This document shows positions 1 through 64,000 of a DNA stretch of 64,000 nucleotides, piece after piece. Numbering within the stretch: the first letter of the stretch is position 1; each line of letters opens with the position of its first letter. The position numbers and the translations under genes are program-made. The notes under the pieces were generated by a model. That model had not been told where the DNA came from. It saw only the letters and a list, made by a program, of their open reading frames with translations, and did no database searches. Source of the stretch: Paenibacillus alginolyticus DSM 5050 = NBRC 15375 (GTDB lineage: Bacteria; Bacillota; Bacilli; Paenibacillales; NBRC-103111); the NCBI RefSeq assembly GCF_000422905.1, contig NZ_AUGY01000043.1:1-64000 (forward strand), written 5' to 3'.

Positions 1-223
1 CCAAAAGGACTACTTTTTTTTCAAATGCTGGCAGATGCCGGACAGTACGTAAACCGTTGCTCCCTTTAAGCGTGACGGCTTCATCTGATAGACAAATCGG
101 ACAGCATTGCTTTGAGGCCATAGGCACCGCTTCAATCTGTATTTCATCTGCATTCATCGGCAAAATCTGGTGAATCTGTAACTCTGGTATGTTAAGCATT
201 TCACTGATATACTGGATTTGCAT
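1..223 (-). CDS. ISL3-family transposase, N-terminal fragment (continues beyond window)
   Basis: Reading the minus strand from an ATG at 223, preceded by AAAGGAA at good spacing, gives about 74 residues starting MQIQYISEML and running off the left edge. It shows a CCPIC zinc-finger start, a GSNGLRTVRHLPAF segment and then a basic-hydrophobic stretch, the arrangement seen at the N-terminus of ISL3-family transposases (zinc binding, then R-x-x-RHLP). The DDE catalytic part is not in the window, so activity cannot be judged. The family call rests on this short motif alone. Confidence 0.65.
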   Translation of the reverse strand, partial: MQIQYISEMLNIPELQIHQILPMNADEIQIEAVPMASKQCCPICLSDEAVTLKGSNGLRTVRHLPAFEKKVVLL

Positions 224-335
224 CTGTCTATTCCTTTTGTTGTTTGGTAGGACTTACAACAATACTGGATTGGCAGATGTTTTTCCATTTTCAACCGTAG
301 TTCATACCGTCAAGCACTGATTTCTGTTTTGAGCC
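1..335 (-). mobile_element. end of an ISL3-type insertion sequence, cut by the window edge
   Basis: The segment holds the 5' end of a transposase gene reading out of the window and about 110 bases upstream of it. The stretch read on the minus strand from position 335 begins GGCTC, which fits the GG-starting terminal repeats known for ISL3-family elements, so the element end is placed there tentatively. The other terminal repeat lies outside the window, so neither the boundary nor a target duplication can be confirmed. Confidence 0.4.
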
Positions 336-385
336 ATTATTAATTTATATTTTGTATTACAAATATTCTGTGGGGTGAACATTGG

Positions 386-937
386 ATGAATATTGGCTCC
401 ACCATACGGACAATCCGTAAACGTAAAAACATTACCATCGCTCAAATCTGCGAAGAAACCGGCTTATCTCAAGGCTTCATGAGCCAGGTCGAAACCAATA
501 AAACCTCGCCGTCTATCGCAACGTTGGAAAGTATCGCTAAGGCTTTGAAGGTGCCCTTGGCTTACTTGCTGCTGCAACAAGAGGAACGCATGAATATTGT
601 CCGCAAAGAAGAACGAAGGATCACGAAAAGCGGGATTGAACATATTAAAGTGGAGCACCTAAGCTCTACAAAGAACGTACGGATGATGCTCGTCGAGTTC
701 CCCCCCGGTGGTTCGACTGGTGAGGTTCCACACGCCCACGAGGGTGAAGAAGTTCATTTTGTCATAAAAGGGAGAATCTTCGCTGAGCAGGGAGAAGATC
801 AGGCTGAATTCGGAGAGGGCGACTCCTTCAGTTGGAATGCCTGCACGCCCCATTTAGTGAGAAATATAGGCGAGGAAACGGCAATTGTTCTCATATCCAT
901 TTACACTGAAAGCGATCATTCAAAGGAATTCCTATAA
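386..937 (+). CDS. XRE-family transcriptional regulator with C-terminal cupin domain
   Basis: This 183-residue cytoplasmic DNA-binding protein has an N-terminal Cro/CI-type helix-turn-helix (about residues 7-62, with TIAQICEETGLSQGFMSQVE and a typical SPSIATLESIAKAL helix) and a C-terminal cupin barrel (about 105-178, HAHEGEEVHFVIKG). Regulators of this build sense a small molecule in the cupin and control neighbouring metabolic or stress genes. It sits convergent to the TOMM cluster and shares a terminator hairpin with it. It is a plausible but unproven regulator of the peptide genes. ATG at 386 is preceded by GGGGTG. Confidence 0.85.
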   Translation: MNIGSTIRTIRKRKNITIAQICEETGLSQGFMSQVETNKTSPSIATLESIAKALKVPLAYLLLQQEERMNIVRKEERRITKSGIEHIKVEHLSSTKNVRMMLVEFPPGGSTGEVPHAHEGEEVHFVIKGRIFAEQGEDQAEFGEGDSFSWNACTPHLVRNIGEETAIVLISIYTESDHSKEFL

Positions 938-945
938 ATGCAAAA

Positions 946-987
946 TAGCAAGAACCCACAACCTGATGCGGCTGTGGGTTCTGCTAT
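946..987. terminator. bidirectional terminator between convergent genes
   Basis: AGAACCCACA at 951-960 pairs perfectly with TGTGGGTTCT at 973-982, extended by AGC/GCT with one bulge. It lies between the convergent 3' ends of the XRE/cupin gene and the SagB-like gene. Confidence 0.75.
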
Positions 988-1013
988 AACTTTCGCTTTC
1001 ACTCAAGCCTTTT

Positions 1014-2594
1014 CTAGCCGTGCAATTCTCCTACCAATCGGGGGCAAGGACGATAAGGTCCAACCGGGATTTGGATCAGGCTGGTTATTCCTTCTGAAGT
1101 CATCTTGTAGATCTCATCACACAATCTGGCATCAAATCCGAGGAGCGGATGTCCCCCTATCCCGATGGCAGATGCCGCCAACAGTAAACGCTGCACGAGC
1201 ATCCCCGCTTCCATCTGTTGAATGCGATATCCCCTAAACCCCAGGGCTGTTGCGAGATGATCCTTATCCCCTGCAACATGAAAGCATAGCGGAACTTGGA
1301 AGAGGTTCACGTTGTCGGAAGGCATTCCCTGCTGCAGCTTAAGCCTATGATCTCCAAGACGTACGCGCCGTAGCGTATGAGCAGCGCTGTCATAATGGTA
1401 AGCACCGTCCGGAATGCCATCAACGTTATAGAAGCAGCCATATAGTGAGACGCGTGAAACGGGGGCCTCCTGGGCGCCATCCAAATCATTCCGATACCTG
1501 AAGGAAGCCGTTGCCTCCTGGAGCAGCGAGGCCAGCTGCTCTTGGCTTACCTTGCCCGTAACAAAATCACCGTCCGGCGAAAACCGCTCTCGGCTTACTG
1601 ACGCTAGATCATACAATAACCGTTTCACGCGGGGCAGAGCCACCACTTGATCCTCGCAATGAACGATCTTCTCTTCCCCCATTCGCAGTAACGGCCGAAA
1701 CGATTCCAATAGGGATGCTTCATTCATTTTGATTAGCATCGGAAACTCCTTGACCCTCCGAGATCGGACGTAGTGATCATGATGAACCATTGTCAGCTCC
1801 CGGCATAATTCGCTGGCGGTACTTTCCCCCTCTCCCTCATTTCTATTGGCCAACCAAGAGGTCGCAGGCTTCACCGATAGCGGAATCACCGCATACACAC
1901 TCTCCTCTTGTTCCGATAATCCGAGGAGATGATTCACGGCTCGATCTAGGAACTGGAAATACACGCCCGACGCAAAGTCGAACCGTTTCGCCACTTCCAA
2001 GAGCTGCCCGATCAACGCACCCGCATCCAGTCCTTGCAGGCGGTAGGAAAAGTTATTGTATTTAAAGAAGTTTTTCCAAAACAGGGTCGATACAAAGACA
2101 GCACCAAAGCAAGCCGACACGTCACAGCGATTGCCAAGAACCCGAGCTAAATAGGAATCGAAGTTGCCTTCGCGCAGCAACACCAAACGGTGGTGCGCCA
2201 CATCATAATGATATACCCCAGCAGGCAAATCCTCTAGCTTCAGATACACGTATACTTCATTCGGATATAACGCTCCCCCGGAGGGAACAAACCGCCGGTA
2301 TAACTGCATCAGACCCATATTTTGTATCATAGAGTTTGAAGCAGGAACGGACTGTGACAATTGAGTGAGACCGAATATGTACCAGAGAAAATGACCCATA
2401 TGGCGAAGGTCGGGTTTCACCGACGCATCACCGCCTACGAGCGTCAGCGGTACTTCCGGAGATAACGGAACCACAGGCAAACCGCGGTATAGCTTATACG
2501 CAAGCGGTCCGTCTTCCCAATCCACCACCGCGTCCTGCGGTTTGGTCTTGTCAATGTCATAATGCAGATTGTGCAGAAATGCCTCCAGACTCAT
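1014..2594 (-). CDS. SagB-type FMN dehydrogenase with two nitroreductase-like halves (TOMM cluster)
   Basis: The product is a 526-residue flavin-dependent dehydrogenase that would oxidise thiazolines and oxazolines of the modified precursor to thiazoles and oxazoles. Both halves carry a SagB/nitroreductase-like signature: GGALYPNEVYVYL...GVYHYD in the first and RVSLYGCFYNVDG...GAYHYD in the second. The protein is therefore a tandem fusion of about twice the single-domain SagB length, as known for Bacillus heterocycloanthracin-type clusters. The start at 2594 (MSLEAFLHNL) is preferred because the upstream in-frame codons encode the GGAGGGAG ribosome-binding site itself. It is the last gene of the minus-strand cluster. 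Confidence 0.85.
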   Translation of the reverse strand: MSLEAFLHNLHYDIDKTKPQDAVVDWEDGPLAYKLYRGLPVVPLSPEVPLTLVGGDASVKPDLRHMGHFLWYIFGLTQLSQSVPASNSMIQNMGLMQLYRRFVPSGGALYPNEVYVYLKLEDLPAGVYHYDVAHHRLVLLREGNFDSYLARVLGNRCDVSACFGAVFVSTLFWKNFFKYNNFSYRLQGLDAGALIGQLLEVAKRFDFASGVYFQFLDRAVNHLLGLSEQEESVYAVIPLSVKPATSWLANRNEGEGESTASELCRELTMVHHDHYVRSRRVKEFPMLIKMNEASLLESFRPLLRMGEEKIVHCEDQVVALPRVKRLLYDLASVSRERFSPDGDFVTGKVSQEQLASLLQEATASFRYRNDLDGAQEAPVSRVSLYGCFYNVDGIPDGAYHYDSAAHTLRRVRLGDHRLKLQQGMPSDNVNLFQVPLCFHVAGDKDHLATALGFRGYRIQQMEAGMLVQRLLLAASAIGIGGHPLLGFDARLCDEIYKMTSEGITSLIQIPVGPYRPCPRLVGELHG

Positions 2595-2653
2595 GCTTCT
2601 CCCTCCTGATATGAACAAGGATGCAGTTTCAATAATTAATACATAATTAAACC

Positions 2654-4597
2654 CTATGGAAACGGATGCGGGTATGGATTGAGATTCTCTAGCCGGAGCG
2701 GCTTCTTCGCATACCCGAGTTCCACCGGTACCCTCAATACCCGCTCCAACCCGGTCACGCGGGTAAAGTGATGCCCGAATGTCATCGGCAGCATCCCCGG
2801 GATCAGCACTTTCACGCAGTGCAGTCCATTTCGACTAATTTCCGGCGCTGTCACATCCACCACGATCACATCGAGATTCAATCGGCGGAACGCCTTAAGA
2901 ATATCCTTCAGATCGTCCGTTAAATCAGCATGTCTTGCCTCCTGTTTGAATTCCTCTTCAAACTTTCGCAACGGGCGATTTTCATCCAACAGAAATTGCA
3001 GGCGCTCCTGCGCTTGCGGCAAACCGTATAGCAGTGAATGATCCTCCATCTGCTGCACCAGGGAGGAATCGTGAAACATCCGAACATACTCCTCCTGATT
3101 TGCCTCAAATTTCTTATCAAGATTCAGTACCATGCCAGCCAACTCGTGAACCGCGCCTTTCACCGCCCGTACAGGATCAGGATGAGCTCCGGCCGCACAG
3201 ATGAGATTCACTCCTGTTTGCTTCCTGTTTTTCGCTATCCCCCATACGCTTGGAATCCCGTGCTCCATCGTTGAGTTAAAGAAATGCACATCAAATCCCG
3301 CCACGGCTCGCAAACGATCGATCATTAAACGCAATTCTTGGTCGTTAATGGAATAAGGGTCAAGGCGCGGGAGAGACAGCTGCGCGTACCAAGCCATCAG
3401 AAACGAATCTCGCTCCACCACTTCCAATATGCCGTAAAAAATAGCCTCCTCCAAACTTCCTCCTAACGCGCAGCCGTTGGAAGACTCGGATACGAAACCA
3501 TGCCCGCAGCCCATGCTGTAATAGGCGAGCTGTTCCGGAACCAGAATCGGTCGCTCTTGTAAAAACGAATAGCCCCATACCCAATTGATTGGCTGGTCAG
3601 GATCGAACGGTGTGAACGGAAACCTCGGCTGAGCATACTGTTCCTTCGTGTGCATCCCTACCTTGACGGGGTCGAGCGCTTGAGCTCCCAGATTCCGGAA
3701 GCTGCCATGGACTACCGTCCGTTTGCCTCGGGGGGCCAGACCGCAGTACCGCTCCAATCCCTCCAAAATGGCGGTCAACTCGCTCACCGCATAGGAATTA
3801 GTCCGACCTGCCGTTCCCACGTCCTCACTGAATAGCGGCAGATTCACACTCACATCGGCAAATGGCGAATCAAGGTCAACCATTTTTCCATTCAAAAAGC
3901 CGGTCCGGTAATCCAGATAGTCTTTGGTCAGGAATTTACTCAGATCATCCATCGTGCGGGAGCGGTAACTGTCTGAGCTGATCTTCGGACTTGGTTGCAG
4001 TGAAATTTGGGCTGCTATCGATGAATCGTCAGGCAGTCGACTACAAACCGGACACAGCGGGTCAGGGAGAAAGAAGTGCAGTGTGCTCTCCAGCGATTTC
4101 AGGTTGATCAAAAACACATTCCCTTCCGAATGCACCCGTTTGCCTTGTAACATCCTCTGTGTCTCCACCACCAGAAGGTGAGCTGCCTGTAAAAGTCCCG
4201 TACGCGACGCCCAAGCATCACTCGGCATTCTCTCGTACGACACCAGCCTCATCTGCAGCTCCCTCATCTCCCTGCGCTCGCGTCCCGCCATAAGACGCCG
4301 GGTGTCTGCACACTGAGAGCACCCCCGTGTACCCGGACGAACCAGAGGCCCGATCACGCCCTCGCCGAATGAAACGAAGCCGCGCAGCCAAGGGATGCCG
4401 GCTGGCTGCAGCAGCTCTTCTGCTTGTCGATGAACGGTAGGTTGCCAAGCATCATGCAGCACCAATGCTAAATTCACCGCTTTCGGTACTCCGGCCTCGA
4501 AATCGATCTGACGTACAACCTCGAATTGAGCTGAAAGTTCTTCGTAAACGCAGTCTGCCAACACCCCATCTCCAACAATCATTACGGTAGCGCTCAC
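2654..4597 (-). CDS. TOMM cyclodehydratase: E1-like leader-binding domain fused to YcaO
   Basis: This 647-residue enzyme converts Cys (and Ser/Thr) of a peptide core to azolines using ATP. The N-terminal part (about 1-190) resembles the E1/ThiF-like C protein, with CxxC pairs at C93/C96 and C182/C185 that would bind zinc. The YcaO domain follows from about residue 205, with SELTAILEGLERYCG (272-286) and SSNGCALGGSLEEAIF (372-387), the ATP-binding region. The C-terminus is PYPHPFP, the proline-rich end typical of azoline-forming YcaO enzymes. The start is GTG at 4597 with AGGAGG upstream; its GTGA overlaps the previous stop, indicating translational coupling to the maturation gene. Confidence 0.9.
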   Translation of the reverse strand: MSATVMIVGDGVLADCVYEELSAQFEVVRQIDFEAGVPKAVNLALVLHDAWQPTVHRQAEELLQPAGIPWLRGFVSFGEGVIGPLVRPGTRGCSQCADTRRLMAGRERREMRELQMRLVSYERMPSDAWASRTGLLQAAHLLVVETQRMLQGKRVHSEGNVFLINLKSLESTLHFFLPDPLCPVCSRLPDDSSIAAQISLQPSPKISSDSYRSRTMDDLSKFLTKDYLDYRTGFLNGKMVDLDSPFADVSVNLPLFSEDVGTAGRTNSYAVSELTAILEGLERYCGLAPRGKRTVVHGSFRNLGAQALDPVKVGMHTKEQYAQPRFPFTPFDPDQPINWVWGYSFLQERPILVPEQLAYYSMGCGHGFVSESSNGCALGGSLEEAIFYGILEVVERDSFLMAWYAQLSLPRLDPYSINDQELRLMIDRLRAVAGFDVHFFNSTMEHGIPSVWGIAKNRKQTGVNLICAAGAHPDPVRAVKGAVHELAGMVLNLDKKFEANQEEYVRMFHDSSLVQQMEDHSLLYGLPQAQERLQFLLDENRPLRKFEEEFKQEARHADLTDDLKDILKAFRRLNLDVIVVDVTAPEISRNGLHCVKVLIPGMLPMTFGHHFTRVTGLERVLRVPVELGYAKKPLRLENLNPYPHPFP

Positions 4598-6555
4598 CGG
4601 GATCCCTCCTCTCGCAATAACACGCCAAACACCCCTGCCATTTCTTCTTTCAAAAACGGTTCTACTGCCAGATCGAACACCAAGAGACGCTTACGGTTCC
4701 GTTCCAAGACCTGCAAGGCGGACTGTAAAACCTCCGATTTTGCCGTCATTTCACATGAAGGGATCTTAAAACTTAGCGGCAATTGTTCTGCCAGACGCAC
4801 GGACGAAACCCCCAATACTTGCGATGTGAGGTTAGCCGGTTGGTTTTGTACCTCCAACAGAGCCTGTTGCAAAGCATCCCGCAACGCCAGGGTCACATTC
4901 AAGCCTACACCGCCATACCAGCGATCACTCGTACCGACCCACATCACAGGGAAACCGGAAACTTCCTCTCCCAAGCCAATCATTGGTGCTCCCGCCATCG
5001 TCGTCAAAGCCTGTAAATAAAACTGGCAGTGTTTATCTTCTATCGCAGACAACTGCACTCGAATGACAGAGGGTAACTGATATGCCACTTGCTTACACAG
5101 TACCTCGGCCAAACACTTTTGCAACGCTCGGCCAACGCCTTCCGCAACCGTTTCTCCCGCTCCGACGCCGATAAATTCCTGCGGCTCTATCCTGCTGCCC
5201 TCTGATTCCTTATAGGATGGAAGCGTCGAAATGAGCAGTCCAGCCATTCGCGACACATACGCTTCAATCCCGGCCAGCCCTGCTTCCCGCCTAGCTCCCT
5301 CATGCGTTAAATCGTTACAAACAATGTCGGGCAGTAGCCTAGCCGGCCCTTCAGATAACGGATCGACTGCCTGAACGCGACACTGAGCGAGAGGTAGCTG
5401 CTTTAAGTCCCCTTCCTCCCAAATATGAAAAATCCCTGATTCTGCCGATGTCAACCGACTGAAATAAGGAAGCAATCCGTTCTCACTTTTGCTTGATCTT
5501 CGTTCGAGCTGCTGATCGAAATCGTGAATCCATTCCGCCCCGATACGTCCGGTCACAAGCGGATGGGGCTTGAACCAATGCCATTTTCCTTCTAAAGTTT
5601 CCAGATTAAGCTGGAAGAATTGATTACCTTGCCCCGAATCGTTCGCTCCCGTAATCTTTTTAAATAATTCAAATACAATCACATTCGCTAACATCGCTCC
5701 GGCTGTAGAAGAAAAGGTGTGCAGCTGAGGGTCCTTACAAATCGCGGATTCATGTACGCTGCGCCATGCTGACTCCCAGCATCCTTCAAAGTCTGGATGC
5801 ACTAACGGACCCGCTAGACCTACCTGTTGCAGAATTACCGCGGAAAGAAACATCTTCTTCTCCTCCCTGCAAACCGCATGAAGAACCCGCAGTTCCTCGA
5901 TATCACCCTCCCGTGACACGAACAAAATCGAATGAAACGGCCTCACAGTCTCCCGCCAACTACTAACCCGCTTCTTCTGCAGGGTAACCTCCTCTATTGC
6001 TACCTCGGGATCCGTTTTACGAGCATGTGCTGCCAGTTCATGCATCCGCCCCCGATCTGTCGGCTCTGAGCCCGAGACCAGCACATGAACCTTGGGCAAT
6101 CCGGATGCAAGCAGCGCAGAAACTACCGAGATCAATAATGGGCCAGAGCCGACCGCCAATACTTTGGCCTGACGATAAGACTGAAACCGGTACGCACCCG
6201 AATTACCGAAATTGTCCAGGAATTCAATTTGAGAAGCATACTTTTTGAGAACCACTTCGGGCAATCGATGTGGAGTGTCTTGGCTCACATCCCTTACAAA
6301 TCCATTATGATACAACATTTCTGCAATCCTATTTACCTGGTTCCGGTGTTGCTCCGGTAATCCGTCTGTCAAATCCTCCAACCTATGCTCCCCGTTGAAT
6401 ATCGGCATCAGTTTTTCAATCCACTGATCGATCAGTTCTCCTTCCATGCGGAAAGAGCTTACATTGTTTCGAAAATACACACTACCGTTTGGATTAGGGA
6501 GAAAAAACGTATCCCTTTTCACCTTTAGTCGCATCGAAGGTTTCAAATTTGTCAT
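4594..6555 (-). CDS. putative thiazole-containing bacteriocin maturation protein (TIGR03693-like)
   Basis: This 653-residue protein matches in order and style the large partner found in Bacillus heterocycloanthracin-type clusters. It starts with a region resembling a peptide-recognition fold (about 1-90, LKVKRDTFFLPNPNGSVYFR), then a Rossmann-like ThiF/E1-related segment (about 125-220, AKVLAVGSGPLLISVVSALL) without obvious adenylating residues. The C-terminal half has weak YcaO-like character. The likely role is to recognise the leader peptide and assist the cyclodehydratase; this is inferred from the family. ATG at 6555 has GGGAGGAGG upstream. The stop overlaps the YcaO start by four bases. 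Confidence 0.8.
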   Translation of the reverse strand: MTNLKPSMRLKVKRDTFFLPNPNGSVYFRNNVSSFRMEGELIDQWIEKLMPIFNGEHRLEDLTDGLPEQHRNQVNRIAEMLYHNGFVRDVSQDTPHRLPEVVLKKYASQIEFLDNFGNSGAYRFQSYRQAKVLAVGSGPLLISVVSALLASGLPKVHVLVSGSEPTDRGRMHELAAHARKTDPEVAIEEVTLQKKRVSSWRETVRPFHSILFVSREGDIEELRVLHAVCREEKKMFLSAVILQQVGLAGPLVHPDFEGCWESAWRSVHESAICKDPQLHTFSSTAGAMLANVIVFELFKKITGANDSGQGNQFFQLNLETLEGKWHWFKPHPLVTGRIGAEWIHDFDQQLERRSSKSENGLLPYFSRLTSAESGIFHIWEEGDLKQLPLAQCRVQAVDPLSEGPARLLPDIVCNDLTHEGARREAGLAGIEAYVSRMAGLLISTLPSYKESEGSRIEPQEFIGVGAGETVAEGVGRALQKCLAEVLCKQVAYQLPSVIRVQLSAIEDKHCQFYLQALTTMAGAPMIGLGEEVSGFPVMWVGTSDRWYGGVGLNVTLALRDALQQALLEVQNQPANLTSQVLGVSSVRLAEQLPLSFKIPSCEMTAKSEVLQSALQVLERNRKRLLVFDLAVEPFLKEEMAGVFGVLLREEGSR

Positions 6556-6684
6556 TATAATCCTCCTCCCGTTCTATCCCAACTCTTCACAAATAATCTT
6601 ATGTACAGCTATTTGTCCCTCATGTCTTATTCTTAAGGAAAGTCCCTGCAGCTAATGTAGTGAAGCGGCCCTTAAAATAGGTAT

Positions 6685-6712
6685 GAAAAAGCCCCTGGGC
6701 TACAGGGGCTTT
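6685..6712 (-). terminator. terminator/attenuator between precursor and modification genes
   Basis: AAAGCCCCTG at 6688-6697 pairs with CAGGGGCTTT at 6703-6712 around a five-base loop, and on the minus strand the stem is followed by a T-run. It sits between the precursor gene and the maturation gene, so it would let the precursor be made in excess over the enzymes. Confidence 0.8.
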
Positions 6713-6793
6713 CCTCTTCATTAAGTAGCCGCTATTTCCGTCTGGAAGCTAGAAACAACGGGCGTAGACGCTGCCTTATCAGCAAAAACCACC

Positions 6794-7057
6794 TCATTGT
6801 CCTCCACGGTGGCAGTTGTGACAATTGTGGCAGTTAAAACAGTTGTGGCATCGGTGGCAATTAAAACAATTGGAGCAATTGAAGCAATTGGAGCAATTGG
6901 AGCAATTGAAGCAATTGAAGCAATTCAAGTTGACGCAACTGAAACAAACGAAGCATAAACGAGCATCTTGCTGGCCTTGAGCGTTCCAAGGTGTCGCCTC
7001 GCTCGCCTTGAACTCGGAAACATTTAACTTCTGTAGATCATTTTTGAAATCATTCAT
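6794..7057 (-). CDS. TOMM precursor peptide, heterocycloanthracin/sonorensin-like, with (x-Asn-Cys)n core
   Basis: An 87-residue peptide with a leader (about 1-33, MNDFKNDLQKLNVSEFKASE...) and a cysteine-rich core. Cysteines lie at 35, 38, 41 and then at every third residue from 46 to 82, 16 in all. Between them the pairs are mostly Phe-Asn, Ser-Asn or His-Asn, and the end is HRGGQ. Leader and repeated Cys core fit the heterocycloanthracin/sonorensin precursor family, whose Cys residues become thiazoles. The core is encoded by near-identical 9-base units. ATG at 7057 follows CGGAGG. It is immediately upstream of the modification genes. The mature product and target are unknown. Confidence 0.88.
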   Translation of the reverse strand: MNDFKNDLQKLNVSEFKASEATPWNAQGQQDARLCFVCFSCVNLNCFNCFNCSNCSNCFNCSNCFNCHRCHNCFNCHNCHNCHRGGQ

Positions 7058-7079
7058 TTTACAAACCTCCGATTAATAA

Positions 7080-7108
7080 ATTGTTATGCTGGCAGCATAC
7101 TCTGTCAC
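7080..7108 (-). promoter_or_regulatory. candidate promoter with palindromic operator for the precursor gene
   Basis: On the minus strand GTGACA (7103-7108) and AACAAT (7080-7085) are 17 bases apart and could serve as -35 and -10 boxes. The spacer contains the perfect palindrome TATGCTG-C-CAGCATA (7085-7099). A dyad in that position is typical of a repressor operator. The -10 box is weak, so the assignment is tentative. Confidence 0.4.
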
Positions 7109-7357
7109 TGGTAAGAAGAACAGAACCAAGATAATCAGGAAATTCCCCTGCGAAATCCGCCAATTTATTCGAGTACCCCATGACAACATATGAACTCAGT
7201 TCCGCTCTTGTTACTGATTTAAATGCCTATATTTTATTGCTCTTCCTAAAACTTTATAAGGCGGCCTTTATTGGCAAACTGCTTCTCTTCGCAGCTGAAA
7301 CAGTTACTTACGGCACGGTTAATTGCATCTCCCTGAATAGCAAAAAGGAGAGTTCCC

Positions 7358-7849
7358 ATGAATTCCGTTTATATAACAAGTATCGGGAAGTTCTTGCCGG
7401 GTACGCCCATCGATAACGAGGAAATGGAGGAATACCTCGGAAGAATAGGCGGAAAAAGCTCGAAATCTATGCGGCACATTCTTGATCAAAACAAAATTCG
7501 ATATCGTCATTACGCCATAGATAAAGATCAAAAAAGCCTTTATTCTAATGCAGAAATGGCTACTAACGCGATTCGCGATGCGCTTGAGCGGAATCACGAC
7601 GATTTATTTAACCAAGTAGACTTTCTAGCTGTTGGCACGACCCAGGGCGACCTGTTGGTTCCCGGTTTTGCCAGTATGGTTCATGCCGAAACTGGCCTGC
7701 CCGTCATGGAAATTGCGACACATCATGGCGTCTGCGACAGCGGTATGCAAGCGATCAAGAATGCTTTCCTGCAGGTACAATCTGGCGAGAAGAAAACCGC
7801 CATCTCCTGTGGCAGCGGCCGAGCAATATATTGGGAAGAATCCCAATAA
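7358..7849 (+). pseudogene. truncated 3-oxoacyl-ACP synthase III-like gene (5' half)
   Basis: The first about 155 residues match the N-terminal half of a ketoacyl-ACP synthase III-type condensing enzyme: VYITSIGKFLPG at the start, FLAVGTTQGDLLVPG, and the nucleophile region THHGVCDSG with Cys126. The usual family length is 320-360 residues; here homology ends near 7820 and the frame stops at 7849, so the catalytic His and Asn half is missing. The sequence runs directly into kinase-coding DNA in another frame, showing a deletion junction. ATG at 7358 has AAAAAGGAG upstream, so a truncated protein may still be made, but it cannot be an active synthase. Confidence 0.8.
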
Positions 7850-8387
7850 GGCTGTCGTCCTGCTTGGAGAATTAAGGACTACGATCCGTTCTACGGTTGA
7901 TGATATTCGAACCATGGTTCACGACTTGCGTCCACCGACACTTGATGAGTTTGGCTTGATAGGCTCAATTAAAGCACGTATTGATGACACCATCAAAACA
8001 TCGGAACAGGTTTCCGCATCCCTGCGTACCACCCCTTTGCGCGCAAAATTACATATTCCTCAAGATCTTCCCGAATTGCCGGCAGCGGTGGAAGTGGCAG
8101 CCTATCGTATCGTAACAGAATCGCTCGTAAACATTGTAAAACATGCGAAAGCCACAATTTGTGACGTGTATTTGCAGATGAATTCGGCAAATGAATTGCA
8201 AATAGAAGTCATAGATAATGGGATTGGCATTCCCGTCCACATCAAGCCGTCAGGCAAGGGTGGAATCGGTTTAACATCCATCCGCGAGCGAGCGCAGGAG
8301 CTAGGCGGTCAATGTGTATTTGAACGATTGGAATCAGGCGGTACACGTGTAAAGGCACTGCTGCCATTCTCACATAGGGAGGAATAG
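7818..8387 (+). pseudogene. 3' fragment of a NarL-type sensor histidine kinase
   Basis: From about 7818 the frame encodes AEQYIGKNPNKAVVLLGELR, then the end of the dimerisation helices (TIRSTVDDIRTMVHDLRPP) and a complete HATPase domain (N box TESLVNIVKHAKA, G1 VIDNGIGIP, G2 GKGGIGLTSIRERA). The sensor part and the phospho-accepting His helix are gone; upstream sequence in this frame is antisense to function and belongs to the KAS III fragment. The kinase cannot autophosphorylate as drawn. It is followed three bases later by its likely former partner response regulator. Confidence 0.8.
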
Positions 8388-8389
8388 GT

Positions 8390-9049
8390 ATGAAGATCCT
8401 ATTAGCAGACGACCATCCATTATTTCGCAGCGGCGTAAGAAATCTAATTCAAACAACGGATGATTTGCAGGTAATCGGGGAGGCGGCTACAGGAGAAGAA
8501 GCCGTTGAGATGGCTGTATCCCTGCTTCCGGATGTCATCGTTATGGATGTTCGGATGCCCGGTATCAACGGAATTGAAGCTACAAGAATCATCAGGGAGA
8601 AGCTCCCCGATATGAAAATATTAATTGTAACTATGCTGAAGAACGACAAATCCGTCTTTACCGCTATGCAGATGGGGGCAAGAGGCTATGTCCTAAAGGA
8701 CGCAGGAGAAATGGAGCTGCTGCATTCCATTCGCATGGTTGAAAGAGGCGGAGCCGTCTTTAGTTCGGACATCGCGGCACGCATGATGCATTATTTTATG
8801 ATGCCGCAACAATCACAACCTGCCAACCCCGCTCTCTCCGAACTGACCGGTCGTGAAAGCGAAATATTGGAGCTTATATCCGATGGATATACGAACTTGC
8901 AAATTGCCTCACGCCTTCAATTGAGTGTGAAAACTGTCGCCAATCATGTTACAAATATCTTAAACAAACTCCAAGTTGCAGATCGCCATGAAGCCAAAAA
9001 GCTCTTGAGCAAATCCCGGGATATGTTTGGTTCGGAAGAGAGTGAGTGA
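8390..9049 (+). CDS. NarL/LuxR-family response regulator
   Basis: A 219-residue transcription factor with an intact receiver domain (1-120: acidic pocket D7/D8, phospho-acceptor D53 in VIVMDVRMPG, conserved Lys in YVLKD) and a C-terminal LuxR-type helix-turn-helix (about 148-212, LTGRESEILELISDGYTNLQIA). It follows the kinase fragment at three bases with GGAGGAAT upstream. Because the partner kinase has lost its phosphorylation site, this regulator is probably orphaned or fed by another donor. Its targets cannot be read from the window. Confidence 0.9.
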   Translation: MKILLADDHPLFRSGVRNLIQTTDDLQVIGEAATGEEAVEMAVSLLPDVIVMDVRMPGINGIEATRIIREKLPDMKILIVTMLKNDKSVFTAMQMGARGYVLKDAGEMELLHSIRMVERGGAVFSSDIAARMMHYFMMPQQSQPANPALSELTGRESEILELISDGYTNLQIASRLQLSVKTVANHVTNILNKLQVADRHEAKKLLSKSRDMFGSEESE

Positions 9050-9175
9050 GTATTAATTGAGTCATTAGTCGAAGCTGAGTGAGGGCAATATGGGGGGCTC
9101 TTTAGTTGTTGTGGGGATGTTCGCGCTTTTTTAGCATTGAATTCGAAGCTTGGCTTGCGGAGCAAGCAAACAGAT

Positions 9176-9211
9176 AAAGCCTCTATTCCGCCACTCGGAA
9201 TAGGGGCTTAT
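9176..9211 (+). terminator. hairpin downstream of the response regulator
   Basis: AGCCTCTATTCC (about 9178-9189) pairs with GGAATAGGGGCT (9197-9208) around a seven-base loop. The following T-run is poor, so efficiency is uncertain. The 120 bases between the response regulator stop and this hairpin hold no gene I can support. Confidence 0.5.
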
Positions 9212-9222
9212 ATTTAACATTG

Positions 9223-9351
9223 TCAAACTGAAGATTTTTCCTGAGAGTTCAACATCCTGTACCCGATTATCCTCGCATCCGTATTGGCAGGATCCCAGCG
9301 TAGATGACACAGACCGCAATGGCTGGATTCCTCCACTTGCACTTTGGCTGA
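9223..9351 (-). pseudogene. possible remnant of a fibronectin type III-like repeat
   Basis: One minus-strand frame reads KVQVEESSHCGLCHLRWDPA followed by NTDARIIGYRMLN and a stop at 9223. The W-D-P-A ... G-Y-R spacing resembles the core of a fibronectin type III domain. It has no start, no ribosome-binding site and only about 40 residues, so it is at best a decayed tail of a larger surface protein gene. Confidence 0.25.
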
Positions 9352-9353
9352 CT

Positions 9354-9815
9354 TTAATATTGTCCTTTAATTACAAAAAACGAGCCCCGAATTGTTCCGG
9401 CTAGCTTAGACTTCTGCCTAGCAAACTTAAACTTCGCTTCTAACTCCTTTGGTACCTCCATCCCCTCAGAAAGCTTAAAGCCAACGGCCCGCTTCTTAGG
9501 GTCATCCACCGTATACATGACATTGAGCGCAAGACCATCCTCATAAAAGACGTAGGTAAATAGGATATTTTCCACTTGAAAACGCGACGTTTCTAAAGGT
9601 TTGGCCGCAAACGCAATACCTCGTTCTTCTAAAATGCGGTTCACATAAGCAAGACTCTCCTGACTTTCGCTAGCTGGTATAACCGTAAATTCATGCTTGT
9701 ATTTGTTCATAAAGTAACGGGCTTCATTAGCACGTAACCCAGCAAGCGCTTCTGCTACAGGTGAAGACTCTAAACCTACCATAGACACATTTTTAAAATC
9801 AACGATATACGACAT
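9354..9815 (-). CDS. conserved-looking hypothetical protein, 153 residues
   Basis: I do not recognise the family. The protein starts MSYIVDFKNVSMVGLES and ends with a basic segment (KFKFARQKSKLAGTIRGSFF) and IKGQY. It has no signal peptide or membrane segment and looks soluble with mixed alpha/beta content. ATG at 9815 is chosen over the ATG six bases upstream because GAGGGATGGAA gives it a ribosome-binding site at correct spacing. It stands alone, between a terminator and a 75-base AT-rich gap, and upstream lies the terminator of the SDR gene. Function unknown. Confidence 0.7.
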   Translation of the reverse strand: MSYIVDFKNVSMVGLESSPVAEALAGLRANEARYFMNKYKHEFTVIPASESQESLAYVNRILEERGIAFAAKPLETSRFQVENILFTYVFYEDGLALNVMYTVDDPKKRAVGFKLSEGMEVPKELEAKFKFARQKSKLAGTIRGSFFVIKGQY

Positions 9816-10017
9816 TTCCATCCCTCATTTTCTCTCATTATTTCTTATAAACAAAAATTTTCTTCTTTATCTACCAAATATTATACCAAAAATGATTCAA
9901 TATAAACGTTCACGTTTTGGGTATGATAAACCACGTTGTTTCCCGCCAATAAAATTTGCCTCATTTATGATAAGGCTCTCCTTATACGCTATAACGGCTA
10001 AATTTCTTTCACAATTT

Positions 10018-10048
10018 AAAAAAGGGATATCGAGAAAATCGATATCCC
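10018..10048 (-). terminator. intrinsic terminator of the SDR gene
   Basis: GGGATATCGA at 10024-10033 pairs perfectly with TCGATATCCC at 10039-10048 around GAAAA; on the minus strand the stem is followed by six T. It ends the transcript of the SDR gene at 10158-10877. Confidence 0.85.
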
Positions 10049-10157
10049 AGAATTGACTCTTTATTAAGTTGACTTTGGTGCAGCGGCCGACAACATCCAA
10101 ATGTGCTCAACACCTCAACACATTTTTATTGTAAATCTAAGTATAGCTTGCCCTCTT

Positions 10158-10877
10158 TTATTGCGGATTTGTTGTCAAAATTCCAGCAGTCTTTATAAAG
10201 ACTCGTTGTGGTAATTGCCGAGTCGCTACAATAAGTTCAGCCACATCTTCAGGCTGCATCATCCTGTCTTCGTCACCTATTTTCAGACCAACATTCGCCG
10301 CCAATTCCGTATTAACCGTGCTTGGGGTCAAAGCAGTTACGCGAATATTGGATTTCCTCACTTCATGCATGAGAGATTCTGTGAATCCCAACACTGCGAA
10401 TTTGGAAGCACAATAGGCAGAACCGTTGGCAAAACCGCGCTCCCCGGCAGTAGAGGAAATATTGACTATACTTCCGCTATTCTGCTTCAGCATGTACGGC
10501 AATGCCGCCCGGGTAACATAGTACGTCCCCATGAGGTTCGTTTGAATGATGCGCTCCCAAGCCTCCGTTTCCATCTCAAGTACGGTCCCAAACTTCGCTA
10601 CACCCGCATTATTGATGAGAATATCAATGGTTCCAAGCTTTTCTGCCAGCGTATTTATTGCTAGTTCAGCTTGTTCTTTATTGGAAATATCGGCGGTAAC
10701 CTGAAACACCTTGACTCCATACGACTTCCCTAAAAAATTCTGAAGGCTCTCCAAATCGGCAGCGCTTCTAGCCATGATACCAAGATGTACGCCTTCTTTC
10801 GCAAGCGCAATGGCAGCGGCTTTCCCGATTCCCTTCCCTGCTCCAGTAATAATGGCCGTCTTATTGTGTAATCCCAT
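10158..10877 (-). CDS. short-chain dehydrogenase/reductase, FabG-like (3-ketoacyl reductase type)
   Basis: A 239-residue NAD(P)-dependent oxidoreductase of the classical SDR fold. It has the nucleotide-binding TGAGKGIG near the N-terminus, NNAG, and the catalytic Ser-Tyr-Lys (SIVNISSTAGERG...YCASK). Closest in style to YoxD/FabG-like reductases of Bacillales; the substrate is not deducible. Start at 10877 (MGLHNKTAII) is chosen because AGGAGG lies at 10885-10890 and the residues of any longer frame are encoded by that site. It is monocistronic with its own terminator. Confidence 0.88.
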   Translation of the reverse strand: MGLHNKTAIITGAGKGIGKAAAIALAKEGVHLGIMARSAADLESLQNFLGKSYGVKVFQVTADISNKEQAELAINTLAEKLGTIDILINNAGVAKFGTVLEMETEAWERIIQTNLMGTYYVTRAALPYMLKQNSGSIVNISSTAGERGFANGSAYCASKFAVLGFTESLMHEVRKSNIRVTALTPSTVNTELAANVGLKIGDEDRMMQPEDVAELIVATRQLPQRVFIKTAGILTTNPQ

Positions 10878-10959
10878 TTGAATTCCTCCTATGCTTATTT
10901 GCACATGGCTCGATTGTTCCCCATGTATTTCCTCGTCTTCCGAGTCACTTCAGTGTGAC

Positions 10960-11100
10960 AACTATTATGAATTATTGTATGTTTTTCTGCCAGATGATGG
11001 CATCATCCACCGAAAAGTATATACGCAAGTGCCTCCAAAGGCTTTGGCAACTGTTACAGACCAGCATGATTTACCACCAACGAAACAGTATTGGAATTGA
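10960..11100 (+). pseudogene. C-terminal remnant of an unidentified gene with its own terminator
   Basis: A plus-strand frame reads NYYELLYVFLPDDGIIHRKV and ends PPTKQYWN at 11100, 20 bases before a strong terminator. It looks like the tail of a real protein, but no ribosome-binding site or credible start exists upstream, where the SDR gene's own leader begins. I read it as a gene truncated on its 5' side. A tiny intact gene is less likely. Confidence 0.35.
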
Positions 11101-11120
11101 ATCAAAAGCTCAAACTAAGA

Positions 11121-11147
11121 ACCTCGGAAACCGAGGTCCTTTTTTTA
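11121..11147 (+). terminator. strong intrinsic terminator
   Basis: ACCTCGG at 11121-11127 pairs with CCGAGGT at 11131-11137 around AAA, followed by eight T. It insulates the hxlA operon from the remnant upstream. Confidence 0.85.
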
Positions 11148-11271
11148 TTTCATCATGGTTTTTTTTTGGATACTACGTTCCTTTTTAGTGCGTACTTTCT
11201 TTTTTTTAATTGTGTATGTTTAGAATGAATTCCGATTCACTTAAAACTTAAATCCAAGGAGTGACAGCAGT

Positions 11272-11913
11272 ATGGAACTTCAATTAGCACTGGATCTTGT
11301 CGACATCCCTCAAGCCAAAGAGGTTATAAAAGAAGTTGAAGCTTACATTGATATTGTGGAGATCGGCACGCCGGTCGTTATCAATGAGGGATTAAGGGCC
11401 GTGAAGGAAATCAAAGACGCTTTTCCCCATCTTGAGGTCCTTGCCGATTTAAAGGTCATGGATGCAGCTGGTTACGAGGTCATGAAGGCTTCCGAAGCAG
11501 GAGCGGATATTGTTACAATACTTGGCGTTGCCGAGGATATGACGATCAAAGGGGCTGTTGAAGAGGCTAAGAAACAGGGCAAGAAAATTCTCGTCGATAT
11601 GATCGGCGTGAAAAACCTTGAGCAGCGGGCTAAAGAGGTAGATGCCTTTGGTGTGGACTATATTTGCGTCCATACCGGTTATGACCTGCAGGCCGTCGGG
11701 AAAAACTCTTTCGAAGACCTTCAGACAATCAAACGAGTAGTCAAATATGCGAAAACCGCTGTAGCCGGAGGTATTAAATTAAGCACGCTGCCGGATGTCG
11801 TCAAATCCCAGCCGGACCTCGTCATTGTCGGCGGCGGCATTACCAGCGAAAAAGATAAGAAAGCTGTCGCCGCAGAAATGCAAAAAATGGTCAAGCAAGG
11901 CACCCCTGTATAA
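11272..11913 (+). CDS. hxlA: 3-hexulose-6-phosphate synthase (ribulose monophosphate pathway)
   Basis: The enzyme condenses formaldehyde with D-ribulose 5-phosphate to give D-arabino-3-hexulose 6-phosphate. At 213 residues it has the family's normal length. It starts MELQLALDLVD and shows the orotidine-decarboxylase-superfamily barrel motifs ALDLVD, LADLKVMDAA, and the phosphate-binding AVAGGIKLST...IVGGGIT. The downstream isomerase gene overlaps by one base (TAATG), so the two are translated as a pair. The role is formaldehyde detoxification or assimilation. The DUF24 regulator hxlR that precedes this pair in B. subtilis is not visible here. CCAAGGAGTGA precedes the start. Confidence 0.95.
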   Translation: MELQLALDLVDIPQAKEVIKEVEAYIDIVEIGTPVVINEGLRAVKEIKDAFPHLEVLADLKVMDAAGYEVMKASEAGADIVTILGVAEDMTIKGAVEEAKKQGKKILVDMIGVKNLEQRAKEVDAFGVDYICVHTGYDLQAVGKNSFEDLQTIKRVVKYAKTAVAGGIKLSTLPDVVKSQPDLVIVGGGITSEKDKKAVAAEMQKMVKQGTPV

Positions 11914-12464
11914 TGCAGACCGTACAGTACCTTGCTCACATCCACAATGAGCTGAATTCGGCCGCGGATGTAATTTCTGATGCTGAGGCAGAGGCACTGA
12001 TCTCGACAATTCTTCATGCGCGGAGAGTTTATGTAGTCGGTGCTGGCCGCTCAGGCTTGATGGTGCGTTCCTTTGCCATGCGGCTTATGCATTTGGGCTT
12101 GGAAGCTTACGTCGTTGGGGAAACGATGACTCCAGGCTTAGCCCAAGGGGATCTGCTTCTTATCGCTACAGGCTCAGGGGAAACTAGAAGTTTGATTCCC
12201 ATGGCGCAAAAAGCGAATAGTTTTCAAGCGTCCGTTGCGGCAGTTACCATTTCTCCTCAATCGACAATCGGCAAATTGGCGGACATTACGGTAACTATGC
12301 CTGGTTCACCCAAAGAGCAACGGGGGAACCAAACCATACAACCGATGGGATCCCTGTTTGAGCAAACCCTGTTATTATTTTTTGATGCTATCGTATTACG
12401 AATTATGGAAATCAAGTCTATAGATTCTCAAGCTATGTTAAGTCGCCATGCGAATCTGGAGTAG
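11913..12464 (+). CDS. hxlB: 6-phospho-3-hexuloisomerase
   Basis: A 183-residue sugar-phosphate isomerase that converts D-arabino-3-hexulose 6-phosphate into fructose 6-phosphate. It has a single SIS domain (VYVVGAGRSGLMVRSFAMRL, then LLLIATGSGETRSLIPMAQ and GKLADITVTMP). Length and order are standard for the family. It shares the transcript with hxlA through a TAATG overlap and is followed by an intrinsic terminator. Confidence 0.95.
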   Translation: MQTVQYLAHIHNELNSAADVISDAEAEALISTILHARRVYVVGAGRSGLMVRSFAMRLMHLGLEAYVVGETMTPGLAQGDLLLIATGSGETRSLIPMAQKANSFQASVAAVTISPQSTIGKLADITVTMPGSPKEQRGNQTIQPMGSLFEQTLLLFFDAIVLRIMEIKSIDSQAMLSRHANLE

Positions 12465-12522
12465 GTAAAAAGAATCGGACAAAATGAGGCGCTAAAATGG
12501 CCGGAAATTAGATTTTTTATCA

Positions 12523-12568
12523 GGGTAAAATGTCGTCACTTGTCATGCATTTTACCCCTTTTTTTTTT
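12523..12568 (+). terminator. terminator of the hxlAB operon
   Basis: GGGTAAAATG at 12523-12532 pairs with CATTTTACCC at 12548-12557, followed by about ten T. Confidence 0.9.
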
Positions 12569-12570
12569 GA

Positions 12571-12958
12571 GCATGTTATCTCTGGAATACGGTTTATGAC
12601 CCAGTTTCGTTAATGAAAAAAGGATGCCTAAAGAATGCTCGCTAACATCACCTTTATAAGATAGATAATCAAAGCTTAAGCTCGCAGATACAGCCCATAA
12701 ATAAATATTTTCTTGTATTATTGTAAAGTGACCAAGAAGGAAAACCCGCAGATGTAATTTGCTCTATTTGAGGTTCAAGAGAACCATCAATAACAACACC
12801 TTTTTCACCCATTAATCTACGTACTTTAGGTGATTTCAATTAATCATAACCCTGTTGAAACCATGTGCTCCTCCGTCTAATAATTCAGCTAAATGATCAG
12901 CATAATATCTGGCGACCTCAGCCGTTACCCTTTCAAAAGGTAAATAATAAAATATCAT
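12571..12958 (-). pseudogene. frameshifted small gene of unknown function
   Basis: A minus-strand ATG at 12958, with GGAGAGG upstream, opens MIFYYLPFERVTAEVARYYA and stops early. The reading continues in a second frame (KSPKVRRLMGEKGVVIDGSL, then EQITSAGFPSWSLYN) and a third (SFDYLSYKGDVSEHSLGI), so at least two frameshifts are needed to restore one product of about 125 residues. The codon-like conservation across the breaks suggests recent decay. I do not recognise the family. Confidence 0.5.
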
Positions 12959-13303
12959 GTTTTTCCTCTCCATAGTAACTCACTTCAATAGGTTGGTTCA
13001 GAATATATGTGGTCAAAAGATGCTTTTTCTTGAAAACCTCTTTTCCAATAATATACTCTATATTTTTCAACTACTCCTCCGAGCTGACTTCTTATTAACC
13101 CCAGTTGATCCAAGATGTGTTGCATCCAAAGTGCCCTAGTATGATCAACTATTTGAATACGACGAGGAGGACCCACAGTTTTATTTTGCAGTGGTATATG
13201 TCAATCAGCCTTTCTGTTCTAATGTCTTTCCAGGCATCACAATCCAAAAATAAGAATACTTTTTGAACATTGCATGTCTTCCTGCCCTGTTTCAGCACAT
13301 TAT

Positions 13304-13450
13304 TTATGTTTGACTCTCATCACTTTCCTCTCTAAATTCCTGTGCACTTCTACACTTGTTAATCCATTTTACAATATCATCCTGAGAGGGTTTATTAGCT
13401 CGTCTCTTTGACTCAATAAAGACTGCTTCAAAACGTTGTTTACTCGTCAT
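13304..13450 (-). CDS. small hypothetical protein, 48 residues
   Basis: An ATG-to-TAA minus-strand frame encodes MTSKQRFEAVFIESKRRANK and ends in a charged tail (EFREESDESQT). It is hydrophilic and helical in character. No strong ribosome-binding site is seen, and it lies in a stretch of decayed genes, so it may itself be a fragment. Function unknown. Confidence 0.35.
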   Translation of the reverse strand: MTSKQRFEAVFIESKRRANKPSQDDIVKWINKCRSAQEFREESDESQT

Positions 13451-13490
13451 CTATAACATCATCTTCATCAGAAGTTTCTTACCTATCCTT

Positions 13491-13622
13491 TTAAAGTCTT
13501 GATTTTTCTATATACCAACCCAAACCATTTAAAAGATGGGCAAAATAATCCTCATTTCTCCGCCACCTGTTCTCTAAGCTAATTTGTGTAGTTCCTTTAA
13601 AGTCGTTTCCTAGCCCTGTCTA
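13491..13622 (-). pseudogene. C-terminal gene remnant upstream of the 48-residue frame
   Basis: A minus-strand frame with no start reads TGLGNDFKGTTQISLENRWR, then YFAHLLNGLGWYIEKSRL and a stop at 13491. The sequence looks protein-like (aromatic and charged alternation) but is blocked upstream by an in-frame stop. Together with the neighbouring frames it shows that 12.6-13.6 kb is a graveyard of small minus-strand genes; nothing else is supportable in that stretch. Confidence 0.3.
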
Positions 13623-13664
13623 AAGCATAAAATTTGATTTTGGGTATAAAGTAAAGTAATATAG

Positions 13665-13688
13665 GGATATCGCAAATTATCAATATCC
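13665..13688 (+). promoter_or_regulatory. interrupted inverted repeat upstream of the ArsR-type regulator
   Basis: GGATAT (13665-13670) and ATATCC (13683-13688) are separated by 12 bases and lie about 75 bases before the regulator gene. Autoregulation through such a site is common for ArsR proteins, but this is only a positional argument. Confidence 0.25.
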
Positions 13689-13759
13689 TTTCGTTCGATT
13701 TGTTTATACGCATTCCAAGCAAAATAGATTTTAATAAGATCAGAAAGGGGCGGGCACCG

Positions 13760-14101
13760 TTGAATCGGGAATCAAATATGATAAATGACGAACAGGCAGT
13801 TGAAATTTTCAAGGCTCTGTCAAATCAAATAAGAGTAAATATTCTGCAAATGTTGAAAGAACCTGATAATAATTTTTCCCCGCAGGCCCATGTTATCAAA
13901 GAAAAAGGCTTTGATGGCGGGGTTTGTGTTAGTGATATTCACAGCAAAGTAGGACTATCACAGTCCACTACCTCCCAGTATTTGTATATCCTGTTGCAAA
14001 GCGGGCTGGTGGAAATGAAACGAATCGGACAATGGACTTATTATCGACGCAATGAGGAAACCATTAAACAGTTTGAAAAGTATATAGGCTTAAAAATATA
14101 A
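13760..14101 (+). CDS. ArsR-type winged-helix transcriptional regulator
   Basis: The protein is about 113 residues, a dimeric winged helix. It has ALSNQIRVNILQMLKEP in the first helices and the recognition helix LSQSTTSQYLYILLQSGLVE, followed by the wing RIGQWTYYRRNEE. The metal-binding ELCVCD motif of ArsR/SmtB is replaced by GVCVSDI, so a metal sensor is unlikely as drawn and an organic ligand or redox signal is possible. TTG at 13760 with AAAGGGG upstream is favoured; ATG at 13778 is the alternative. It is codirectional with, and 20 bases from, the flavoenzyme genes it probably controls. Confidence 0.8.
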   Translation: MNRESNMINDEQAVEIFKALSNQIRVNILQMLKEPDNNFSPQAHVIKEKGFDGGVCVSDIHSKVGLSQSTTSQYLYILLQSGLVEMKRIGQWTYYRRNEETIKQFEKYIGLKI

Positions 14102-14121
14102 CCTTTTAAGGAGAACCAAGA

Positions 14122-15087
14122 GTGAGTTTTCAAAATCATCGTGCCTATAACAGCATGTACCAGAAAGACAAAATGACACTCGGATTTATCCTCCCGACTG
14201 CCAGGATGTCTAAAAATCCGATTATGGAGAATCAGCTGGAGCTTGCCCGTAAAATTGAGGAATATGGCTTTGCTTCATTATGGCTCCGTGATATTACGAT
14301 GCAGAATTTGAATATTGATGATAACGGCCAAAAGTACGATTTATGGATTTACTTGACGTATCTTGCTGCCTATACGAAGCACATTGCGTTAGTGACAGGA
14401 AGTGTAGTTCTCCCTTTGCGCCACCCCGTCAGGGTAGCCAAGGAAGCTGCATCAATCGATCAATTGTTTCCAGGTCGATTGATTATGGGAGTGGCATCAG
14501 GGGACAGGGAAAAAGACTTTACAGCTTTAGGGATATCTAAGCAAGAAAGCGGTCCGTTATTTAAAGAAAATTTCGAAATTCTCGACCGGCTGTTAAAAGA
14601 GGATCAGCCGACAATCCACAGCCACGCCGGGCTGATCGATGGTACAGATATGAGGTTAATCCCAAAGCCTGTATCTTCGATTCCGACCATGGTGACTGGA
14701 TTTAGCAATCAGTCTATCAATTGGATAGCCAGGAATGGGGATGGGTGGCTTCAATACCCAAGAAGCATTATTCAACAGGCACAGCTTATCCAGGATTATC
14801 GTGCTTTAACTGAAGTTCATGCTCCAGGAGATTTTAAACCCTTCTCTCAAAGCTTGTTCATCGATTTATTGGAAAATCCCGATGAAATACCTGTCCCCAT
14901 ATCCCTAGGCTATTCCGTGGGAAGAAACCGTTTAGTTGATCTACTTCATCAATTTCAAGCGATTGGTGTCAACCATTTGGCGTTTGTTCTGTATTTTTCC
15001 AAGCGCCCTCCAGAGGAAGTAATCCAGGAACTTGGAGAATTTGTTTTACCCTACTTTCCAACCCATAAAGGTACAGGCCAGCTTTAA
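14122..15087 (+). CDS. luciferase-like (LLM class) flavin-dependent oxidoreductase, BA3436-like
   Basis: A 321-residue TIM-barrel flavin monooxygenase or reductase. The N-terminal TLGFILPTARMSKNP, the central VTGSVVLPLRHPVRVAKEAA and FPGRLIMGVASGDREKDFTA match the LLM class oxidoreductase subgroup defined on B. anthracis BA3436 (TIGR03571). The substrate is unknown; enzymes of this class oxidise organosulfur, aldehyde or aromatic compounds using reduced flavin. The start is GTG at 14122 with AAGGAG upstream. It is the first structural gene after the ArsR-type regulator. Confidence 0.88.
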   Translation: MSFQNHRAYNSMYQKDKMTLGFILPTARMSKNPIMENQLELARKIEEYGFASLWLRDITMQNLNIDDNGQKYDLWIYLTYLAAYTKHIALVTGSVVLPLRHPVRVAKEAASIDQLFPGRLIMGVASGDREKDFTALGISKQESGPLFKENFEILDRLLKEDQPTIHSHAGLIDGTDMRLIPKPVSSIPTMVTGFSNQSINWIARNGDGWLQYPRSIIQQAQLIQDYRALTEVHAPGDFKPFSQSLFIDLLENPDEIPVPISLGYSVGRNRLVDLLHQFQAIGVNHLAFVLYFSKRPPEEVIQELGEFVLPYFPTHKGTGQL

Positions 15088-15118
15088 AAAATTAAATTGT
15101 ATAAAAGGAGGAAGAATT

Positions 15119-16126
15119 ATGACAAAGAAAATAGAACTTTCAGTACTAGATCCCTCCCCAATTGTCGAGGGAGGATCAGCCGAACTTTCCCTTCAAAACA
15201 CGCTTGATCTCGCAAAGAAAACAGAGCAGTGGGGATATAAACGGTTTTGGCTTGCTGAACATCATAATTGGGCAGGAATGGCGAGTTCAGCATCCCCGAT
15301 CGTAATTGGACGAGTAGCCTCTGTCACGGAAAAAATGCGTATTGGATCAGGCGCAATGCTGCTTTCCCATTATTCCCCTCTTTCCGTGGCTGAGCAATTT
15401 GGAACATTAGAAACCTTCTTCCCTGGCCGGATCGACCTTGGATTGGGGCGGGCACCCGGCACCGACCAATATACAGCAAATGTATTGCGGCAGCGGGTTG
15501 CTGGTGAACCTGAATTTGATGCCCGGCTTCAGGAGCTTATCGCATATCTTTATGGTACAGGAACAGCCACTAAGAATGGTTCATTTAGCTTTCACGCCAT
15601 TCCCGGCGAAAAAACAAAGGTGCCAATTTGGCTGTTAGGTTCAGGGTCTTATAGTGCACAATTGGCTGGAATACTTGGGTTACCATTCTCTTTCGCGGGA
15701 CATTTTGCTCCAGGTAACATGATGGAGGCCATAAAACTGTACCGGGATTATTTCCGTCCGTCTCAATTTTTGGAGGAGCCTTATGTACTGTTAGCCGTTC
15801 AAGTGGTGGCTGCTGATGAGAAACAGGAGGCACAAAGGCTTGCCACTTCGATGTATCAAAAATTTCTTTTGTTAACCCGCGGACAGCCTTCGCCCATTTT
15901 GCCTCCTGTTGATAATATGGACGAGCTTTGGAACGATAATGAACGCAGGGCGGTTGAAGAACAGCTTTTCACTTCCATCATCGGGGACCCTGCAGGTGTG
16001 AAGCAGCAGCTCCATGAGTTAATAGAAAAGACTGACGCTGATGAAATTATGGCTCATACAGAGATTTTTGATCATAAGGCACGGCTGCGCTCTTATGAAA
16101 TTATGGCTCAGGCTGCAGTAAATTAA
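15119..16126 (+). CDS. LLM class flavin-dependent oxidoreductase, group 1
   Basis: At 335 residues this is a bacterial luciferase-family oxidoreductase of the group defined by TIGR03558. It has LSVLDPSPIVEGG, WLAEHHNWAG, a GSGAMLLSHYSPLSVAEQF strand-helix, and [22 protein letters not shown] at 15119 is preferred over the longer frame because AAAAGGAGG immediately precedes it and the longer frame overlaps the previous gene. It is a clear paralogue of the next gene, pointing to a tandem duplication in the island. Confidence 0.9.
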   Translation: MTKKIELSVLDPSPIVEGGSAELSLQNTLDLAKKTEQWGYKRFWLAEHHNWAGMASSASPIVIGRVASVTEKMRIGSGAMLLSHYSPLSVAEQFGTLETFFPGRIDLGLGRAPGTDQYTANVLRQRVAGEPEFDARLQELIAYLYGTGTATKNGSFSFHAIPGEKTKVPIWLLGSGSYSAQLAGILGLPFSFAGHFAPGNMMEAIKLYRDYFRPSQFLEEPYVLLAVQVVAADEKQEAQRLATSMYQKFLLLTRGQPSPILPPVDNMDELWNDNERRAVEEQLFTSIIGDPAGVKQQLHELIEKTDADEIMAHTEIFDHKARLRSYEIMAQAAVN

Positions 16127-16282
16127 ACAGTGTCTAGTTTAATAAAGGATGTATTTTCTGCAGATATTAAATCAGTTAAATTAATGTGATTTAGATTGAA
16201 GCAGTAAAAGAAAACAAAGAAAACAACCTGTGAATTCTTTTATAGGTTTGAAACGAAATTTTTAAAGAAAGAAGATGAGCAA

Positions 16283-17308
16283 ATGCCTGAAAATGATACA
16301 AAACAAATTACGGATATTCCATTCTCGGTCCTGGATCTCTCTCCAATTGCAGATGGAAGTACGCCGGCTGATTCTTTTCGCAATACTTTGGAGCTGGCCC
16401 GGCTCGCTGAAAAGCTGGGGTATAACCGATATTGGCTCGCTGAGCATCATAATATGCCATTTATCGCCAGCTCTGCAACATCGGTAGTCATTTCCCATGT
16501 TGCAGCAGGAACATCAAAAATCCGGGTAGGTTCAGGCGGCATTATGCTGCCGAATCATGCACCTCTTGTTATTGCTGAGCAATTTGGTACTCTGGAATCA
16601 TTATATCCAGGACGTATTGATCTTGGCTTGGGCCGTGCGCCAGGCACTGATCAGCTTACCGCACGTGCATTAAGACGTGACTTGAGAAGTTCAGGAGAAG
16701 ATTTCCCTGAGCAGCTGGCTGAGCTCCGGAATTACTTTGACCCTTCCCCGGCACAAGGATATAGTCATGTTAAAGCAATTCCGGGTGAGGGATTAAACAT
16801 ACCTATTTGGCTGTTAGGTTCAAGCGGATACAGTGCCCAGCTGGCAGGAGAGCTTGGACTGCCGTTTGCATTTGCGAGCCATTTCTCGCCGCATAACACA
16901 CTGCCGGCTATCCAGCTGTACCGCCGTTCGTTTAAGCCTTCTAAAGTACTGGACAAGCCGCATGCAATGGTAGGGCTAAACATCATTGCGGCCGACACAG
17001 ATCAAGAAGCTGAGCGGCTCGCTACAACATTACAGCAGCAGTTCTTGAATTTGATGCGCGGGAAGGAAGTCCCATTGCAGCCGCCAGTGGATAATATTAA
17101 TGATATAGCGAACGACTATGAAATAGCTGCCCTTCAGAATCAATTAGGAACTTCGATTGTCGGCAGTCCTCAAATCGTAAAAGAAAAGCTGGAAAAGTTT
17201 CTGGATGAAAGTCAAGCCGATGAAATCATGGCAATCGCCCAGGTTTACGATCATAAGGCCCGCCTCCATTCCTATGAAATATTGGCAGAAATTACACAGC
17301 TAAAATAG
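16283..17308 (+). CDS. LLM class flavin-dependent oxidoreductase, group 1 (paralogue)
   Basis: The 341-residue product aligns along its whole length with the preceding gene product: [42 protein letters not shown], and the shared ending with [13 protein letters not shown]. The ribosome-binding site is weak (AAAGAAAGAAGATGAG). The 156-base gap before it is AT-rich and may hold a separate promoter. Substrate unknown. Confidence 0.9.
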
Positions 17309-17416
17309 GTCAAAACTAGCCGATCCTTATGGCAAGCTTTTAATAGTCTATGTTATCCATTTGCTAAATAGCAAAACCCTTTAACAAACTTGATGTAAAC
17401 AAAAGGAGAAAAAAAG

Positions 17417-18538
17417 ATGAATCCAAAATATGAAGCTGCTTTTAAACCATTTACCTTCCGTTCTGGAGTTGAAATAAAGAACCGTATTACAATGGCACCC
17501 ATGACCAATACGGCGGCACATGAAAATGGTGAAGTATCAGACGAAGAAGTTGCATATTATCAAGAACGTGCCGGTGGTGTAGGAGCGGTAATCACCGCAT
17601 GCACATACGTCACCAGGAATGGAAAAGGATTCCCGGGTGAATTTGGTGCAGATTCCGATTCCCTAATCCCTAGTTTAAGACGTGTGGCGACAGCTATACA
17701 GGAAAAAGGTTCAAAGGCGATTTTACAAATTTTTCACGGTGGCAGAATGTGCCCGCCTGAAGAATTACTCGATCGTCAACCAATTGCTCCGAGTGCGGTA
17801 GCAGCGGAACGGGACGATGCCGTGGTACCTAGGGAAATGACAGCAGACGAAATCGATGAAATTATTAAAGCATTTGGTGAAGCAACCAGAAGAGCAATCG
17901 AAGCTGGGTATGATGGAGTTGAAATCCATGGTGCCAATACGTATTTGATTCAGCAATTCTTTTCTCCACACTCAAATCGCAGAACTGACAAGTGGGGTGG
18001 AACGCTGGAAAAACGTATGTCCTTCCCGCTTGCTGTAGTTGACGCTGTTAAAAAAGCAGTTTCAGACCATGCAACAAAACCTTTTATCATCGGCTATCGG
18101 TTATCGCCTGAAGAAAGAGAAAAACCTGGCATCACCATGGAAGATACGTTGCAATTAGTGGACAAGTTAGCGGACCAGGACCTGGATTATCTCCATATTT
18201 CTGTCGGCGGCTTTTGGAACGGATCAATCCGTGATGATAACGATCAGACATCCCGAGTTGTTATGATCCATGAGCGTGTCGGCGATCGTGTTCCTGTGAT
18301 GGGTGTTGGGATGCTGCGGATACCCGATGAAGTGATGAAAGCATTCGAAACAGGTGTACCTTTAATCGCTTTAGGGAGGGAATTGATAATGGAACCTCAG
18401 TGGGTACAAAAAGTACAAGCCGGTGAAGAAGACAAAATCCGTACTACATTATCTAAAAAAGATCAAAAAGAACTGGCTATTTCTGATAAAATGTGGGAGT
18501 ACTATACTGGCTTCCCTGGCTGGCTTCCTATTGTATAA
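17417..18538 (+). CDS. NADH-dependent flavin oxidoreductase, Old Yellow Enzyme family
   Basis: A 373-residue FMN-binding TIM barrel. It has KNRITMAPMTNTAAHENG at the N-terminus, LQIFHGGRMCPP, GYDGVEIHGANTYLIQQFFSP (the His-Gly-Ala-Asn pair that holds substrate), SNRRTDKWGG, and GVGMLRIPDEV near the phosphate site. Members reduce activated alkenes, quinones or nitro compounds. It follows the three luciferase-like genes and has its own terminator. It probably works on the same chemical class, as electrophile detoxification or breakdown of an organic substrate. AAAAGGAG precedes ATG. Confidence 0.9.
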   Translation: MNPKYEAAFKPFTFRSGVEIKNRITMAPMTNTAAHENGEVSDEEVAYYQERAGGVGAVITACTYVTRNGKGFPGEFGADSDSLIPSLRRVATAIQEKGSKAILQIFHGGRMCPPEELLDRQPIAPSAVAAERDDAVVPREMTADEIDEIIKAFGEATRRAIEAGYDGVEIHGANTYLIQQFFSPHSNRRTDKWGGTLEKRMSFPLAVVDAVKKAVSDHATKPFIIGYRLSPEEREKPGITMEDTLQLVDKLADQDLDYLHISVGGFWNGSIRDDNDQTSRVVMIHERVGDRVPVMGVGMLRIPDEVMKAFETGVPLIALGRELIMEPQWVQKVQAGEEDKIRTTLSKKDQKELAISDKMWEYYTGFPGWLPIV

Positions 18539-18670
18539 GGAGTTCACTTATCTCATTCCATCTCTGCTTCCTTGAATTGTTTAACAAAAAATGGGAATCG
18601 CGATGATAATTGTCCTTGCTCAGCAAGTATAAGAATATACCTTATACTAAACAAGACGGAACATTATAAA

Positions 18671-18700
18671 GGGAAACCATCTTAGTGGTTTCCCTCCTTT
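18671..18700 (+). terminator. terminator after the Old Yellow Enzyme gene
   Basis: GGGAAACCA at 18671-18679 pairs with TGGTTTCCC at 18686-18694, followed by a short pyrimidine/T stretch. Confidence 0.7.
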
Positions 18701-18755
18701 ATTGAGTATTAGAGCAGAAAATCAGCCATAGTTCATTTGTTTATGACTAGAAGTT

Positions 18756-18778
18756 ATTGTTAATATATAATCAACAAT
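18756..18778 (+). promoter_or_regulatory. imperfect 23-base dyad upstream of the SDR gene
   Basis: ATTGTT (18756-18761) and AACAAT (18773-18778) bound an AT-rich near-palindrome about 30 bases before the SDR start. It overlaps a possible promoter (TTGTTT, 18 bases, TAATAT). It may be an operator; the regulator is unknown. Confidence 0.3.
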
Positions 18779-18807
18779 AGACGCCCATAGAAAGGATTGG
18801 ATCTAAA

Positions 18808-19608
18808 GTGAACCTGGGATTAAAAGATAAAACGGCACTCGTGACAGGCGGCAGTAAAGGTATTGGAAAAGCAATTGCCGTCGCGTTTGCCAAGGAAGGC
18901 ACCAATGTTGTAATTTGTGGCCGTGGTGAAGAAGCATTAAAAGAAGCTGCAGCGGAAATTGAAAAGCTGGGAGGCAATGTGCTTGCCGTTCAGGCGGATT
19001 TAACGAAACAATCTGATGTGGAACATCTGGTCTCCTCTGCAATCGACCGCTTCAAATCAATCGATATACTCGTAAATAATGCAGGAATAGCCAGTGGATT
19101 TGATGATTTTGAAACATTGGATATAGAGGCCTGGCAGCATATATTTGATGTGAATGTATTTGGGACTGTCCGCGTAACCAAAGCAGTTATCCCTTTTATG
19201 AAAAAAGCCGGATTTGGACGCATCATTAATATTTCATCGGAATCAGGGCTTCAGCCTGATTCGTTTATGCCTCATTATAATGCTTCAAAGGCAGCAATTA
19301 TCAATTTTTCAAAGAGCTTATCAAAGGCGTATGCCGCACAGGGAATTCTGGTGAATACTGTGTCACCAGCATTTATCATGACACCAATGCTGGAAAATCT
19401 ATTAAAAGATAATGCGAAGCAGCTGAATATAACCTATGAAGAAGCTACTCAACAATTTTTAAAGGAAAACCGTCCACATGTCGAAGTAAAACGGCCTGGA
19501 ACAGTTGATGAAGCAGCGTCTGCTGTTGTTTATCTTGCTTCTGAACAGGCTTCCTTTATTAATGGTGTAAACCTTCGGGTAGATGGCGGTTCGGTTGCGA
19601 GTATATAA
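18808..19608 (+). CDS. short-chain dehydrogenase/reductase
   Basis: A 266-residue classical SDR: TGGSKGIGKA binds NAD(P), NNAG follows, and the catalytic set is Ser in IINISSESG, Tyr-Asn-Ala-Ser-Lys (YNASK). The C-terminus FINGVNLRVDGGSVASI is typical of the family. The start is GTG at 18808 with AAAGGA about 11 bases upstream. It closes the flavoenzyme island but has its own promoter region after a terminator, so co-regulation is not certain. Substrate unknown. Confidence 0.88.
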   Translation: MNLGLKDKTALVTGGSKGIGKAIAVAFAKEGTNVVICGRGEEALKEAAAEIEKLGGNVLAVQADLTKQSDVEHLVSSAIDRFKSIDILVNNAGIASGFDDFETLDIEAWQHIFDVNVFGTVRVTKAVIPFMKKAGFGRIINISSESGLQPDSFMPHYNASKAAIINFSKSLSKAYAAQGILVNTVSPAFIMTPMLENLLKDNAKQLNITYEEATQQFLKENRPHVEVKRPGTVDEAASAVVYLASEQASFINGVNLRVDGGSVASI

Positions 19609-19614
19609 ATTAAG

Positions 19615-19768
19615 CTAATTCTTAAGAAAAAAACTTACTTGATTCCGCCCGTTTTCTTTAGATATGTATAAAGCTTTATCAGCCCGAGATAGTAAAGAAT
19701 GCTTCGCCACACCTTTTTATATTCTGTAACACCAAAACTGCATGTGATTTTTCTTTGAATAGTCCTAG
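19615..19768 (-). pseudogene. decayed C-terminal fragment of a GGDEF (diguanylate cyclase) domain
   Basis: The minus strand reads ITCSFGVTEYKK in one frame and, after a frameshift, AKHSLLSRADKALYISKENG with RNQV and a stop at 19615. This is the conserved end of GGDEF domains (SFGV ... RADKALYxAKxxGRN). The GGDEF signature and everything N-terminal are absent. Confidence 0.6.
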
Positions 19769-19787
19769 GGATGATTGGAGCTTACCG

Positions 19788-20267
19788 TTATTTATGGTAA
19801 GGTTCCCCCCGATTTATCCGCATCGCGCGATAAATCTGCTCCACCAGCACCAGCCGCATCAGCTGGTGCGGCAGCGTCATGCGGCCAAAAGACAGCCGCA
19901 TATCCGCACGGCGCAGCACCTCGCTAGATAGCCCCAGCGAGCCGCCGATCACGAAGGCCACCTGGCTCCGCCCGTAGGTGGCCAACTTGTCGAGCGAGCC
20001 TGCCAGCTGCTCGCTCGTCCACATCTCACCGTCGATGGCCAGCGCCACGACGTACACGTCCGCGGCGAGCTTGGCCAACAGCCGCTCGCCCTCCTTCACA
20101 CGCACCTGCTGCTCCTCAGCAGGGCTCATGTTCTCCGGTGCCTTCTCATCCGGCACCTCAATCATCTGCACCTTGGCATACGGCCCAAGGCGCTTCACAT
20201 ACTCCGCGATCCCGTCCACGAGATAGCGCTCTTTCAATTTCCCTACGGTTAATATCTGTATATGCAT
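19788..20267 (-). CDS. rlmH: 23S rRNA (pseudouridine1915-N3)-methyltransferase
   Basis: RlmH is a SPOUT methyltransferase that methylates pseudouridine 1915 in helix 69 of 23S rRNA on 70S ribosomes, using S-adenosylmethionine. The 159-residue length is standard. The N-terminus [13 protein letters not shown] and the knot region ([14 protein letters not shown]...[19 protein letters not shown]) with C-terminal NRGEPYHK are diagnostic. ATG at 20267 is chosen over a TTG nine bases upstream because of GGGGAG spacing. The coding sequence is visibly more GC-rich than the accessory genes to its left, marking the start of core genome. Confidence 0.97.
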
Positions 20268-20290
20268 AACCGACAATCTCCCCTCATTTG

Positions 20291-20427
20291 CTCCATTGGA
20301 TAAAATACAATCAAATTGAGCTCATTCACCTTATTTGCCCGTTTTCATTAGAACAAATCCAACAGAATGCTCCAAAATCAGCTCTTTTAAGCCATTTCGA
20401 CATATTCCACTGTATAAATCCAATGGA
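20291..20427. repeat. spaced inverted repeat in the rlmH upstream gap
   Basis: CTCCATTGGAT (20291-20301) and ATCCAATGG (20419-20427) are inverted copies about 115 bases apart in the 280-base gap between rlmH and the CxxH/CxxC gene. No gene is supported in the gap. Confidence 0.35.
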
Positions 20428-20522
20428 ACTAACCCCAACCGCCGATGTCATGAGATATAGTTGGATGTCATCCAATCAAATTCATCCAGTTTAGGTTTTT
20501 CTACTTTCCTCCCAACCCAAAC

Positions 20523-20547
20523 AAAAAAGGAAGGCCTCCGCCTCCCT
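20523..20547 (-). terminator. terminator of the htrA-CxxH/CxxC transcript
   Basis: On the minus strand GGGAGGC pairs with GCCTTCC around GGA and is followed by six T. It sits directly after the CxxH/CxxC protein stop. Confidence 0.75.
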
Positions 20548-20714
20548 CATACAACTAGAAATCGCGCTAACTCCTTGCAATGCTCGCAGTGCGTCGGTGG
20601 CTCCCAACTAGCGAAGTGAGTCTTCTGCAGATCCACAATGTCCGGAGCCTCCTCATACTCATCAACAAACTCATCAATCGCGATTTCCACATGATCTTTA
20701 CAAACTACATGCAT
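20547..20714 (-). CDS. CxxH/CxxC protein, BA_5709 family
   Basis: A 55-residue protein with MHVVCKDHVEIAIDEFVDEY at the start and HCEHC near the end. The C-x-x-H and C-x-x-C pairs would hold one zinc ion. This is a small conserved family (TIGR04129) seen next to the HtrA/YyxA gene in Bacillales. Function is not known. ATG at 20714 has GAGAGG upstream. Confidence 0.88.
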   Translation of the reverse strand: MHVVCKDHVEIAIDEFVDEYEEAPDIVDLQKTHFASWEPPTHCEHCKELARFLVV

Positions 20715-20782
20715 GCAAGTACCTCTCATCCGCCAATGTTTCTATCCACGCATATATTAACAAGCTTATCATTCATCTTGTA

Positions 20783-22006
20783 TCACTTATCCATCGCCTC
20801 AACCAACGTAACCACCGCATTCAGCTTCTTACCCCCGCGGTAATACACCACGTTGACCTTATCGCCAATCTTCTTCTCGTTGTACAAATATTTCCGCAGC
20901 GAGATCGTACTGTCAATCTTGCGGTCATCCAATTGAACAATAACATCCTGCGCTTTGAGGCCCGCTTCTTTGGCAGGTCCGGACACATCGAAGACGATAA
21001 CTCCAGTCTTAACATCTGCAGGCAGCTTTAATACATCCGTCCCTTTAAAAGCTTGCAGTTCCTGCGTCGAAACACCCATCAACGGTCTCTTCACCTTATG
21101 ATCCTTGATCAAACTATCTATAATCGGCTTCACATTATTAATCGGAATGGCAAAACCTAACCCTTCCACACCCGTATCCGATATCTTCATGGAATTGATT
21201 CCGACAACCTTGCCTTCGATATTCACCAGCGGTCCGCCGCTGTTCCCTTGGTTGATAGCCGCATCCGTTTGGATAACATCCATCTCCCAGTCGTAATCCG
21301 TTCCTTCACGTGCCAGCGAAACAGGTATCGTTCGTTTTGGCGAAGATATAATGCCTTGGGTTACAGTTGGCGAAAATCCGAGTCCAAGCGGGTTGCCTAC
21401 CGCAATCGCCATCTCCCCTGCTCGCAGCGATTCGGAGTCACCGAATTCAGCAAGCACTTTGATGTCTTTTCCATCTGCTTCCAGCAAGGCTAGATCCGTA
21501 ATCCGATCACGCCCGATTAGGGTTGCTTTGCGATGCTCACCTTGGAAATTAACGATTTCGAACTGGTTCCCGCTCTCAACAACGTGACTATTCGTCACAA
21601 TTCGAACTTTATCACCATTCCGTGCGAAAATAACACCCGAGCCAATCCCCAGTCCAGTCTCTTGGCCTTTATCATCCTTCTTCGAGGAAATAACGCTGAC
21701 CACAGCAGGCTTTATTTTCTCCGTTGCCGCCACGACAGAATCGTTGCTGTTCATCGGATGCGCCTCGGCTTTTGCCACTGAAGCTGGTATCGCTAGCGGA
21801 GCCCCTGAGGTATTACTTTTCCCGAATCCGGCTACTAATCCGACTAGCAAAAGCATGGCTAACGCTCCGCCAACTCCAGCAATGAGGGCCACATTCCGTC
21901 TGCGACCCGCGAAGCTTGTGAATGCCCCTGTCCCTTTGGGACGCCAAGTATCCTGGCGCTGTTTGGACCTTTTGGTGGAATAAAAATCATCATCAAACAA
22001 ACTCAT
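20783..22006 (-). CDS. yyxA: HtrA-like membrane-anchored serine protease (S1C) with PDZ domain
   Basis: A 407-residue quality-control protease. A cytoplasmic basic N-terminus precedes one membrane anchor (about residues 40-60, VALIAGVGGALAMLLLVGLV), so the catalytic part faces the outside. The triad is visible: His in VTNSHVVESG, Asp in ITDLALLEAD, Ser in INQGNSGGPLVN. A PDZ domain fills the last about 100 residues (LMGVSTQELQAF...AGLKAQDVIVQLDD). ATG at 22006 is favoured by GAGGAGGG. It is the usual downstream neighbour of the wal operon. Confidence 0.93.
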   Translation of the reverse strand: MSLFDDDFYSTKRSKQRQDTWRPKGTGAFTSFAGRRRNVALIAGVGGALAMLLLVGLVAGFGKSNTSGAPLAIPASVAKAEAHPMNSNDSVVAATEKIKPAVVSVISSKKDDKGQETGLGIGSGVIFARNGDKVRIVTNSHVVESGNQFEIVNFQGEHRKATLIGRDRITDLALLEADGKDIKVLAEFGDSESLRAGEMAIAVGNPLGLGFSPTVTQGIISSPKRTIPVSLAREGTDYDWEMDVIQTDAAINQGNSGGPLVNIEGKVVGINSMKISDTGVEGLGFAIPINNVKPIIDSLIKDHKVKRPLMGVSTQELQAFKGTDVLKLPADVKTGVIVFDVSGPAKEAGLKAQDVIVQLDDRKIDSTISLRKYLYNEKKIGDKVNVVYYRGGKKLNAVVTLVEAMDK

Positions 22007-22223
22007 ATCGGGTCCCTCCTCGCTGATGGGGGTTAAGTATCCTCGGATTATTTTTTTAACGTTTTCCTTAGTTTGTTTTTCAATCCCGCCATAAATGGTT
22101 ATTTTCAAAAAACAGGAATGTTTCCTTCACTTCTTGCCTACAATAATAGTAAACCAAATCTCTTAACGAAATACTAGAGTTATCTGCAATTTTAAATCAG
22201 ACAAATAAAGGAGAATGCTCAGA

Positions 22224-22433
22224 ATGAACCGTATTCCTTCTCATTTTGATGAAATCAATATGATTGGTAAGCTCGCTGACCTCAAAGATAGCCACTACCA
22301 CCAGTCTCTCGTCCTCTCATCTCTCATTCAAGTTCTGATCGATAAGGGTCTTATCACCGCGCAGGAGATCCAGCTCAAATCCAAAGAGCTCGACGCCGCG
22401 CTTACTCCGAATCCAATACATCCCATTTCGTAG
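22224..22433 (+). CDS. small hypothetical protein overlapping walJ tail-to-tail
   Basis: A 69-residue plus-strand frame (MNRIPSHFDEINMIGKLADL) with AAAGGAG upstream of ATG at 22224. The middle (SLVLSSLIQVLIDKGLITAQEI) resembles the helix-turn segment found in nitrile hydratase beta-type proteins, but the similarity is short. Its last 32 bases overlap the 3' end of walJ on the other strand. The good ribosome-binding site and the gap it fills suggest it is real; function unknown. Confidence 0.6.
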   Translation: MNRIPSHFDEINMIGKLADLKDSHYHQSLVLSSLIQVLIDKGLITAQEIQLKSKELDAALTPNPIHPIS

Positions 22434-23202
22434 AGCGGTCAAAATATGTATCCATCAGCCGCAGCTGTTTAGCTTCAGGGGCACGCTCTTGTACTATGTT
22501 ATTCACCGTTAGCCTGGCCAAATCCATTAAATTATGGTCACGGCTTAAATGTGCCATATAGACCGACTTCGTCTTGTGCGTCAACACGTCACAGAGCGCT
22601 TCCCCTGCAGCTTCATTGGATAAATGGCCCTTGTCCCCAAGGATACGACGCTTAATACTCCATGGATAGTGCCCCACGCGCAGCATGTCCACATCGTGAT
22701 TCGTCTCGAGTACCAAGCTATCTGAATCGGTAATCTTTTCTTTGACCTTCTCACTCATGTAGCCCAAATCCGTTACAACGCTTAACTTCTGTTCTCCTTC
22801 ATAAAAGCAGTACCCCACCGGCTCCGCTGCATCATGTGATATTCCGAATGACTCCACGCGCAGCGTACCGAATTCCTCGATACCTCCGGTTTCCATGACC
22901 CTTTTGTTGCCTTCCGCGATCACACCGATTTGACGGTCGAGCTCTTCCCAAGTCTTCTCATTTGCATAAATAGGCAAATCATATTTGCGAGCCAGCGCTC
23001 CCAGCCCTTTAATATGATCCGAATGCTCGTGTGTGACCAGAATGGCATCAATACTGCTCGCCTCGAGCTCACGTTCCTTCATTAACAGCTCCATCTTCTT
23101 GGCGCTAAAACCCACATCTATCAGCAGCTTGATTTCACCATTGTCAACCACCGTCGCATTACCCGTCGAACCGCTCGACAGTACCGTAAACCTCATACCC
23201 AT
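22402..23202 (-). CDS. walJ: metallo-beta-lactamase-fold hydrolase of the wal operon
   Basis: A 266-residue YycJ/WalJ-type protein with the HxHxDH metal motif (VTHEHSDHIKGLG), a distal His in YMAHLSRDHNL, and the substrate loop SSGSTGNATVV at the N-terminus. Family members are exonuclease-like phosphodiesterases linked to coordination of replication and cell division. Start at 23202 (MGMRF) follows AGAGGAGTAGG. It follows walI by 65 bases, in the same operon order as in B. subtilis. Confidence 0.93.
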   Translation of the reverse strand: MGMRFTVLSSGSTGNATVVDNGEIKLLIDVGFSAKKMELLMKERELEASSIDAILVTHEHSDHIKGLGALARKYDLPIYANEKTWEELDRQIGVIAEGNKRVMETGGIEEFGTLRVESFGISHDAAEPVGYCFYEGEQKLSVVTDLGYMSEKVKEKITDSDSLVLETNHDVDMLRVGHYPWSIKRRILGDKGHLSNEAAGEALCDVLTHKTKSVYMAHLSRDHNLMDLARLTVNNIVQERAPEAKQLRLMDTYFDRSTKWDVLDSE

Positions 23203-23267
23203 CTTCCCTACTCCTCTATGCTTACATGTCATCCATCTAGCCGTTCATTGTTGTCTATCCCACTTGC

Positions 23268-24095
23268 TTACTTCTTATCCTTGCTCTTGTCGCTGCCATT
23301 TTCAGGGTTCTCTGTTGATTTCGCACCATCTACTTGCGTACCAAATGGAGCCAATTCAGACTCTTTCTGCGGAGACTCAACCGCTCCATTGAAAGCTTGC
23401 ACATAATAAATATCTCCGTTATCGATCCTAATTCGCCAATGCGGAAACATCGGTTGTGTTTCTGAATTATACGGCTGTCCGTGATACCCCAGTCTGACTT
23501 CCGTAATAATGGCGCCATCACTCAAATAGTTGTCCACTAAGCTGCGAACAGCTAACTGAGCCGGGATCAGCTTCTGCTCTATTTGCTCTACTCCTGATTC
23601 TACTTCAACATAAACTTGACGGTAACTGGTAATTTCTCCATTATTCTCATTCAGTTCCACTCTTACATCGAAGAGAGGAATCTTGCCATATAGCTGCGTG
23701 AACACATAAACGCCTTTTCGACTAATCGCTGAATCCAATTGGTATAAGCCAAAATTCGGTATCTCCGACTGAGCTTGAACTTCTTTGCTAGCCCCTTTAC
23801 CAAGCAGATTGCCCATATTAATGGGCGTTTTCAGCGTCTTCAGTTCGCTAGGCTTCATATTATCGTCATACTTCACCGTTATGACTTTCATCTTCGGTTG
23901 ATCCGTCGGCAACTCATCCATTAGCCGTATATTTTTATTTCGGAGCGCGTTATTCAGCTCTTCCACGGTACCAGATGTGTCCAAAGCGATTTCCGTCTGA
24001 TTGGAACGATTGGTGGACCAAAGTTGGAACCCAAGAATCAAATTCAACATCAAAAAGGAACAAATCAAAATCGTTTTAGCCCGACTCCAATTCAT
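23268..24095 (-). CDS. walI: WalK-regulating membrane protein WalI (YycI)
   Basis: A 275-residue protein with one N-terminal membrane helix (RAKTILICSFLMLNLILGF) and an extracellular YycI domain. With WalH it forms a membrane complex that modulates the WalK kinase. The C-terminus is a short charged tail (ENGSDKSKDKK). It lies 35 bases after walH. The position and topology support the call more than any single motif. Confidence 0.88.
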   Translation of the reverse strand: MNWSRAKTILICSFLMLNLILGFQLWSTNRSNQTEIALDTSGTVEELNNALRNKNIRLMDELPTDQPKMKVITVKYDDNMKPSELKTLKTPINMGNLLGKGASKEVQAQSEIPNFGLYQLDSAISRKGVYVFTQLYGKIPLFDVRVELNENNGEITSYRQVYVEVESGVEQIEQKLIPAQLAVRSLVDNYLSDGAIITEVRLGYHGQPYNSETQPMFPHWRIRIDNGDIYYVQAFNGAVESPQKESELAPFGTQVDGAKSTENPENGSDKSKDKK

Positions 24096-24130
24096 GATCC
24101 AACCAACCTTTCCTCAGAAATGAAACATGT

Positions 24131-25420
24131 CTACTCCATAAAATCATACGTGCCATCTCGCAGCTCAATAGCCCACGTTGCCGTCAATACAAGCGTCTTA
24201 TCCGTTACTACCGGACGATACGCTGGGAATATAGACAAAATACTAGAACGCTTCTGATAATACTGCAGCCTTTCTTCCAAAGCGTCGCCAGACATAATTT
24301 CGAAATCACGCCGCTGTACCGTCTTCAAATCAGGAATAATCATTGACCGCTCGAATCCAGAAATAATTCCCTTCTGAACCTGCATTTTCATGGAGCCAAA
24401 GCCTTCAGTCTGCGGTGTAATAATCGGCAAAGATTCATAGTACTGTCGGAACGTGAACGTGTGATTATCGATTAACTGCTTCTGCGGTGTTCGAGAAACC
24501 ATATATTTCCCATCCCAGCCGATATGCTGATTAATAAATTTGATACCCGCCTGCAAGTCATCTAATACATCCGTTTTACTTTCTACAGGTGCAACAGGAT
24601 CCGAATACGTGACCCACCGCAGATCTCGGTTTAGCTGAAAACCGCGCTTGCTGTCCGTATATATTTCAGAACCGTCGCGCTCTTTGAGATAGCGTGTAAT
24701 ACCCGGATCAACGAATAGGCTTTGTTTCAATTGATCTGCCGTCAACAAGCTATAGCTAAATATATAGTTCGGCAGTCGCAGCGGCTTTATTGGGAGATAG
24801 TAATCCCCGCTGTTTGTCGTTTTGTATAGATTCGTCAGGTCACCAAATGCCGCGAAATTTTCCACATCTTTACTTGTAAAATCGGCCGAGATGACTTCGT
24901 ACCCAACGCCAGGGGAATCCGTAAAGAAGAAAGCACGCACATCCTCGTTATTGCCCTTCGAATAAATCCAAATTCGCGTGATTTTATCATTATCAACCGG
25001 CATTTCGCCTTCAATCCGCAGCAGCTGCTGCAGAATCGTAAAAGGAATCCCGTCACGGAATCGAATCTCAACCCCTTGCTGTTTCGTACGAACTTCTTCC
25101 CAGTTCACATTGACCAAATACATCGACGTTTTGCGAAAGCCTTTAAAGCTTCGCTGCTTAATATTATCGAGCAATCGTGTGTAATAGTAATTGTTAGGAT
25201 ACAGAACAGAGTGCTGTTGATTGCCTAGATGCACGATAATTTGATCAGGGAACAGCATGTCATGCAGCTCCGATTGCTTCCCTAATGTCTCCGTCTGAAC
25301 ATAATTACTTTGTTGAATAGGCTCGATCTTAGGCGGGGTGTACGAAGCTAAATAGAAGCTTTGGTACAAGCTTGTTCCAATCAGAACGACAAGTAGGATG
25401 GATTTCAGACTCTCGATCAT
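24131..25420 (-). CDS. walH: WalK-regulating membrane protein WalH (YycH)
   Basis: A 429-residue YycH-type protein with an N-terminal membrane helix (SILLVVLIGTSLYQSFYLA) and a long extracellular part. The family binds WalK and WalI and adjusts kinase activity. Start ATG at 25420 overlaps the walK stop as ATGA, so the two are translationally coupled. Confidence 0.9.
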   Translation of the reverse strand: MIESLKSILLVVLIGTSLYQSFYLASYTPPKIEPIQQSNYVQTETLGKQSELHDMLFPDQIIVHLGNQQHSVLYPNNYYYTRLLDNIKQRSFKGFRKTSMYLVNVNWEEVRTKQQGVEIRFRDGIPFTILQQLLRIEGEMPVDNDKITRIWIYSKGNNEDVRAFFFTDSPGVGYEVISADFTSKDVENFAAFGDLTNLYKTTNSGDYYLPIKPLRLPNYIFSYSLLTADQLKQSLFVDPGITRYLKERDGSEIYTDSKRGFQLNRDLRWVTYSDPVAPVESKTDVLDDLQAGIKFINQHIGWDGKYMVSRTPQKQLIDNHTFTFRQYYESLPIITPQTEGFGSMKMQVQKGIISGFERSMIIPDLKTVQRRDFEIMSGDALEERLQYYQKRSSILSIFPAYRPVVTDKTLVLTATWAIELRDGTYDFME

Positions 25421-27249
25421 AGCTCATCTTCCTCCTCTTGCTGAATCGGCAATGTAAATACAACACGAGTTCCTTGTCCCAATTCCGATTCCAAACTGAT
25501 CGAGCCGCCATGTGCTTTTACTATTTCCCGGGCAATAGATAAACCCAGCCCAGTACCGCCCATATTGCGGGAACGCGCCTTGTCCACACGGTAGAATCGG
25601 TCAAAAATGCGGGACAGATCCTTCTTCGGGATGCCAATTCCGTTATCCTGCACCGAAATTTCCAGTACATCCTTCTCGATCTTTCTCGCTTCCAGCCGAA
25701 TGGCTCCCTCATCACCCGTATACTTAATCGCATTCGACACGAGATTGTCGAGTACTTGATCAATTTTATCCCGATCCAGCAGTAATCTGGTCACGCCGGG
25801 CTCCACTTGAATTAGAATTTGAATCTTCCGCTGCTGCAGCTGGAATGAGAAGCGGTCCGCTACTTCCTCCAGCATTTCGCTCACAAGCGTCGAGGATTTA
25901 CTCATCATCGATTGCTTGGAATCAAGCCTCGATAAATGCAAGAGATCCGTCACTAAGCGGATCATCCGCTCCGTCTCGCTGCGCGTTACGCTAATGAAGC
26001 GTGAAGCCAGCTGCGGCTCCTCAATCGCGCCATCATCGAGCGCTTCCAGATAGCTCTTGATCGTCGTCAACGGCGTACGCAGCTCATGCGAAACATTCGC
26101 TACGAACTCGCGCCTCGCCTGCTCCAGCTTCTCTTGGTCCGTTACGTCCTGCAGAACCGCAATAATCCCGTTCTGTCCTTCACCTCGGCGGTGAATCGGC
26201 GTGAACGTGATACGTACGGACAGCTGCTCATCGTCATCGGGGATATGAATATCCAGCAGCGTTGTACTAACCTGCCCTTGAAGGAAACCGCGAATCGTAT
26301 CCATCGGAATACCGAGCACCTCGGATATGTCCAGACCGAGCGTCGCTTCCTCTTCCGTTTGTAGAATTTGCTTCGCCCTACGATTAAGCACAATGACATG
26401 CCCTCTATCGTCCGTAGCAATGATCCCGTCATTCATATTCGTTAAGATCGAAGCGAGCTTTTCCTTCTCTTCTTCATTCAGCGAGAGCGCTTCTTTGAGC
26501 CTATTCATCATAAAATTAAAGGTTTGACCGAGCTGCCCAATCTCATCGGTCCCCTGAATAATAACCTGTTGATCAAAGTTACCCTCTGCAACAGCCGTCG
26601 CCTGCTTCGTAATCTCTTTGATCGGATTCGTAATCGTACTGGTAAGCAGCACACCCAGAATAGCGGTTAGCCCTAGAGCGATCAAGGTTCCCGAGATGAG
26701 GATGCGGTTAATCGATCGAATCGTTTTATACACATCTTCCATGGAAGCAATAATGTATACCGCACCCAGGACACGAGCACCGCTGCCTACCGGCTTGGCG
26801 ATAATCACCTTCCGATAACCATCCCCGTCCGTGAAGATCCGTTGGTTATCCTTAATCCCCTGCAGTGCCCTGATGACCTCCGGCTGCGTGTTCTTTTGTT
26901 TTAAATGATTGGGAACTGATGTGCTAATCACATTCCCGTTCGCATCTATAATTTGAATTTCCGCATTATTAATGGAAAATAAGTTGCTGACGAATTCGTT
27001 CAAATCCGCATACGTCTTCTTGCCTTCGGCAGCGTTCTTGCTGTCCTGATCCCCTGTGAGGTACGACCCCACAAAGCCGGCCAGCAGCGTCACCTGACTG
27101 TTGCGTGAAGCCAAAAAGTCATTCTTGAAATACGTCTCCACCGTCTTATAGAAATACACGCCAATCAGCTGCATCGCAATCAGAATGAGTAAGACATAAA
27201 TAATAATCAGCTTCGCTTGAATCGATTGAAAGAAGCGGATGCCCTTCAT
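25417..27249 (-). CDS. walK: cell-wall sensor histidine kinase WalK
   Basis: A 610-residue kinase controlling cell-wall hydrolase genes. Two membrane helices (about 12-34 and 183-205) bracket an extracellular sensor domain. HAMP (about 204-257), PAS (about 265-370), HisKA with phospho-acceptor H388 in VANVSHELRTPL, and HATPase (NAIKYT; DNGIGIP; GGTGLGLSIA) follow. The layout matches Bacillales WalK. GGAGG precedes the start at the walR junction. It forms a two-component system with walR two bases upstream. Confidence 0.97.
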   Translation of the reverse strand: MKGIRFFQSIQAKLIIIYVLLILIAMQLIGVYFYKTVETYFKNDFLASRNSQVTLLAGFVGSYLTGDQDSKNAAEGKKTYADLNEFVSNLFSINNAEIQIIDANGNVISTSVPNHLKQKNTQPEVIRALQGIKDNQRIFTDGDGYRKVIIAKPVGSGARVLGAVYIIASMEDVYKTIRSINRILISGTLIALGLTAILGVLLTSTITNPIKEITKQATAVAEGNFDQQVIIQGTDEIGQLGQTFNFMMNRLKEALSLNEEEKEKLASILTNMNDGIIATDDRGHVIVLNRRAKQILQTEEEATLGLDISEVLGIPMDTIRGFLQGQVSTTLLDIHIPDDDEQLSVRITFTPIHRRGEGQNGIIAVLQDVTDQEKLEQARREFVANVSHELRTPLTTIKSYLEALDDGAIEEPQLASRFISVTRSETERMIRLVTDLLHLSRLDSKQSMMSKSSTLVSEMLEEVADRFSFQLQQRKIQILIQVEPGVTRLLLDRDKIDQVLDNLVSNAIKYTGDEGAIRLEARKIEKDVLEISVQDNGIGIPKKDLSRIFDRFYRVDKARSRNMGGTGLGLSIAREIVKAHGGSISLESELGQGTRVVFTLPIQQEEEDEL

Positions 27250-27251
27250 GC

Positions 27252-27980
27252 TCAGAAGCCTCCGGCCTTAGGACTGCGCATTAAGTAGCCTAAGCCCCTG
27301 CGCGTCATAATATACTCCGGACGGCTCGGGTCCGTCTCCAGCTTCTCCCGTAAGCGCCGAATCGTTACATCGACTGTTCGTACGTCGCCGAAATATTCAA
27401 AGCCCCACACAGCCTGCAGCAGGTGCTCGCGTGTCATCACTTTGCCTGAATTTTTGGCCAAATACTGAATAAGCTCGAACTCCCGATGCGTCAAATCGAG
27501 CGGAGTGCCATCTTTATACACCATGTACATGTCGTTATCGATAAACAGAGCATGAATACGCATCCCATTCCGCTGCGTGTCAGACTCGCTTGGAGCTGAC
27601 TGCGCTTTCGTCTGTCTGCGCAGGTGCGCCTTCACTCGGGCTAGCAGCTCCCTTGTACCGAATGGCTTGGTCACATAGTCGTCTGCGCCCATTTCTAGGC
27701 CAAGCACTTTATCCAGTTCTGTATCTTTCGCTGTGAGCATAATGATAGGAGTATTCAGCTTCGAGCGAACCTCTCGGCATACATCCATCCCATCCTTCAC
27801 AGGCAGCATGAGATCCAGCAATATAAGATCCGGCTGCTCAGAGAAAGCAAGCTCTACAGCGCTTCCGCCGTCATACGCACAGATGACCTGGTAGCCCTCT
27901 TTTTCCAAATTAAATTTCAAAATATCTGCAATCGGTTGTTCGTCATCCACCACGAGAATTTTACCAAACAAACCTACCAC
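27252..27980 (-). CDS. walR: response regulator WalR (OmpR/PhoB type)
   Basis: A 242-residue essential regulator of peptidoglycan metabolism. The receiver has [11 protein letters not shown], phospho-acceptor Asp in [13 protein letters not shown], and Lys in DYVTKPFG. The C-terminal winged helix ends with [20 protein letters not shown] and MTRRGLGYL. The longest start is GTG at 27980; the true start could lie a few codons downstream because the Shine-Dalgarno signal is poor. Its leader contains a hairpin element shared with noc and the desulfurase gene. Confidence 0.96.
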
Positions 27981-27982
27981 CG

Positions 27983-28067
27983 CCTACTCAAGGATAAATG
28001 ACTTCGTCCTACAGGGACGAGCATGTAAAGTCAGTCTATTTTCTGCATACTACCCTCTATTTTATCA
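27983..28067 (-). promoter_or_regulatory. walR promoter (extended -10) and leader hairpin element
   Basis: On the minus strand TGATAAAAT (28059-28067) forms an extended -10 box, placing the transcript start near 28052. The leader then contains CTCGTCC, a five-base loop and GGACGAAG (28002-28021), followed by TTTATCCTTGAGTAGG (27983-27998). Almost the same arrangement precedes noc. Confidence 0.55.
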
Positions 28068-28126
28068 TACATTCAAGTGAGAAACCCTCTACCCGATGCA
28101 AATCGAAACTTATTCTTTCTATTGTG

Positions 28127-28175
28127 GAAAAAAGAGACAAGGCCCCCCCGATTTGTCCGGTTCGACCTTGCCTCT
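28127..28175 (-). terminator. terminator of the M23 peptidase gene
   Basis: GAGACAAGG (28134-28142) pairs with CCTTGCCTC (28166-28174) apart from one wobble; on the minus strand the stem is followed by T-rich sequence. Confidence 0.8.
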
Positions 28176-28190
28176 ATCTATTTTCTAAAA

Positions 28191-29735
28191 TTAGCGGTTT
28201 AAATACTTTAATGGGTTTTCTAAACTACCACTTTTGTGAATCTCAAAATGTAAGTGAACACCCGTGGAGTCGCCTGTACTTCCCATAATCCCGATTTTAT
28301 CGCCTTTTTCGACGATTGTACCTTCGGTAGTGGTGATTTTGCTCAAATGGCCATATAACGTCTCGTAACCGTTCAAATGATTAATAATGATATAATTGCC
28401 GTAATCAGATTTATAACCGGTTTCCGTGACTTTGCCGTTATCGGCCGTCATGATATTCTTGTTGCCTGTGATATCAATTCCTTTGTGGAGCTTGCCCCAT
28501 CGCATACCGAACGTACTTGAAATACTTGGGGAAACGACAGGCCACGCGAACTTCCCTGAGCCTTCGCCTTGAATCACTTTCGTTCCTTTTTTCACCTTAG
28601 CCATAACAGGGTTATCAATGATTTCTTCATTCACAAGCTTCTCTTCGGTCATTAGACCGTCGACCTTCGTCACTTGAATCGTAACCTTCTTCAGCCCATT
28701 CTTACCAGCGGAAATCGGTTGAACAACACCTACACGAAGGGAATCATCTTTCACATACTCGGTGTCGTATTGAATCTCCTGATTCTGTACAACCCGTTCT
28801 GTTGTCTTAACTGAGAGCGTTGGTTTGAGCACCGTCACATCAAGTTGGTTGCCGATTTTCAGCTTATCATCTTGAAGGCCGGGGTTCTTATCATAAATGA
28901 ATTGCTTCGTAATCCCTAATTTCTTTGCGATACAGGAGACGCAATCTCCTTCAACAACCGTATACTTAGCAGGCTGTACATCGCCGGTCTTAAGCTTTTT
29001 AACGACATCTTCCGGCTTAGCCAAATCATTTGGTTGGATAGGAACCTCATTGGTATCTACCTTCTGAACAAACTCTACTTTCTCGAGTTCCGATGGTGCT
29101 GTTGTGATATCCTCACCTATCCCTGTTGATAGGGCAGCTACCTTAGCGGTTTCCTTGGCTTTAGGCGCGAAGGGCGCACTTACCTGTTCAAGAATCCGAT
29201 CAGCCGTCTGTTGATCCTTCACAATTGCGATGGTTTTCCCATCTACCTTCAATTCAATGCCGACCGGTTGCGGCACAAGCAGCTCATCAAGTGATGCCAA
29301 AACAGCTGAATCATCTGATTTTAAATTGTAAGCCCTTTCAGGCTCGTAGGTAACTTCGTTTGTTTTCAGAACGACATGTACATCTGGGAATTTTTGTTGC
29401 ACTTCTTGCGGTTTTCTTTGCTTATATTCATCGATAATCTTATTGTCGCTTACGATACCTATTTCTTGGCCATCCAGCTTCACATGATACACATTCACCA
29501 TGCCTGCCTCTACATATTGATGACCGGTAAACGTAATTACCCCAGTTAGAGCAATCGCACTAACTCCCAGAGCAAGAGACCATTTATGTCGTTTCATAAC
29601 CGTTAGTGTCGTAGTTGTCGTTGATTCTTCCAGCTGCTTGTCTGATATTGATTCATTTCCGGTCAAGCTTTCTCGCTTAGGCGTGAATCTCTTGATGAGA
29701 TCCATGACAAAGCGCATACCCCTGAAACCTGTCAT
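28191..29735 (-). CDS. M23 family metallopeptidase with LysM and G5 domains
   Basis: A 514-residue exported peptidoglycan hydrolase. One membrane anchor (about 52-70) precedes an extracellular part with LysM (about 257-303), G5 (about 306-386) and a LytM-type M23 domain (about 410-510). Zinc ligands are visible in KLHKGID (H417, D421) and HLHFEIH (H494-H496). The LysM holds an unusual C-x-x-C (GDCVSC). The protein probably cuts cross-bridges during wall growth, and the neighbouring wal operon regulates such genes. ATG at 29735 has GGGAGAAG. Confidence 0.92.
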   Translation of the reverse strand: MTGFRGMRFVMDLIKRFTPKRESLTGNESISDKQLEESTTTTTLTVMKRHKWSLALGVSAIALTGVITFTGHQYVEAGMVNVYHVKLDGQEIGIVSDNKIIDEYKQRKPQEVQQKFPDVHVVLKTNEVTYEPERAYNLKSDDSAVLASLDELLVPQPVGIELKVDGKTIAIVKDQQTADRILEQVSAPFAPKAKETAKVAALSTGIGEDITTAPSELEKVEFVQKVDTNEVPIQPNDLAKPEDVVKKLKTGDVQPAKYTVVEGDCVSCIAKKLGITKQFIYDKNPGLQDDKLKIGNQLDVTVLKPTLSVKTTERVVQNQEIQYDTEYVKDDSLRVGVVQPISAGKNGLKKVTIQVTKVDGLMTEEKLVNEEIIDNPVMAKVKKGTKVIQGEGSGKFAWPVVSPSISSTFGMRWGKLHKGIDITGNKNIMTADNGKVTETGYKSDYGNYIIINHLNGYETLYGHLSKITTTEGTIVEKGDKIGIMGSTGDSTGVHLHFEIHKSGSLENPLKYLNR

Positions 29736-29821
29736 GATCTTCTCCCTTTGAACGGTTTTGCATCCATAGATACATAAATAAACCTTGATTAGACATAATA
29801 TCCATAAGGATGTCTTCCTTT

Positions 29822-29856
29822 TGTTAAATTTAACACACTTTCTCTGCCTATTTCAA
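29822..29856 (-). promoter_or_regulatory. promoter of the M23 peptidase gene with palindrome over the -10 box
   Basis: On the minus strand TTGAAA (29851-29856), a 17-base spacer and TTAAAT (29828-29833). The perfect palindrome TGTTAAATTTAACA (29822-29835) covers the -10 box and is a candidate operator. It shares TGTTAA with the WalR consensus half-site but not its direct-repeat spacing. Confidence 0.5.
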
Positions 29857-30006
29857 CAAAATACTCGATATCCATGTGATAGATTCGTGTCCATTACCAA
29901 AAGAAGACGATAAAGATCCATTTTTTTGTATGAAAATCCAAGAGATTTTGCGCGCTGCTACAAGGATTGACGAATTTGCATGAAAAATTGAAAGGGGATA
30001 TCCTCA

Positions 30007-30267
30007 ATGGAAATTAATTTGGCGGCTACATTCCAAAATAGGGATAATTTAGAGCAAGCGGCTGAAGTACTTAAACTGCAAGGTGTATTAGATATCAAAT
30101 TCGATAATGGCTTTGTGCCTAATTCCGATCACCAGGCAGATACCTTCATTCAATCCGTAGGCAGCCTTGCTGCTGAGCCCTCCTTTGCACTCAAAGTAAG
30201 TGTTGAGAAGTCACGTTATCGCCAAGCTGAGGACACGATTATCAAATACGGCGGACAACTCCACTAA
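30007..30267 (+). CDS. small hypothetical protein, 86 residues
   Basis: MEINLAATFQNRDNLEQAAE followed by a mixed alpha/beta sequence ending EDTIIKYGGQLH. The pattern (sliding NRDNLEQAAEVLKLQG... KSRYRQAEDTIIKYGG) suggests a small ferredoxin-like fold with two beta-alpha-beta halves, as in several sporulation- or stress-induced Bacillales proteins. I cannot name the family. AAAGGGG precedes ATG. It is the only plus-strand gene in this part of the core. Confidence 0.7.
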   Translation: MEINLAATFQNRDNLEQAAEVLKLQGVLDIKFDNGFVPNSDHQADTFIQSVGSLAAEPSFALKVSVEKSRYRQAEDTIIKYGGQLH

Positions 30268-30287
30268 TCCATCCAAGTAGGAAAAGA

Positions 30288-30950
30288 TTAATATTTGCTT
30301 AGGATATCTGTAAGCTGCTTCAATTCCTTCTCGCTTAAGTACTTTTTAAGTGTGTCATTGACTTGCTTTAACTCCTCTGTCGTAATCCCATCTTCGAGCA
30401 TTCCGGATAGATTCTGCACCTCAGCTTGCGGCAGCTTAGCAACAACTAGAGAAAATATTTTCATCTTATCGTCGCTGGACAGTGCTTCTTTCTTTTTGGC
30501 AAAATCCTCCGTCGACATGACGAGTTCCTTTTTCTGATCGTTCGCTTCACTTCGCGCTCTTCCCATAACGGCTATGGCATCATCCTTGGCTCCTTGGGAA
30601 GCATCTCCACCGTCAATTGAACTAACTCCACTCACGGGAAGTTGATTGTTTGAACTCGGGTTAGATGAGCTTCCAGACGGGTTGAGACTAGGAACAGGCT
30701 TCGTAGGTGCAGGGCTTTCGGATGGGGCAGCTTGCTTCCCCCCGTCTCTACGCATAACTATATTCAGCTCCCCCGCCAATCTTGCAGCAAATTCGTTAAA
30801 TTGAACCTTTTTACCCAAAGCTGGGATCTGATATTGTCGAAATATATCCTCCACGTATATATTTACGACATACCATGTCGTAAACATCGTTATCGATGTA
30901 ATCAAGACTGTTCCAATGACGATCTTACCTAACCATGCTATTAATTTCAT
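30288..30950 (-). CDS. membrane-anchored hypothetical protein with Pro/Ser/Asn-rich linker
   Basis: A 220-residue protein with one N-terminal membrane helix (WLGKIVIGTVLITSITMFTTW), an about 40-residue low-complexity linker rich in Pro, Ser and Asn, and a charged helical C-terminal domain (LSSDDKMKIFSLVVAKLP ... LTDILSKY). ATG at 30950 has AGGAG upstream at 11 bases; the GTG 12 bases earlier overlaps that site. The topology suggests an extracellular helical domain tethered through a flexible linker. Family and function unknown. Confidence 0.75.
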   Translation of the reverse strand: MKLIAWLGKIVIGTVLITSITMFTTWYVVNIYVEDIFRQYQIPALGKKVQFNEFAARLAGELNIVMRRDGGKQAAPSESPAPTKPVPSLNPSGSSSNPSSNNQLPVSGVSSIDGGDASQGAKDDAIAVMGRARSEANDQKKELVMSTEDFAKKKEALSSDDKMKIFSLVVAKLPQAEVQNLSGMLEDGITTEELKQVNDTLKKYLSEKELKQLTDILSKY

Positions 30951-31031
30951 ACTCGCTATCACTCCTGGCGCATAATCATGTTCCTCCCTCCCAGTATTGA
31001 CGAAATCATCTCCATTAAATCCCTTTTTGAT

Positions 31032-31075
31032 AAAAAAGAAATCCTCTAAGCTGCAAACAGCCCAGAGGATTTCTT
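31032..31075 (-). terminator. terminator of purA
   Basis: AAGAAATCCTCT (31036-31047) pairs perfectly with AGAGGATTTCTT (31064-31075); on the minus strand six T follow. Confidence 0.92.
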
Positions 31076-31120
31076 AAGTTATTCAGGAAAATGCGAACAT
31101 TTTGCCTTATTTCGTTGTGA

Positions 31121-32407
31121 TTATGCGTAGATTGGACGAACCAGGTTTGTTTGTTCACGATTGCGACCCACAGAGAAGATCGCGATAGGAATACCTGTCA
31201 GCTGGGAAACACGCTCCACATAATGTCTGGCATTCTCAGGCAGATCGCTCAGCGTACGTGCGCCGGATACGTCTTCTGTCCAACCTGGAAGCTCTTCATA
31301 TACAGCTTCACACTCAGAGATAGCTTTCAGGCTAGCTGGGTAGTGCTCAATTAACTCGCCGCGGTACATGTAACCTGTGCAAATTTTCACCGTTTCAAGA
31401 CCTGTCAGAACGTCAATGGAGTTAAGGGACAAGCCTGTAATTCCGCTAACGCGTCTTGCGTGACGCACAACAACGCTGTCGAACCAACCAACACGACGCG
31501 GACGACCCGTTACTGTACCGTATTCAAAGCCTTTTTCACGAATCCATGCACCAATTTCATTGTCCAGTTCCGTTGGGAACGGGCCATCACCGACACGCGT
31601 CGTGTATGCTTTGGCCACACCAATGATGTTGTGGATCTTCGTTGGTCCTACACCAGAACCAATACATACGCCGCCAGCTGTTGGGTTCGAAGAAGTAACA
31701 TACGGGTATGTACCTTGGTCGATATCCAGCATAACACCTTGTGCGCCTTCGAACAGCACTCTGCGGCCTTGATCAATATATTGATTTAAGACAACAGATG
31801 TGTCCGTAACATAAGGACGAATCACTTCTGCGTACGCGAGGTACTCTTTAAGAATCGGCTCTACATCAAGCCCTTGCGAACCGTATACTTGCTCAATCAC
31901 AACGTTTTTCTCAGCAACGATGCGTCTAAGCTTCAATTCGAACTCTTCCGCATCCATCAAATCAGCGATACGAATGCCGTTACGAGCTGCTTTATCCATA
32001 TAACAAGGACCGATCCCTTTGCGGGTCGTGCCAATTTTGCTATCACCTTTGCGATCTTCTTCCAGACCATCCATCAGCAAATGATACGGCATAATAACAT
32101 GCGCGCGGTCACTGATGTTCAGGTTCGTCGTCGTAAAACCATTATCATGAATGTAGTTAATTTCTTCAATGAGCGCAGCCGGGTTAATCACCATGCCATT
32201 CCCGATTACACAAGCTTTATCTTTGTAAAAAATACCAGAAGGTATCATCGTTAGCTTATATTTCTTCCCGCTAATAATGATCGTATGGCCTGCATTGTTA
32301 CCACCTTGATAACGAGCAACCACCTCAGCAGATTCCGCTAAGAAATCCGTGATTTTCCCTTTCCCTTCATCTCCCCATTGCGTACCGACAACAACAACCG
32401 TTGACAT
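31121..32407 (-). CDS. purA: adenylosuccinate synthetase
   Basis: PurA makes adenylosuccinate from IMP, aspartate and GTP, the first committed step to AMP. At 428 residues it is of family length. [11 protein letters not shown] at the N-terminus binds [11 protein letters not shown] holds IMP, and [11 protein letters not shown] is the conserved C-terminal loop. ATG at 32407 has GGAGG upstream. The gene has its own strong promoter, a 320-base structured leader and its own terminator. Confidence 0.98.
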
Positions 32408-32727
32408 ATGCACTACCTCCGTACGGTGACGAATCACCCATAATGAGCCGTTATGGCTTTAGTACCACAGAGCGAAGTTGGACTTCATTAAAGCGCTAAA
32501 GCGTCTAGCGTCCATCATACTTTCCCTCTGGCGATGCAAATACCTCTATACACCGTTACACAAATAGTGATCCAGGTCAGAGGGCTTACTCACCGCAAAG
32601 GAACATCCAGGTTTCTTCGGCAGACTTCTGCAGGAAGGGAACCTACCTTACGCCTTACGGCATGAAAAACGACCTTATTTCGAATTTGCCTTGCGATAAG
32701 CAGGCATTCGACCAAGGTTTTTTCACC
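32408..32727 (-). ncRNA. long structured 5' leader (or separate small RNA) upstream of purA
   Basis: The transcript predicted to start near 32727 begins with a sequence that folds into one long imperfect hairpin: ACGGTGAAAAAAC and TCGAA near the start pair with TTCGA and CGTTTTTCATGCCGT about 60-90 bases later, with a TGCCT/AGGCA tip. A second stem-loop follows, with CCCTCTG and CAGAGGG as arms. The region is 320 bases long, much longer than an ordinary leader. I do not recognise it as a known riboswitch or T-box. A 6S-like RNA was considered because of the long hairpin, but the signature is not secure. Confidence 0.45.
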
Positions 32728-32733
32728 GTCTCT

Positions 32734-32762
32734 AGTGTAGCAGTCCCCCTGAGCAAAGTCAA
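32734..32762 (-). promoter_or_regulatory. sigma-A promoter of the purA leader
   Basis: TTGACT (32757-32762), a 17-base spacer, and TACACT (32734-32739) on the minus strand: a near-consensus vegetative promoter. Confidence 0.8.
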
Positions 32763-32830
32763 TTAAAAACGAACAATTACACAGGTGCCCGTATAATCGT
32801 TCGGATATTGTGCAAACTAATAGGTTAAAT

Positions 32831-32861
32831 AAAAAAAACAGCCGTCAATACTGCGCGGCTG
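32831..32861 (-). terminator. terminator overlapping the end of dnaB
   Basis: CAGCCG (32856-32861 read on the minus strand) lies within the last codons of dnaB and pairs with CGGCTG just after the stop, followed by eight T. Confidence 0.8.
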
Positions 32862-34209
32862 CTGCTTCCTGATGACTTCGATCCATATTCACGAACTTAT
32901 TAAATTGCTTCAAAAAGGCAAGCTCTACGGTTCCAACTGGACCGTTCCGCTGCTTAGCAATAATAATCTCGATAATGTTTTTCTTCTCGGATTCCTTATC
33001 GTAGTAATCGTCCCGGTAGAGGAACGCTACGATGTCGGCATCTTGCTCGATCGATCCCGATTCCCTAAGGTCAGACATCATCGGGCGCTTGTCTTGTCGC
33101 TGCTCAACACCCCGGCTCAGCTGCGAGAGCGCGATGACCGGAACGTTGAGCTCACGCGCAATTTGCTTCAGCGTACGGGAGATTTCAGAGACCTCCTGCT
33201 GACGGTTATCGCCTTTGCCGCGGCCGGCAATCAGCTGCAGGTAGTCGATGAGGATCATGCCGAGCCCCTTCTCCTGCTGCAGACGACGGCACTTCGCGCG
33301 GATGTCCGCAACTGTAATCGATGGTGAATCATCGATGTAGATGTTCGCTTCGGACAAGGCGCCAATCGCCATCGTCAGCTTCTCCCAGTCGTCGCCCTCG
33401 AGATAACCCGTCCGCATGCGGTTCGCGTCGACGTTCGCTTCCGCGCAGATCATACGCTGTACGAGCTGCGCCGCGCCCATCTCCAGAGAGAAGATGGCGA
33501 CGGTTTCTTTGGCCCGCACGCCCACGTTCTGCGCAACGTTCAGCGCGAACGCGGTCTTACCGACCGAAGGACGGGCGGCCAAGATGACAAGGTCCGAGCG
33601 CTGGAAGCCGGACGTCATCTTGTCGAGGTCAATGAAGCCCGAAGGGATCCCCGTTGACCCTCCCTTATTCGAGTAAAGCTGCTCAACTTTCTCGAATACT
33701 TCCATGAGCACGTCGCGAATAACCACGAAGCCGCTTGAGCTGCGGCGCTGCGAGATCTCAAGGATCTTCGCCTCCGCTTCGCTGAGCATCGACCCTACGT
33801 CGTCCTCATTGGCATAGCCATTGGAGACGATTTGGGTCGCTGTGCGGATAAGGCGGCGCAACATCGACTTCTCCTCGACGATAGCCGCGTAGTAGTCAAT
33901 GTTTGCGGCTGTTGGCACCGCGTTAGCCAACTCAGAAAGATATGTCACGCCGCCGATCTCTTCAAGCTGCTGCTTGTTCTGCAGCCGCGACGTTAGCGTG
34001 ATCAGGTCGACAGGCTCCTGCTCTTCTGCGAGTTCTACGATCGCCTCGAAGATGCGTTGATGTGTACCACGATAGAAGTCGTCGCTTGATATCCGCTCCA
34101 TGGCGGTAATCAAGGCTTCGCCGTGAATCAAAATAGCACCGAGTACGGCTTGCTCGGCTTCTATATTTTGTGGGGGTACACGATCCATAAACATATTATC
34201 TCCGCTCAT
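32845..34209 (-). CDS. dnaB: replicative DNA helicase (DnaB type; DnaC in B. subtilis)
   Basis: A 454-residue hexameric helicase that unwinds DNA ahead of the fork. The N-terminal domain starts RVPPQNIEAEQAVLGAIL. The RecA-like domain has the Walker A loop ARPSVGKTAFAL, Walker B MILIDYLQLI and the arginine region LKQIARELNVPVIALSQLS. ATG at 34209 is listed; ATG codons at 34194 and 34188 are possible starts because GGAG lies between them. It belongs to the conserved yybS-gdpP-rplI-dnaB group. Confidence 0.97.
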   Translation of the reverse strand: MSGDNMFMDRVPPQNIEAEQAVLGAILIHGEALITAMERISSDDFYRGTHQRIFEAIVELAEEQEPVDLITLTSRLQNKQQLEEIGGVTYLSELANAVPTAANIDYYAAIVEEKSMLRRLIRTATQIVSNGYANEDDVGSMLSEAEAKILEISQRRSSSGFVVIRDVLMEVFEKVEQLYSNKGGSTGIPSGFIDLDKMTSGFQRSDLVILAARPSVGKTAFALNVAQNVGVRAKETVAIFSLEMGAAQLVQRMICAEANVDANRMRTGYLEGDDWEKLTMAIGALSEANIYIDDSPSITVADIRAKCRRLQQEKGLGMILIDYLQLIAGRGKGDNRQQEVSEISRTLKQIARELNVPVIALSQLSRGVEQRQDKRPMMSDLRESGSIEQDADIVAFLYRDDYYDKESEKKNIIEIIIAKQRNGPVGTVELAFLKQFNKFVNMDRSHQEAAAAQY

Positions 34210-34466
34210 GCTGCTGTACCCGCCTTTCTTTTCGATAGTTAGTTTACTAGCCTTGCATACAAATGGATGAGAAAATCTTCAATCGCTTTATTCTATCATC
34301 CATGGTTTATTTTTACTCTCCAAATTAAACTTACTAATTTTTCATTTTAGAACTCTTACCCCTCGCCCAGTTTCCTGAACAAGGAACATATAGTTAGCTA
34401 CTCCAAGTACTCTATCATTCTGCTAATATTCATCCATGCTGCAACTCTATGAGCTAAAAGTAACTA

Positions 34467-34647
34467 CATGCAAAAAGTGCAGTAAATCACCGTTTATTTC
34501 ACATTTTGAGCAGAATTGATGCATTTAGTGCATCAATTATCCACACTTCGGACTTCATTTGTTCTTATTCGAACAATTAGCTGCACTTTTTGCATGAACT
34601 CGCTTGAAAGTGCTGGAATAGACTGAATTTGCTGCACTTTTTACATC
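34467..34647. repeat. intergenic inverted-repeat cluster built on TGCACTTTTTGCA-like units
   Basis: CATGCAAAAAGTGCAG (34467-34482) and its exact inverse CTGCACTTTTTGCATG (34581-34596) flank a perfect 10-base-stem hairpin (AATTGATGCA 34514-34523 / TGCATCAATT 34529-34538). A third copy, GCTGCACTTTTTACATC, is at 34631-34647. No gene is present between dnaB and rplI (34210-35085), so this is a non-coding repeat unit. Confidence 0.65.
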
Positions 34648-34867
34648 ATCGCTACAAAAGTGGGCACCTAAGTTGGTGCCTAGAAGTGCTTCTAGCCAGC
34701 CAATCTATCATTTCGAAGCACTATCAAACAATCAAACTCTCTTAAACTCTCTTACGCACACTACAAACCATCTCTTCCGACATCTAATAAAGGGATCAAA
34801 ACCCCTGAATAACCTCACAATAGATAAGAGCCCCTCCAAGGGACTCTTACCTTACCATGTTCTTTCT

Positions 34868-35055
34868 CAGTAACGTTGTTTCTCTTTCTCCATAGCGCTG
34901 TTGATTCTTGCTCTGGAAAGTTGCTTCTCTCTCTCCGTAACGCTATTGTCTCTTGCTCTGGAAAGTTGCTTCACTTTCTCCGTAACGTTGCTCTCTGTTC
35001 TGGAACGTTGTTTCTCTTGCTCTGGATCGCTATTTCTCCTTGCTCCAGAACGCCA
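34868..35055. repeat. imperfect tandem repeat of about 22 bases, roughly nine units
   Basis: Units alternate around TCTCTTGCTCTGGAACGTTG and TCTCTCTCTCCGTAACGCTA, giving a pyrimidine-rich strand just downstream of rplI. The open frame through it encodes only low-complexity sequence (SCSGKLLLSLRN repeats) with no ribosome-binding site, so I treat it as a repeat and not a gene. Confidence 0.6.
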
Positions 35056-35085
35056 TACCTACGTTCCACAACCCCGCTTCTCCGC

Positions 35086-35535
35086 TTACTTCTCTTCCGT
35101 CACGTGAACGTTCAAGCTAGCTGTTACTTCACTATGCAGTTTCACAGCAACCTTCGTCACGCCAAGCGTACGAATTGGATCCTCCAGTACGATTTTGCGC
35201 TTATCGATGACGATCTTGTACTGCTTCTCTAGAATCTCTGCGATTTGCTTGCTAGGGATGGCTCCGAATAGACGCCCGCCTTCACCGGCTTTCGCCTTGA
35301 TTTGAACCGTCATTTCACTAAGCTTCTCACCGAGTGCCTGAGCATCGGCTTTCTCTTGATCCTTGCGGCGCTGCTCTGCTTTCTTCTGATTATCCAGCAC
35401 CTTTACAGTTCCTTGTGTAGCTGGTGCAGCAAGCCCCTGCGCGATTAGGAAATTCTGTGCGTAGCCCTCAGATACTTCTTTCACTTCGCCCTTTTTACCT
35501 TGGCCTTTTACGTCTTTTAGTAAAATTACTTTCAT
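35086..35535 (-). CDS. rplI: 50S ribosomal protein L9
   Basis: A 149-residue ribosomal protein that binds 23S rRNA near the L1 stalk. The N-terminus [20 protein letters not shown] and a long connecting helix ([20 protein letters not shown]) leading to the C-terminal domain are diagnostic. Its ATGA start overlaps the gdpP stop by four bases, so it is translationally coupled. Confidence 0.98.
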
Positions 35536-37502
35536 TCGAAAAGTCCCTCCTCTTCCTGCATTTCCTCTAATACTTTCTTCAATCGATTCGTTGCTTCCTC
35601 TAAAGTGCCATCGATCTGCGTGGCTGCATTCGTTAAATGCCCGCCTCCGCCCAGACGCTCCATAACGATTTGAACGTTCATCTGTCCCAGCGATCTTGCG
35701 CTAATCCCGATCAATCCGTCCGGTCGTTCGGCGATGACAAAGGATGCCATAATATTCGTCATATTCAACAATGTATCAGCTACTTGCGCAATCATCAACT
35801 GAGAATATTTGCGATTTGGCTCAGCAACTGCCAATGCGATATGCTCGTAAATCGTTTCTGTTAGTTTAATGACTTCTGCTCGCTCGATATACGAATCAAG
35901 ATCTTCCTTCAGCAATCGCTGAATTAAGGCGGAATCTGCACCATTTCGGCGCAAATAGGATGCCGCTTCGAAGGTTCTTGCCCCTGTACGGAGGCTGAAA
36001 CTCTTCGTATCCACCACGATGCCAGCCAGCAGCATGGTTGCTTCCAACACTTCCATCGTGAGTTTTTCATTGATATATTGAAGCAGCTCCGTCACAAGCT
36101 CACACGTTGAGGACGCATAAGGCTCCATATAGACGAGCGTCGCATCATGAATGAACTCCTCACTACGTCGATGGTGATCGACCACCACGACCCTGTGTGT
36201 CTGCTGCAGCAGCTTAGGCTCAGCCACCATGGACGCTTTATGTGTGTCCACAACAACCGCCAACGATCGCTGTGTCGTAATCTGCATCGCCTGCTCCGGC
36301 GTAATGAACCAACGATGCAGGCGCTCATCGGCAGCAATCGTCTCCATCACCTTCTGAATTGAAGGATTGACGCCCTCAAGTACAATATAGCCTTCCTTAC
36401 CGACAACCTGTACAGCCTTCAAGACACCAACCGCTGCACCCACGGAGTCCATATCGGGGAAACGATGACCCATAATGATCACTTTATCGCTATCCTTCAT
36501 GAGATCACGCAAGGCATGCGAAATGACCCTAGCTCGAACCCGCGTACGCTTCTCAACCGCATTCGTTCTTCCCCCATAGAAGGAAAGTCGCTGTCCGACT
36601 TTGACTGTTACCTGATCGCCGCCGCGGCCGAGTGACATATCCAGTCCCATCTGCGCCATTTGACCAAGCTCCATGAGCTGTTCAGCTCCTGAAGCGATAC
36701 CAATACTAAGCGTCAAAGGAAGCTTATTTTCAATCGTCAAATCCCGCACTTCATCCAAGATTTCAAAACGCGTTTGCTCCAGTTGACGCAACGCCTTCTG
36801 ATCCATCAGAATGAGAAAACGATCCGACGATGTCCGGCGTAAATATAGCTGGTATTTCTGAGCCCATTCCGTAATCTCACCAGTCACCTTAGCCAGCATA
36901 ATACTGCGCGTCTGATCATCGAGACCTTGCGTCGACTCGTCCAGATTATCCATCATTACAATGCCGATCGCCGTTTTCTCATCTTCATACTTCTTCGCCA
37001 AAATCGCCTGCTCCGTGATTTCACGGAAATAAAGCAGCCGCTCCTCAGGCCGAATCCATACTTGATAGATAAACTTTCCAATGGACAGCTCCAACTTGTC
37101 ACTTTTGTCGTTTTTGTCCTTTTTGTTTTTCAAATCAGGGAAGAATTCGAATAGCGACTCGCCAATGACCGAATCCTTCTCCAGCATTTTTGCGACAAAA
37201 GGGTTGTGCCACTCGATGCGCTTCTCTTCATTATATAAAATAATTCCGATGGGAAGGCCGCTCATCACTTCATTGCCCGCTTTTTTCACCCGATGTGTAA
37301 TCGTTCCGACGTACGTATTTAACTCTCTACGAAAAGCAGTCTCCGCTTGCAGCGTAAAGTAAGCCAATACACCACAGAACAGGAAGGCTGTGAGGCCCAG
37401 CCACCATTTGAACATATAAATAATGGCTGTCAAAATGATAAGTAGGACGAAAATCCACACGATATGTTGACCGTGCCACCGCTTTAAAAGGAACTTCGGC
37501 AT
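35532..37502 (-). CDS. gdpP: cyclic di-AMP phosphodiesterase GdpP
   Basis: A 656-residue membrane enzyme that hydrolyses c-di-AMP and so affects wall stress and potassium balance. Two N-terminal membrane helices (about 13-50), a PAS-like domain (about 80-160), a degenerate GGDEF (about 175-300, with SSDRF in place of GGDEF) and a DHH/DHHA1 domain ([11 protein letters not shown]346/D350/D352; VVDHHRR, D442-H443-H444; C-terminal GGGGH). The PAS part holds a charged insertion of Lys/Asp (about 125-136) encoded by a T/G-rich repeat. Confidence 0.96.
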
Positions 37503-37520
37503 TCGAACTAGCTCCTAATC

Positions 37521-38435
37521 CTATATATTTTTCTTGAACCGTTCTCGGATTGGAAACGCAACATCAAATACCCCTAATAAGCTGTATACGATAAATAAAG
37601 GAGGCATGAAGCAAAGGATGACAATCGCCACAATAGGCAATATAGGCTTCCACTTGTTCGCATGAGCAACAAAGAATAGAAAGCAAATCGCCTGAATAGC
37701 GAAGACCAGCATAAGCAGCGGCATCGCATTCATTAATAGCGTAGAGATCATCGAAATGGAAGCTGGATTAACAAATAAATCTAATACAAATACTACTAAA
37801 TAGATCCAGACAAGCGATTTCTGCAGCATCCACTCCCTCATCGGGCGTAATCCTGGAATCCCTTCTCCTGTTTTGTTGAGCAGCCAGCGGCTGATGCCGT
37901 GGGAGACAAACGTATAGAATAGAGCAACGAAAATTAGATATAAAGGAATCACTTGCACGATGAAATTGACATACCAATCCTGATCTTTCGGCAAAATATC
38001 ACGGATCCCAGGAGGCATGCCCGCTATGCTTTCCATCATGAATTGTTTGAATCTGGCAATCGGATCAAATCCGAGCGCATACCCGATGACAAGACTCACT
38101 AGAGACTCTGCCAAAATCGTGATAATCCCTGCCGTTAACACGGATCTTGCCGCTGCTTTGCGTTTATATAAGTTACCCATGACCAACACAGGCGGTAAGA
38201 AGAACAAGGATACCGACATAAGGAATATCCCCTGCCATTGGGTAAGAATATAAACAACAAGCAAGCTGAGCACATAGCTAATGACGAAACGCCTGGTGCT
38301 TGATTTTACATATAACATCAGAACTGGAATCATGAGAAAACTAAATGTGAAAATAATAAAAGGCGTCATTAGAGATAGCAATGAGACGATCGTCACTGCG
38401 CTCCATATGATGCTTTGCCAACTTCGTTTCCCCAA
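37521..38435 (-). CDS. yybS: YybS-type multi-spanning membrane protein (DUF2232)
   Basis: A 304-residue protein with about eight hydrophobic segments and no soluble domain. Gene order (yybS-gdpP-rplI-dnaB) is that of B. subtilis. The family may resemble substrate-specificity components of transporters, but no function is shown. The start is GTG- or ATG-proximal at 38435 with little upstream space. Confidence 0.85.
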   Translation of the reverse strand: MGKRSWQSIIWSAVTIVSLLSLMTPFIIFTFSFLMIPVLMLYVKSSTRRFVISYVLSLLVVYILTQWQGIFLMSVSLFFLPPVLVMGNLYKRKAAARSVLTAGIITILAESLVSLVIGYALGFDPIARFKQFMMESIAGMPPGIRDILPKDQDWYVNFIVQVIPLYLIFVALFYTFVSHGISRWLLNKTGEGIPGLRPMREWMLQKSLVWIYLVVFVLDLFVNPASISMISTLLMNAMPLLMLVFAIQAICFLFFVAHANKWKPILPIVAIVILCFMPPLFIVYSLLGVFDVAFPIRERFKKNI

Positions 38436-38441
38436 CCGGGC

Positions 38442-38753
38442 TCACCTCTTACGTAAATGTTCTTCTAGCGATGAAATGTCGCCGTACCAGTCCTCAAGTT
38501 GATGGCCCTCTTGGCGGTGCTTCTTCATTTTTTCTACAATAGCTTCGTCTAAACTGTGAAAGGAAATGCCTAGTCTTCTGCCTAAGATATAACCGCTCGA
38601 AATTAAGCTGGCTAATCCGTCTACAATTTTCACGTGGCTGCCTTCCCATATGCCTTTGAGCAGATGAGCTACATGATCTACGACTTCTGTCTTGAGCCAT
38701 TCAATGACTTTGGCCCGTCTGGCTAGGTCAACATCCTTTTCCCTATTCAGCAA
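38442..38753 (-). CDS. MazG-like family protein
   Basis: A 103-residue helical protein (VDLARRAKVIEWLKTEVVDH ... LGISFHSLDEAIVEKMKKHR) resembling the all-alpha MazG-like nucleotide pyrophosphohydrolase fold, although the EExxE motif is incomplete. The start is TTG at 38753, chosen because GGAGAG lies seven bases upstream while the nearby ATG is followed by a stop. It precedes yybS by six bases and probably shares its transcript. Confidence 0.75.
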   Translation of the reverse strand: MLNREKDVDLARRAKVIEWLKTEVVDHVAHLLKGIWEGSHVKIVDGLASLISSGYILGRRLGISFHSLDEAIVEKMKKHRQEGHQLEDWYGDISSLEEHLRKR

Positions 38754-38826
38754 CCGTCATCTCTCCTCATTCAGCAATGACTATTGTGTCAATTATACCA
38801 CAAATAGGCACAAGAAAAGAAAGCCT

Positions 38827-39165
38827 CTACAGAGCTGTTCGATCTCCTTGCGTGGATGGTGTTGAAATCACTAGAAATTCGACACTTTCCAACGATTCGT
38901 TTCGAATTTGATGCGGTATACCTGGCAAGATGGTGCAGCCTTCCTGCGGCTTCAAGGTGATAACCGTACCATCGATCCACATCTTTGCTTCTCCGCTTAA
39001 AATGAAGAAAAACTGCTTCGCCTTTTGATGTACATGCTTCACTTCGCTCGCGCCCGCCGGCATTCGCTCTTGGATAATGGTCCTATCGGCATCCCGTTCC
39101 AGGAACCAACCGTCGCAATCATCACCCCATATGTAGTGTTCTGCCTGCTCTTTGTGGATTTTCAC
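38827..39165 (-). CDS. cupin-domain protein
   Basis: A 112-residue single cupin barrel with metal-binding motifs HVHQKAKQFFFILSGEAKM (motif 1) and PGIPHQIRN (motif 2). The start is taken as GTG at 39165 because GGGGAG lies nine bases upstream. A longer frame from ATG at 39201 would begin inside the T-run of the preceding terminator. Substrate unknown. Confidence 0.8.
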   Translation of the reverse strand: MKIHKEQAEHYIWGDDCDGWFLERDADRTIIQERMPAGASEVKHVHQKAKQFFFILSGEAKMWIDGTVITLKPQEGCTILPGIPHQIRNESLESVEFLVISTPSTQGDRTAL

Positions 39166-39202
39166 GATGGGTTTCTCCCCTTTTCGTTTGCTTCTTGACA
39201 TA

Positions 39203-39240
39203 CAAAAAAGACAGCCGTTAGATACAGCTGCCTTCTTGGT
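39203..39240 (-). terminator. terminator of the rpsF-ssb-rpsR operon
   Basis: On the minus strand AGGCAGC pairs with GCTGTCT (one wobble) and is followed by six T, directly after rpsR. Confidence 0.8.
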
Positions 39241-39246
39241 TTAACC

Positions 39247-39534
39247 CTATTCCGTTGTGTAAGGCAACAATGCGATTGTACGGGAGCGCTTGATAGCGAT
39301 CGTCAATGCACGTTGGTACTTAGCGGAAGTACCAGTTACACGTCTAGGAAGAATCTTCCCGCGCTCACTGATGAACTTTTTAAGAGTTTCAATATCTTTA
39401 TAGTCAATGTGCTTGATTTTGTTTACTGTGAAGTAACAAACCTTACGACGTTTACCTTTACCGCCTTTACCACGAGGAGCAAATTTGCGGTCGCCGCGAT
39501 CTTCACTGTTGTTATCTCTTTTTTGGAAAGCCAT
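39247..39534 (-). CDS. rpsR: 30S ribosomal protein S18
   Basis: A 95-residue ribosomal protein that binds 16S rRNA with S6. A basic, Gly-rich extension (about residues 1-30, [14 protein letters not shown]) precedes the conserved [20 protein letters not shown] and [20 protein letters not shown]. It is the last gene of the operon. Confidence 0.98.
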
Positions 39535-39557
39535 TAGTTTGTTCAGTCCTTTCTACT

Positions 39558-40043
39558 TTAGAATGGCAAATCATCATCGGAAATATCGATCGGTTTTCCG
39601 TCATCTATGAAAGGATCCTGCTGCTCGCGCGATCCACCGCCACGATTGCCACTGCCGCTTCCGCCGCCGTAGCTTGCGTTTGCGTTAGATGATCCGCCTT
39701 CTTCGCGATTACCGCCGCTGTTGCTGGATTCAAGGAAACGTACATTATCGGCAATAACTTCGGTCACATAAACGCGCTTGCCCTCATTGTTGTCGTAATT
39801 CCGTACCTGAATACGTCCTTCCACTGCTGTTAAACGACCTTTACGCAAATAGTTCGCGCATGTTTCAGCAAGCTGCCTCCACGTGACGATATTGATAAAG
39901 TCCGCTTCCCGTTCTTTCGACTGTGAGTTCGTGAAAGGGCGGTCTACTGCAAGTGTAAATTGTGTGACAGCTACGCCAGCTGGCGTATAACGAAGTTCTG
40001 GATCTTTGGTCAATCGACCGATAAGAATAACACGGTTCAACAT
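39558..40043 (-). CDS. ssb: single-stranded DNA-binding protein
   Basis: A 161-residue SSB with an OB fold (about 1-105, [20 protein letters not shown]), a Gly/Ser/Asn-rich linker, and the acidic tail ISDDDLPF that recruits repair and replication partners. It lies between rpsF and rpsR as in other Firmicutes. Confidence 0.98.
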
Positions 40044-40077
40044 GGAACAACCCTCCTGACGAAAATACTGGCATGAA

Positions 40078-40365
40078 TTAAGCTACGTCGTTTACGATTA
40101 AGTGACGAATAACTTCGTCCGAAATCTTAAGTACGCGATCAAGTTCAGTTACAACAGCAGGTTCTGCGTTGAAGTGTACCAGCACATAGTGCCCGTCACG
40201 GAACTTATTGATCTCATACGCAAGACGGCGTTTGCCCATCAGGTCATGTTTGGAGATTTCTCCCCCACCGTTCGTGATGATGCCTTGGAACTTTTCTACC
40301 GTAGATTGAACAACTTCTTGTTCAACGTCTGTACGAATGATGTACATCAGTTCATATTTGCGCAT
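40078..40365 (-). CDS. rpsF: 30S ribosomal protein S6
   Basis: A 95-residue ribosomal protein starting [16 protein letters not shown], with [20 protein letters not shown] in the middle. ATG at 40365 is chosen because AGGAGGTG precedes it. It is the first gene of rpsF-ssb-rpsR. Confidence 0.98.
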
Positions 40366-40392
40366 GTATTTCACCTCCTTTTGGACTAAGCG

Positions 40393-40427
40393 GCTCCTTT
40401 TTAAGCTTGTCAGACAAGCAAAGGAGC
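40393..40427 (-). promoter_or_regulatory. hairpin in the rpsF leader
   Basis: GCTCCTTT (40393-40400) pairs with AAAGGAGC (40420-40427) and an inner GCTTG/CAAGC extends the stem. It lies 28 bases before rpsF and may be the S6:S18 autoregulatory leader known in many bacteria, but I cannot verify the motif. Confidence 0.45.
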
Positions 40428-40605
40428 AAGGAGCGAGGATTCTTATTCAAAACTCGCACCTGAATACTATAGCAAATCGAGCGACAGATTACAAGTTTTT
40501 CTCCAATAAAATGCGAAGGAGGAAGCTGGTAATGGGATTCATACATGCTTCCCATCCAAAGGGGTAATCTAAATACGATGTTATTCTTGAGAAGAGGTGA
40601 TCATC

Positions 40606-40794
40606 ATGGGTGAATGGACACAATTCAATGCTGGCGATCATGTTCCTAACGACGGTCAGTATATCGAAGTTGGTGAAAATGCTTTTCACATGGGGATTAG
40701 CAACCCCAAAATCGTTACCCTTAGAAAGGGTGATACCTTCCCTGAAACGAGCAACCACAATCGAAAATGGCACCGAAAACATTTGCGGCAGTAA
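40606..40794 (+). CDS. YjzC-like small protein
   Basis: A 62-residue protein with TQFNAGDHVPNDGQYIEVGE and KIVTLRKGDTFPETSNHNRK, the hallmarks of the YjzC family of small Bacillales proteins (function unknown). ATG at 40606 has AGAGGTG upstream. Confidence 0.88.
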   Translation: MGEWTQFNAGDHVPNDGQYIEVGENAFHMGISNPKIVTLRKGDTFPETSNHNRKWHRKHLRQ

Positions 40795-40827
40795 GTTCTG
40801 AGTTCACCATGACTAGGAGAATGAGCT

Positions 40828-41100
40828 ATGAGAACTACCACGTTTACCTGGCTGTTCACCTTCCTAGGTGCTGCCTTGTGCTTGGTTCATTATTTATTTC
40901 ATGATCATGATGCCTTTTATATGCTGTTCTACGCGCTCAGTGTACCAGCATGGTTTGCATCAACATTTACGAACATCTATGAGATTTCCATGTTTAAAAT
41001 GCTCATCATTTATGCGTTGACGATCGCCTCATGGGCCTTGGTTGGGTATATCATTGACCGTTTCTCTGTCAGTTACAGACGGCGGGATAGGGGTCATTAA
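40828..41100 (+). CDS. small membrane protein, 90 residues
   Basis: Three hydrophobic segments (TFTWLFTFLGAALCLVHYLF; FYMLFYALSVPAWFAS; MLIIYALTIASWALVGYI) and a basic C-terminus (SYRRRDRGH) predicted inside the cell. It follows the YjzC-like gene by 33 bases and may be cotranscribed. Family unknown. Confidence 0.7.
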   Translation: MRTTTFTWLFTFLGAALCLVHYLFHDHDAFYMLFYALSVPAWFASTFTNIYEISMFKMLIIYALTIASWALVGYIIDRFSVSYRRRDRGH

Positions 41101-41122
41101 TCGTACGACATTTGCAGATTGA

Positions 41123-41165
41123 AGAACCTCTGAACGATATGTTCAGGGGTTTCTTGTGTTTTTGT
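41123..41165 (+). terminator. terminator after the small membrane protein gene
   Basis: AACCTCTGAAC (41125-41135) pairs with GTTCAGGGGTT (41141-41151) with one wobble, followed by T-rich sequence. Confidence 0.8.
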
Positions 41166-41191
41166 ACGCTGCTCTTTTCGGCTAGCTTGCT

Positions 41192-41548
41192 TTGCTTTAT
41201 AATTTAAAGAAACTAGCCGAGAAAGCCCTCGCCTTTAGGCATGGGATGAATCGGCTCAGGACAAAAGAGCTTGTGCTGCAACTCTCCATGGAAAACAACT
41301 GGCTCATTTTTGCAATGGAAGTTATACCCAATCATGTACATTTATTCTTGAATGTGCTTCCGACCGATTCCCCAGCAGACATTATGGCGAAATTGAAAGG
41401 AGTGACTTCAAGGTACTTGCGTCAAGACTTCAAACACCTGCATCACTTGCCAAGTCTATGGACACGTTCATACTTGGTTAGTACGGCTGGAAATGTATCG
41501 AGCGAAACGGTTAAACGTTACGTTGAAGAGCACAAAACAAGGGGGTGA
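41192..41548 (+). pseudogene. IS200-type TnpA (Y1 HUH transposase), 5'-truncated
   Basis: From about residue 24 the frame matches TnpA: ELVLQLSMENNWLIFAMEVI, the HUH motif NHVHLFL, LKGVTSRYLR, and the catalytic Tyr region SSETVKRYVEEH. The normal N-terminus, with about 45 residues (YHFVFCPKYRRK-type strand), is missing and replaced by the end-hairpin sequence, so the protein should not fold as an active Y1 dimer. The stop lies in the tnpB ribosome-binding site. Confidence 0.75.
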
Positions 41549-41552
41549 GCAC

Positions 41553-42608
41553 GTGCAAACTGTAACCATTCAAATACGTATTTTTCCAACCAATCCCGTT
41601 TTATTGCGAGAGCTAGGGAAAGAATATATCGAAATCGTCAATCAACTAACCGCACAAGCAAAAGCGGAGGGCACATTTCCCAAGATTTCAACGAAAGATG
41701 TTGAAGCTAACTTGCCATCTGCGGTAAAGAATCAAGCCATTCGAGATGCAAGAAGCATCCATAACAAATCAAAAAAGAAAGAGATACGCCCCGTACTTAA
41801 GCGTAGAGCCTACTACTTGAATAACCAGAATTATTCGATTGGCGACAACGCAGTTGCATTTCCTGTCATGATGGATGGAAAAGTGCAACGACTCTCAATT
41901 TCAGCACGTACAACAGAGCGAGATCAACGTCTTCTGTCAAGCGGAAAGCTCGGACTATTAAAAGTCGTCGAAAAGTCGGGCAAGTGGTACGTTCAAATAG
42001 CTATAGAATTGTTGACAGAACAAGTGATTGGTGATGTAACGATGGGAATTGACTTAGGATTGAAAGTACCCGCAGTTGTTGTAACATCGACAGGCAAAAC
42101 AAAGTTTGTCGGCAACGGCAGACAAAACAAGTACATTCGCCGCAAATGTAAAGAGCATCGAAAGAAAATGGGCAAGCTCAAAAAGCTATCTGCCATCCGT
42201 AAGCAAGAAAACAAGGAACATCGCTATATGAAAGACCAAAACCACAAAATCAGCCGGAAGATTGTGAACATGGCGATAGAAGAACTAGTTTCGGTCATCA
42301 AGATCGAGAAGTTAACGAACATTCGCCAAACGACAAGAACAAGTCGTAAAAACGCTAAAAACCTGCACAACTGGTCATTTTATCAATTGCAGATGTTTAT
42401 CGCATACAAATCCGCATTAGTAGGCATCAAAGTCATCAAAGTAAATCCTGCATATACATCACAAACCTGCCCCATATGCGAGAAGCGAAATAAAGCAATT
42501 GACCGAACGTATCAGTGTTCATGTGGGTTCCACGCACACCGCGACAGAGTTGGAGCAATCAACATTATGCGTCAACCTGTGATAGATGATAAAAGTCTAT
42601 CAGCCTAA
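41553..42608 (+). CDS. tnpB: TnpB RNA-guided endonuclease of an IS605-type element
   Basis: A 351-residue TnpB (OrfB). The RuvC-like triad is complete: D167 in MGIDLGL, E252 in IKIEKLTN, D331 in HAHRDRVGA. The zinc ribbon is CPIC (C306, C309) and CSC (C322, C324). TnpB proteins use an omega RNA from the element's right end to cut DNA that matches the flank next to a short TAM. The start is GTG at 41553 with GGGGGTGA upstream; a longer frame overlaps tnpA. With tnpA dead, tnpB may persist as a guide-dependent nuclease. Confidence 0.92.
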   Translation: MQTVTIQIRIFPTNPVLLRELGKEYIEIVNQLTAQAKAEGTFPKISTKDVEANLPSAVKNQAIRDARSIHNKSKKKEIRPVLKRRAYYLNNQNYSIGDNAVAFPVMMDGKVQRLSISARTTERDQRLLSSGKLGLLKVVEKSGKWYVQIAIELLTEQVIGDVTMGIDLGLKVPAVVVTSTGKTKFVGNGRQNKYIRRKCKEHRKKMGKLKKLSAIRKQENKEHRYMKDQNHKISRKIVNMAIEELVSVIKIEKLTNIRQTTRTSRKNAKNLHNWSFYQLQMFIAYKSALVGIKVIKVNPAYTSQTCPICEKRNKAIDRTYQCSCGFHAHRDRVGAINIMRQPVIDDKSLSA

Positions 42609-42740
42609 GATGCTAAATATGCACTGTCTTAGGACGGGCTGATGGCACAGCCCTGAACTTAGCAGTTGTCCAAACCAGAAACGGACTGCGGACGCACCAA
42701 CTAGCTAAGAATCCCACGGCTTCAGCCGTGTGGAGTGTCA
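42609..42740 (+). ncRNA. probable omega RNA scaffold / right end of the IS605-type element
   Basis: The 130 bases after tnpB are non-coding and end in the conserved hairpin (42714-42730). In characterised elements the omega RNA overlaps the tnpB 3' end and this right end, and its guide is the host sequence immediately downstream, which here starts TATATCTACC near 42741. The assignment is by position and hairpin only. Confidence 0.55.
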
Positions 42741-42774
42741 ATATATCTACCAATCTAAGTATGAGGTGAACTTT

Positions 42775-44133
42775 TTGGACGAAAATGGACATACGCAGCT
42801 TGAGTCACACTCTAGTGATCTTCCCTCTTCACCCGCATCCTCTCTTACTCGTAGAAAGTTGTTATCTACACTAGGTGCAGCAGGCATTGCCTTAGCAGCC
42901 GGGGACTTGTTCTTACCAAGCAGTAAAGCGCATGCGGCAGCCACTTCCACCCTCTTCTATAATGTCAAAGATTTCGGAGCCCGCGGCAACCGACGCTATG
43001 ATGAAGACGATTCTCCTTACATCCAAAGCGCAATCGATACGGCTGCTCAATCAGGTGGCATCGTTTACATCCCGCCAGGTATGTACTTCCTCAAGATACC
43101 CTTACGTGTGAGCGCGAACATTACCTTAATGGGGGCCGGCAGCAGCAGCATCCTTCGGTCATCCACCCATAAATTCGGTCTCCTTAACTTATCTGCGGTT
43201 CAGCATGTACATATCCAAGGGTTGTCCTTCCAAGGAATTGGTTCCTTCGGAAACGCCTCGGTTCCACGAATTGAATGCGGAATTGCGCTCGACCAAGCTG
43301 CCGACATTACCATCACAGACTGCACCTTTTCGATGATCGATAATGGTATAAAATCCGTTGATTCTAACCGTGTTGTTGTCGAGAACTGTTCCTTCGATAA
43401 CATCATCGGAACACTGGATTATGATACCCAAGGTTATGGCATCTGGTGCAGTAATGGTAAGAATCATCATTTGGTGCAAAATCAATTCAACATGCTGTTT
43501 CAACCATGTATCACTTTGACCAATGGCAGCAGTCATTCTGTCATCGCGAGAAATCGCATGCAGAAATGCTATCAGTCTGGCATTGACCTTATATCTGGTC
43601 TCAAAGAAGAACCGTGTCAATTTAATACCCTTTCCGATAACATCATTGAGAATTTTATAAATTCAAGCGGAAATAAAGGGTACACCTATGGCATCCGCCT
43701 CAAAGGTCACTGCATCTCCAATATGATTACGGCTAATACGCTAAATGATATCGAAGATATTGGCATTCAGTTAGAGGGGCAAGCGGACACCCAACAAAAA
43801 CGCCCTCATCACAATATCATAGCTAATAACCAGCTCCAAGCTATTGGTAATAACGGTATTGTCCTCATTAATGCTTATGATAATCAGATTCGTCAGAATT
43901 CTATTCGTACTTGCAAATCAGACGGGATCGTGCTCGCTTCTGATGGCAAAGACAGCGGTTCGTACTCGGATAGCAATCAGTTAACGGGTAATAGCTTAAG
44001 CAGCTGCACGAAAGCACCGATCCGCATCTTGGATGCCAATTGCCGAGAAACCATCCTCTTTGGCAATGTGGGTTATGGAAATGGCGAGAAAATCTTCGAT
44101 AAAGGCACAAACACAACCACTTCTATCTTATGA
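42775..44133 (+). CDS. Tat-exported right-handed beta-helix protein (pectate-lyase-like fold)
   Basis: A 452-residue protein with a twin-arginine signal (SLTRRKLLSTLGAAGIALAA, cleavage after AHA) and a parallel beta-helix domain. VKDFGARGNRRYDEDDSPYI is typical of pectate lyase 3/GH28-like N-termini, and many NxIxxN-type rungs follow. It is probably a secreted polysaccharide lyase or carbohydrate-binding protein; catalytic residues are not identifiable. The start is TTG at 42775 with GAGGTG upstream. An alternative GTG at 42730 lies inside the IS right end, showing that the element inserted directly upstream. Confidence 0.85.
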   Translation: MDENGHTQLESHSSDLPSSPASSLTRRKLLSTLGAAGIALAAGDLFLPSSKAHAAATSTLFYNVKDFGARGNRRYDEDDSPYIQSAIDTAAQSGGIVYIPPGMYFLKIPLRVSANITLMGAGSSSILRSSTHKFGLLNLSAVQHVHIQGLSFQGIGSFGNASVPRIECGIALDQAADITITDCTFSMIDNGIKSVDSNRVVVENCSFDNIIGTLDYDTQGYGIWCSNGKNHHLVQNQFNMLFQPCITLTNGSSHSVIARNRMQKCYQSGIDLISGLKEEPCQFNTLSDNIIENFINSSGNKGYTYGIRLKGHCISNMITANTLNDIEDIGIQLEGQADTQQKRPHHNIIANNQLQAIGNNGIVLINAYDNQIRQNSIRTCKSDGIVLASDGKDSGSYSDSNQLTGNSLSSCTKAPIRILDANCRETILFGNVGYGNGEKIFDKGTNTTTSIL

Positions 44134-44188
44134 GAAAACCTCTATCGAGGCCATTCGAAGATGAGCGACCGCGTTTAATAAGGAGAGA

Positions 44189-44207
44189 CTTTGGTCTCCG
44201 ACCAAAG
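44189..44207 (+). terminator. short hairpin after the beta-helix gene
   Basis: CTTTGGTC (44189-44196) pairs perfectly with GACCAAAG (44200-44207) around TCC. It lacks a T-run, so it may only stabilise the mRNA end. Confidence 0.4.
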
Positions 44208-44284
44208 ATCCCTATATTAGGTTTTATCGCCAATAAGAAAGCGGTTTTCGTGATCTGAAAACTTATACTTTCTTATGTGGTCAG

Positions 44285-44321
44285 AAAAGGCCACATCCCC
44301 ATTTAGGTGTGTGGCCTTTTT
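44285..44321. terminator. bidirectional terminator between beta-helix and lipoprotein genes
   Basis: AAAAGGCCACA (44285-44295) pairs with TGTGGCCTTTT (44310-44320), giving T-runs in both directions between convergent genes. Confidence 0.88.
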
Positions 44322-44328
44322 GCAATCG

Positions 44329-44760
44329 TTATTTCTGATATACTCGCTTCTCTGATATCTTTCCATCTGCAAAGAAAACAAGCTGCACATAATAACCAGG
44401 TTGATTGGATATCTCGTACTCGTACGTTTTCTTTCCATTCTCATCTTTCACCAGCTTGCCTTTGGCTCCCGTTAGTTTCACCACGTCATCATAGGTGCCT
44501 GTCATACTTATTTTATCGGCCTGTTCCTTCGTTATCTTAGGAAGAGGCTCATCCTTCGTCGCAGTGTCGCCGGCCTTTGGTGTCGCAGTAGCTGCTGCTC
44601 CTCCCGTTGGACTGCTTGTCCCGCCAGGCGTCGCAGAAGCCCCTGCAGAAGGCTGTACAGTCACTCCAGGAGTTGGACTTGTTGTGCCCCCCACATTCTT
44701 CTTGGAGCACCCTGTAACGACCACAGCCAGCACCAGAAGCATCATCACCCAAATTCTCAT
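44329..44760 (-). CDS. lipoprotein with Pro/Thr/Ser-rich linker and small C-terminal domain
   Basis: A 143-residue lipoprotein: signal peptide with lipobox VVTGC (Cys18), an about 50-residue linker rich in Thr, Pro, Gly and Ala, and a C-terminal domain (ITKEQADKISMTGTYDDVVK ... YYVQLVFFADGKISEKR). That domain resembles small BLIP/SmpA-like outer-surface folds, where a helical pair precedes a beta sheet; the similarity is weak. Substrate or partner unknown. Confidence 0.78.
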   Translation of the reverse strand: MRIWVMMLLVLAVVVTGCSKKNVGGTTSPTPGVTVQPSAGASATPGGTSSPTGGAAATATPKAGDTATKDEPLPKITKEQADKISMTGTYDDVVKLTGAKGKLVKDENGKKTYEYEISNQPGYYVQLVFFADGKISEKRVYQK

Positions 44761-44850
44761 AACGTTCTACCTCCTCATTTTACCTATACCTAGATATGGG
44801 GTTATTTTGCTTCCTTTCCTTGCCTTTTATTCCCTACCCTGCAAAAGCAA

Positions 44851-44888
44851 AAGAGCCCTCTACGTCTTCATAGACGTAAAAGGCTCTT
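44851..44888 (-). terminator. terminator of tRNA-Ser
   Basis: AAGAGCC...TACGTCT pairs with AGACGTA...GGCTCTT, with only a short internal bulge, and T-rich sequence follows on the minus strand. Confidence 0.85.
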
Positions 44889-44923
44889 AATTTGTTTCAC
44901 AAATGTTGGTTTCACTAGAGTAC

Positions 44924-45010
44924 GGAAAGAGTGGGAGTCGAACCCACGCACGCCTCGCGACGCCTAACTGATTTCGAGTCAGCCCCCTTGGACCACTTGG
45001 GTACCTTTCC
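44924..45010 (-). tRNA. tRNA-Ser, anticodon CGA
   Basis: The 87-base minus-strand sequence folds into a class II tRNA: acceptor GGAAAG/CTTTCC, anticodon stem GCTGA/TCAGT around CTCGAAA (anticodon CGA, codon UCG), a long variable arm and the T loop TTCGACT. No CCA is encoded. It is read opposite to the beta-helix gene and followed by its own terminator. Confidence 0.95.
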
Positions 45011-45079
45011 ATGAAAAGCGAGAACAGGACTTATTGTATCAAAAAAGTCAGGCTCTCGCAAGTGTTTTTCCTGAACCCA

Positions 45080-45295
45080 TTAGGAGGACTCTTCTTGTAT
45101 CTCCGTATTCGATCGGAGTACTTTTTTCAGCTTACTTTCGAACTTTGTTCTCGGCACTAATACACTGTGTTTACAGCCTACACATTTGATCCGAATATCC
45201 ATGCCCATCCGAATGATTTCCATTTCATTGGTGCCACACGGATGGGGCTTTTTCATTTGCACAATATCGCCAAGCTGATACTGCTTCTTCTCCAT
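45080..45295 (-). CDS. DUF951 family protein (YyzM-like)
   Basis: A 71-residue protein with YQLGDIVQMKKPHPCGTNEM and RIKCVGCKHSVLVPR. The C-G / C-x-x-C arrangement suggests a zinc site and an SH3-like RNA-binding fold. This is the DUF951 family, usually found with ychF in this chromosomal position; ychF itself is not here. Confidence 0.93.
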   Translation of the reverse strand: MEKKQYQLGDIVQMKKPHPCGTNEMEIIRMGMDIRIKCVGCKHSVLVPRTKFESKLKKVLRSNTEIQEESS

Positions 45296-45341
45296 TCGTC
45301 TGCCACCGCCTTTTCCGAATTTATGGACATGATTTCTTGGG

Positions 45342-46181
45342 TTATATCACTTCTATTTGCGTAATATTGAGCTGCTTCTTAATCTCGATATTCAAAAGTC
45401 TAGTGACATTAAATTGTCTTGTCGGCTTGCACTCCGCAATAATGCGAATTTTCAAATCCGTCGAGCCCACCATCTGGACACCAAGCACCTCAGGTTCTTT
45501 TACAATATCATCGGTAAGCAGTTGAACTTGCTTCACCGTTTCCTTGAGGATTTCTGTCGTTTTATCAATATCCAAATGGAGAGGAATCGTTACATCAACT
45601 ACGGCAAGTGAATTGTAGGTAGAAAAATTGGTGACTTGTTTGATATTCCCATTCGGAATAATATGCACTTCACCGGTCCAGCTCTTGATCCGTGTCACTC
45701 TAATCCCGATTTCTTCTACTGTACCTTTAAATGAATCAATCTGAATGACGTCCCCTACTCCGAATTGATCTTCAAATATGATGAAAAAACCTGTTATTAC
45801 ATCCTTCACCAAACTCTGTGCCCCGAAACCAATAGCTAGCCCGAGTACACCTGCACCAGCAAGTAAAGGACCTATATTTAGTCCCACTTGCCCTAATATC
45901 AGCATAATGCAGATGAGATTGATCGTGTAAGCTATTAGGTTATGTATGAGACTTCCTATTGTGTTTGTTCTTCTTCTATCAAATTTCAACGGAGACTTGT
46001 CTCTTGCTGACATCATATGAGCAATTGTTTTATCCGCGATTTTTATGCATATTTTAGATACTACATAGATTAATATAATTTTAACGATAATCCAAAATAT
46101 CGAAGCTATCATTTCCGGTTTCGTTACATGATCGTGTACCCATTGACTTAAATCCGTAAAAAATTTGGTTACAAAGGCCAT
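45342..46181 (-). CDS. small-conductance mechanosensitive channel (MscS family)
   Basis: A 279-residue channel with three membrane helices (about 23-45, 72-95 and the pore helix GPLLAGAGVLGLAIGFGAQ about 103-121), then the MscS beta domain (FGVGDVIQIDSFKGTVEEIG; HIIPNGNIKQVTNFS) and a cytoplasmic C-terminal domain. It opens on hypo-osmotic shock. It lies between DUF951 and DUF3343 genes on the same strand. Confidence 0.95.
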   Translation of the reverse strand: MAFVTKFFTDLSQWVHDHVTKPEMIASIFWIIVKIILIYVVSKICIKIADKTIAHMMSARDKSPLKFDRRRTNTIGSLIHNLIAYTINLICIMLILGQVGLNIGPLLAGAGVLGLAIGFGAQSLVKDVITGFFIIFEDQFGVGDVIQIDSFKGTVEEIGIRVTRIKSWTGEVHIIPNGNIKQVTNFSTYNSLAVVDVTIPLHLDIDKTTEILKETVKQVQLLTDDIVKEPEVLGVQMVGSTDLKIRIIAECKPTRQFNVTRLLNIEIKKQLNITQIEVI

Positions 46182-46199
46182 GTGCAGCCCCCCTTAATT

Positions 46200-46451
46200 T
46201 CATTCCATCGTAACATATTTATCCTCATTTTTAAAATAGATGCCTCTGATTTCCACATTTTCAGCATGAATAATGTCTCTTACTTGTTCTAAATTCTCTC
46301 CCGGGAATTCGATAGACAGTGCGCAGCCTGCAGTGATTTCTTTCGGAGTTGGTCTAATGTCGATCTCGATATCTGCGTACTCTAGCAGCATTTCTGCTCT
46401 CAGTGCCTGTTGAGTAGAATCGAACGCTAGCAACATGATTGAAAGTTTCAG
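46200..46451 (-). CDS. DUF3343 family protein
   Basis: A roughly 83-residue protein (LKLSIMLLAFDSTQQALRAE, then PTPKEITAGCALSIEFPGEN) of the DUF3343 family of putative Se/S-related redox-linked partners; function unknown. The start is uncertain. A CTG at 46451 has AGAGGGGG at ideal spacing; the ATG at 46436 has no clear Shine-Dalgarno. The gene faces yyaC divergently, with about 80-100 bases between the starts. Confidence 0.8.
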   Translation of the reverse strand: MKLSIMLLAFDSTQQALRAEMLLEYADIEIDIRPTPKEITAGCALSIEFPGENLEQVRDIIHAENVEIRGIYFKNEDKYVTME

Positions 46452-46533
46452 GGAAAGTCCCCCTCTTCTACGTATAAATGTCCCTATCTCTCCATATACT
46501 AGTAAAAAAAGTAGCAACATTTGGAGGGATACG

Positions 46534-47157
46534 ATGAAATTCCAATTTGGTTACGATGGTGTGAAAAATGCGGTTCTAGAACCACTAAAGATTCAACATA
46601 CAGATGCCGATACCCCTTTTCTTCTCTCAAAGCATTTACACACCATCTTTAGCAAACTACCAACCTATCAACCTATCGTCATCATATGTGTTGGAACCGA
46701 TCGTTCTACTGGTGATTCCTTAGGACCACTGGTTGGCTCTCATTTGAACCGTACAACCAACCTCCGCAACCTTCATCTTTTCGGTACTTTAGATGAGCCA
46801 GTCCATGCTATGAATTTAGCTGAAACCGTTGATAAAATCCATAACCAATTTCAAAAACCTTTCATCGTTGCCATCGATGCTTGCCTTGGTCAAGTATCCA
46901 GTGTCGGTTGCATTCAGGTTGCAGACGGACCTCTTAAACCAGGCGCCGGTGTAAATAAAGATTTGCCTCCCGTTGGTGACATCCATGTTACCGGTATTGT
47001 AAATGTCGGTGGATTTATGGAGTATTTCGTCCTGCAAAATACACGGCTTAGCTTAGTCATGAATATGGCCAATATTATCGGTGACGCTCTTCATTCTGCT
47101 TTGCGCCGCACACAATCTTATACGCCTAATGCTACGGCTGCTTTAAAGTTTGATTAA
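46534..47157 (+). CDS. yyaC: spore protease YyaC family protein
   Basis: A 207-residue protein with VIICVGTDRSTGDSLGPLVG and LFGTLDEPVHAMNL, conserved in the DUF1256/YyaC family of sporulation-associated proteins related to germination protease. The GDSLGP loop and the Asp/Glu residues at the fold core are kept. ATG at 46534 has TTGGAGGG. The 3' end overlaps the next gene by 26 bases on the opposite strand. Confidence 0.93.
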   Translation: MKFQFGYDGVKNAVLEPLKIQHTDADTPFLLSKHLHTIFSKLPTYQPIVIICVGTDRSTGDSLGPLVGSHLNRTTNLRNLHLFGTLDEPVHAMNLAETVDKIHNQFQKPFIVAIDACLGQVSSVGCIQVADGPLKPGAGVNKDLPPVGDIHVTGIVNVGGFMEYFVLQNTRLSLVMNMANIIGDALHSALRRTQSYTPNATAALKFD

Positions 47158-47623
47158 TCGCTTCTTTTTCTTCAGGGCTTAGTGTATAGGTTGATTTTGC
47201 ATTCTGAATTGGCTTCGCATACAAATACATTTGCTCGCGGCTATGTATACCCGTTAGAATAATCCCATCTTGATATTCATCCAATATGGCAATTGTAAAG
47301 CTTAAATCACTTCCACCTTCATTGAAGGCATTATAGCGATGGATGGCGACTTTTGACTTCGTCTTCATTAATGCTTGACGAATCGTTTCAACCTTGGCTG
47401 AAGTCGCTACTGATTCGGCCTTTTGCTCGTTCAATCCTTTTTGCATATCAATAATGATCTGTTCCATATTTTCTGCTTTTGAGCCATTTATCATTTGTGT
47501 ATATCGTTTACGCAAAGATACTAATTTAATGGAAACAATTAATATGAAAATAAACAACACAATGATTAGTGCGAAACAAGTTAATACGATGACCCCACCA
47601 TCAAGGCCAAACAGTTCCCCCAT
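47132..47623 (-). CDS. DUF4446 family membrane protein
   Basis: A 163-residue protein with one N-terminal membrane helix (GVIVLTCFALIIVLFIFILI), a coiled-coil-like stretch (about 50-85) and a C-terminal domain (KVAIHRYNAFNEGGSDLSFT; TGIHSREQMYLYAKPI) diagnostic of DUF4446. Function unknown. It lies in the spo0J neighbourhood as in other Bacillales. Confidence 0.9.
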   Translation of the reverse strand: MGELFGLDGGVIVLTCFALIIVLFIFILIVSIKLVSLRKRYTQMINGSKAENMEQIIIDMQKGLNEQKAESVATSAKVETIRQALMKTKSKVAIHRYNAFNEGGSDLSFTIAILDEYQDGIILTGIHSREQMYLYAKPIQNAKSTYTLSPEEKEAINQTLKQP

Positions 47624-47638
47624 GATTTATCCCTCTTT

Positions 47639-48799
47639 CTACTTCGCATACTGCGTTTGAATCTCTTTTACAGCATCAATCAAGGCTTCCACTTCATGAT
47701 CTGTTGTGAAATAACCAATACTTGCTCTAACCGCACCTTTAGCTAAGGTTCCAGCTGCTTCATGCGCCAGTGGCGTACAGTGATAGCCTGAACGAACGGC
47801 AATCTGAAAAGATTGATCCAGGATAAAGGCCACTTCCGATGAATCCGCATCACTGATATTAAAGGAAACAATTCCTGTTTTATTTTGTCCAAGCCTTGGC
47901 CCAAGAACCGTGACTCCTGCAATTCCCAGTAACCCTTCCATTAAGTGCTGAGTTTGGCGCCACTCTTTCTCGTGAATCTTTTCTACAGTTTCAGACAAGA
48001 CAAATTTTACACCTTCATTTAGCCCCGCGATTCCAACTGTATTTTGCGTTCCAGCTTCATAGCGATCTGGTCGCACTGTGGGTTGGTGAATGGCTTCCGA
48101 TTGACTCCCTGTACCTCCATGTAATAGCGGCTCTAAATCAATGTCCGTATGAATGTATAACCCACCTGTCCCTTGAGGCCCCAGGAGCCCCTTGTGGCCC
48201 GGAAAAGCCAGCATATCGATATTCATACTCGCTACATCAATAGGCAGTATACCGGCACTCTGAGCTGCGTCTACGAGCAGCCTGACGCCTTGAGCACGAC
48301 AGATCTCTCCTATTTCTCCTACTGGCATAATGGTTCCCATAAGGTTAGAACTATGATTCACAACAACAAGTGTTGTGTTGGATTGAAATGCCTTTTTCAA
48401 TTCATCTAATCGAATATTACCTTGTTCATCACTAGGAATATAGGTAAGCTCAACCTGAGCTGTGGCCCTCAAATATTCAAGCGGTCTCCGCACCGAGTTA
48501 TGCTCGATATTGGTACATATCACGTGGTCCCCAGCTTTTACGTAGCCTTTGATTGCTTGATTCAACGCATGGGTTGTATTTAATGCAAACGAAATGTCAT
48601 TAGGGTTTCTTATCCCGAATAAACGTGCTGTATTTATCCGTGTCTCAAATAATATTCTGCTGGCTTTCACTGCCATCTGATGACTGCCTCTGCCTGGATT
48701 GGCCGCGAACTCATGCATACATTGCATCATGGCATCCATAACAGCAGGCGGTTTAGGCCACGAAGATGCCGCTTGATCAAAATACATAACACCCTTCAT
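47639..48799 (-). CDS. class V aminotransferase, cysteine desulfurase family
   Basis: A 386-residue PLP enzyme of the group defined by TIGR01977. It has YFDQAASSWPKPP at the N-terminus, VNHSSNLMGTIMP, DAAQSAGILPIDV, the PLP-binding Lys in FPGHKGLLGPQG, and RSGYHCTPLAHE near the end, with a Cys at the position of the desulfurase loop. It probably handles sulfur from cysteine, but the acceptor is unknown. ATG at 48799 has AGAGGG upstream. Its leader contains a hairpin element shared with noc and walR. Confidence 0.9.
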   Translation of the reverse strand: MKGVMYFDQAASSWPKPPAVMDAMMQCMHEFAANPGRGSHQMAVKASRILFETRINTARLFGIRNPNDISFALNTTHALNQAIKGYVKAGDHVICTNIEHNSVRRPLEYLRATAQVELTYIPSDEQGNIRLDELKKAFQSNTTLVVVNHSSNLMGTIMPVGEIGEICRAQGVRLLVDAAQSAGILPIDVASMNIDMLAFPGHKGLLGPQGTGGLYIHTDIDLEPLLHGGTGSQSEAIHQPTVRPDRYEAGTQNTVGIAGLNEGVKFVLSETVEKIHEKEWRQTQHLMEGLLGIAGVTVLGPRLGQNKTGIVSFNISDADSSEVAFILDQSFQIAVRSGYHCTPLAHEAAGTLAKGAVRASIGYFTTDHEVEALIDAVKEIQTQYAK

Positions 48800-48817
48800 T
48801 TTGTCACCCTCTTTCAT

Positions 48818-48877
48818 GGATAAAAGCCTACGTCGTCTTACAGACAAGCACGTTTGATAAGGTTGGTGCGAAGCATG
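48818..48877 (-). promoter_or_regulatory. leader hairpin element upstream of the desulfurase gene
   Basis: On the minus strand TGCTTCGCACCAACCTTATC, then CTTGTCT, GTA, AGACGACG, and TTTTATCC just before the ribosome-binding site. The same order of parts occurs upstream of noc, with an exchanged but compensatory stem. Confidence 0.5.
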
Positions 48878-48910
48878 CTAAACTGTAAATTCACTCATCA
48901 ACTCATAAAT

Positions 48911-48964
48911 ATAGCATACCTTAGTTTCATCTTTCAGTTCGAAAGAAAACCATTGGTATGCTAT
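48911..48964 (-). terminator. probable terminator of spo0J
   Basis: ATAGCATACC (48911-48920) pairs perfectly with GGTATGCTAT (48955-48964), with inner complementarity; the T-run on the minus strand is weak. Confidence 0.6.
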
Positions 48965-48970
48965 CTAATT

Positions 48971-49843
48971 TTAAGAGATTTTACCTTGCAGCAATTCTAG
49001 CAGACGATTTAAATCGTCTTTGGAATAATAGAGAAGTTCTATCTTACCTTTATCCTGCTGATGTTTGATTTTCACCGTCGTGCGGTAAATATCTCTCAAC
49101 TGATCCTCGGCTTGATTAATATATGGATCTCTATTCTTTTCTTTCTGCTTACTTCTTTCCTTTTCTTGCCCTGGGGTCTCTTCCAACGTTTTCACAGCTT
49201 CTTCTAGTTCACGTACACTCCATTGTTTACTGATGGTCGTTTCGGCGAGTTCTTTCTTCAGCTTATCGTCCTTCACACCCACAATAGCTCTAGCATGTCC
49301 CATGGATAATGTTCCACGTGAAACATATTGTTTAATGGATTCAGGCAGTTGAAGCAATCTCAGAAAGTTTGCAATATGCGATCTACTCTTCCCGACCTTT
49401 GCAGATAGCTCTTCTTGTGTGAGAGAAAACTGGTCAATGATTCCTTGATACGCAAAGGCAATTTCCATCGCATTGAGATCTTCACGTTGTACGTTCTCAA
49501 TTAAAGCAATTTCCATGACTTGCTGATCAGAGAAGTTTCTTTCAACAGCAGGAATTGTCGCTATCCCCGTTACTTGAGAGGCACGGAATCTTCGCTCCCC
49601 CGCAATGATCTCATATCCTTTGAGTACTTTACGAACGATAATCGGTTGAATAACACCGTGTTCTTTGATTGAATCAGCTAGTTCTCTAATACTATCTTCA
49701 TTAAAGTTTTTTCTAGGTTGATAAGGGTTTGCTCTCAATTGGGATAATGGAATTTGGATGACTTTATCACTTTCATCAATATGTAAAGAAGTAATTAAAG
49801 CATCCAATCCCTTACCTAAACCTTTAGAAAGGCCTTTGGTCAT
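48971..49843 (-). CDS. spo0J: chromosome partitioning protein Spo0J (ParB)
   Basis: A 290-residue CTP-dependent DNA clamp that binds parS and organises the origin region. It has LSQLRANPYQPRKNFNEDSI, GERRFRASQV, the HTH region SQEELSAKVGKSRSHIANFL-like (LTQEELSAKVGKSRSHIANF), and the ending LNRLLELLQGKIS. The gene contains a parS site, as in B. subtilis. ATG overlaps soj by four bases. Confidence 0.96.
   Translation of the reverse strand: MTKGLSKGLGKGLDALITSLHIDESDKVIQIPLSQLRANPYQPRKNFNEDSIRELADSIKEHGVIQPIIVRKVLKGYEIIAGERRFRASQVTGIATIPAVERNFSDQQVMEIALIENVQREDLNAMEIAFAYQGIIDQFSLTQEELSAKVGKSRSHIANFLRLLQLPESIKQYVSRGTLSMGHARAIVGVKDDKLKKELAETTISKQWSVRELEEAVKTLEETPGQEKERSKQKEKNRDPYINQAEDQLRDIYRTTVKIKHQQDKGKIELLYYSKDDLNRLLELLQGKIS
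49310..49325. promoter_or_regulatory. parS site inside spo0J
   Basis: TGTTCCACGTGAAACA at 49310-49325 matches the B. subtilis parS consensus exactly. Spo0J loads here and spreads. Confidence 0.92.
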
Positions 49844-50604
49844 ACAGAGATCACTTCCTTCGCAAGCTCTAAATACACTTCCGCGCCTTTTGATCTAGGA
49901 TCATAAGTAATAATGGACTGTCCATGACTGGGCGCTTCACTTAAGCGAACATTTCTTGGAATAATCGTTTGGTATACTTTTGTTTGGAAGTATTTCTTTA
50001 CTTCTTCAATAACCTGTATGCCAAGGTTAGTTCTTGCATCGAACATAGTCAACAATACGCCTTCAATTTGAAGCCCTGTATTAAGATGCTTTTGTACTAA
50101 ACGAACGGTGTTGAGCAGTTGGCTTAATCCTTCAAGCGCATAGTATTCACATTGAATTGGGATAATGACAGAATCGGCAGCAGTTAATGAGTTAATGGTT
50201 AGAAGGCCTAGTGACGGAGGACAATCAATAAGGATGTAATCATATAAATGTTTCACTAACTGGAGAGATTTCTTTAATCGTACTTCTCTTGAAATCGTTG
50301 GAACAAGTTCTATTTCAGCTCCTGCCAACTGAATTGTTGCAGGTACTATTTTGAGATTTGGAACATTGGTATCAACCGTTGCATCTTTGGGGTGAACATC
50401 ATTAATAAGAACGTCATAGATACAATTAACAACATCCGCTTTGTTCACACCTATCCCACTTGTTGTATTGCCTTGTGGATCGATGTCAACGAGAAGCACC
50501 CTTTTCCCTAAAGAGGCTAGAGAAGCACCTAAATTTACAGAAGTTGTCGTCTTACCGACGCCACCTTTCTGATTAGTTATTGCTATTATTTTAGACAAAA
50601 CCAT
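49840..50604 (-). CDS. soj: chromosome partitioning ATPase Soj (ParA)
   Basis: A 254-residue deviant-Walker ATPase (ITNQKGGVGKTTTSVNLG; VDIDPQGNTTSG; IDCPPSLGLLT) that cooperates with Spo0J in origin segregation and regulates DnaA. It is translationally coupled to spo0J by a four-base overlap. Confidence 0.97.
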   Translation of the reverse strand: MVLSKIIAITNQKGGVGKTTTSVNLGASLASLGKRVLLVDIDPQGNTTSGIGVNKADVVNCIYDVLINDVHPKDATVDTNVPNLKIVPATIQLAGAEIELVPTISREVRLKKSLQLVKHLYDYILIDCPPSLGLLTINSLTAADSVIIPIQCEYYALEGLSQLLNTVRLVQKHLNTGLQIEGVLLTMFDARTNLGIQVIEEVKKYFQTKVYQTIIPRNVRLSEAPSHGQSIITYDPRSKGAEVYLELAKEVISV

Positions 50605-50716
50605 TTCACCTCAATCGCTTATGTTCCAAATGCCATACTAAAGCAGTATTACTATCTTAACATATCTATGGACTAGTTACCTTATCTATATTTGATAGTT
50701 TATGTCCATAAGAAGC

Positions 50717-50738
50717 AAAAAAACGGCTTGCGCCGTTT
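50717..50738 (-). terminator. terminator of noc
   Basis: AAACGGC (50721-50727) pairs with GCCGTTT (50732-50738) around TTGC; seven T follow on the minus strand. Confidence 0.88.
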
Positions 50739-50759
50739 AAGGTAGCAAAAAATGCTTTA

Positions 50760-51575
50760 TTATCGTTTAGGAATCTTAATTATAATTTCGTAATGATCAT
50801 CATGATCTTGCTCAGACGTATTAATATTTAAACCAGAACTAGAAACCATTTCAACGGATTGGCGAATTGTATTTAAAGCTAATCGAACATCTTTCGTAAA
50901 AGAGACGCGACGAGATTTCTTAAGCTTAGTAGCTTCTTTCAAAAAATTGATTTTAATTTCTGTTTGCTTTACATTCAACTCTTTAGCGATTACCTCTTCA
51001 AGCACTTTAACTTGTAGTTCTTCTTGATCAAGCGCCAACAGCGCTCTCGCATGACGTTCCGTAATCTTACGTTCCATTAATGCCATCTTAACTGGTTCGC
51101 TTAGATGTAATAAACGTATCTTATTTGCAATCGTGGATTGGCTTTTACCCAGACGTTGCGCTAAGCTTTCTTGAGTTAAATCATGCATCTCTATTAACTG
51201 TTGGTAAGCTGCAGCCTCTTCTATTGCAGTAAGTCCTTCGCGCTGTAAGTTTTCAATAAGAGCAATTGATGCTGCTTGAGAATCATTGAAATCACGTACA
51301 ATCGCAGGGATTGTATCGAGACCCAGCTTTTTAACAGCTCTTAGACGTCGCTCACCGGCAATCAGCTCGAACGTGTTGTTTTTAACTCTGACAACGATCG
51401 GCTGAATGATGCCATGCGTTCGAATTGTTTGCATGAGTTCATCAATTCGATCATCATCAAACAATAACCTTGGCTGATATGGACTTGGAATAATACTATT
51501 CACCGATATGTTCTTGACCTCGTCAGTCGTTGATCGATCTGCTAAGCCAAATAGCTTTGAAATTTGTTCTTTCAT
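50760..51575 (-). CDS. noc: nucleoid occlusion protein Noc
   Basis: A 271-residue ParB paralogue that binds Noc sites and the membrane to stop division over nucleoids. MKEQISKLFGLADRS is the amphipathic N-terminal segment, then VNSIIPSPYQPRLLFDDDRI, GERRLRAVKKLG, and the HTH LTQESLAQRLGKSQSTIANK. ATG at 51575 is preferred because the amphipathic helix starts there and AAGG lies upstream; a longer frame would have no ribosome-binding site. A hairpin leader element precedes it. Confidence 0.93.
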   Translation of the reverse strand: MKEQISKLFGLADRSTTDEVKNISVNSIIPSPYQPRLLFDDDRIDELMQTIRTHGIIQPIVVRVKNNTFELIAGERRLRAVKKLGLDTIPAIVRDFNDSQAASIALIENLQREGLTAIEEAAAYQQLIEMHDLTQESLAQRLGKSQSTIANKIRLLHLSEPVKMALMERKITERHARALLALDQEELQVKVLEEVIAKELNVKQTEIKINFLKEATKLKKSRRVSFTKDVRLALNTIRQSVEMVSSSGLNINTSEQDHDDHYEIIIKIPKR

Positions 51576-51647
51576 AGGAAACCTTACCACCAACTCTTCC
51601 CGTAGTTTAAGCGACCAAAATGATCCAAAGATAGACGACCTCTTCGT

Positions 51648-51723
51648 CCTACACAAGGATAAACGGCACCTTCGTCCATTTGGGACGAGTGCGTTTGTCA
51701 AGGTTGATGCGAAGCACAGTATA
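51648..51723 (-). promoter_or_regulatory. leader hairpin element and -10 box upstream of noc
   Basis: On the minus strand TATACT (51718-51723) could be a -10 box. Then TGCTTCGCATCAACCTTGAC, CTCGTCC, a five-base loop, GGACGAAG, and TTTATCCTTGTGTAGG follow in order. The last 16 bases differ by one base from the copy in the walR leader. Confidence 0.55.
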
Positions 51724-51893
51724 AAACTTACCTAATCTTTCTTTTTAACGAACGAAAACATTTTGCTACTATTACGTCAAAGTATGACAAGTACAATCTC
51801 TTAAAATACTTATATACTAGCTAAATTTCACTCTATTATTAATTCAACATAGAGTTGATATTTCCTTCTATTTGACAGTCCAAACCATGTAAA

Positions 51894-51909
51894 TGTTTCA
51901 CGTGGAACA
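51894..51909. promoter_or_regulatory. second parS site between noc and rsmG
   Basis: TGTTTCACGTGGAACA on the plus strand is TGTTCCACGTGAAACA on the minus strand, identical to parS. It lies four bases after the rsmG stop. Confidence 0.9.
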
Positions 51910-51912
51910 AAT

Positions 51913-52641
51913 TCACAATTTGACCAAAGGCTCTTTCAATGGGATACCTGCTTTTCTAGGATACTTAGCGGGAGTCGATTCGAGTTTATGAATCTCTACA
52001 AAATGGCGAATCGATTCCTCAATTGGTAGCAGCATGCGATTCACCTTGACTACCTTTCCTCTCAGCTCTGCTAAACTGAAGGAAGCCTCATTTAATTCCT
52101 CCTCAATCTCTGAACCTTTCATTGCAATGAAAGTTCCACCTTTCTTAACGAAAGGAAGACAAAATTCATTTAGAACCTGTAGTCGTGCAACAGCTCTTGC
52201 TGTAACCAAATCAAATTGATCCCGATACTTAGGTAATCTAGCAACGTCTTCTGCTCTACCATGAACACATTCGGTATCTGTCAGTCCAAGTTGCGAAACT
52301 AATTCTCTTAAAAACAAAATACGTTTATTCAAAGAATCGACTATCGTAATTTTGAGATGTGGAAAAGCAATTTTCAAAGGGATACTTGGAAAACCAGCTC
52401 CAGAGCCAATATCAGCAACGGATGACACATGTTCCACATTAAAATTAAAAGAAACAGAAAGAGAATCATAGAAATGTTTTAAGTAGACCTGATCTCTCTC
52501 TGTAATACCCGTTAAATTCATTTTCTCATTCCACTCTACAAGAATCTTGTAATACAACTCAAATTGATCAAGCTGTTGGGTAGAAAGAGAAATTTGTTGT
52601 TTCTCTAATAATTGAACAAATTGTTGTTGAATAGCATCCAT
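51913..52641 (-). CDS. rsmG: 16S rRNA (guanine527-N7)-methyltransferase
   Basis: A 242-residue SAM-dependent methyltransferase (GidB) that modifies G527 of 16S rRNA. It has YYKILVEWNEKMNLTGIT, the SAM loop VADIGSGAGFPSIPL, and VTARAVARL. It sits three bases after mnmG in the usual order. Confidence 0.96.
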   Translation of the reverse strand: MDAIQQQFVQLLEKQQISLSTQQLDQFELYYKILVEWNEKMNLTGITERDQVYLKHFYDSLSVSFNFNVEHVSSVADIGSGAGFPSIPLKIAFPHLKITIVDSLNKRILFLRELVSQLGLTDTECVHGRAEDVARLPKYRDQFDLVTARAVARLQVLNEFCLPFVKKGGTFIAMKGSEIEEELNEASFSLAELRGKVVKVNRMLLPIEESIRHFVEIHKLESTPAKYPRKAGIPLKEPLVKL

Positions 52642-52644
52642 GAA

Positions 52645-54540
52645 TTAACCTCTAGCCGCAATGACTCTGTTGTAATGTTCTAAATAAACAAGCAGGATAG
52701 AAATATCCGAAGGTGTAACGCCACCGATACGAGATGCTTGCCCAATAGATATCGGACGAATTTTAGCTAACTTTTGCTTAGCTTCCGTCGCAATCCCGTG
52801 AATTTCACTATACTCGATGTCATCCGGAATTTTTTTCTTTTCCATTTTACGTAACCGTTCAACTTGATTGCTTTGTTTTTCGATGTAGCCGGCATATTTC
52901 ACTTGAATGCCTACTTGTTCTTTCATTTCATCATCCAGTTCAAGTGGAGAAGGAGTCATTTGCTCAATATGCTTATATTCAATCTCAGGACGACGAAGCA
53001 GCGAAATAGCTGGTACAGAATTATTCAACTGCACACTTTCCAAACTCGCCAGTAATTCCTGCACATGAGGTTCCGGCTTAACCTTTACCTCCGCCAAACG
53101 TTCAATTTCTTGATCAATCAAAGATTTTTTATTTAAAAATGCAGCGTAACGTTCGTCTGAAATAAGACCAATTTCATGACCAATTGGCGTTAGTCTTAGG
53201 TCAGCATTATCGTGACGAAGAAGTAAGCGATACTCTGCGCGTGATGTTAATAGACGATAAGGTTCACTCGTACCCTTCGTTACAAGATCATCAATTAAAA
53301 CGCCGATATAACCTTCCGATCTATCCAGAACGATGGCTTCTTTCTCTTGGACTTTACGAGCCGCATTAATCCCTGCCATAACCCCTTGACCAGCAGCTTC
53401 CTCGTATCCCGATGTTCCATTAATTTGCCCAGCAGTAAATAATCCACTTACCAATTTCGTTTCCAAAGAAGGTTTCAATTGAGTAGGAACAACCGCATCA
53501 TATTCAATGGCATAACCGGTACGCATCATTTCCACTTTCTCTAAACCAGGAATTGACCGCAAAATGCCCAATTGAACATCTTCAGGCATGCTCGTTGATA
53601 ACCCTTGAACATAATATTCAGAAGTATTGCGTCCCTCTGGTTCTAGAAAAATTTGATGTTTAGGTTTATCAGCGAATCGAACAATTTTATCTTCAATAGA
53701 AGGGCAATATCTTGGTCCTGTTCCTTCAATAGCTCCTGAGAACATTGGAGCACGGTGTAAATTCGAATTAATAATGTTGTGTGTTTCCTCAGACGTGTAC
53801 GTTAACCAACATGGAAGCTGCTCACTCCCATTTGTTTCTGCTTTAGTCTCAAATGAGAAAAATTTAGGCTCATCATCACCAGGTTGAATTTCCGTTTTAC
53901 TAAAATCAATTGTATCCTTATGAACGCGCGGTGGCGTTCCTGTTTTGAATCGAACAAGATCAAAACCGAGTTTACGCAAGGATTCCGATAATTTAACAGA
54001 AGGCTGTTGATTATTAGGTCCACTTTCATACATTAGCTCACCCATAATAACTTTCCCTCTTAAATAAGTCCCAGTCGTCAAAACGATTGCTTTTGAGTAA
54101 TACTCAGCGCCTGTTTTCGTAATTACGCCTTTACACACGCCGCCTTCAACAATAAGCTCTTCCGCCATACCCTGACGAAGCGTCAAGTTTGGAGTCGCCT
54201 CAATTGTTTCTTTCATTTTATGTTGATACGAAAATTTATCCGCTTGAGCACGCAGCGCATGTACCGCGGGGCCTTTCCCTGTATTCAGCATTCTCATTTG
54301 AATATACGTCTTGTCGATGTTACGCCCCATTTCGCCACCAAGCGCGTCAATCTCACGAACAACGTGGCCCTTCGCAGGACCACCAATTGATGGATTGCAA
54401 GGCATGAATGCGACCATGTCTAAATTAATTGTTAATAAAAGCGTATTACAACCCATGCGAGCTGAGGCTAATGCAGATTCACAACCTGCGTGCCCAGCAC
54501 CGATGACAATTACATCATAATCACCTGCATGATATCCCAT
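52645..54540 (-). CDS. mnmG: tRNA uridine 5-carboxymethylaminomethyl modification enzyme MnmG
   Basis: A 631-residue FAD/NADH enzyme (GidA) that with MnmE modifies the wobble uridine of several tRNAs. It has [20 protein letters not shown] (FAD), [14 protein letters not shown], and the C-terminal helical region with [14 protein letters not shown]. It is cotranscribed with mnmE and rsmG. Confidence 0.97.
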
Positions 54541-54586
54541 AATATACGTCCCTCCCTCTTTTATGAAAACGCAAATGCTGTCGTTT

Positions 54587-55963
54587 TCATTTTCCTAAGC
54601 AAAATTGTGTAAATATCTGATCAATCAATGATTCTCCGACTGAATCGCCAATAATCTCTCCAAGCTGTTCCCAAGCTGCTCGAATATCAATTTGTATCAT
54701 ATCAATAGGTACATATTGTTCATTAGCATCAAGTGCATCTTGTAACGAACGTTTAGCCTGCTTCAATAGCGAAATATGACGAACATTACTAACATACGTC
54801 AAATCACTTGATTCTAGTTTACCCTCAAAGAAAATTGCCGCGATCGCTTTTTCCAAATCTTCAATACCTTTATTCTCAATCAGTGACAACTCAACAATAC
54901 GCTCCTGTGGAAAATAACTTAAAACTTGTTCCACATTCAGCTTTCTAGTTAAGTCAATCTTATTTAAAATAACAATCGTTTGCTTATCCGCTAATTGTTT
55001 CATCAGCGCAATTTCATCGAATTCAAGCTCTTCATTGCTATTCAGCACTAACAAGATAAGATCAGCTTCAGCTAAAGCTGTCTTCGAACGCTCAACCCCA
55101 ATTTGTTCAACAAGATCTGAGGTTTCCCTAATGCCCGCAGTATCCAGCAGCTTCAAAGGAATACCACCAATATTCACGAATTCCTCAATAACGTCCCTCG
55201 TTGTACCTGGAATATCCGTTACAATTGCGCGATTCTCCTGCGCTAATTCGTTGAGAAGCGATGATTTGCCGACATTTGGCTTACCGACAATGGCCGTTTC
55301 AATACCCTCTCGCAATATCTTCCCTTGCTCCGCAGTTACCAAAAGACGGTCAATTTCAAACATAACCGTGTCACACTTGCTCTTTATGAAGCTGTTCGTC
55401 ATTTCTTCCACATCATGCTCAGGATAATCAATATTCACTTCTACGTGAGCCATCAATTCCACTAATGTATGACGTAAATTCTTGATTTGCTTCGACAAAT
55501 TTCCTTCAACTTGTTTCAAAGCTACCTTGAAAGCTCTATCCGATTTGGCCCGGATTAAATCGATCACCGCTTCAGCTTGGGTCAGATCAATCCGACCATT
55601 CAAGAATGCTCGCTTCGTGAACTCACCGGGCTCAGCCAACCGAACTCCCTGCTGCAGCAGCAAATCGAGTACTTTCTTAACCGAAACAATTCCACCGTGA
55701 CAGCTAACCTCCACGACATCTTCCATCGTAAATGAACGCGGAGCTTTCATTAACGTAACTAGAACCTCCTCTACCTTTTGGGCAGAAGCAGGTTCTATTA
55801 TGAATCCATAATGTACCGTATGCGTCTCAGCAACAGATAATTTCGTTTTGGAGCGAAAAATCCGTTCCACGAATGGGACGGCTTCATCTCCGCTCACACG
55901 AATAACCGCTATCCCACCCTCACCTAGCGGTGTAGAAATAGCAGCAATCGTATCATTTAACAT
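54587..55963 (-). CDS. mnmE: tRNA modification GTPase MnmE
   Basis: A 458-residue GTPase (TrmE/ThdF). The N-terminal tetrahydrofolate-binding domain starts [20 protein letters not shown]; the G domain has [15 protein letters not shown] (P loop), [12 protein letters not shown] and NKID. The C-terminal FCLGK carries the catalytic Cys. It works with MnmG on tRNA wobble uridines. Confidence 0.97.
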
Positions 55964-55991
55964 AATATTAACACCTCGAATTTACCTCATC

Positions 55992-56027
55992 TTAAAGAAA
56001 AAGCAATGACATGATCAAAGTCATTGC
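55992..56027 (-). terminator. terminator after jag
   Basis: GCAATGAC (56003-56010) pairs with GTCATTGC (56020-56027); on the minus strand a T-rich run follows. Confidence 0.8.
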
Positions 56028-56034
56028 GGTTGCG

Positions 56035-56652
56035 TTATTTGACAGCGATAACCACCCGACGGTTAGGTTCTTCGCCTTTACTGTATGTTTTTACAACTGG
56101 ATGTCCCTGTAGTTCAGCATGAATAATCTTTCGTTCCTGAGAATTCATGGGTTCGAGAATCACTTCTTTTTTGGACTTAATCACACGATTGGCAAGTCTA
56201 ACTGCGAGCTCCTCCAACGTCTTCTTACGTCTATCTCTGAAATTTTCCGCATCTAAGATAATACGAAAATGAGAATTCGCATACCGGTTTGCAACGATAT
56301 TCACCAAATACTGCAAAGCATCCAGTGTTTGTCCTCTTTTACCGATCAAAATCCCTAATTCAGAACCACTCATATTCAAGATGTAGCCTTCACGATCTTT
56401 ACGCGTATCTATGGTGATGGAAATCTGCATCGCTGCGAACATATCTTGTAAGAAAGCAATGGCTTCCTCAAGTGGATCTGGAATCAATTCAAGCTCTACT
56501 TTAGCTTCTTTGGTACCAATAAACCCGAGAAACCCTCGAGAGGGTTGCTCCAAAATATGAATGTTTACACGATCCTCGGATACTTGCCATTGAGATAAAC
56601 CGGATTTAACCGCTAGCTCAATAGTCTTTCCAGTCACCACAATTTTTTTCAT
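56035..56652 (-). CDS. jag: RNA-binding protein Jag (KhpB/EloR)
   Basis: A 205-residue protein with a Jag_N domain (about 1-50, IVVTGKTIELAVKSGLSQWQ), a KH domain (GSELGILIGKRGQTLDALQY, with GKRG in the GxxG loop) and a C-terminal R3H domain (MNSQERKIIHAELQGHPVVK). The family controls cell elongation in Gram-positives through small RNA-protein complexes. It overlaps yidC by four bases, as in most Firmicutes. Confidence 0.95.
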   Translation of the reverse strand: MKKIVVTGKTIELAVKSGLSQWQVSEDRVNIHILEQPSRGFLGFIGTKEAKVELELIPDPLEEAIAFLQDMFAAMQISITIDTRKDREGYILNMSGSELGILIGKRGQTLDALQYLVNIVANRYANSHFRIILDAENFRDRRKKTLEELAVRLANRVIKSKKEVILEPMNSQERKIIHAELQGHPVVKTYSKGEEPNRRVVIAVK

Positions 56653-57416
56653 TTGGACAGGCCACCCTTATTTTTTTGCCCCGCTTTTTGCGATGCAGGA
56701 GAACCATAAATAAAGTAAGACTGAATGATTGTGAAGATGTTACCGTAAATCCAGTAAAGCGGAAGCGCAGCTGCGAAATTCATGGACATCACGAAAATCA
56801 TAACTGGGAAAATATATAGCAAGCTTTTCATTTGTTGATTCATTTGGGAAGACATGAACATTTGTTGAACGAATGTCGTTGCCGCGGCAATCAACGGAAG
56901 AATATACAAGTGATCCGGTTTACCAAGGTTCATCCACAAGAAAGTATGTTCACGGATGTGATCATTACGCATAATCGCTTGATATAGAGCAATTAGAATT
57001 GGCATTTGAACAATGATTGGGAAACATCCTGCTAATGGATTCACACCATTTTGCTGAAACAGCTTCATTGTTTCTTCCTGCTGCTTCTTCGCATCATCTT
57101 TATACTTTTCTTTGAGCTTCTTCATCTCTGGCTGTAGATCCTGCATCCGTTTGGAACTTTTGTACTGCTTAAGTGTAAGCGGCAAAATAATTAAACGAAT
57201 AATCAAGGTAACGACCAAGATGGATAATCCGTATTGACCCCATAAATGATCAGCGAACCAGTCCAGCGTCATGGAAAGCGGGTACACAAAATATTTAACG
57301 AAAAAACCTGCGGTATTCGGATCAATAGGCGCCATAGCTGAACTTGACGGACTACATCCGGACAGTAATAAGATCAACGCTGAGAGTGAAGCTAGCATAT
57401 AAATTCGACGAGTCAA
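56649..57416 (-). CDS. yidC: membrane protein insertase YidC/SpoIIIJ
   Basis: A 255-residue lipoprotein-type insertase. It has a signal peptide with lipobox LLSGC, five membrane helices and the conserved cytoplasmic loop KQYKSSKRMQDLQPEMKKLK with the hydrophilic-groove Arg in VTLIIRLIILPL. It inserts proteins with or without Sec. Upstream comes rnpA and downstream jag. Confidence 0.96.
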   Translation of the reverse strand: MTRRIYMLASLSALILLLSGCSPSSSAMAPIDPNTAGFFVKYFVYPLSMTLDWFADHLWGQYGLSILVVTLIIRLIILPLTLKQYKSSKRMQDLQPEMKKLKEKYKDDAKKQQEETMKLFQQNGVNPLAGCFPIIVQMPILIALYQAIMRNDHIREHTFLWMNLGKPDHLYILPLIAAATTFVQQMFMSSQMNQQMKSLLYIFPVMIFVMSMNFAAALPLYWIYGNIFTIIQSYFIYGSPASQKAGQKNKGGLSK

Positions 57417-57487
57417 AATGAGATCCTCCTAAATATCTTTTCCATCATAAACTATAACACATCTTCAGCTTGCAAGGAAATATTACG

Positions 57488-57847
57488 TTACTTTTTAATG
57501 ACATCATTTCTTTTTAATAAAGAAGCTTTGCGAATCACATGCCAGATACTTTTCTCCATCTCAGCATAGTCCATTTCAACCACTGGTTTTCTAGCCAATA
57601 AGATGTAGTCATAATGTAGCGTCATGTTCTCTTTTTTTAACCGGATAATTTCCTTCATCATTCGTCTGAGCCGATTTCGTACGACAGCATTGCCTACCTT
57701 TTTACTCACAGACACGCCTAGGCGAAAATGTTCCAATTTAGGTTGAGGCAAATAATAAAGAACGAATTGATGATTGGCCATCGATTTCCCATACCGATAT
57801 ACTTTATTGAAGTCTTCTCTTTTAGCTAATCTATATATTTTTTCCAC
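57488..57847 (-). CDS. rnpA: ribonuclease P protein component
   Basis: A 119-residue protein subunit that helps the RNase P RNA bind pre-tRNA. The RNR motif is RNRLRRMMKEIIR, preceded by FRLGVSVSKKVGNAVV. It lies between rpmH and yidC. Confidence 0.97.
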   Translation of the reverse strand: MEKIYRLAKREDFNKVYRYGKSMANHQFVLYYLPQPKLEHFRLGVSVSKKVGNAVVRNRLRRMMKEIIRLKKENMTLHYDYILLARKPVVEMDYAEMEKSIWHVIRKASLLKRNDVIKK

Positions 57848-57962
57848 GATTATGTACGCTCCAGACAGATGACTCCAAGATTAAATTAAGTTCCAAACAA
57901 AATTAGTTAGCTTATATAGCTTTAACAAAATTATCACGATATAAACCATTCCCTCAAAATGC

Positions 57963-57993
57963 AAAAAAAAAAGCCCCTTCCGGAGCCTCATTT
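57963..57993 (-). terminator. terminator/attenuator between rpmH and rnpA
   Basis: On the minus strand AGGCTCC pairs with GGGGCTT through two wobble pairs around GGAA and is followed by about ten T. It would reduce read-through from rpmH into rnpA. Confidence 0.8.
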
Positions 57994-58128
57994 TTACGCG
58001 CTAAGAATTTTTCTTCCTTTAAGACGACGAGCTTGTAGAACTTTACGACCATTCTTCGTGCTCATTCTTTTACGGAAACCATGATTCTTCTTACGCTTTC
58101 TCGTATTCGGGTTAAACGTCGGACCCAT
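57994..58128 (-). CDS. rpmH: 50S ribosomal protein L34
   Basis: A 44-residue ribosomal protein read from ATG at 58128 (AGGGAGGTG upstream) to TAA at 57994. It starts [20 protein letters not shown] and ends GRKILSA, the classical L34 sequence with a Gly-Phe-Arg-Lys-Arg-Met core. It is the first gene to the left of oriC. Confidence 0.97.
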
Positions 58129-58270
58129 CTATAGCACCTCCCTACCTGAGGATATCCATCCTACAAAATTTCTACTACTCATTAAATCATTTCCACAGCA
58201 GAAAGTCAACCTACCCGAGTGTTCAGGTGAAGAAGACATGTATTCAGTAAAAATCAAAAAAAGAATAACC

Positions 58271-58666
58271 TGTGTATAAAATTTCACCTCTCCACAGAGA
58301 AGCTTGTCGAAAATTAACATAATATCAACAATATCTTGTGTTGTGAACAAAATCTATGCACAACTTGTTGTAAATGTGGATAATATCAAACAATCCGTTG
58401 ATTAACAAGTGATCTTTTGATAAGATGATAATGTTTCTGTTGTGGATAGACACCACTAACCCTCCGACTTATCAACAACCTGTGGATAACATTGTGAACA
58501 ATTTTCCCTCTACAAGAATAAGTCATTTCAACCGATCCTTAATAATGTGGATAAAATCGACAAAAATCGTCCTTTCTTGACCGCATCAGACATAAAGGTT
58601 CTTTTCGTTGTTGATCGAGCAAACTATAAGCAGATTTCGAATAAGCCAATCCTTTCATGTGAATAG
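58271..58666. other. oriC part 1: DnaA-box cluster upstream of dnaA
   Basis: DnaA boxes (TTATNCACA) include perfect minus-strand copies at 58271-58279 (TTATACACA), 58375-58383, 58481-58489 and 58546-58554 (TTATCCACA). One-mismatch copies are at 58342-58350, 58354-58362, 58441-58449, 58470-58478, 58494-58502 and 58658-58666. The 630-base gap between rpmH and dnaA holds no gene. This corresponds to the first half of the bipartite Bacillus origin. Confidence 0.93.
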
Positions 58667-58759
58667 GTTATTTTCGAGATTTAACAATAAAGCTTTATAA
58701 ACCGAACATATCTTTACTGGCCTTATGCCACATGTTTGATTTCAAAGGAGTGAATTACT

Positions 58760-60124
58760 GTGGAAGGCCATTCTACGGACTTATGGCAGCAAATTTTAAC
58801 GATTATTCAAACTAAACTCAGTAAACCAAGTTTCGACACTTGGCTTAAATCAACGAAAGCGACAGTATTTAATGATTCAACTGTCGTTATTTGTGCGCCC
58901 AACAATTTTGCTCAGGAATGGCTCGAAAGCCGCTATACCAAGCTAATTGAAGGAACCATATATGACTTTACGGGTAAACAGGTTACTGTGAAATTCATCA
59001 TTGAAACGGAAGAACAGAAATCTCAGTCTACAGCAGTCCAACCAACTGTTATCCCGCCAAAAGGTCCTGCGATTGTTACAGGGGAAGAAAATTTCACCAA
59101 TATGATGAACGCTAGGTATACCTTTGATACGTTCGTTATCGGATCCGGCAATCGATTCGCTCATGCTGCATCCCTCGCTGTTGCCGAGGCGCCAGCTAAA
59201 GCTTATAATCCCCTCTTTCTATATGGAGGAGTTGGTTTAGGTAAGACCCATTTGATGCATGCTATCGGCCACTATGTGTTAGAACATAATCCAGGAGCAC
59301 GTGTTTTATATATTTCATCAGAGAAGTTTACGAATGAATTTATTAATGCGGTCCGTGATAACCGCGGCGAAGGATTTCGTAATAAATATAGAACGATCGA
59401 TGTCTTGTTGATTGATGATATTCAATTCCTCGCTGGTAAAGAAGGTACGCAAGAGGAGTTTTTCCATACATTTAATGCGCTTCATGAAGAAGGCAAACAA
59501 ATTATTATCTCTAGTGACCGGCCGCCCAAAGAAATTCCAACCCTGGAGGATCGGTTACGCTCTAGATTTGAGTGGGGATTAATTACAGACATTCAGCCCC
59601 CTGATTTAGAAACACGCATTGCCATTCTCCGCAAGAAAGCAAAAGCAGAGAATCTGGAGATTCCGAATGAAGCGATGATCTATATCGCGAACCAAATCGA
59701 TACGAATATCCGTGAGCTTGAAGGTGCTTTGATTCGAGTAGTTGCGTACTCGTCCCTTATTAATCAGGATATTAGCGTGCATCTAACAGCTGAAGCATTG
59801 AAAGATATCATTCCATCGAATCGACCACGAGTCATCACGATACAGGATATTCAGCAGCGGGTTGGAGAATTCTATGGTTTGAAGCTAGAGGATTTCAAGG
59901 CTCGTAAGCGTACAAAAGCCGTCGCATTCCCTAGACAGGTCGCGATGTACCTGGCACGTGAGTTGACGGACTTCTCTTTGCCGAAAATCGGAGATAATTT
60001 TGGTGGCCGTGACCATACGACGGTTATCCATGCCCATGATAAAATATCAGAGCAACTAAAAGTAGATCAGGATCTTTATAAGATCGTTCATAATCTGACA
60101 GAACGCATCAAGAACCCCTCTTGA
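58760..60124 (+). CDS. dnaA: chromosomal replication initiator DnaA
   Basis: A 454-residue AAA+ initiator. N-terminal domain I (about 1-80), linker, AAA+ domain ([29 protein letters not shown]), and the DNA-binding domain IV with [15 protein letters not shown]. The start is GTG at 58760 with AAAGGAG. It is flanked by the two halves of oriC. Confidence 0.98.
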
Positions 60125-60146
60125 TAACATTTAATTTTGGCTAAGC

Positions 60147-60285
60147 CTATGCACAATCTATTCACATGTGGATAGGCTTGATTTATATAAGAATCATCCA
60201 CATATCCACATATTCAGTGCCCCTACTGCTATTACTAATAAAGAATGTTATTATATAATGATTATGCTAACGCAACGAAAAAAAG
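60147..60285. other. oriC part 2: DnaA boxes, DnaA-trios and AT-rich unwinding element
   Basis: DnaA-box-like sites at 60147-60155, 60158-60166, 60167-60175, 60194-60202 and 60202-60210 are followed by CTACTGCTATTACTAATA (60223-60240). That triplet pattern is the DnaA-trio next to which B. subtilis DnaA opens the duplex. AT-rich DNA (60241-60285) follows. AAGCCTAT/ATAGGCTT (60143-60150, 60172-60179) can also terminate dnaA. Confidence 0.9.
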
Positions 60286-60303
60286 AACCACAGGAGTGAA
60301 ATC

Positions 60304-61446
60304 ATGAAATTAACCATCCTAAAAGACCATTTAATTGAATCCATTGGTCACGTTTCCAAAGCTATATCCTCTCGTACAACCATACCTATCCTTACAGGGA
60401 TCAAAATAGATGCAACTTTAAGCGGTGTAACCCTTACAGCAAGCGATACGGATATTTCCATTCAAAGCTTTACCCCTAGTGAAAATGACAAGATTAAAAT
60501 TATTGAACTATTTCAAGCCGGCAGTGTCGTTCTTCCAGCCAAATTCTTCGTCGAAATTATTCGTAAACTACCTGCACAGTTAATCGAAATCGAAGTTAGA
60601 AATAATTTTCAAACCATCATTCGTTCCGGTTCTTCCGAGATTCAAATTATGGGGCTAGATCCAGATGAATATCCGCTGCTGCCCGAAATCGAAGAAAGTA
60701 AAATGCTTCGTTTGCCAAGCGATTTGCTGAAAACGATGATTAAGCAAACTTCTTATGCCGTATCAACGAATGAGTCTACGCCTATTCTTACAGGTGTGCT
60801 CTGGAACATCTCAGGTGATAAACTCAAATTCATTGCTTGTGATCGGCATCGACTTGCTAGCAGAGAAGTAACCGTTGATAATGATAATGCCCATCAACTT
60901 CCTAACATTGTTATTTCAGGCCGAACTCTGAACGAATTAAGCAAAATTTTGCCGGATCAGAATTCCCTTATAGATATAGTTATTTCCGACAATCAAGTTT
61001 TATTCAAAATTCATTCAATTTTGTTCTATTCACGCATTTTAGACGGAACTTACCCGGATACATCTAAGTTGATTCCGCAATCTTTTCAAACCGAAATGGT
61101 CGTTCCAACCAAAGAATTGGCTGAAGCCATTGACCGTGCTTACTTGCTTTCCAGAGAAGATAAGACGAACATTGTGAAAATGATGATGCTTGAAGACCAG
61201 ACAATTGAGATTTCTTCAAGTTCTTCTGAGCTTGGGAAAGTAACGGAGCAAATTAATCTGCAGCATATTGCTGGTGAGTTACTCAAAATCTCCTTTAACT
61301 CCAAATATATGCTCGATGCGCTTAAAGTTCTTGATTCCGAGTTCATTCACATCGGATTTACGGGAGCTATGCAGCCAATCATCATGAAACCACAAGATTC
61401 CACAAACATTCTGCAGCTTATTTTGCCGTATCGAACAACGAATTAA
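60304..61446 (+). CDS. dnaN: DNA polymerase III sliding clamp (beta subunit)
   Basis: A 380-residue ring-forming clamp of three similar domains that tethers polymerase III to DNA. MKLTILKDHLIESIGHVSKA at the start and the C-terminal PIIMKPQDSTNILQLILPYR region (peptide-binding pocket) are typical. ATG at 60304 has AGGAG. Confidence 0.98.
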   Translation: MKLTILKDHLIESIGHVSKAISSRTTIPILTGIKIDATLSGVTLTASDTDISIQSFTPSENDKIKIIELFQAGSVVLPAKFFVEIIRKLPAQLIEIEVRNNFQTIIRSGSSEIQIMGLDPDEYPLLPEIEESKMLRLPSDLLKTMIKQTSYAVSTNESTPILTGVLWNISGDKLKFIACDRHRLASREVTVDNDNAHQLPNIVISGRTLNELSKILPDQNSLIDIVISDNQVLFKIHSILFYSRILDGTYPDTSKLIPQSFQTEMVVPTKELAEAIDRAYLLSREDKTNIVKMMMLEDQTIEISSSSSELGKVTEQINLQHIAGELLKISFNSKYMLDALKVLDSEFIHIGFTGAMQPIIMKPQDSTNILQLILPYRTTN

Positions 61447-61458
61447 GGAGTGCGTTAT

Positions 61459-61674
61459 ATGAAACAGATCCCCATAAATACGGCCTATATTACACTTGGA
61501 CAGTTTCTGAAGTTATCGGACTGTATATCCACAGGTGGACAAGCCAAATTTTTTGTTGTGGATACAAAAATTGAAGTGAACGGACAAGCTGAAAATCGTA
61601 GAGGCCGGAAACTCGTGCCGCAAGATGTGGTAACCGTGGAGGGTTTCGGACAATTCGAAGTCGTTAGCTCCTGA
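61459..61674 (+). CDS. yaaA: S4-domain RNA-binding protein YaaA
   Basis: A 71-residue S4-like protein (ITLGQFLKLSDCISTGGQAK; NGQAENRRGRKLVPQDVVTV) located between dnaN and recF. The B. subtilis homologue binds RNA of the large ribosomal subunit during assembly. ATG at 61459 has AAGGAG. Confidence 0.93.
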   Translation: MKQIPINTAYITLGQFLKLSDCISTGGQAKFFVVDTKIEVNGQAENRRGRKLVPQDVVTVEGFGQFEVVSS

Positions 61675-61702
61675 TCGGATTAACCCAGGAGGATGGCCGC
61701 CC

Positions 61703-62821
61703 ATGTTTTTGAACAGACTCGTACTCAGTCATTACAGAAATTACGATCAGATTGAGCTTACAACGGATAGCAATGTGAATATTTTCGTTGGACCTAACGC
61801 TCAGGGCAAAACAAATTTGTTGGAATCAATCTATGTAATGGCCATGACAAAATCACATCGTACCCATCAGGATAAAGAATTAATTGGCTGGAACGGTGAG
61901 CAGACACAGCTGCATGCGGAAATTCAGAAACGATATGGCAGCTGTAAGCTGGATCTCTCCATTTCGACCAAAGGTAAAAAAGCGAAAATCAATGGCCTCG
62001 AACAAAAGAAGCTTAGTAACTTTATCGGTGCTTTGAACGTCGTCATGTTTGCTCCGGAAGACTTAGAGATCGTCAAAGGAACTCCTGGTGTTAGAAGGCG
62101 ATTCCTCGATATGGAGATTGGCCAAGTACAGCCCTCCTATCTGCATGACTTATCGCAATATCAGAAAATATTGGTGCAGCGGAACAATTATTTAAAGCAA
62201 TCTTTCCCAGGAAAAGCCACACCAGACGCGATGTTAGACATTTGGAATGAACAATTAGCACAGTATGGTGTTAAAATTATGAAAAAACGTCAAAGCTTTA
62301 TTAAGAAGCTACAACAATGGGCGGAAACGATCCATAGAGGGATTACGAACGATAGTGAGGAGCTTCTTATTCGCTATTCCCCCTCTTTTGATATGACACC
62401 GTTTGAAGATGAATCTGTTTTATTAAACCAATTTATGATAAAGTTATCTTTGGTTAGGGATCAGGAATTCCGGAGAGGTGTTACGTTAGTGGGCCCTCAT
62501 CGTGACGATCTTCTTTTTTACATCAACGACAAAGAGGTCCAAACGTATGGATCACAGGGGCAGCAGCGAACAACAGCGTTATCGCTAAAGCTTGCGGAAA
62601 TAGAGCTCATTCATGAGGAAGTTGGCGAGTATCCCCTATTATTGCTGGATGATGTGTTATCCGAGCTTGATGAGTATAGACAGACACAACTGATCCGTAC
62701 GTTTCAGCAGAAAGTCCAAACTTTTATTACAACAACAGGTCTAGAGAGTGTCCATTTGGATCAACTGGATCATGCTTCCGTGTTTCATGTTTTGAAAGGA
62801 AATGTAAGCGGCAGGAGCTGA
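61703..62821 (+). CDS. recF: DNA replication/repair protein RecF
   Basis: A 372-residue SMC-like ATPase for recombinational gap repair. It has the Walker A VGPNAQGKTNLLESIY, the signature YGSQGQQRTTALSLKLAE and Walker B PLLLLDDVLSELD. It sits after yaaA with AGGAGG upstream of ATG. Confidence 0.97.
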   Translation: MFLNRLVLSHYRNYDQIELTTDSNVNIFVGPNAQGKTNLLESIYVMAMTKSHRTHQDKELIGWNGEQTQLHAEIQKRYGSCKLDLSISTKGKKAKINGLEQKKLSNFIGALNVVMFAPEDLEIVKGTPGVRRRFLDMEIGQVQPSYLHDLSQYQKILVQRNNYLKQSFPGKATPDAMLDIWNEQLAQYGVKIMKKRQSFIKKLQQWAETIHRGITNDSEELLIRYSPSFDMTPFEDESVLLNQFMIKLSLVRDQEFRRGVTLVGPHRDDLLFYINDKEVQTYGSQGQQRTTALSLKLAEIELIHEEVGEYPLLLLDDVLSELDEYRQTQLIRTFQQKVQTFITTTGLESVHLDQLDHASVFHVLKGNVSGRS

Positions 62822-62826
62822 GGAGC

Positions 62827-63075
62827 ATGTTTATTCATTTGGGTGGAGAGAAAATTATTAGAGCATCCGAACTAATTGCTATTTTCGATATCTCAATAGA
62901 GAAATCTTCCAAAATATCGAAACAATTCATACAGCAAGCTTTAAAAGATAAAAAAACAGAGCAAATCGGCGATGAAGATTGCAAATCGCTCGTTGTTACG
63001 AAGAGTAAAGTGTATTATTCTCCAATTTCCTCAACCACGCTCAAGAAAAGAGCACATCAGTTGTTGACGAATTAA
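62827..63075 (+). CDS. remB: RemB-like extracellular matrix regulator (YaaB, DUF370)
   Basis: An 82-residue protein starting MFIHLGGEKIIRASELIAIF, typical of the YaaB/RemB family encoded between recF and gyrB. The B. subtilis homologue affects matrix gene expression. It is one short operon step after recF. Confidence 0.93.
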   Translation: MFIHLGGEKIIRASELIAIFDISIEKSSKISKQFIQQALKDKKTEQIGDEDCKSLVVTKSKVYYSPISSTTLKKRAHQLLTN

Positions 63076-63225
63076 CCCTTTCTCCCCACATAAGAAAGTA
63101 TAAGATTTCGGCTTTCCGAAAGCAGCTTTCTTATTGGCGAATATACTGTCCTCTAAGCGCGGTCGCTCGTTTGAATGACTTCGATAGAGGTTTCTCTCAC
63201 TATAGAAAAGCAGGTGAAGATTAAC

Positions 63226-64000
63226 ATGTCTGTGAATCAAAATGCGTACGATGACAGTCAGATTCAGGTTCTGGAAGGTTTAGAGGCCGTTCGCAAAAGA
63301 CCGGGTATGTATATTGGTTCAACCAGTGCCCGTGGACTTCATCATCTCGTATGGGAAGTTGTAGATAATAGTATCGATGAGGCTTTGGCCGGATTTTGTA
63401 CGAAAATTGATGTAATCGTTCATAAAGATAATAGCGTTACTGTTATTGATAACGGGCGCGGAATTCCTGTCGGTGAAAATGCAAAACTGAAAAGACCAAC
63501 ACTCGAGGTTGTACTTACCGTACTCCACGCAGGTGGTAAATTCGGTGGCGAGGATTCCGGTTACAAAGTATCCGGTGGTCTGCACGGTGTAGGTATTTCC
63601 GTGGTTAATGCGCTGTCTGAGCACTTAACTGTGCAAGTAAAGAATAAAGGCCAAATTCATCAACAAGAATACCGCCGCGGAACGCCGCAATATGATGTGA
63701 AAGTCGTAGGTGAAACCGAAGAAACGGGCACCAAGGTTACCTTTCACCCGGATCCGGAGATTTTTAAAGAAACGACAGAATATGATTTCGATACGCTGCA
63801 ATCCAGAATTCGAGAGCTCGCTTTCTTGAATAAAGGCATCGAAATTAACTTGATTGATGAGCGTACGGATACGGTAGCAACACATATGTATGAAGGCGGT
63901 ATTGTGTCCTTTGTGCAGCATTTGAATCGTAACCGTGAAGTCGTCAATGAAGTCCCGATCTATGTAGAAGGTGCTAAGGATAACATTTCGATCGAGATTG
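63226..64000 (+). CDS. gyrB: DNA gyrase subunit B, N-terminal part (continues beyond window)
   Basis: The first 258 codons of gyrase B from ATG at 63226 (AGGTGAAG upstream). The start [20 protein letters not shown], the ATP-binding [31 protein letters not shown], and the GHKL loop [12 protein letters not shown] and GLHGVG are visible. The gene leaves the window at 64000 in frame. Confidence 0.97.

Follow-up and report, generated by a model that had tools for sequence, protein, structure and literature searches.

The heterocycloanthracin precursor family (TIGR03601) was described in 2009 in a paper whose title names "repeated Cys-Xaa-Xaa motifs" (Haft 2009, PMC2674419). The founder precursor has 13 Cys separated by ten intervals of 3 and two of 4, and strains differ by tripeptide insertions or deletions in the core (PMC2674419). 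It is rich in Cys-Gly-Gly and its gene lies 1.27 Mb from its enzymes, whereas a Bacillus licheniformis member has the precursor beside the enzyme genes (PMC2674419). According to the available part of Cox et al. 2015 (PMC4603692), an F protein, a cyclodehydratase and a dehydrogenase are present in all heterocycloanthracin clusters, and the F-dependent cyclodehydratases have a shortened N-terminal part. In the available part of a micrococcin preprint (PMC10634744), the dehydrogenase oxidizes azolines, and its interactions could not be characterized. The activity of sonorensin from Bacillus sonorensis MT93 is published, but the text of the 2015 sonorensin paper does not contain the words thiazole, mass or cysteine, so the end product of the family is not well defined in the literature examined.

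The window analyzed here is a 64,000-nucleotide stretch of Paenibacillus alginolyticus DSM 5050 = NBRC 15375 (contig NZ_AUGY01000043.1, positions 1 to 64,000). The precursor, F, fused cyclodehydratase and dehydrogenase genes form a single row on the minus strand, and all four products score above the curated cut-offs. The features of the locus are as follows.

1014 to 2618, minus strand: SagB-type dehydrogenase (TIGR03605, 208.3 bits, cut-off 78.4, match in two stretches).
2654 to 4597, minus strand: fused E1-like/YcaO cyclodehydratase (TIGR03604, 423.8 bits, and TIGR03882, 149.2 bits, both above cut-off).
4594 to 6555, minus strand: ocin-ThiF-like F protein with an RRE-like N terminus (TIGR03693, 767.3 bits, cut-off 561.9).
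6688 to 6712, minus strand: G+C-rich hairpin in the gap between the precursor and F genes (the scan lists its stem on the plus strand only).
6794 to 7057, minus strand: heterocycloanthracin-family precursor peptide (translation of 87 aa with 16 Cys; TIGR03601, 40.9 bits, cut-off 35, profile positions 1 to 87 of 88 aligned).
6956 to 7057, minus strand: leader, approximately residues 1 to 34 (the first 33 to 34 residues are 97% identical in locus L068, Paenibacillus sp. Soil787).
6797 to 6955, minus strand: Cys-repeat core, residues 35 to 87 (16 Cys, 13 in one run at interval 3).
6806 to 6856, minus strand: second, His-rich core part (residues 68 to 84), with the HRC unit at C70 as its first unit.
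7066 to 7070, minus strand: GGAGG, the likely ribosome-binding site, read directly 8 nt upstream of the precursor start codon.

The window therefore very probably holds an intact heterocycloanthracin/sonorensin-type gene set whose product would be a linear thiazole peptide bacteriocin. It shares the F protein, fused cyclodehydratase and SagB dehydrogenase with the TIGR03601 family, and leader homology, a Cys-Xaa-Xaa core and tripeptide length changes with the founding description (Haft 2009, PMC2674419). The window core differs from the Cys-Gly-Gly founder in being mostly x-Asn-Cys, and its precursor gene adjoins the enzyme genes, as in B. licheniformis. Sonorensin is named in the NCBIfam family to which the window precursor belongs.

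Translation of the open reading frame confirmed the coordinates, strand and 87-residue length given in the original prediction, and its assignment to the heterocycloanthracin/sonorensin family of TOMM precursors holds, as the peptide passes the TIGR03601 cut-off. Pfam gave no match to the precursor or to the F protein. The Cys are at positions 35, 38, 41, 46, 49, 52, 55, 58, 61, 64, 67, 70, 73, 76, 79 and 82. The 13 Cys at strict three-residue spacing predicted from C46 to C82 are present, but C35, C38 and C41 also belong to the array and bring it to 16. Asn precedes 12 of the 13 Cys in this run. The predicted x-Asn-Cys units with Phe, Ser or His at x need two corrections: the C46 unit is Leu-Asn-Cys and the C70 unit is His-Arg-Cys. 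Near-identical 9-base units were also predicted, and Tandem Repeats Finder returns a repeat of period 9 at 6857-6929 (8.1 copies, 87% matches). The Cys run is not a chance product because none of 100,000 shuffles of residues 33 to 84 reached 13 Cys at interval 3, the longest run being 10. The boundary between leader and core probably falls just before C35. A spurious low-complexity translation was considered and rejected on the leader homology, the GGAGG site and the dN/dS values. The possibility of another precursor in the rest of the host genome was likewise rejected; the genome has a single TIGR03601 match and a single array of the xNC pattern searched. A separate tandem array at window positions 34860-35053 has units of 22 and 45 nt with 63 to 84% matches.

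Residues 12 to 90 of the F protein match the RRE protein PbtF (8t19, E 8e-7). The cyclodehydratase, the only TIGR03604 match in the host genome, overlaps the F gene by 4 nt at its start, and its YcaO part aligns to LynD (4v1t, E 1.1e-34), TruD and MusD. The N-terminal part of the window enzyme is the shorter one because its YcaO match begins at residue 264, compared to 410 in LynD, 417 in TruD and 419 in MusD, in line with the shortening described for F-dependent heterocycloanthracin enzymes (PMC4603692); a further N-terminal stretch aligned to LynD was not significant (i-Evalue 2.2). For the dehydrogenase, the better match is a putative nitroreductase (3eo7) and the weaker one McbC (6gos, E 4.7e-5). 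It is extremely improbable that these genes are a thiopeptide cluster instead of a heterocycloanthracin cluster: the precursor passes TIGR03601, and the ten window proteins scanned (386 to 10904) include no lantibiotic-type dehydratase. Such dehydratases, acting on Ser and Thr, are a defining feature of thiopeptides. What speaks for a thiopeptide is that dependence on an ocin-ThiF-like F protein and the YcaO group are common to both classes in the available part of Cox et al. (PMC4603692). No transporter, protease or immunity gene was recognized among the same ten proteins (386 to 10904).

In the region 7358-8387 (plus strand), upstream of the precursor, a frame matches the StlD/DarB-type beta-ketosynthase family, and the match ends after about 153 to 159 residues. 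A second frame (7632-8387) overlaps it, encodes a histidine-kinase C terminus and is adjoined by a response regulator at 8390-9049. The L068 counterpart of the ketosynthase part, 97% identical over 153 residues, sits inside a 622-residue ORF whose family match continues to the end. The window region thus looks like the scar of a deletion or rearrangement, or an assembly join.

Gene order is the same in eight of the nine relatives examined (L068 to L072, L074, L076 and L078). The exception is L077, which has no leader match, a cyclodehydratase match on the other strand and a dehydrogenase match that is a fragment. Compared with L068, dN/dS is 0.25 for F, 0.14 for the cyclodehydratase, 0.25 for the dehydrogenase and 0.07 for the leader (33 codons). 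Across L069 to L072, L074, L076 and L078, the values for the three enzymes range from 0.14 to 0.25, and those for the short leader are noisier at 0.11 to 0.57. Judging by these coding sequences, purifying selection acts on the enzyme genes. What has been observed directly is the identity of the genes, their open frames and their conservation.

The family was surveyed in 30 genomes of the genus. TIGR03601 matched in 14 (12 over cut-off), TIGR03693 in 22 (18 over cut-off) and both in 13; genome G022 has TIGR03601 only, as a weak match with an internal stop. An Asn-Cys-rich precursor lies near an F gene in 11 of the 30, the window's genome included. The family model did not detect one of these, L028 in G028, which was recognized on inspection of the ORFs. 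Neither approach gave a precursor in eight of the 22 genomes with an F match; seven of them have an F match starting at a profile position of at least 87, and the eighth, G017, has a full-length F protein. In an order-wide sample, TIGR03601 matched in 85 of 392 genomes and exceeded the cut-off in 63.

An F protein was found at 39 named loci, 29 of which have a Cys-repeat ORF. Among the ten that do not, by the criteria used, are a short F fragment (L106) and the Paenibacillus F homologues L080, L081, L082, L083, L100, L103, L073, L075 and L077. The RRE-like part is missing in L080, L081, L082, L083, L100 and L103 because their F match starts at residues 87 to 131. A second cyclodehydratase, 62 to 64% identical, faces away from F in eight of the nine precursor-less Paenibacillus loci (not L103), and L073, L077 and L082 keep only cyclodehydratase or dehydrogenase remnants behind F. 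These loci suggest a different or decaying pathway, and they are what would favor reading the window itself as a decaying or silent gene set with a neutral low-complexity tract for an array. That reading is very unlikely here: all four window frames are uninterrupted, their dN/dS against L068 does not exceed about 0.25, the start codon is preceded by GGAGG, and the Cys periodicity is retained while the x residues vary.

The original prediction held that the Cys spacing was unusual for the family and the array unusually long. We compared 55 distinct family precursors, the window's included, drawn from 106 loci by keeping ORFs whose start fits the leader pattern and dropping one non-family ORF. 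Precursors such as L087, L093 and L104 are outside this set, and strong family members are favored in it, as the genome searches return loci best first. Some frames keep upstream residues, which leaves the array Cys counts unaffected except where an upstream Cys is included (for example in L008 and L014, whose upstream Cys are absent from the set of 55). The 55 precursors have 800 Cys-Cys intervals, of which 523 are 3 and 162 are 4. In nineteen precursors, again counting the window's, 13 or more successive Cys are spaced at interval 3, and four have the longest run, 17. Three-residue Cys spacing is normal for the heterocycloanthracin/sonorensin family, and it was already the described hallmark (PMC2674419). 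The prediction is thus right as an observation, with small corrections, and right on the family, and its claim of novelty is wrong.

Sixteen of the 55 precursors are Asn-Cys-rich, a group defined as 8 or more Asn-Cys by a criterion set after the sequences had been seen. The prediction had named an xNC core in many described family members as a result that would count against it; such cores are found in the genomes of relatives but not among the described members examined. A literature search on the family names gave no title describing an Asn-Cys core among the matches listed. Other spacings occur. L004, L009, L012 and L063 have Cys mostly at interval 4 (CAGV/CGGF-like units) with His toward the end. 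Of these, L004, L009 and L012 are from the window's own genus and have a Gly/Ala-rich core. In Brevibacillus fluminis, a precursor-like ORF beside an F gene (L102:7550-7813) has an alternating Ser-Cys array of 22 Cys mostly at interval 2, compared to interval 3 as the commonest in the precursor set.

The Asn-Cys precursors of Paenibacillus sp. Soil787, P. phytorum, P. aceris, P. planticolens, P. ferrarius and Paenibacillus sp. Root444D2 and V4I3 share the leader, an Asn-Cys core, a His-rich end and the gene order with the window, and differ from it in unit number and order. The window has four His units, a number exceeded in Soil787, P. phytorum, Root444D2 and V4I3. L007 has 18 Cys against 17 in both L003 and L005, and the aligned sequences are set apart by a single 9-nt gap within the His part. 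Gain or loss of whole units would produce such a difference, in keeping with the tripeptide indels that Haft described. The predicted change of copy number stands as a 9-nt step between relatives, for which slippage may be the mechanism.

The core divides into a Phe/Ser/Thr part and a His part. Among the 16 Asn-Cys-rich precursors, His occupies x in 4 of 128 units of the first half and in 82 of 138 units of the second. All 11 genus members have an Arg or Gln unit at, or one to two units before, the first His unit: HRC or HQC opens the His part in seven, and FRC stands one or two units earlier in four. The window's HRC at C70 is this border Arg unit. Units with Thr, Ser or Gly in place of Asn are present too, for example in L003, L005, L007, L008, L010, L013 and L015. 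Outside the genus the border rule fails, with an Arg unit near the start in L017 and L066, none in L056 and a mixed arrangement in L091; L078, with five Arg units and no His unit, is also outside the rule. This two-part pattern with its Arg or Gln border unit did not appear in the literature examined (PMC2674419, PMC4603692, PMC10634744 and related papers), and may still be published.

It is a speculative and unlikely idea that the core is a two-part code conserved in the genus, with a Phe/Ser/Thr-Asn-thiazole part, a His-Asn-thiazole part and the Arg/Gln unit at or just ahead of their border. The His part would then form an extended imidazole-thiazole ligand array, and the product would be a metal-loaded or pH-switched antibiotic instead of a plain poly-thiazole. 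A related alternative keeps the same biosynthesis and has the mature peptide mainly bind metal, as a metallophore or metal-dependent antibiotic. The second-half bias toward His and the 3 to 5 His units among the last five in all 11 genus members fit it, since His at most third residues beside thiazoles gives a ligand-rich C-terminal part. We consider it unlikely: L078 has the same gene order and an F protein 75% identical and yet no His unit, L091 has one in its last five, no metal-uptake gene was recognized among the ten window proteins scanned, and a literature search for a link between YcaO, His and copper gave nothing relevant, judged by title.

All eight relatives examined have a hairpin in the gap between the precursor and F genes; it shares the window's GCCCCT stem and is followed by a T-rich tail. 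The window copy was located by the pattern of this shared stem; another, weaker hairpin is also present in the window. On the minus strand, the tail of the shared-stem hairpin (TTCATACC) does not satisfy the T rule of the scan, although it has five T counted from the stem end. The promoter scan gave 6 hits compared to 5.9 in shuffles and the terminator scan 13 compared to 7.2, so that single hits mean little. The hairpin is possibly a partial terminator that would favor the precursor over the enzyme transcript.

In the bacteriocin pathway that we propose, the precursor and enzymes would be expressed from one transcription unit. Published work on heterocycloanthracin and related enzymes predicts that the F protein would bind the leader and that azolines would be formed from Cys. 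The SagB-type dehydrogenase would then oxidize the azolines to thiazoles, presumably at every Cys. Each Asn-Cys would yield a thiazole with a loss of about 20 Da, provided that every Cys is cyclized. A protease would be expected to remove the leader and a transporter to export the peptide. The mature product would be linear, would carry up to 16 thiazoles and may kill other bacteria.

The question of novelty is closed, since the family was already known for three-residue Cys spacing. Paenibacillus holds a set of naturally varying precursors beside their enzymes, in which the poorly described heterocycloanthracin product could be worked out. The unit changes among them amount to a natural test of the influence of repeat number and side-chain pattern on processing.
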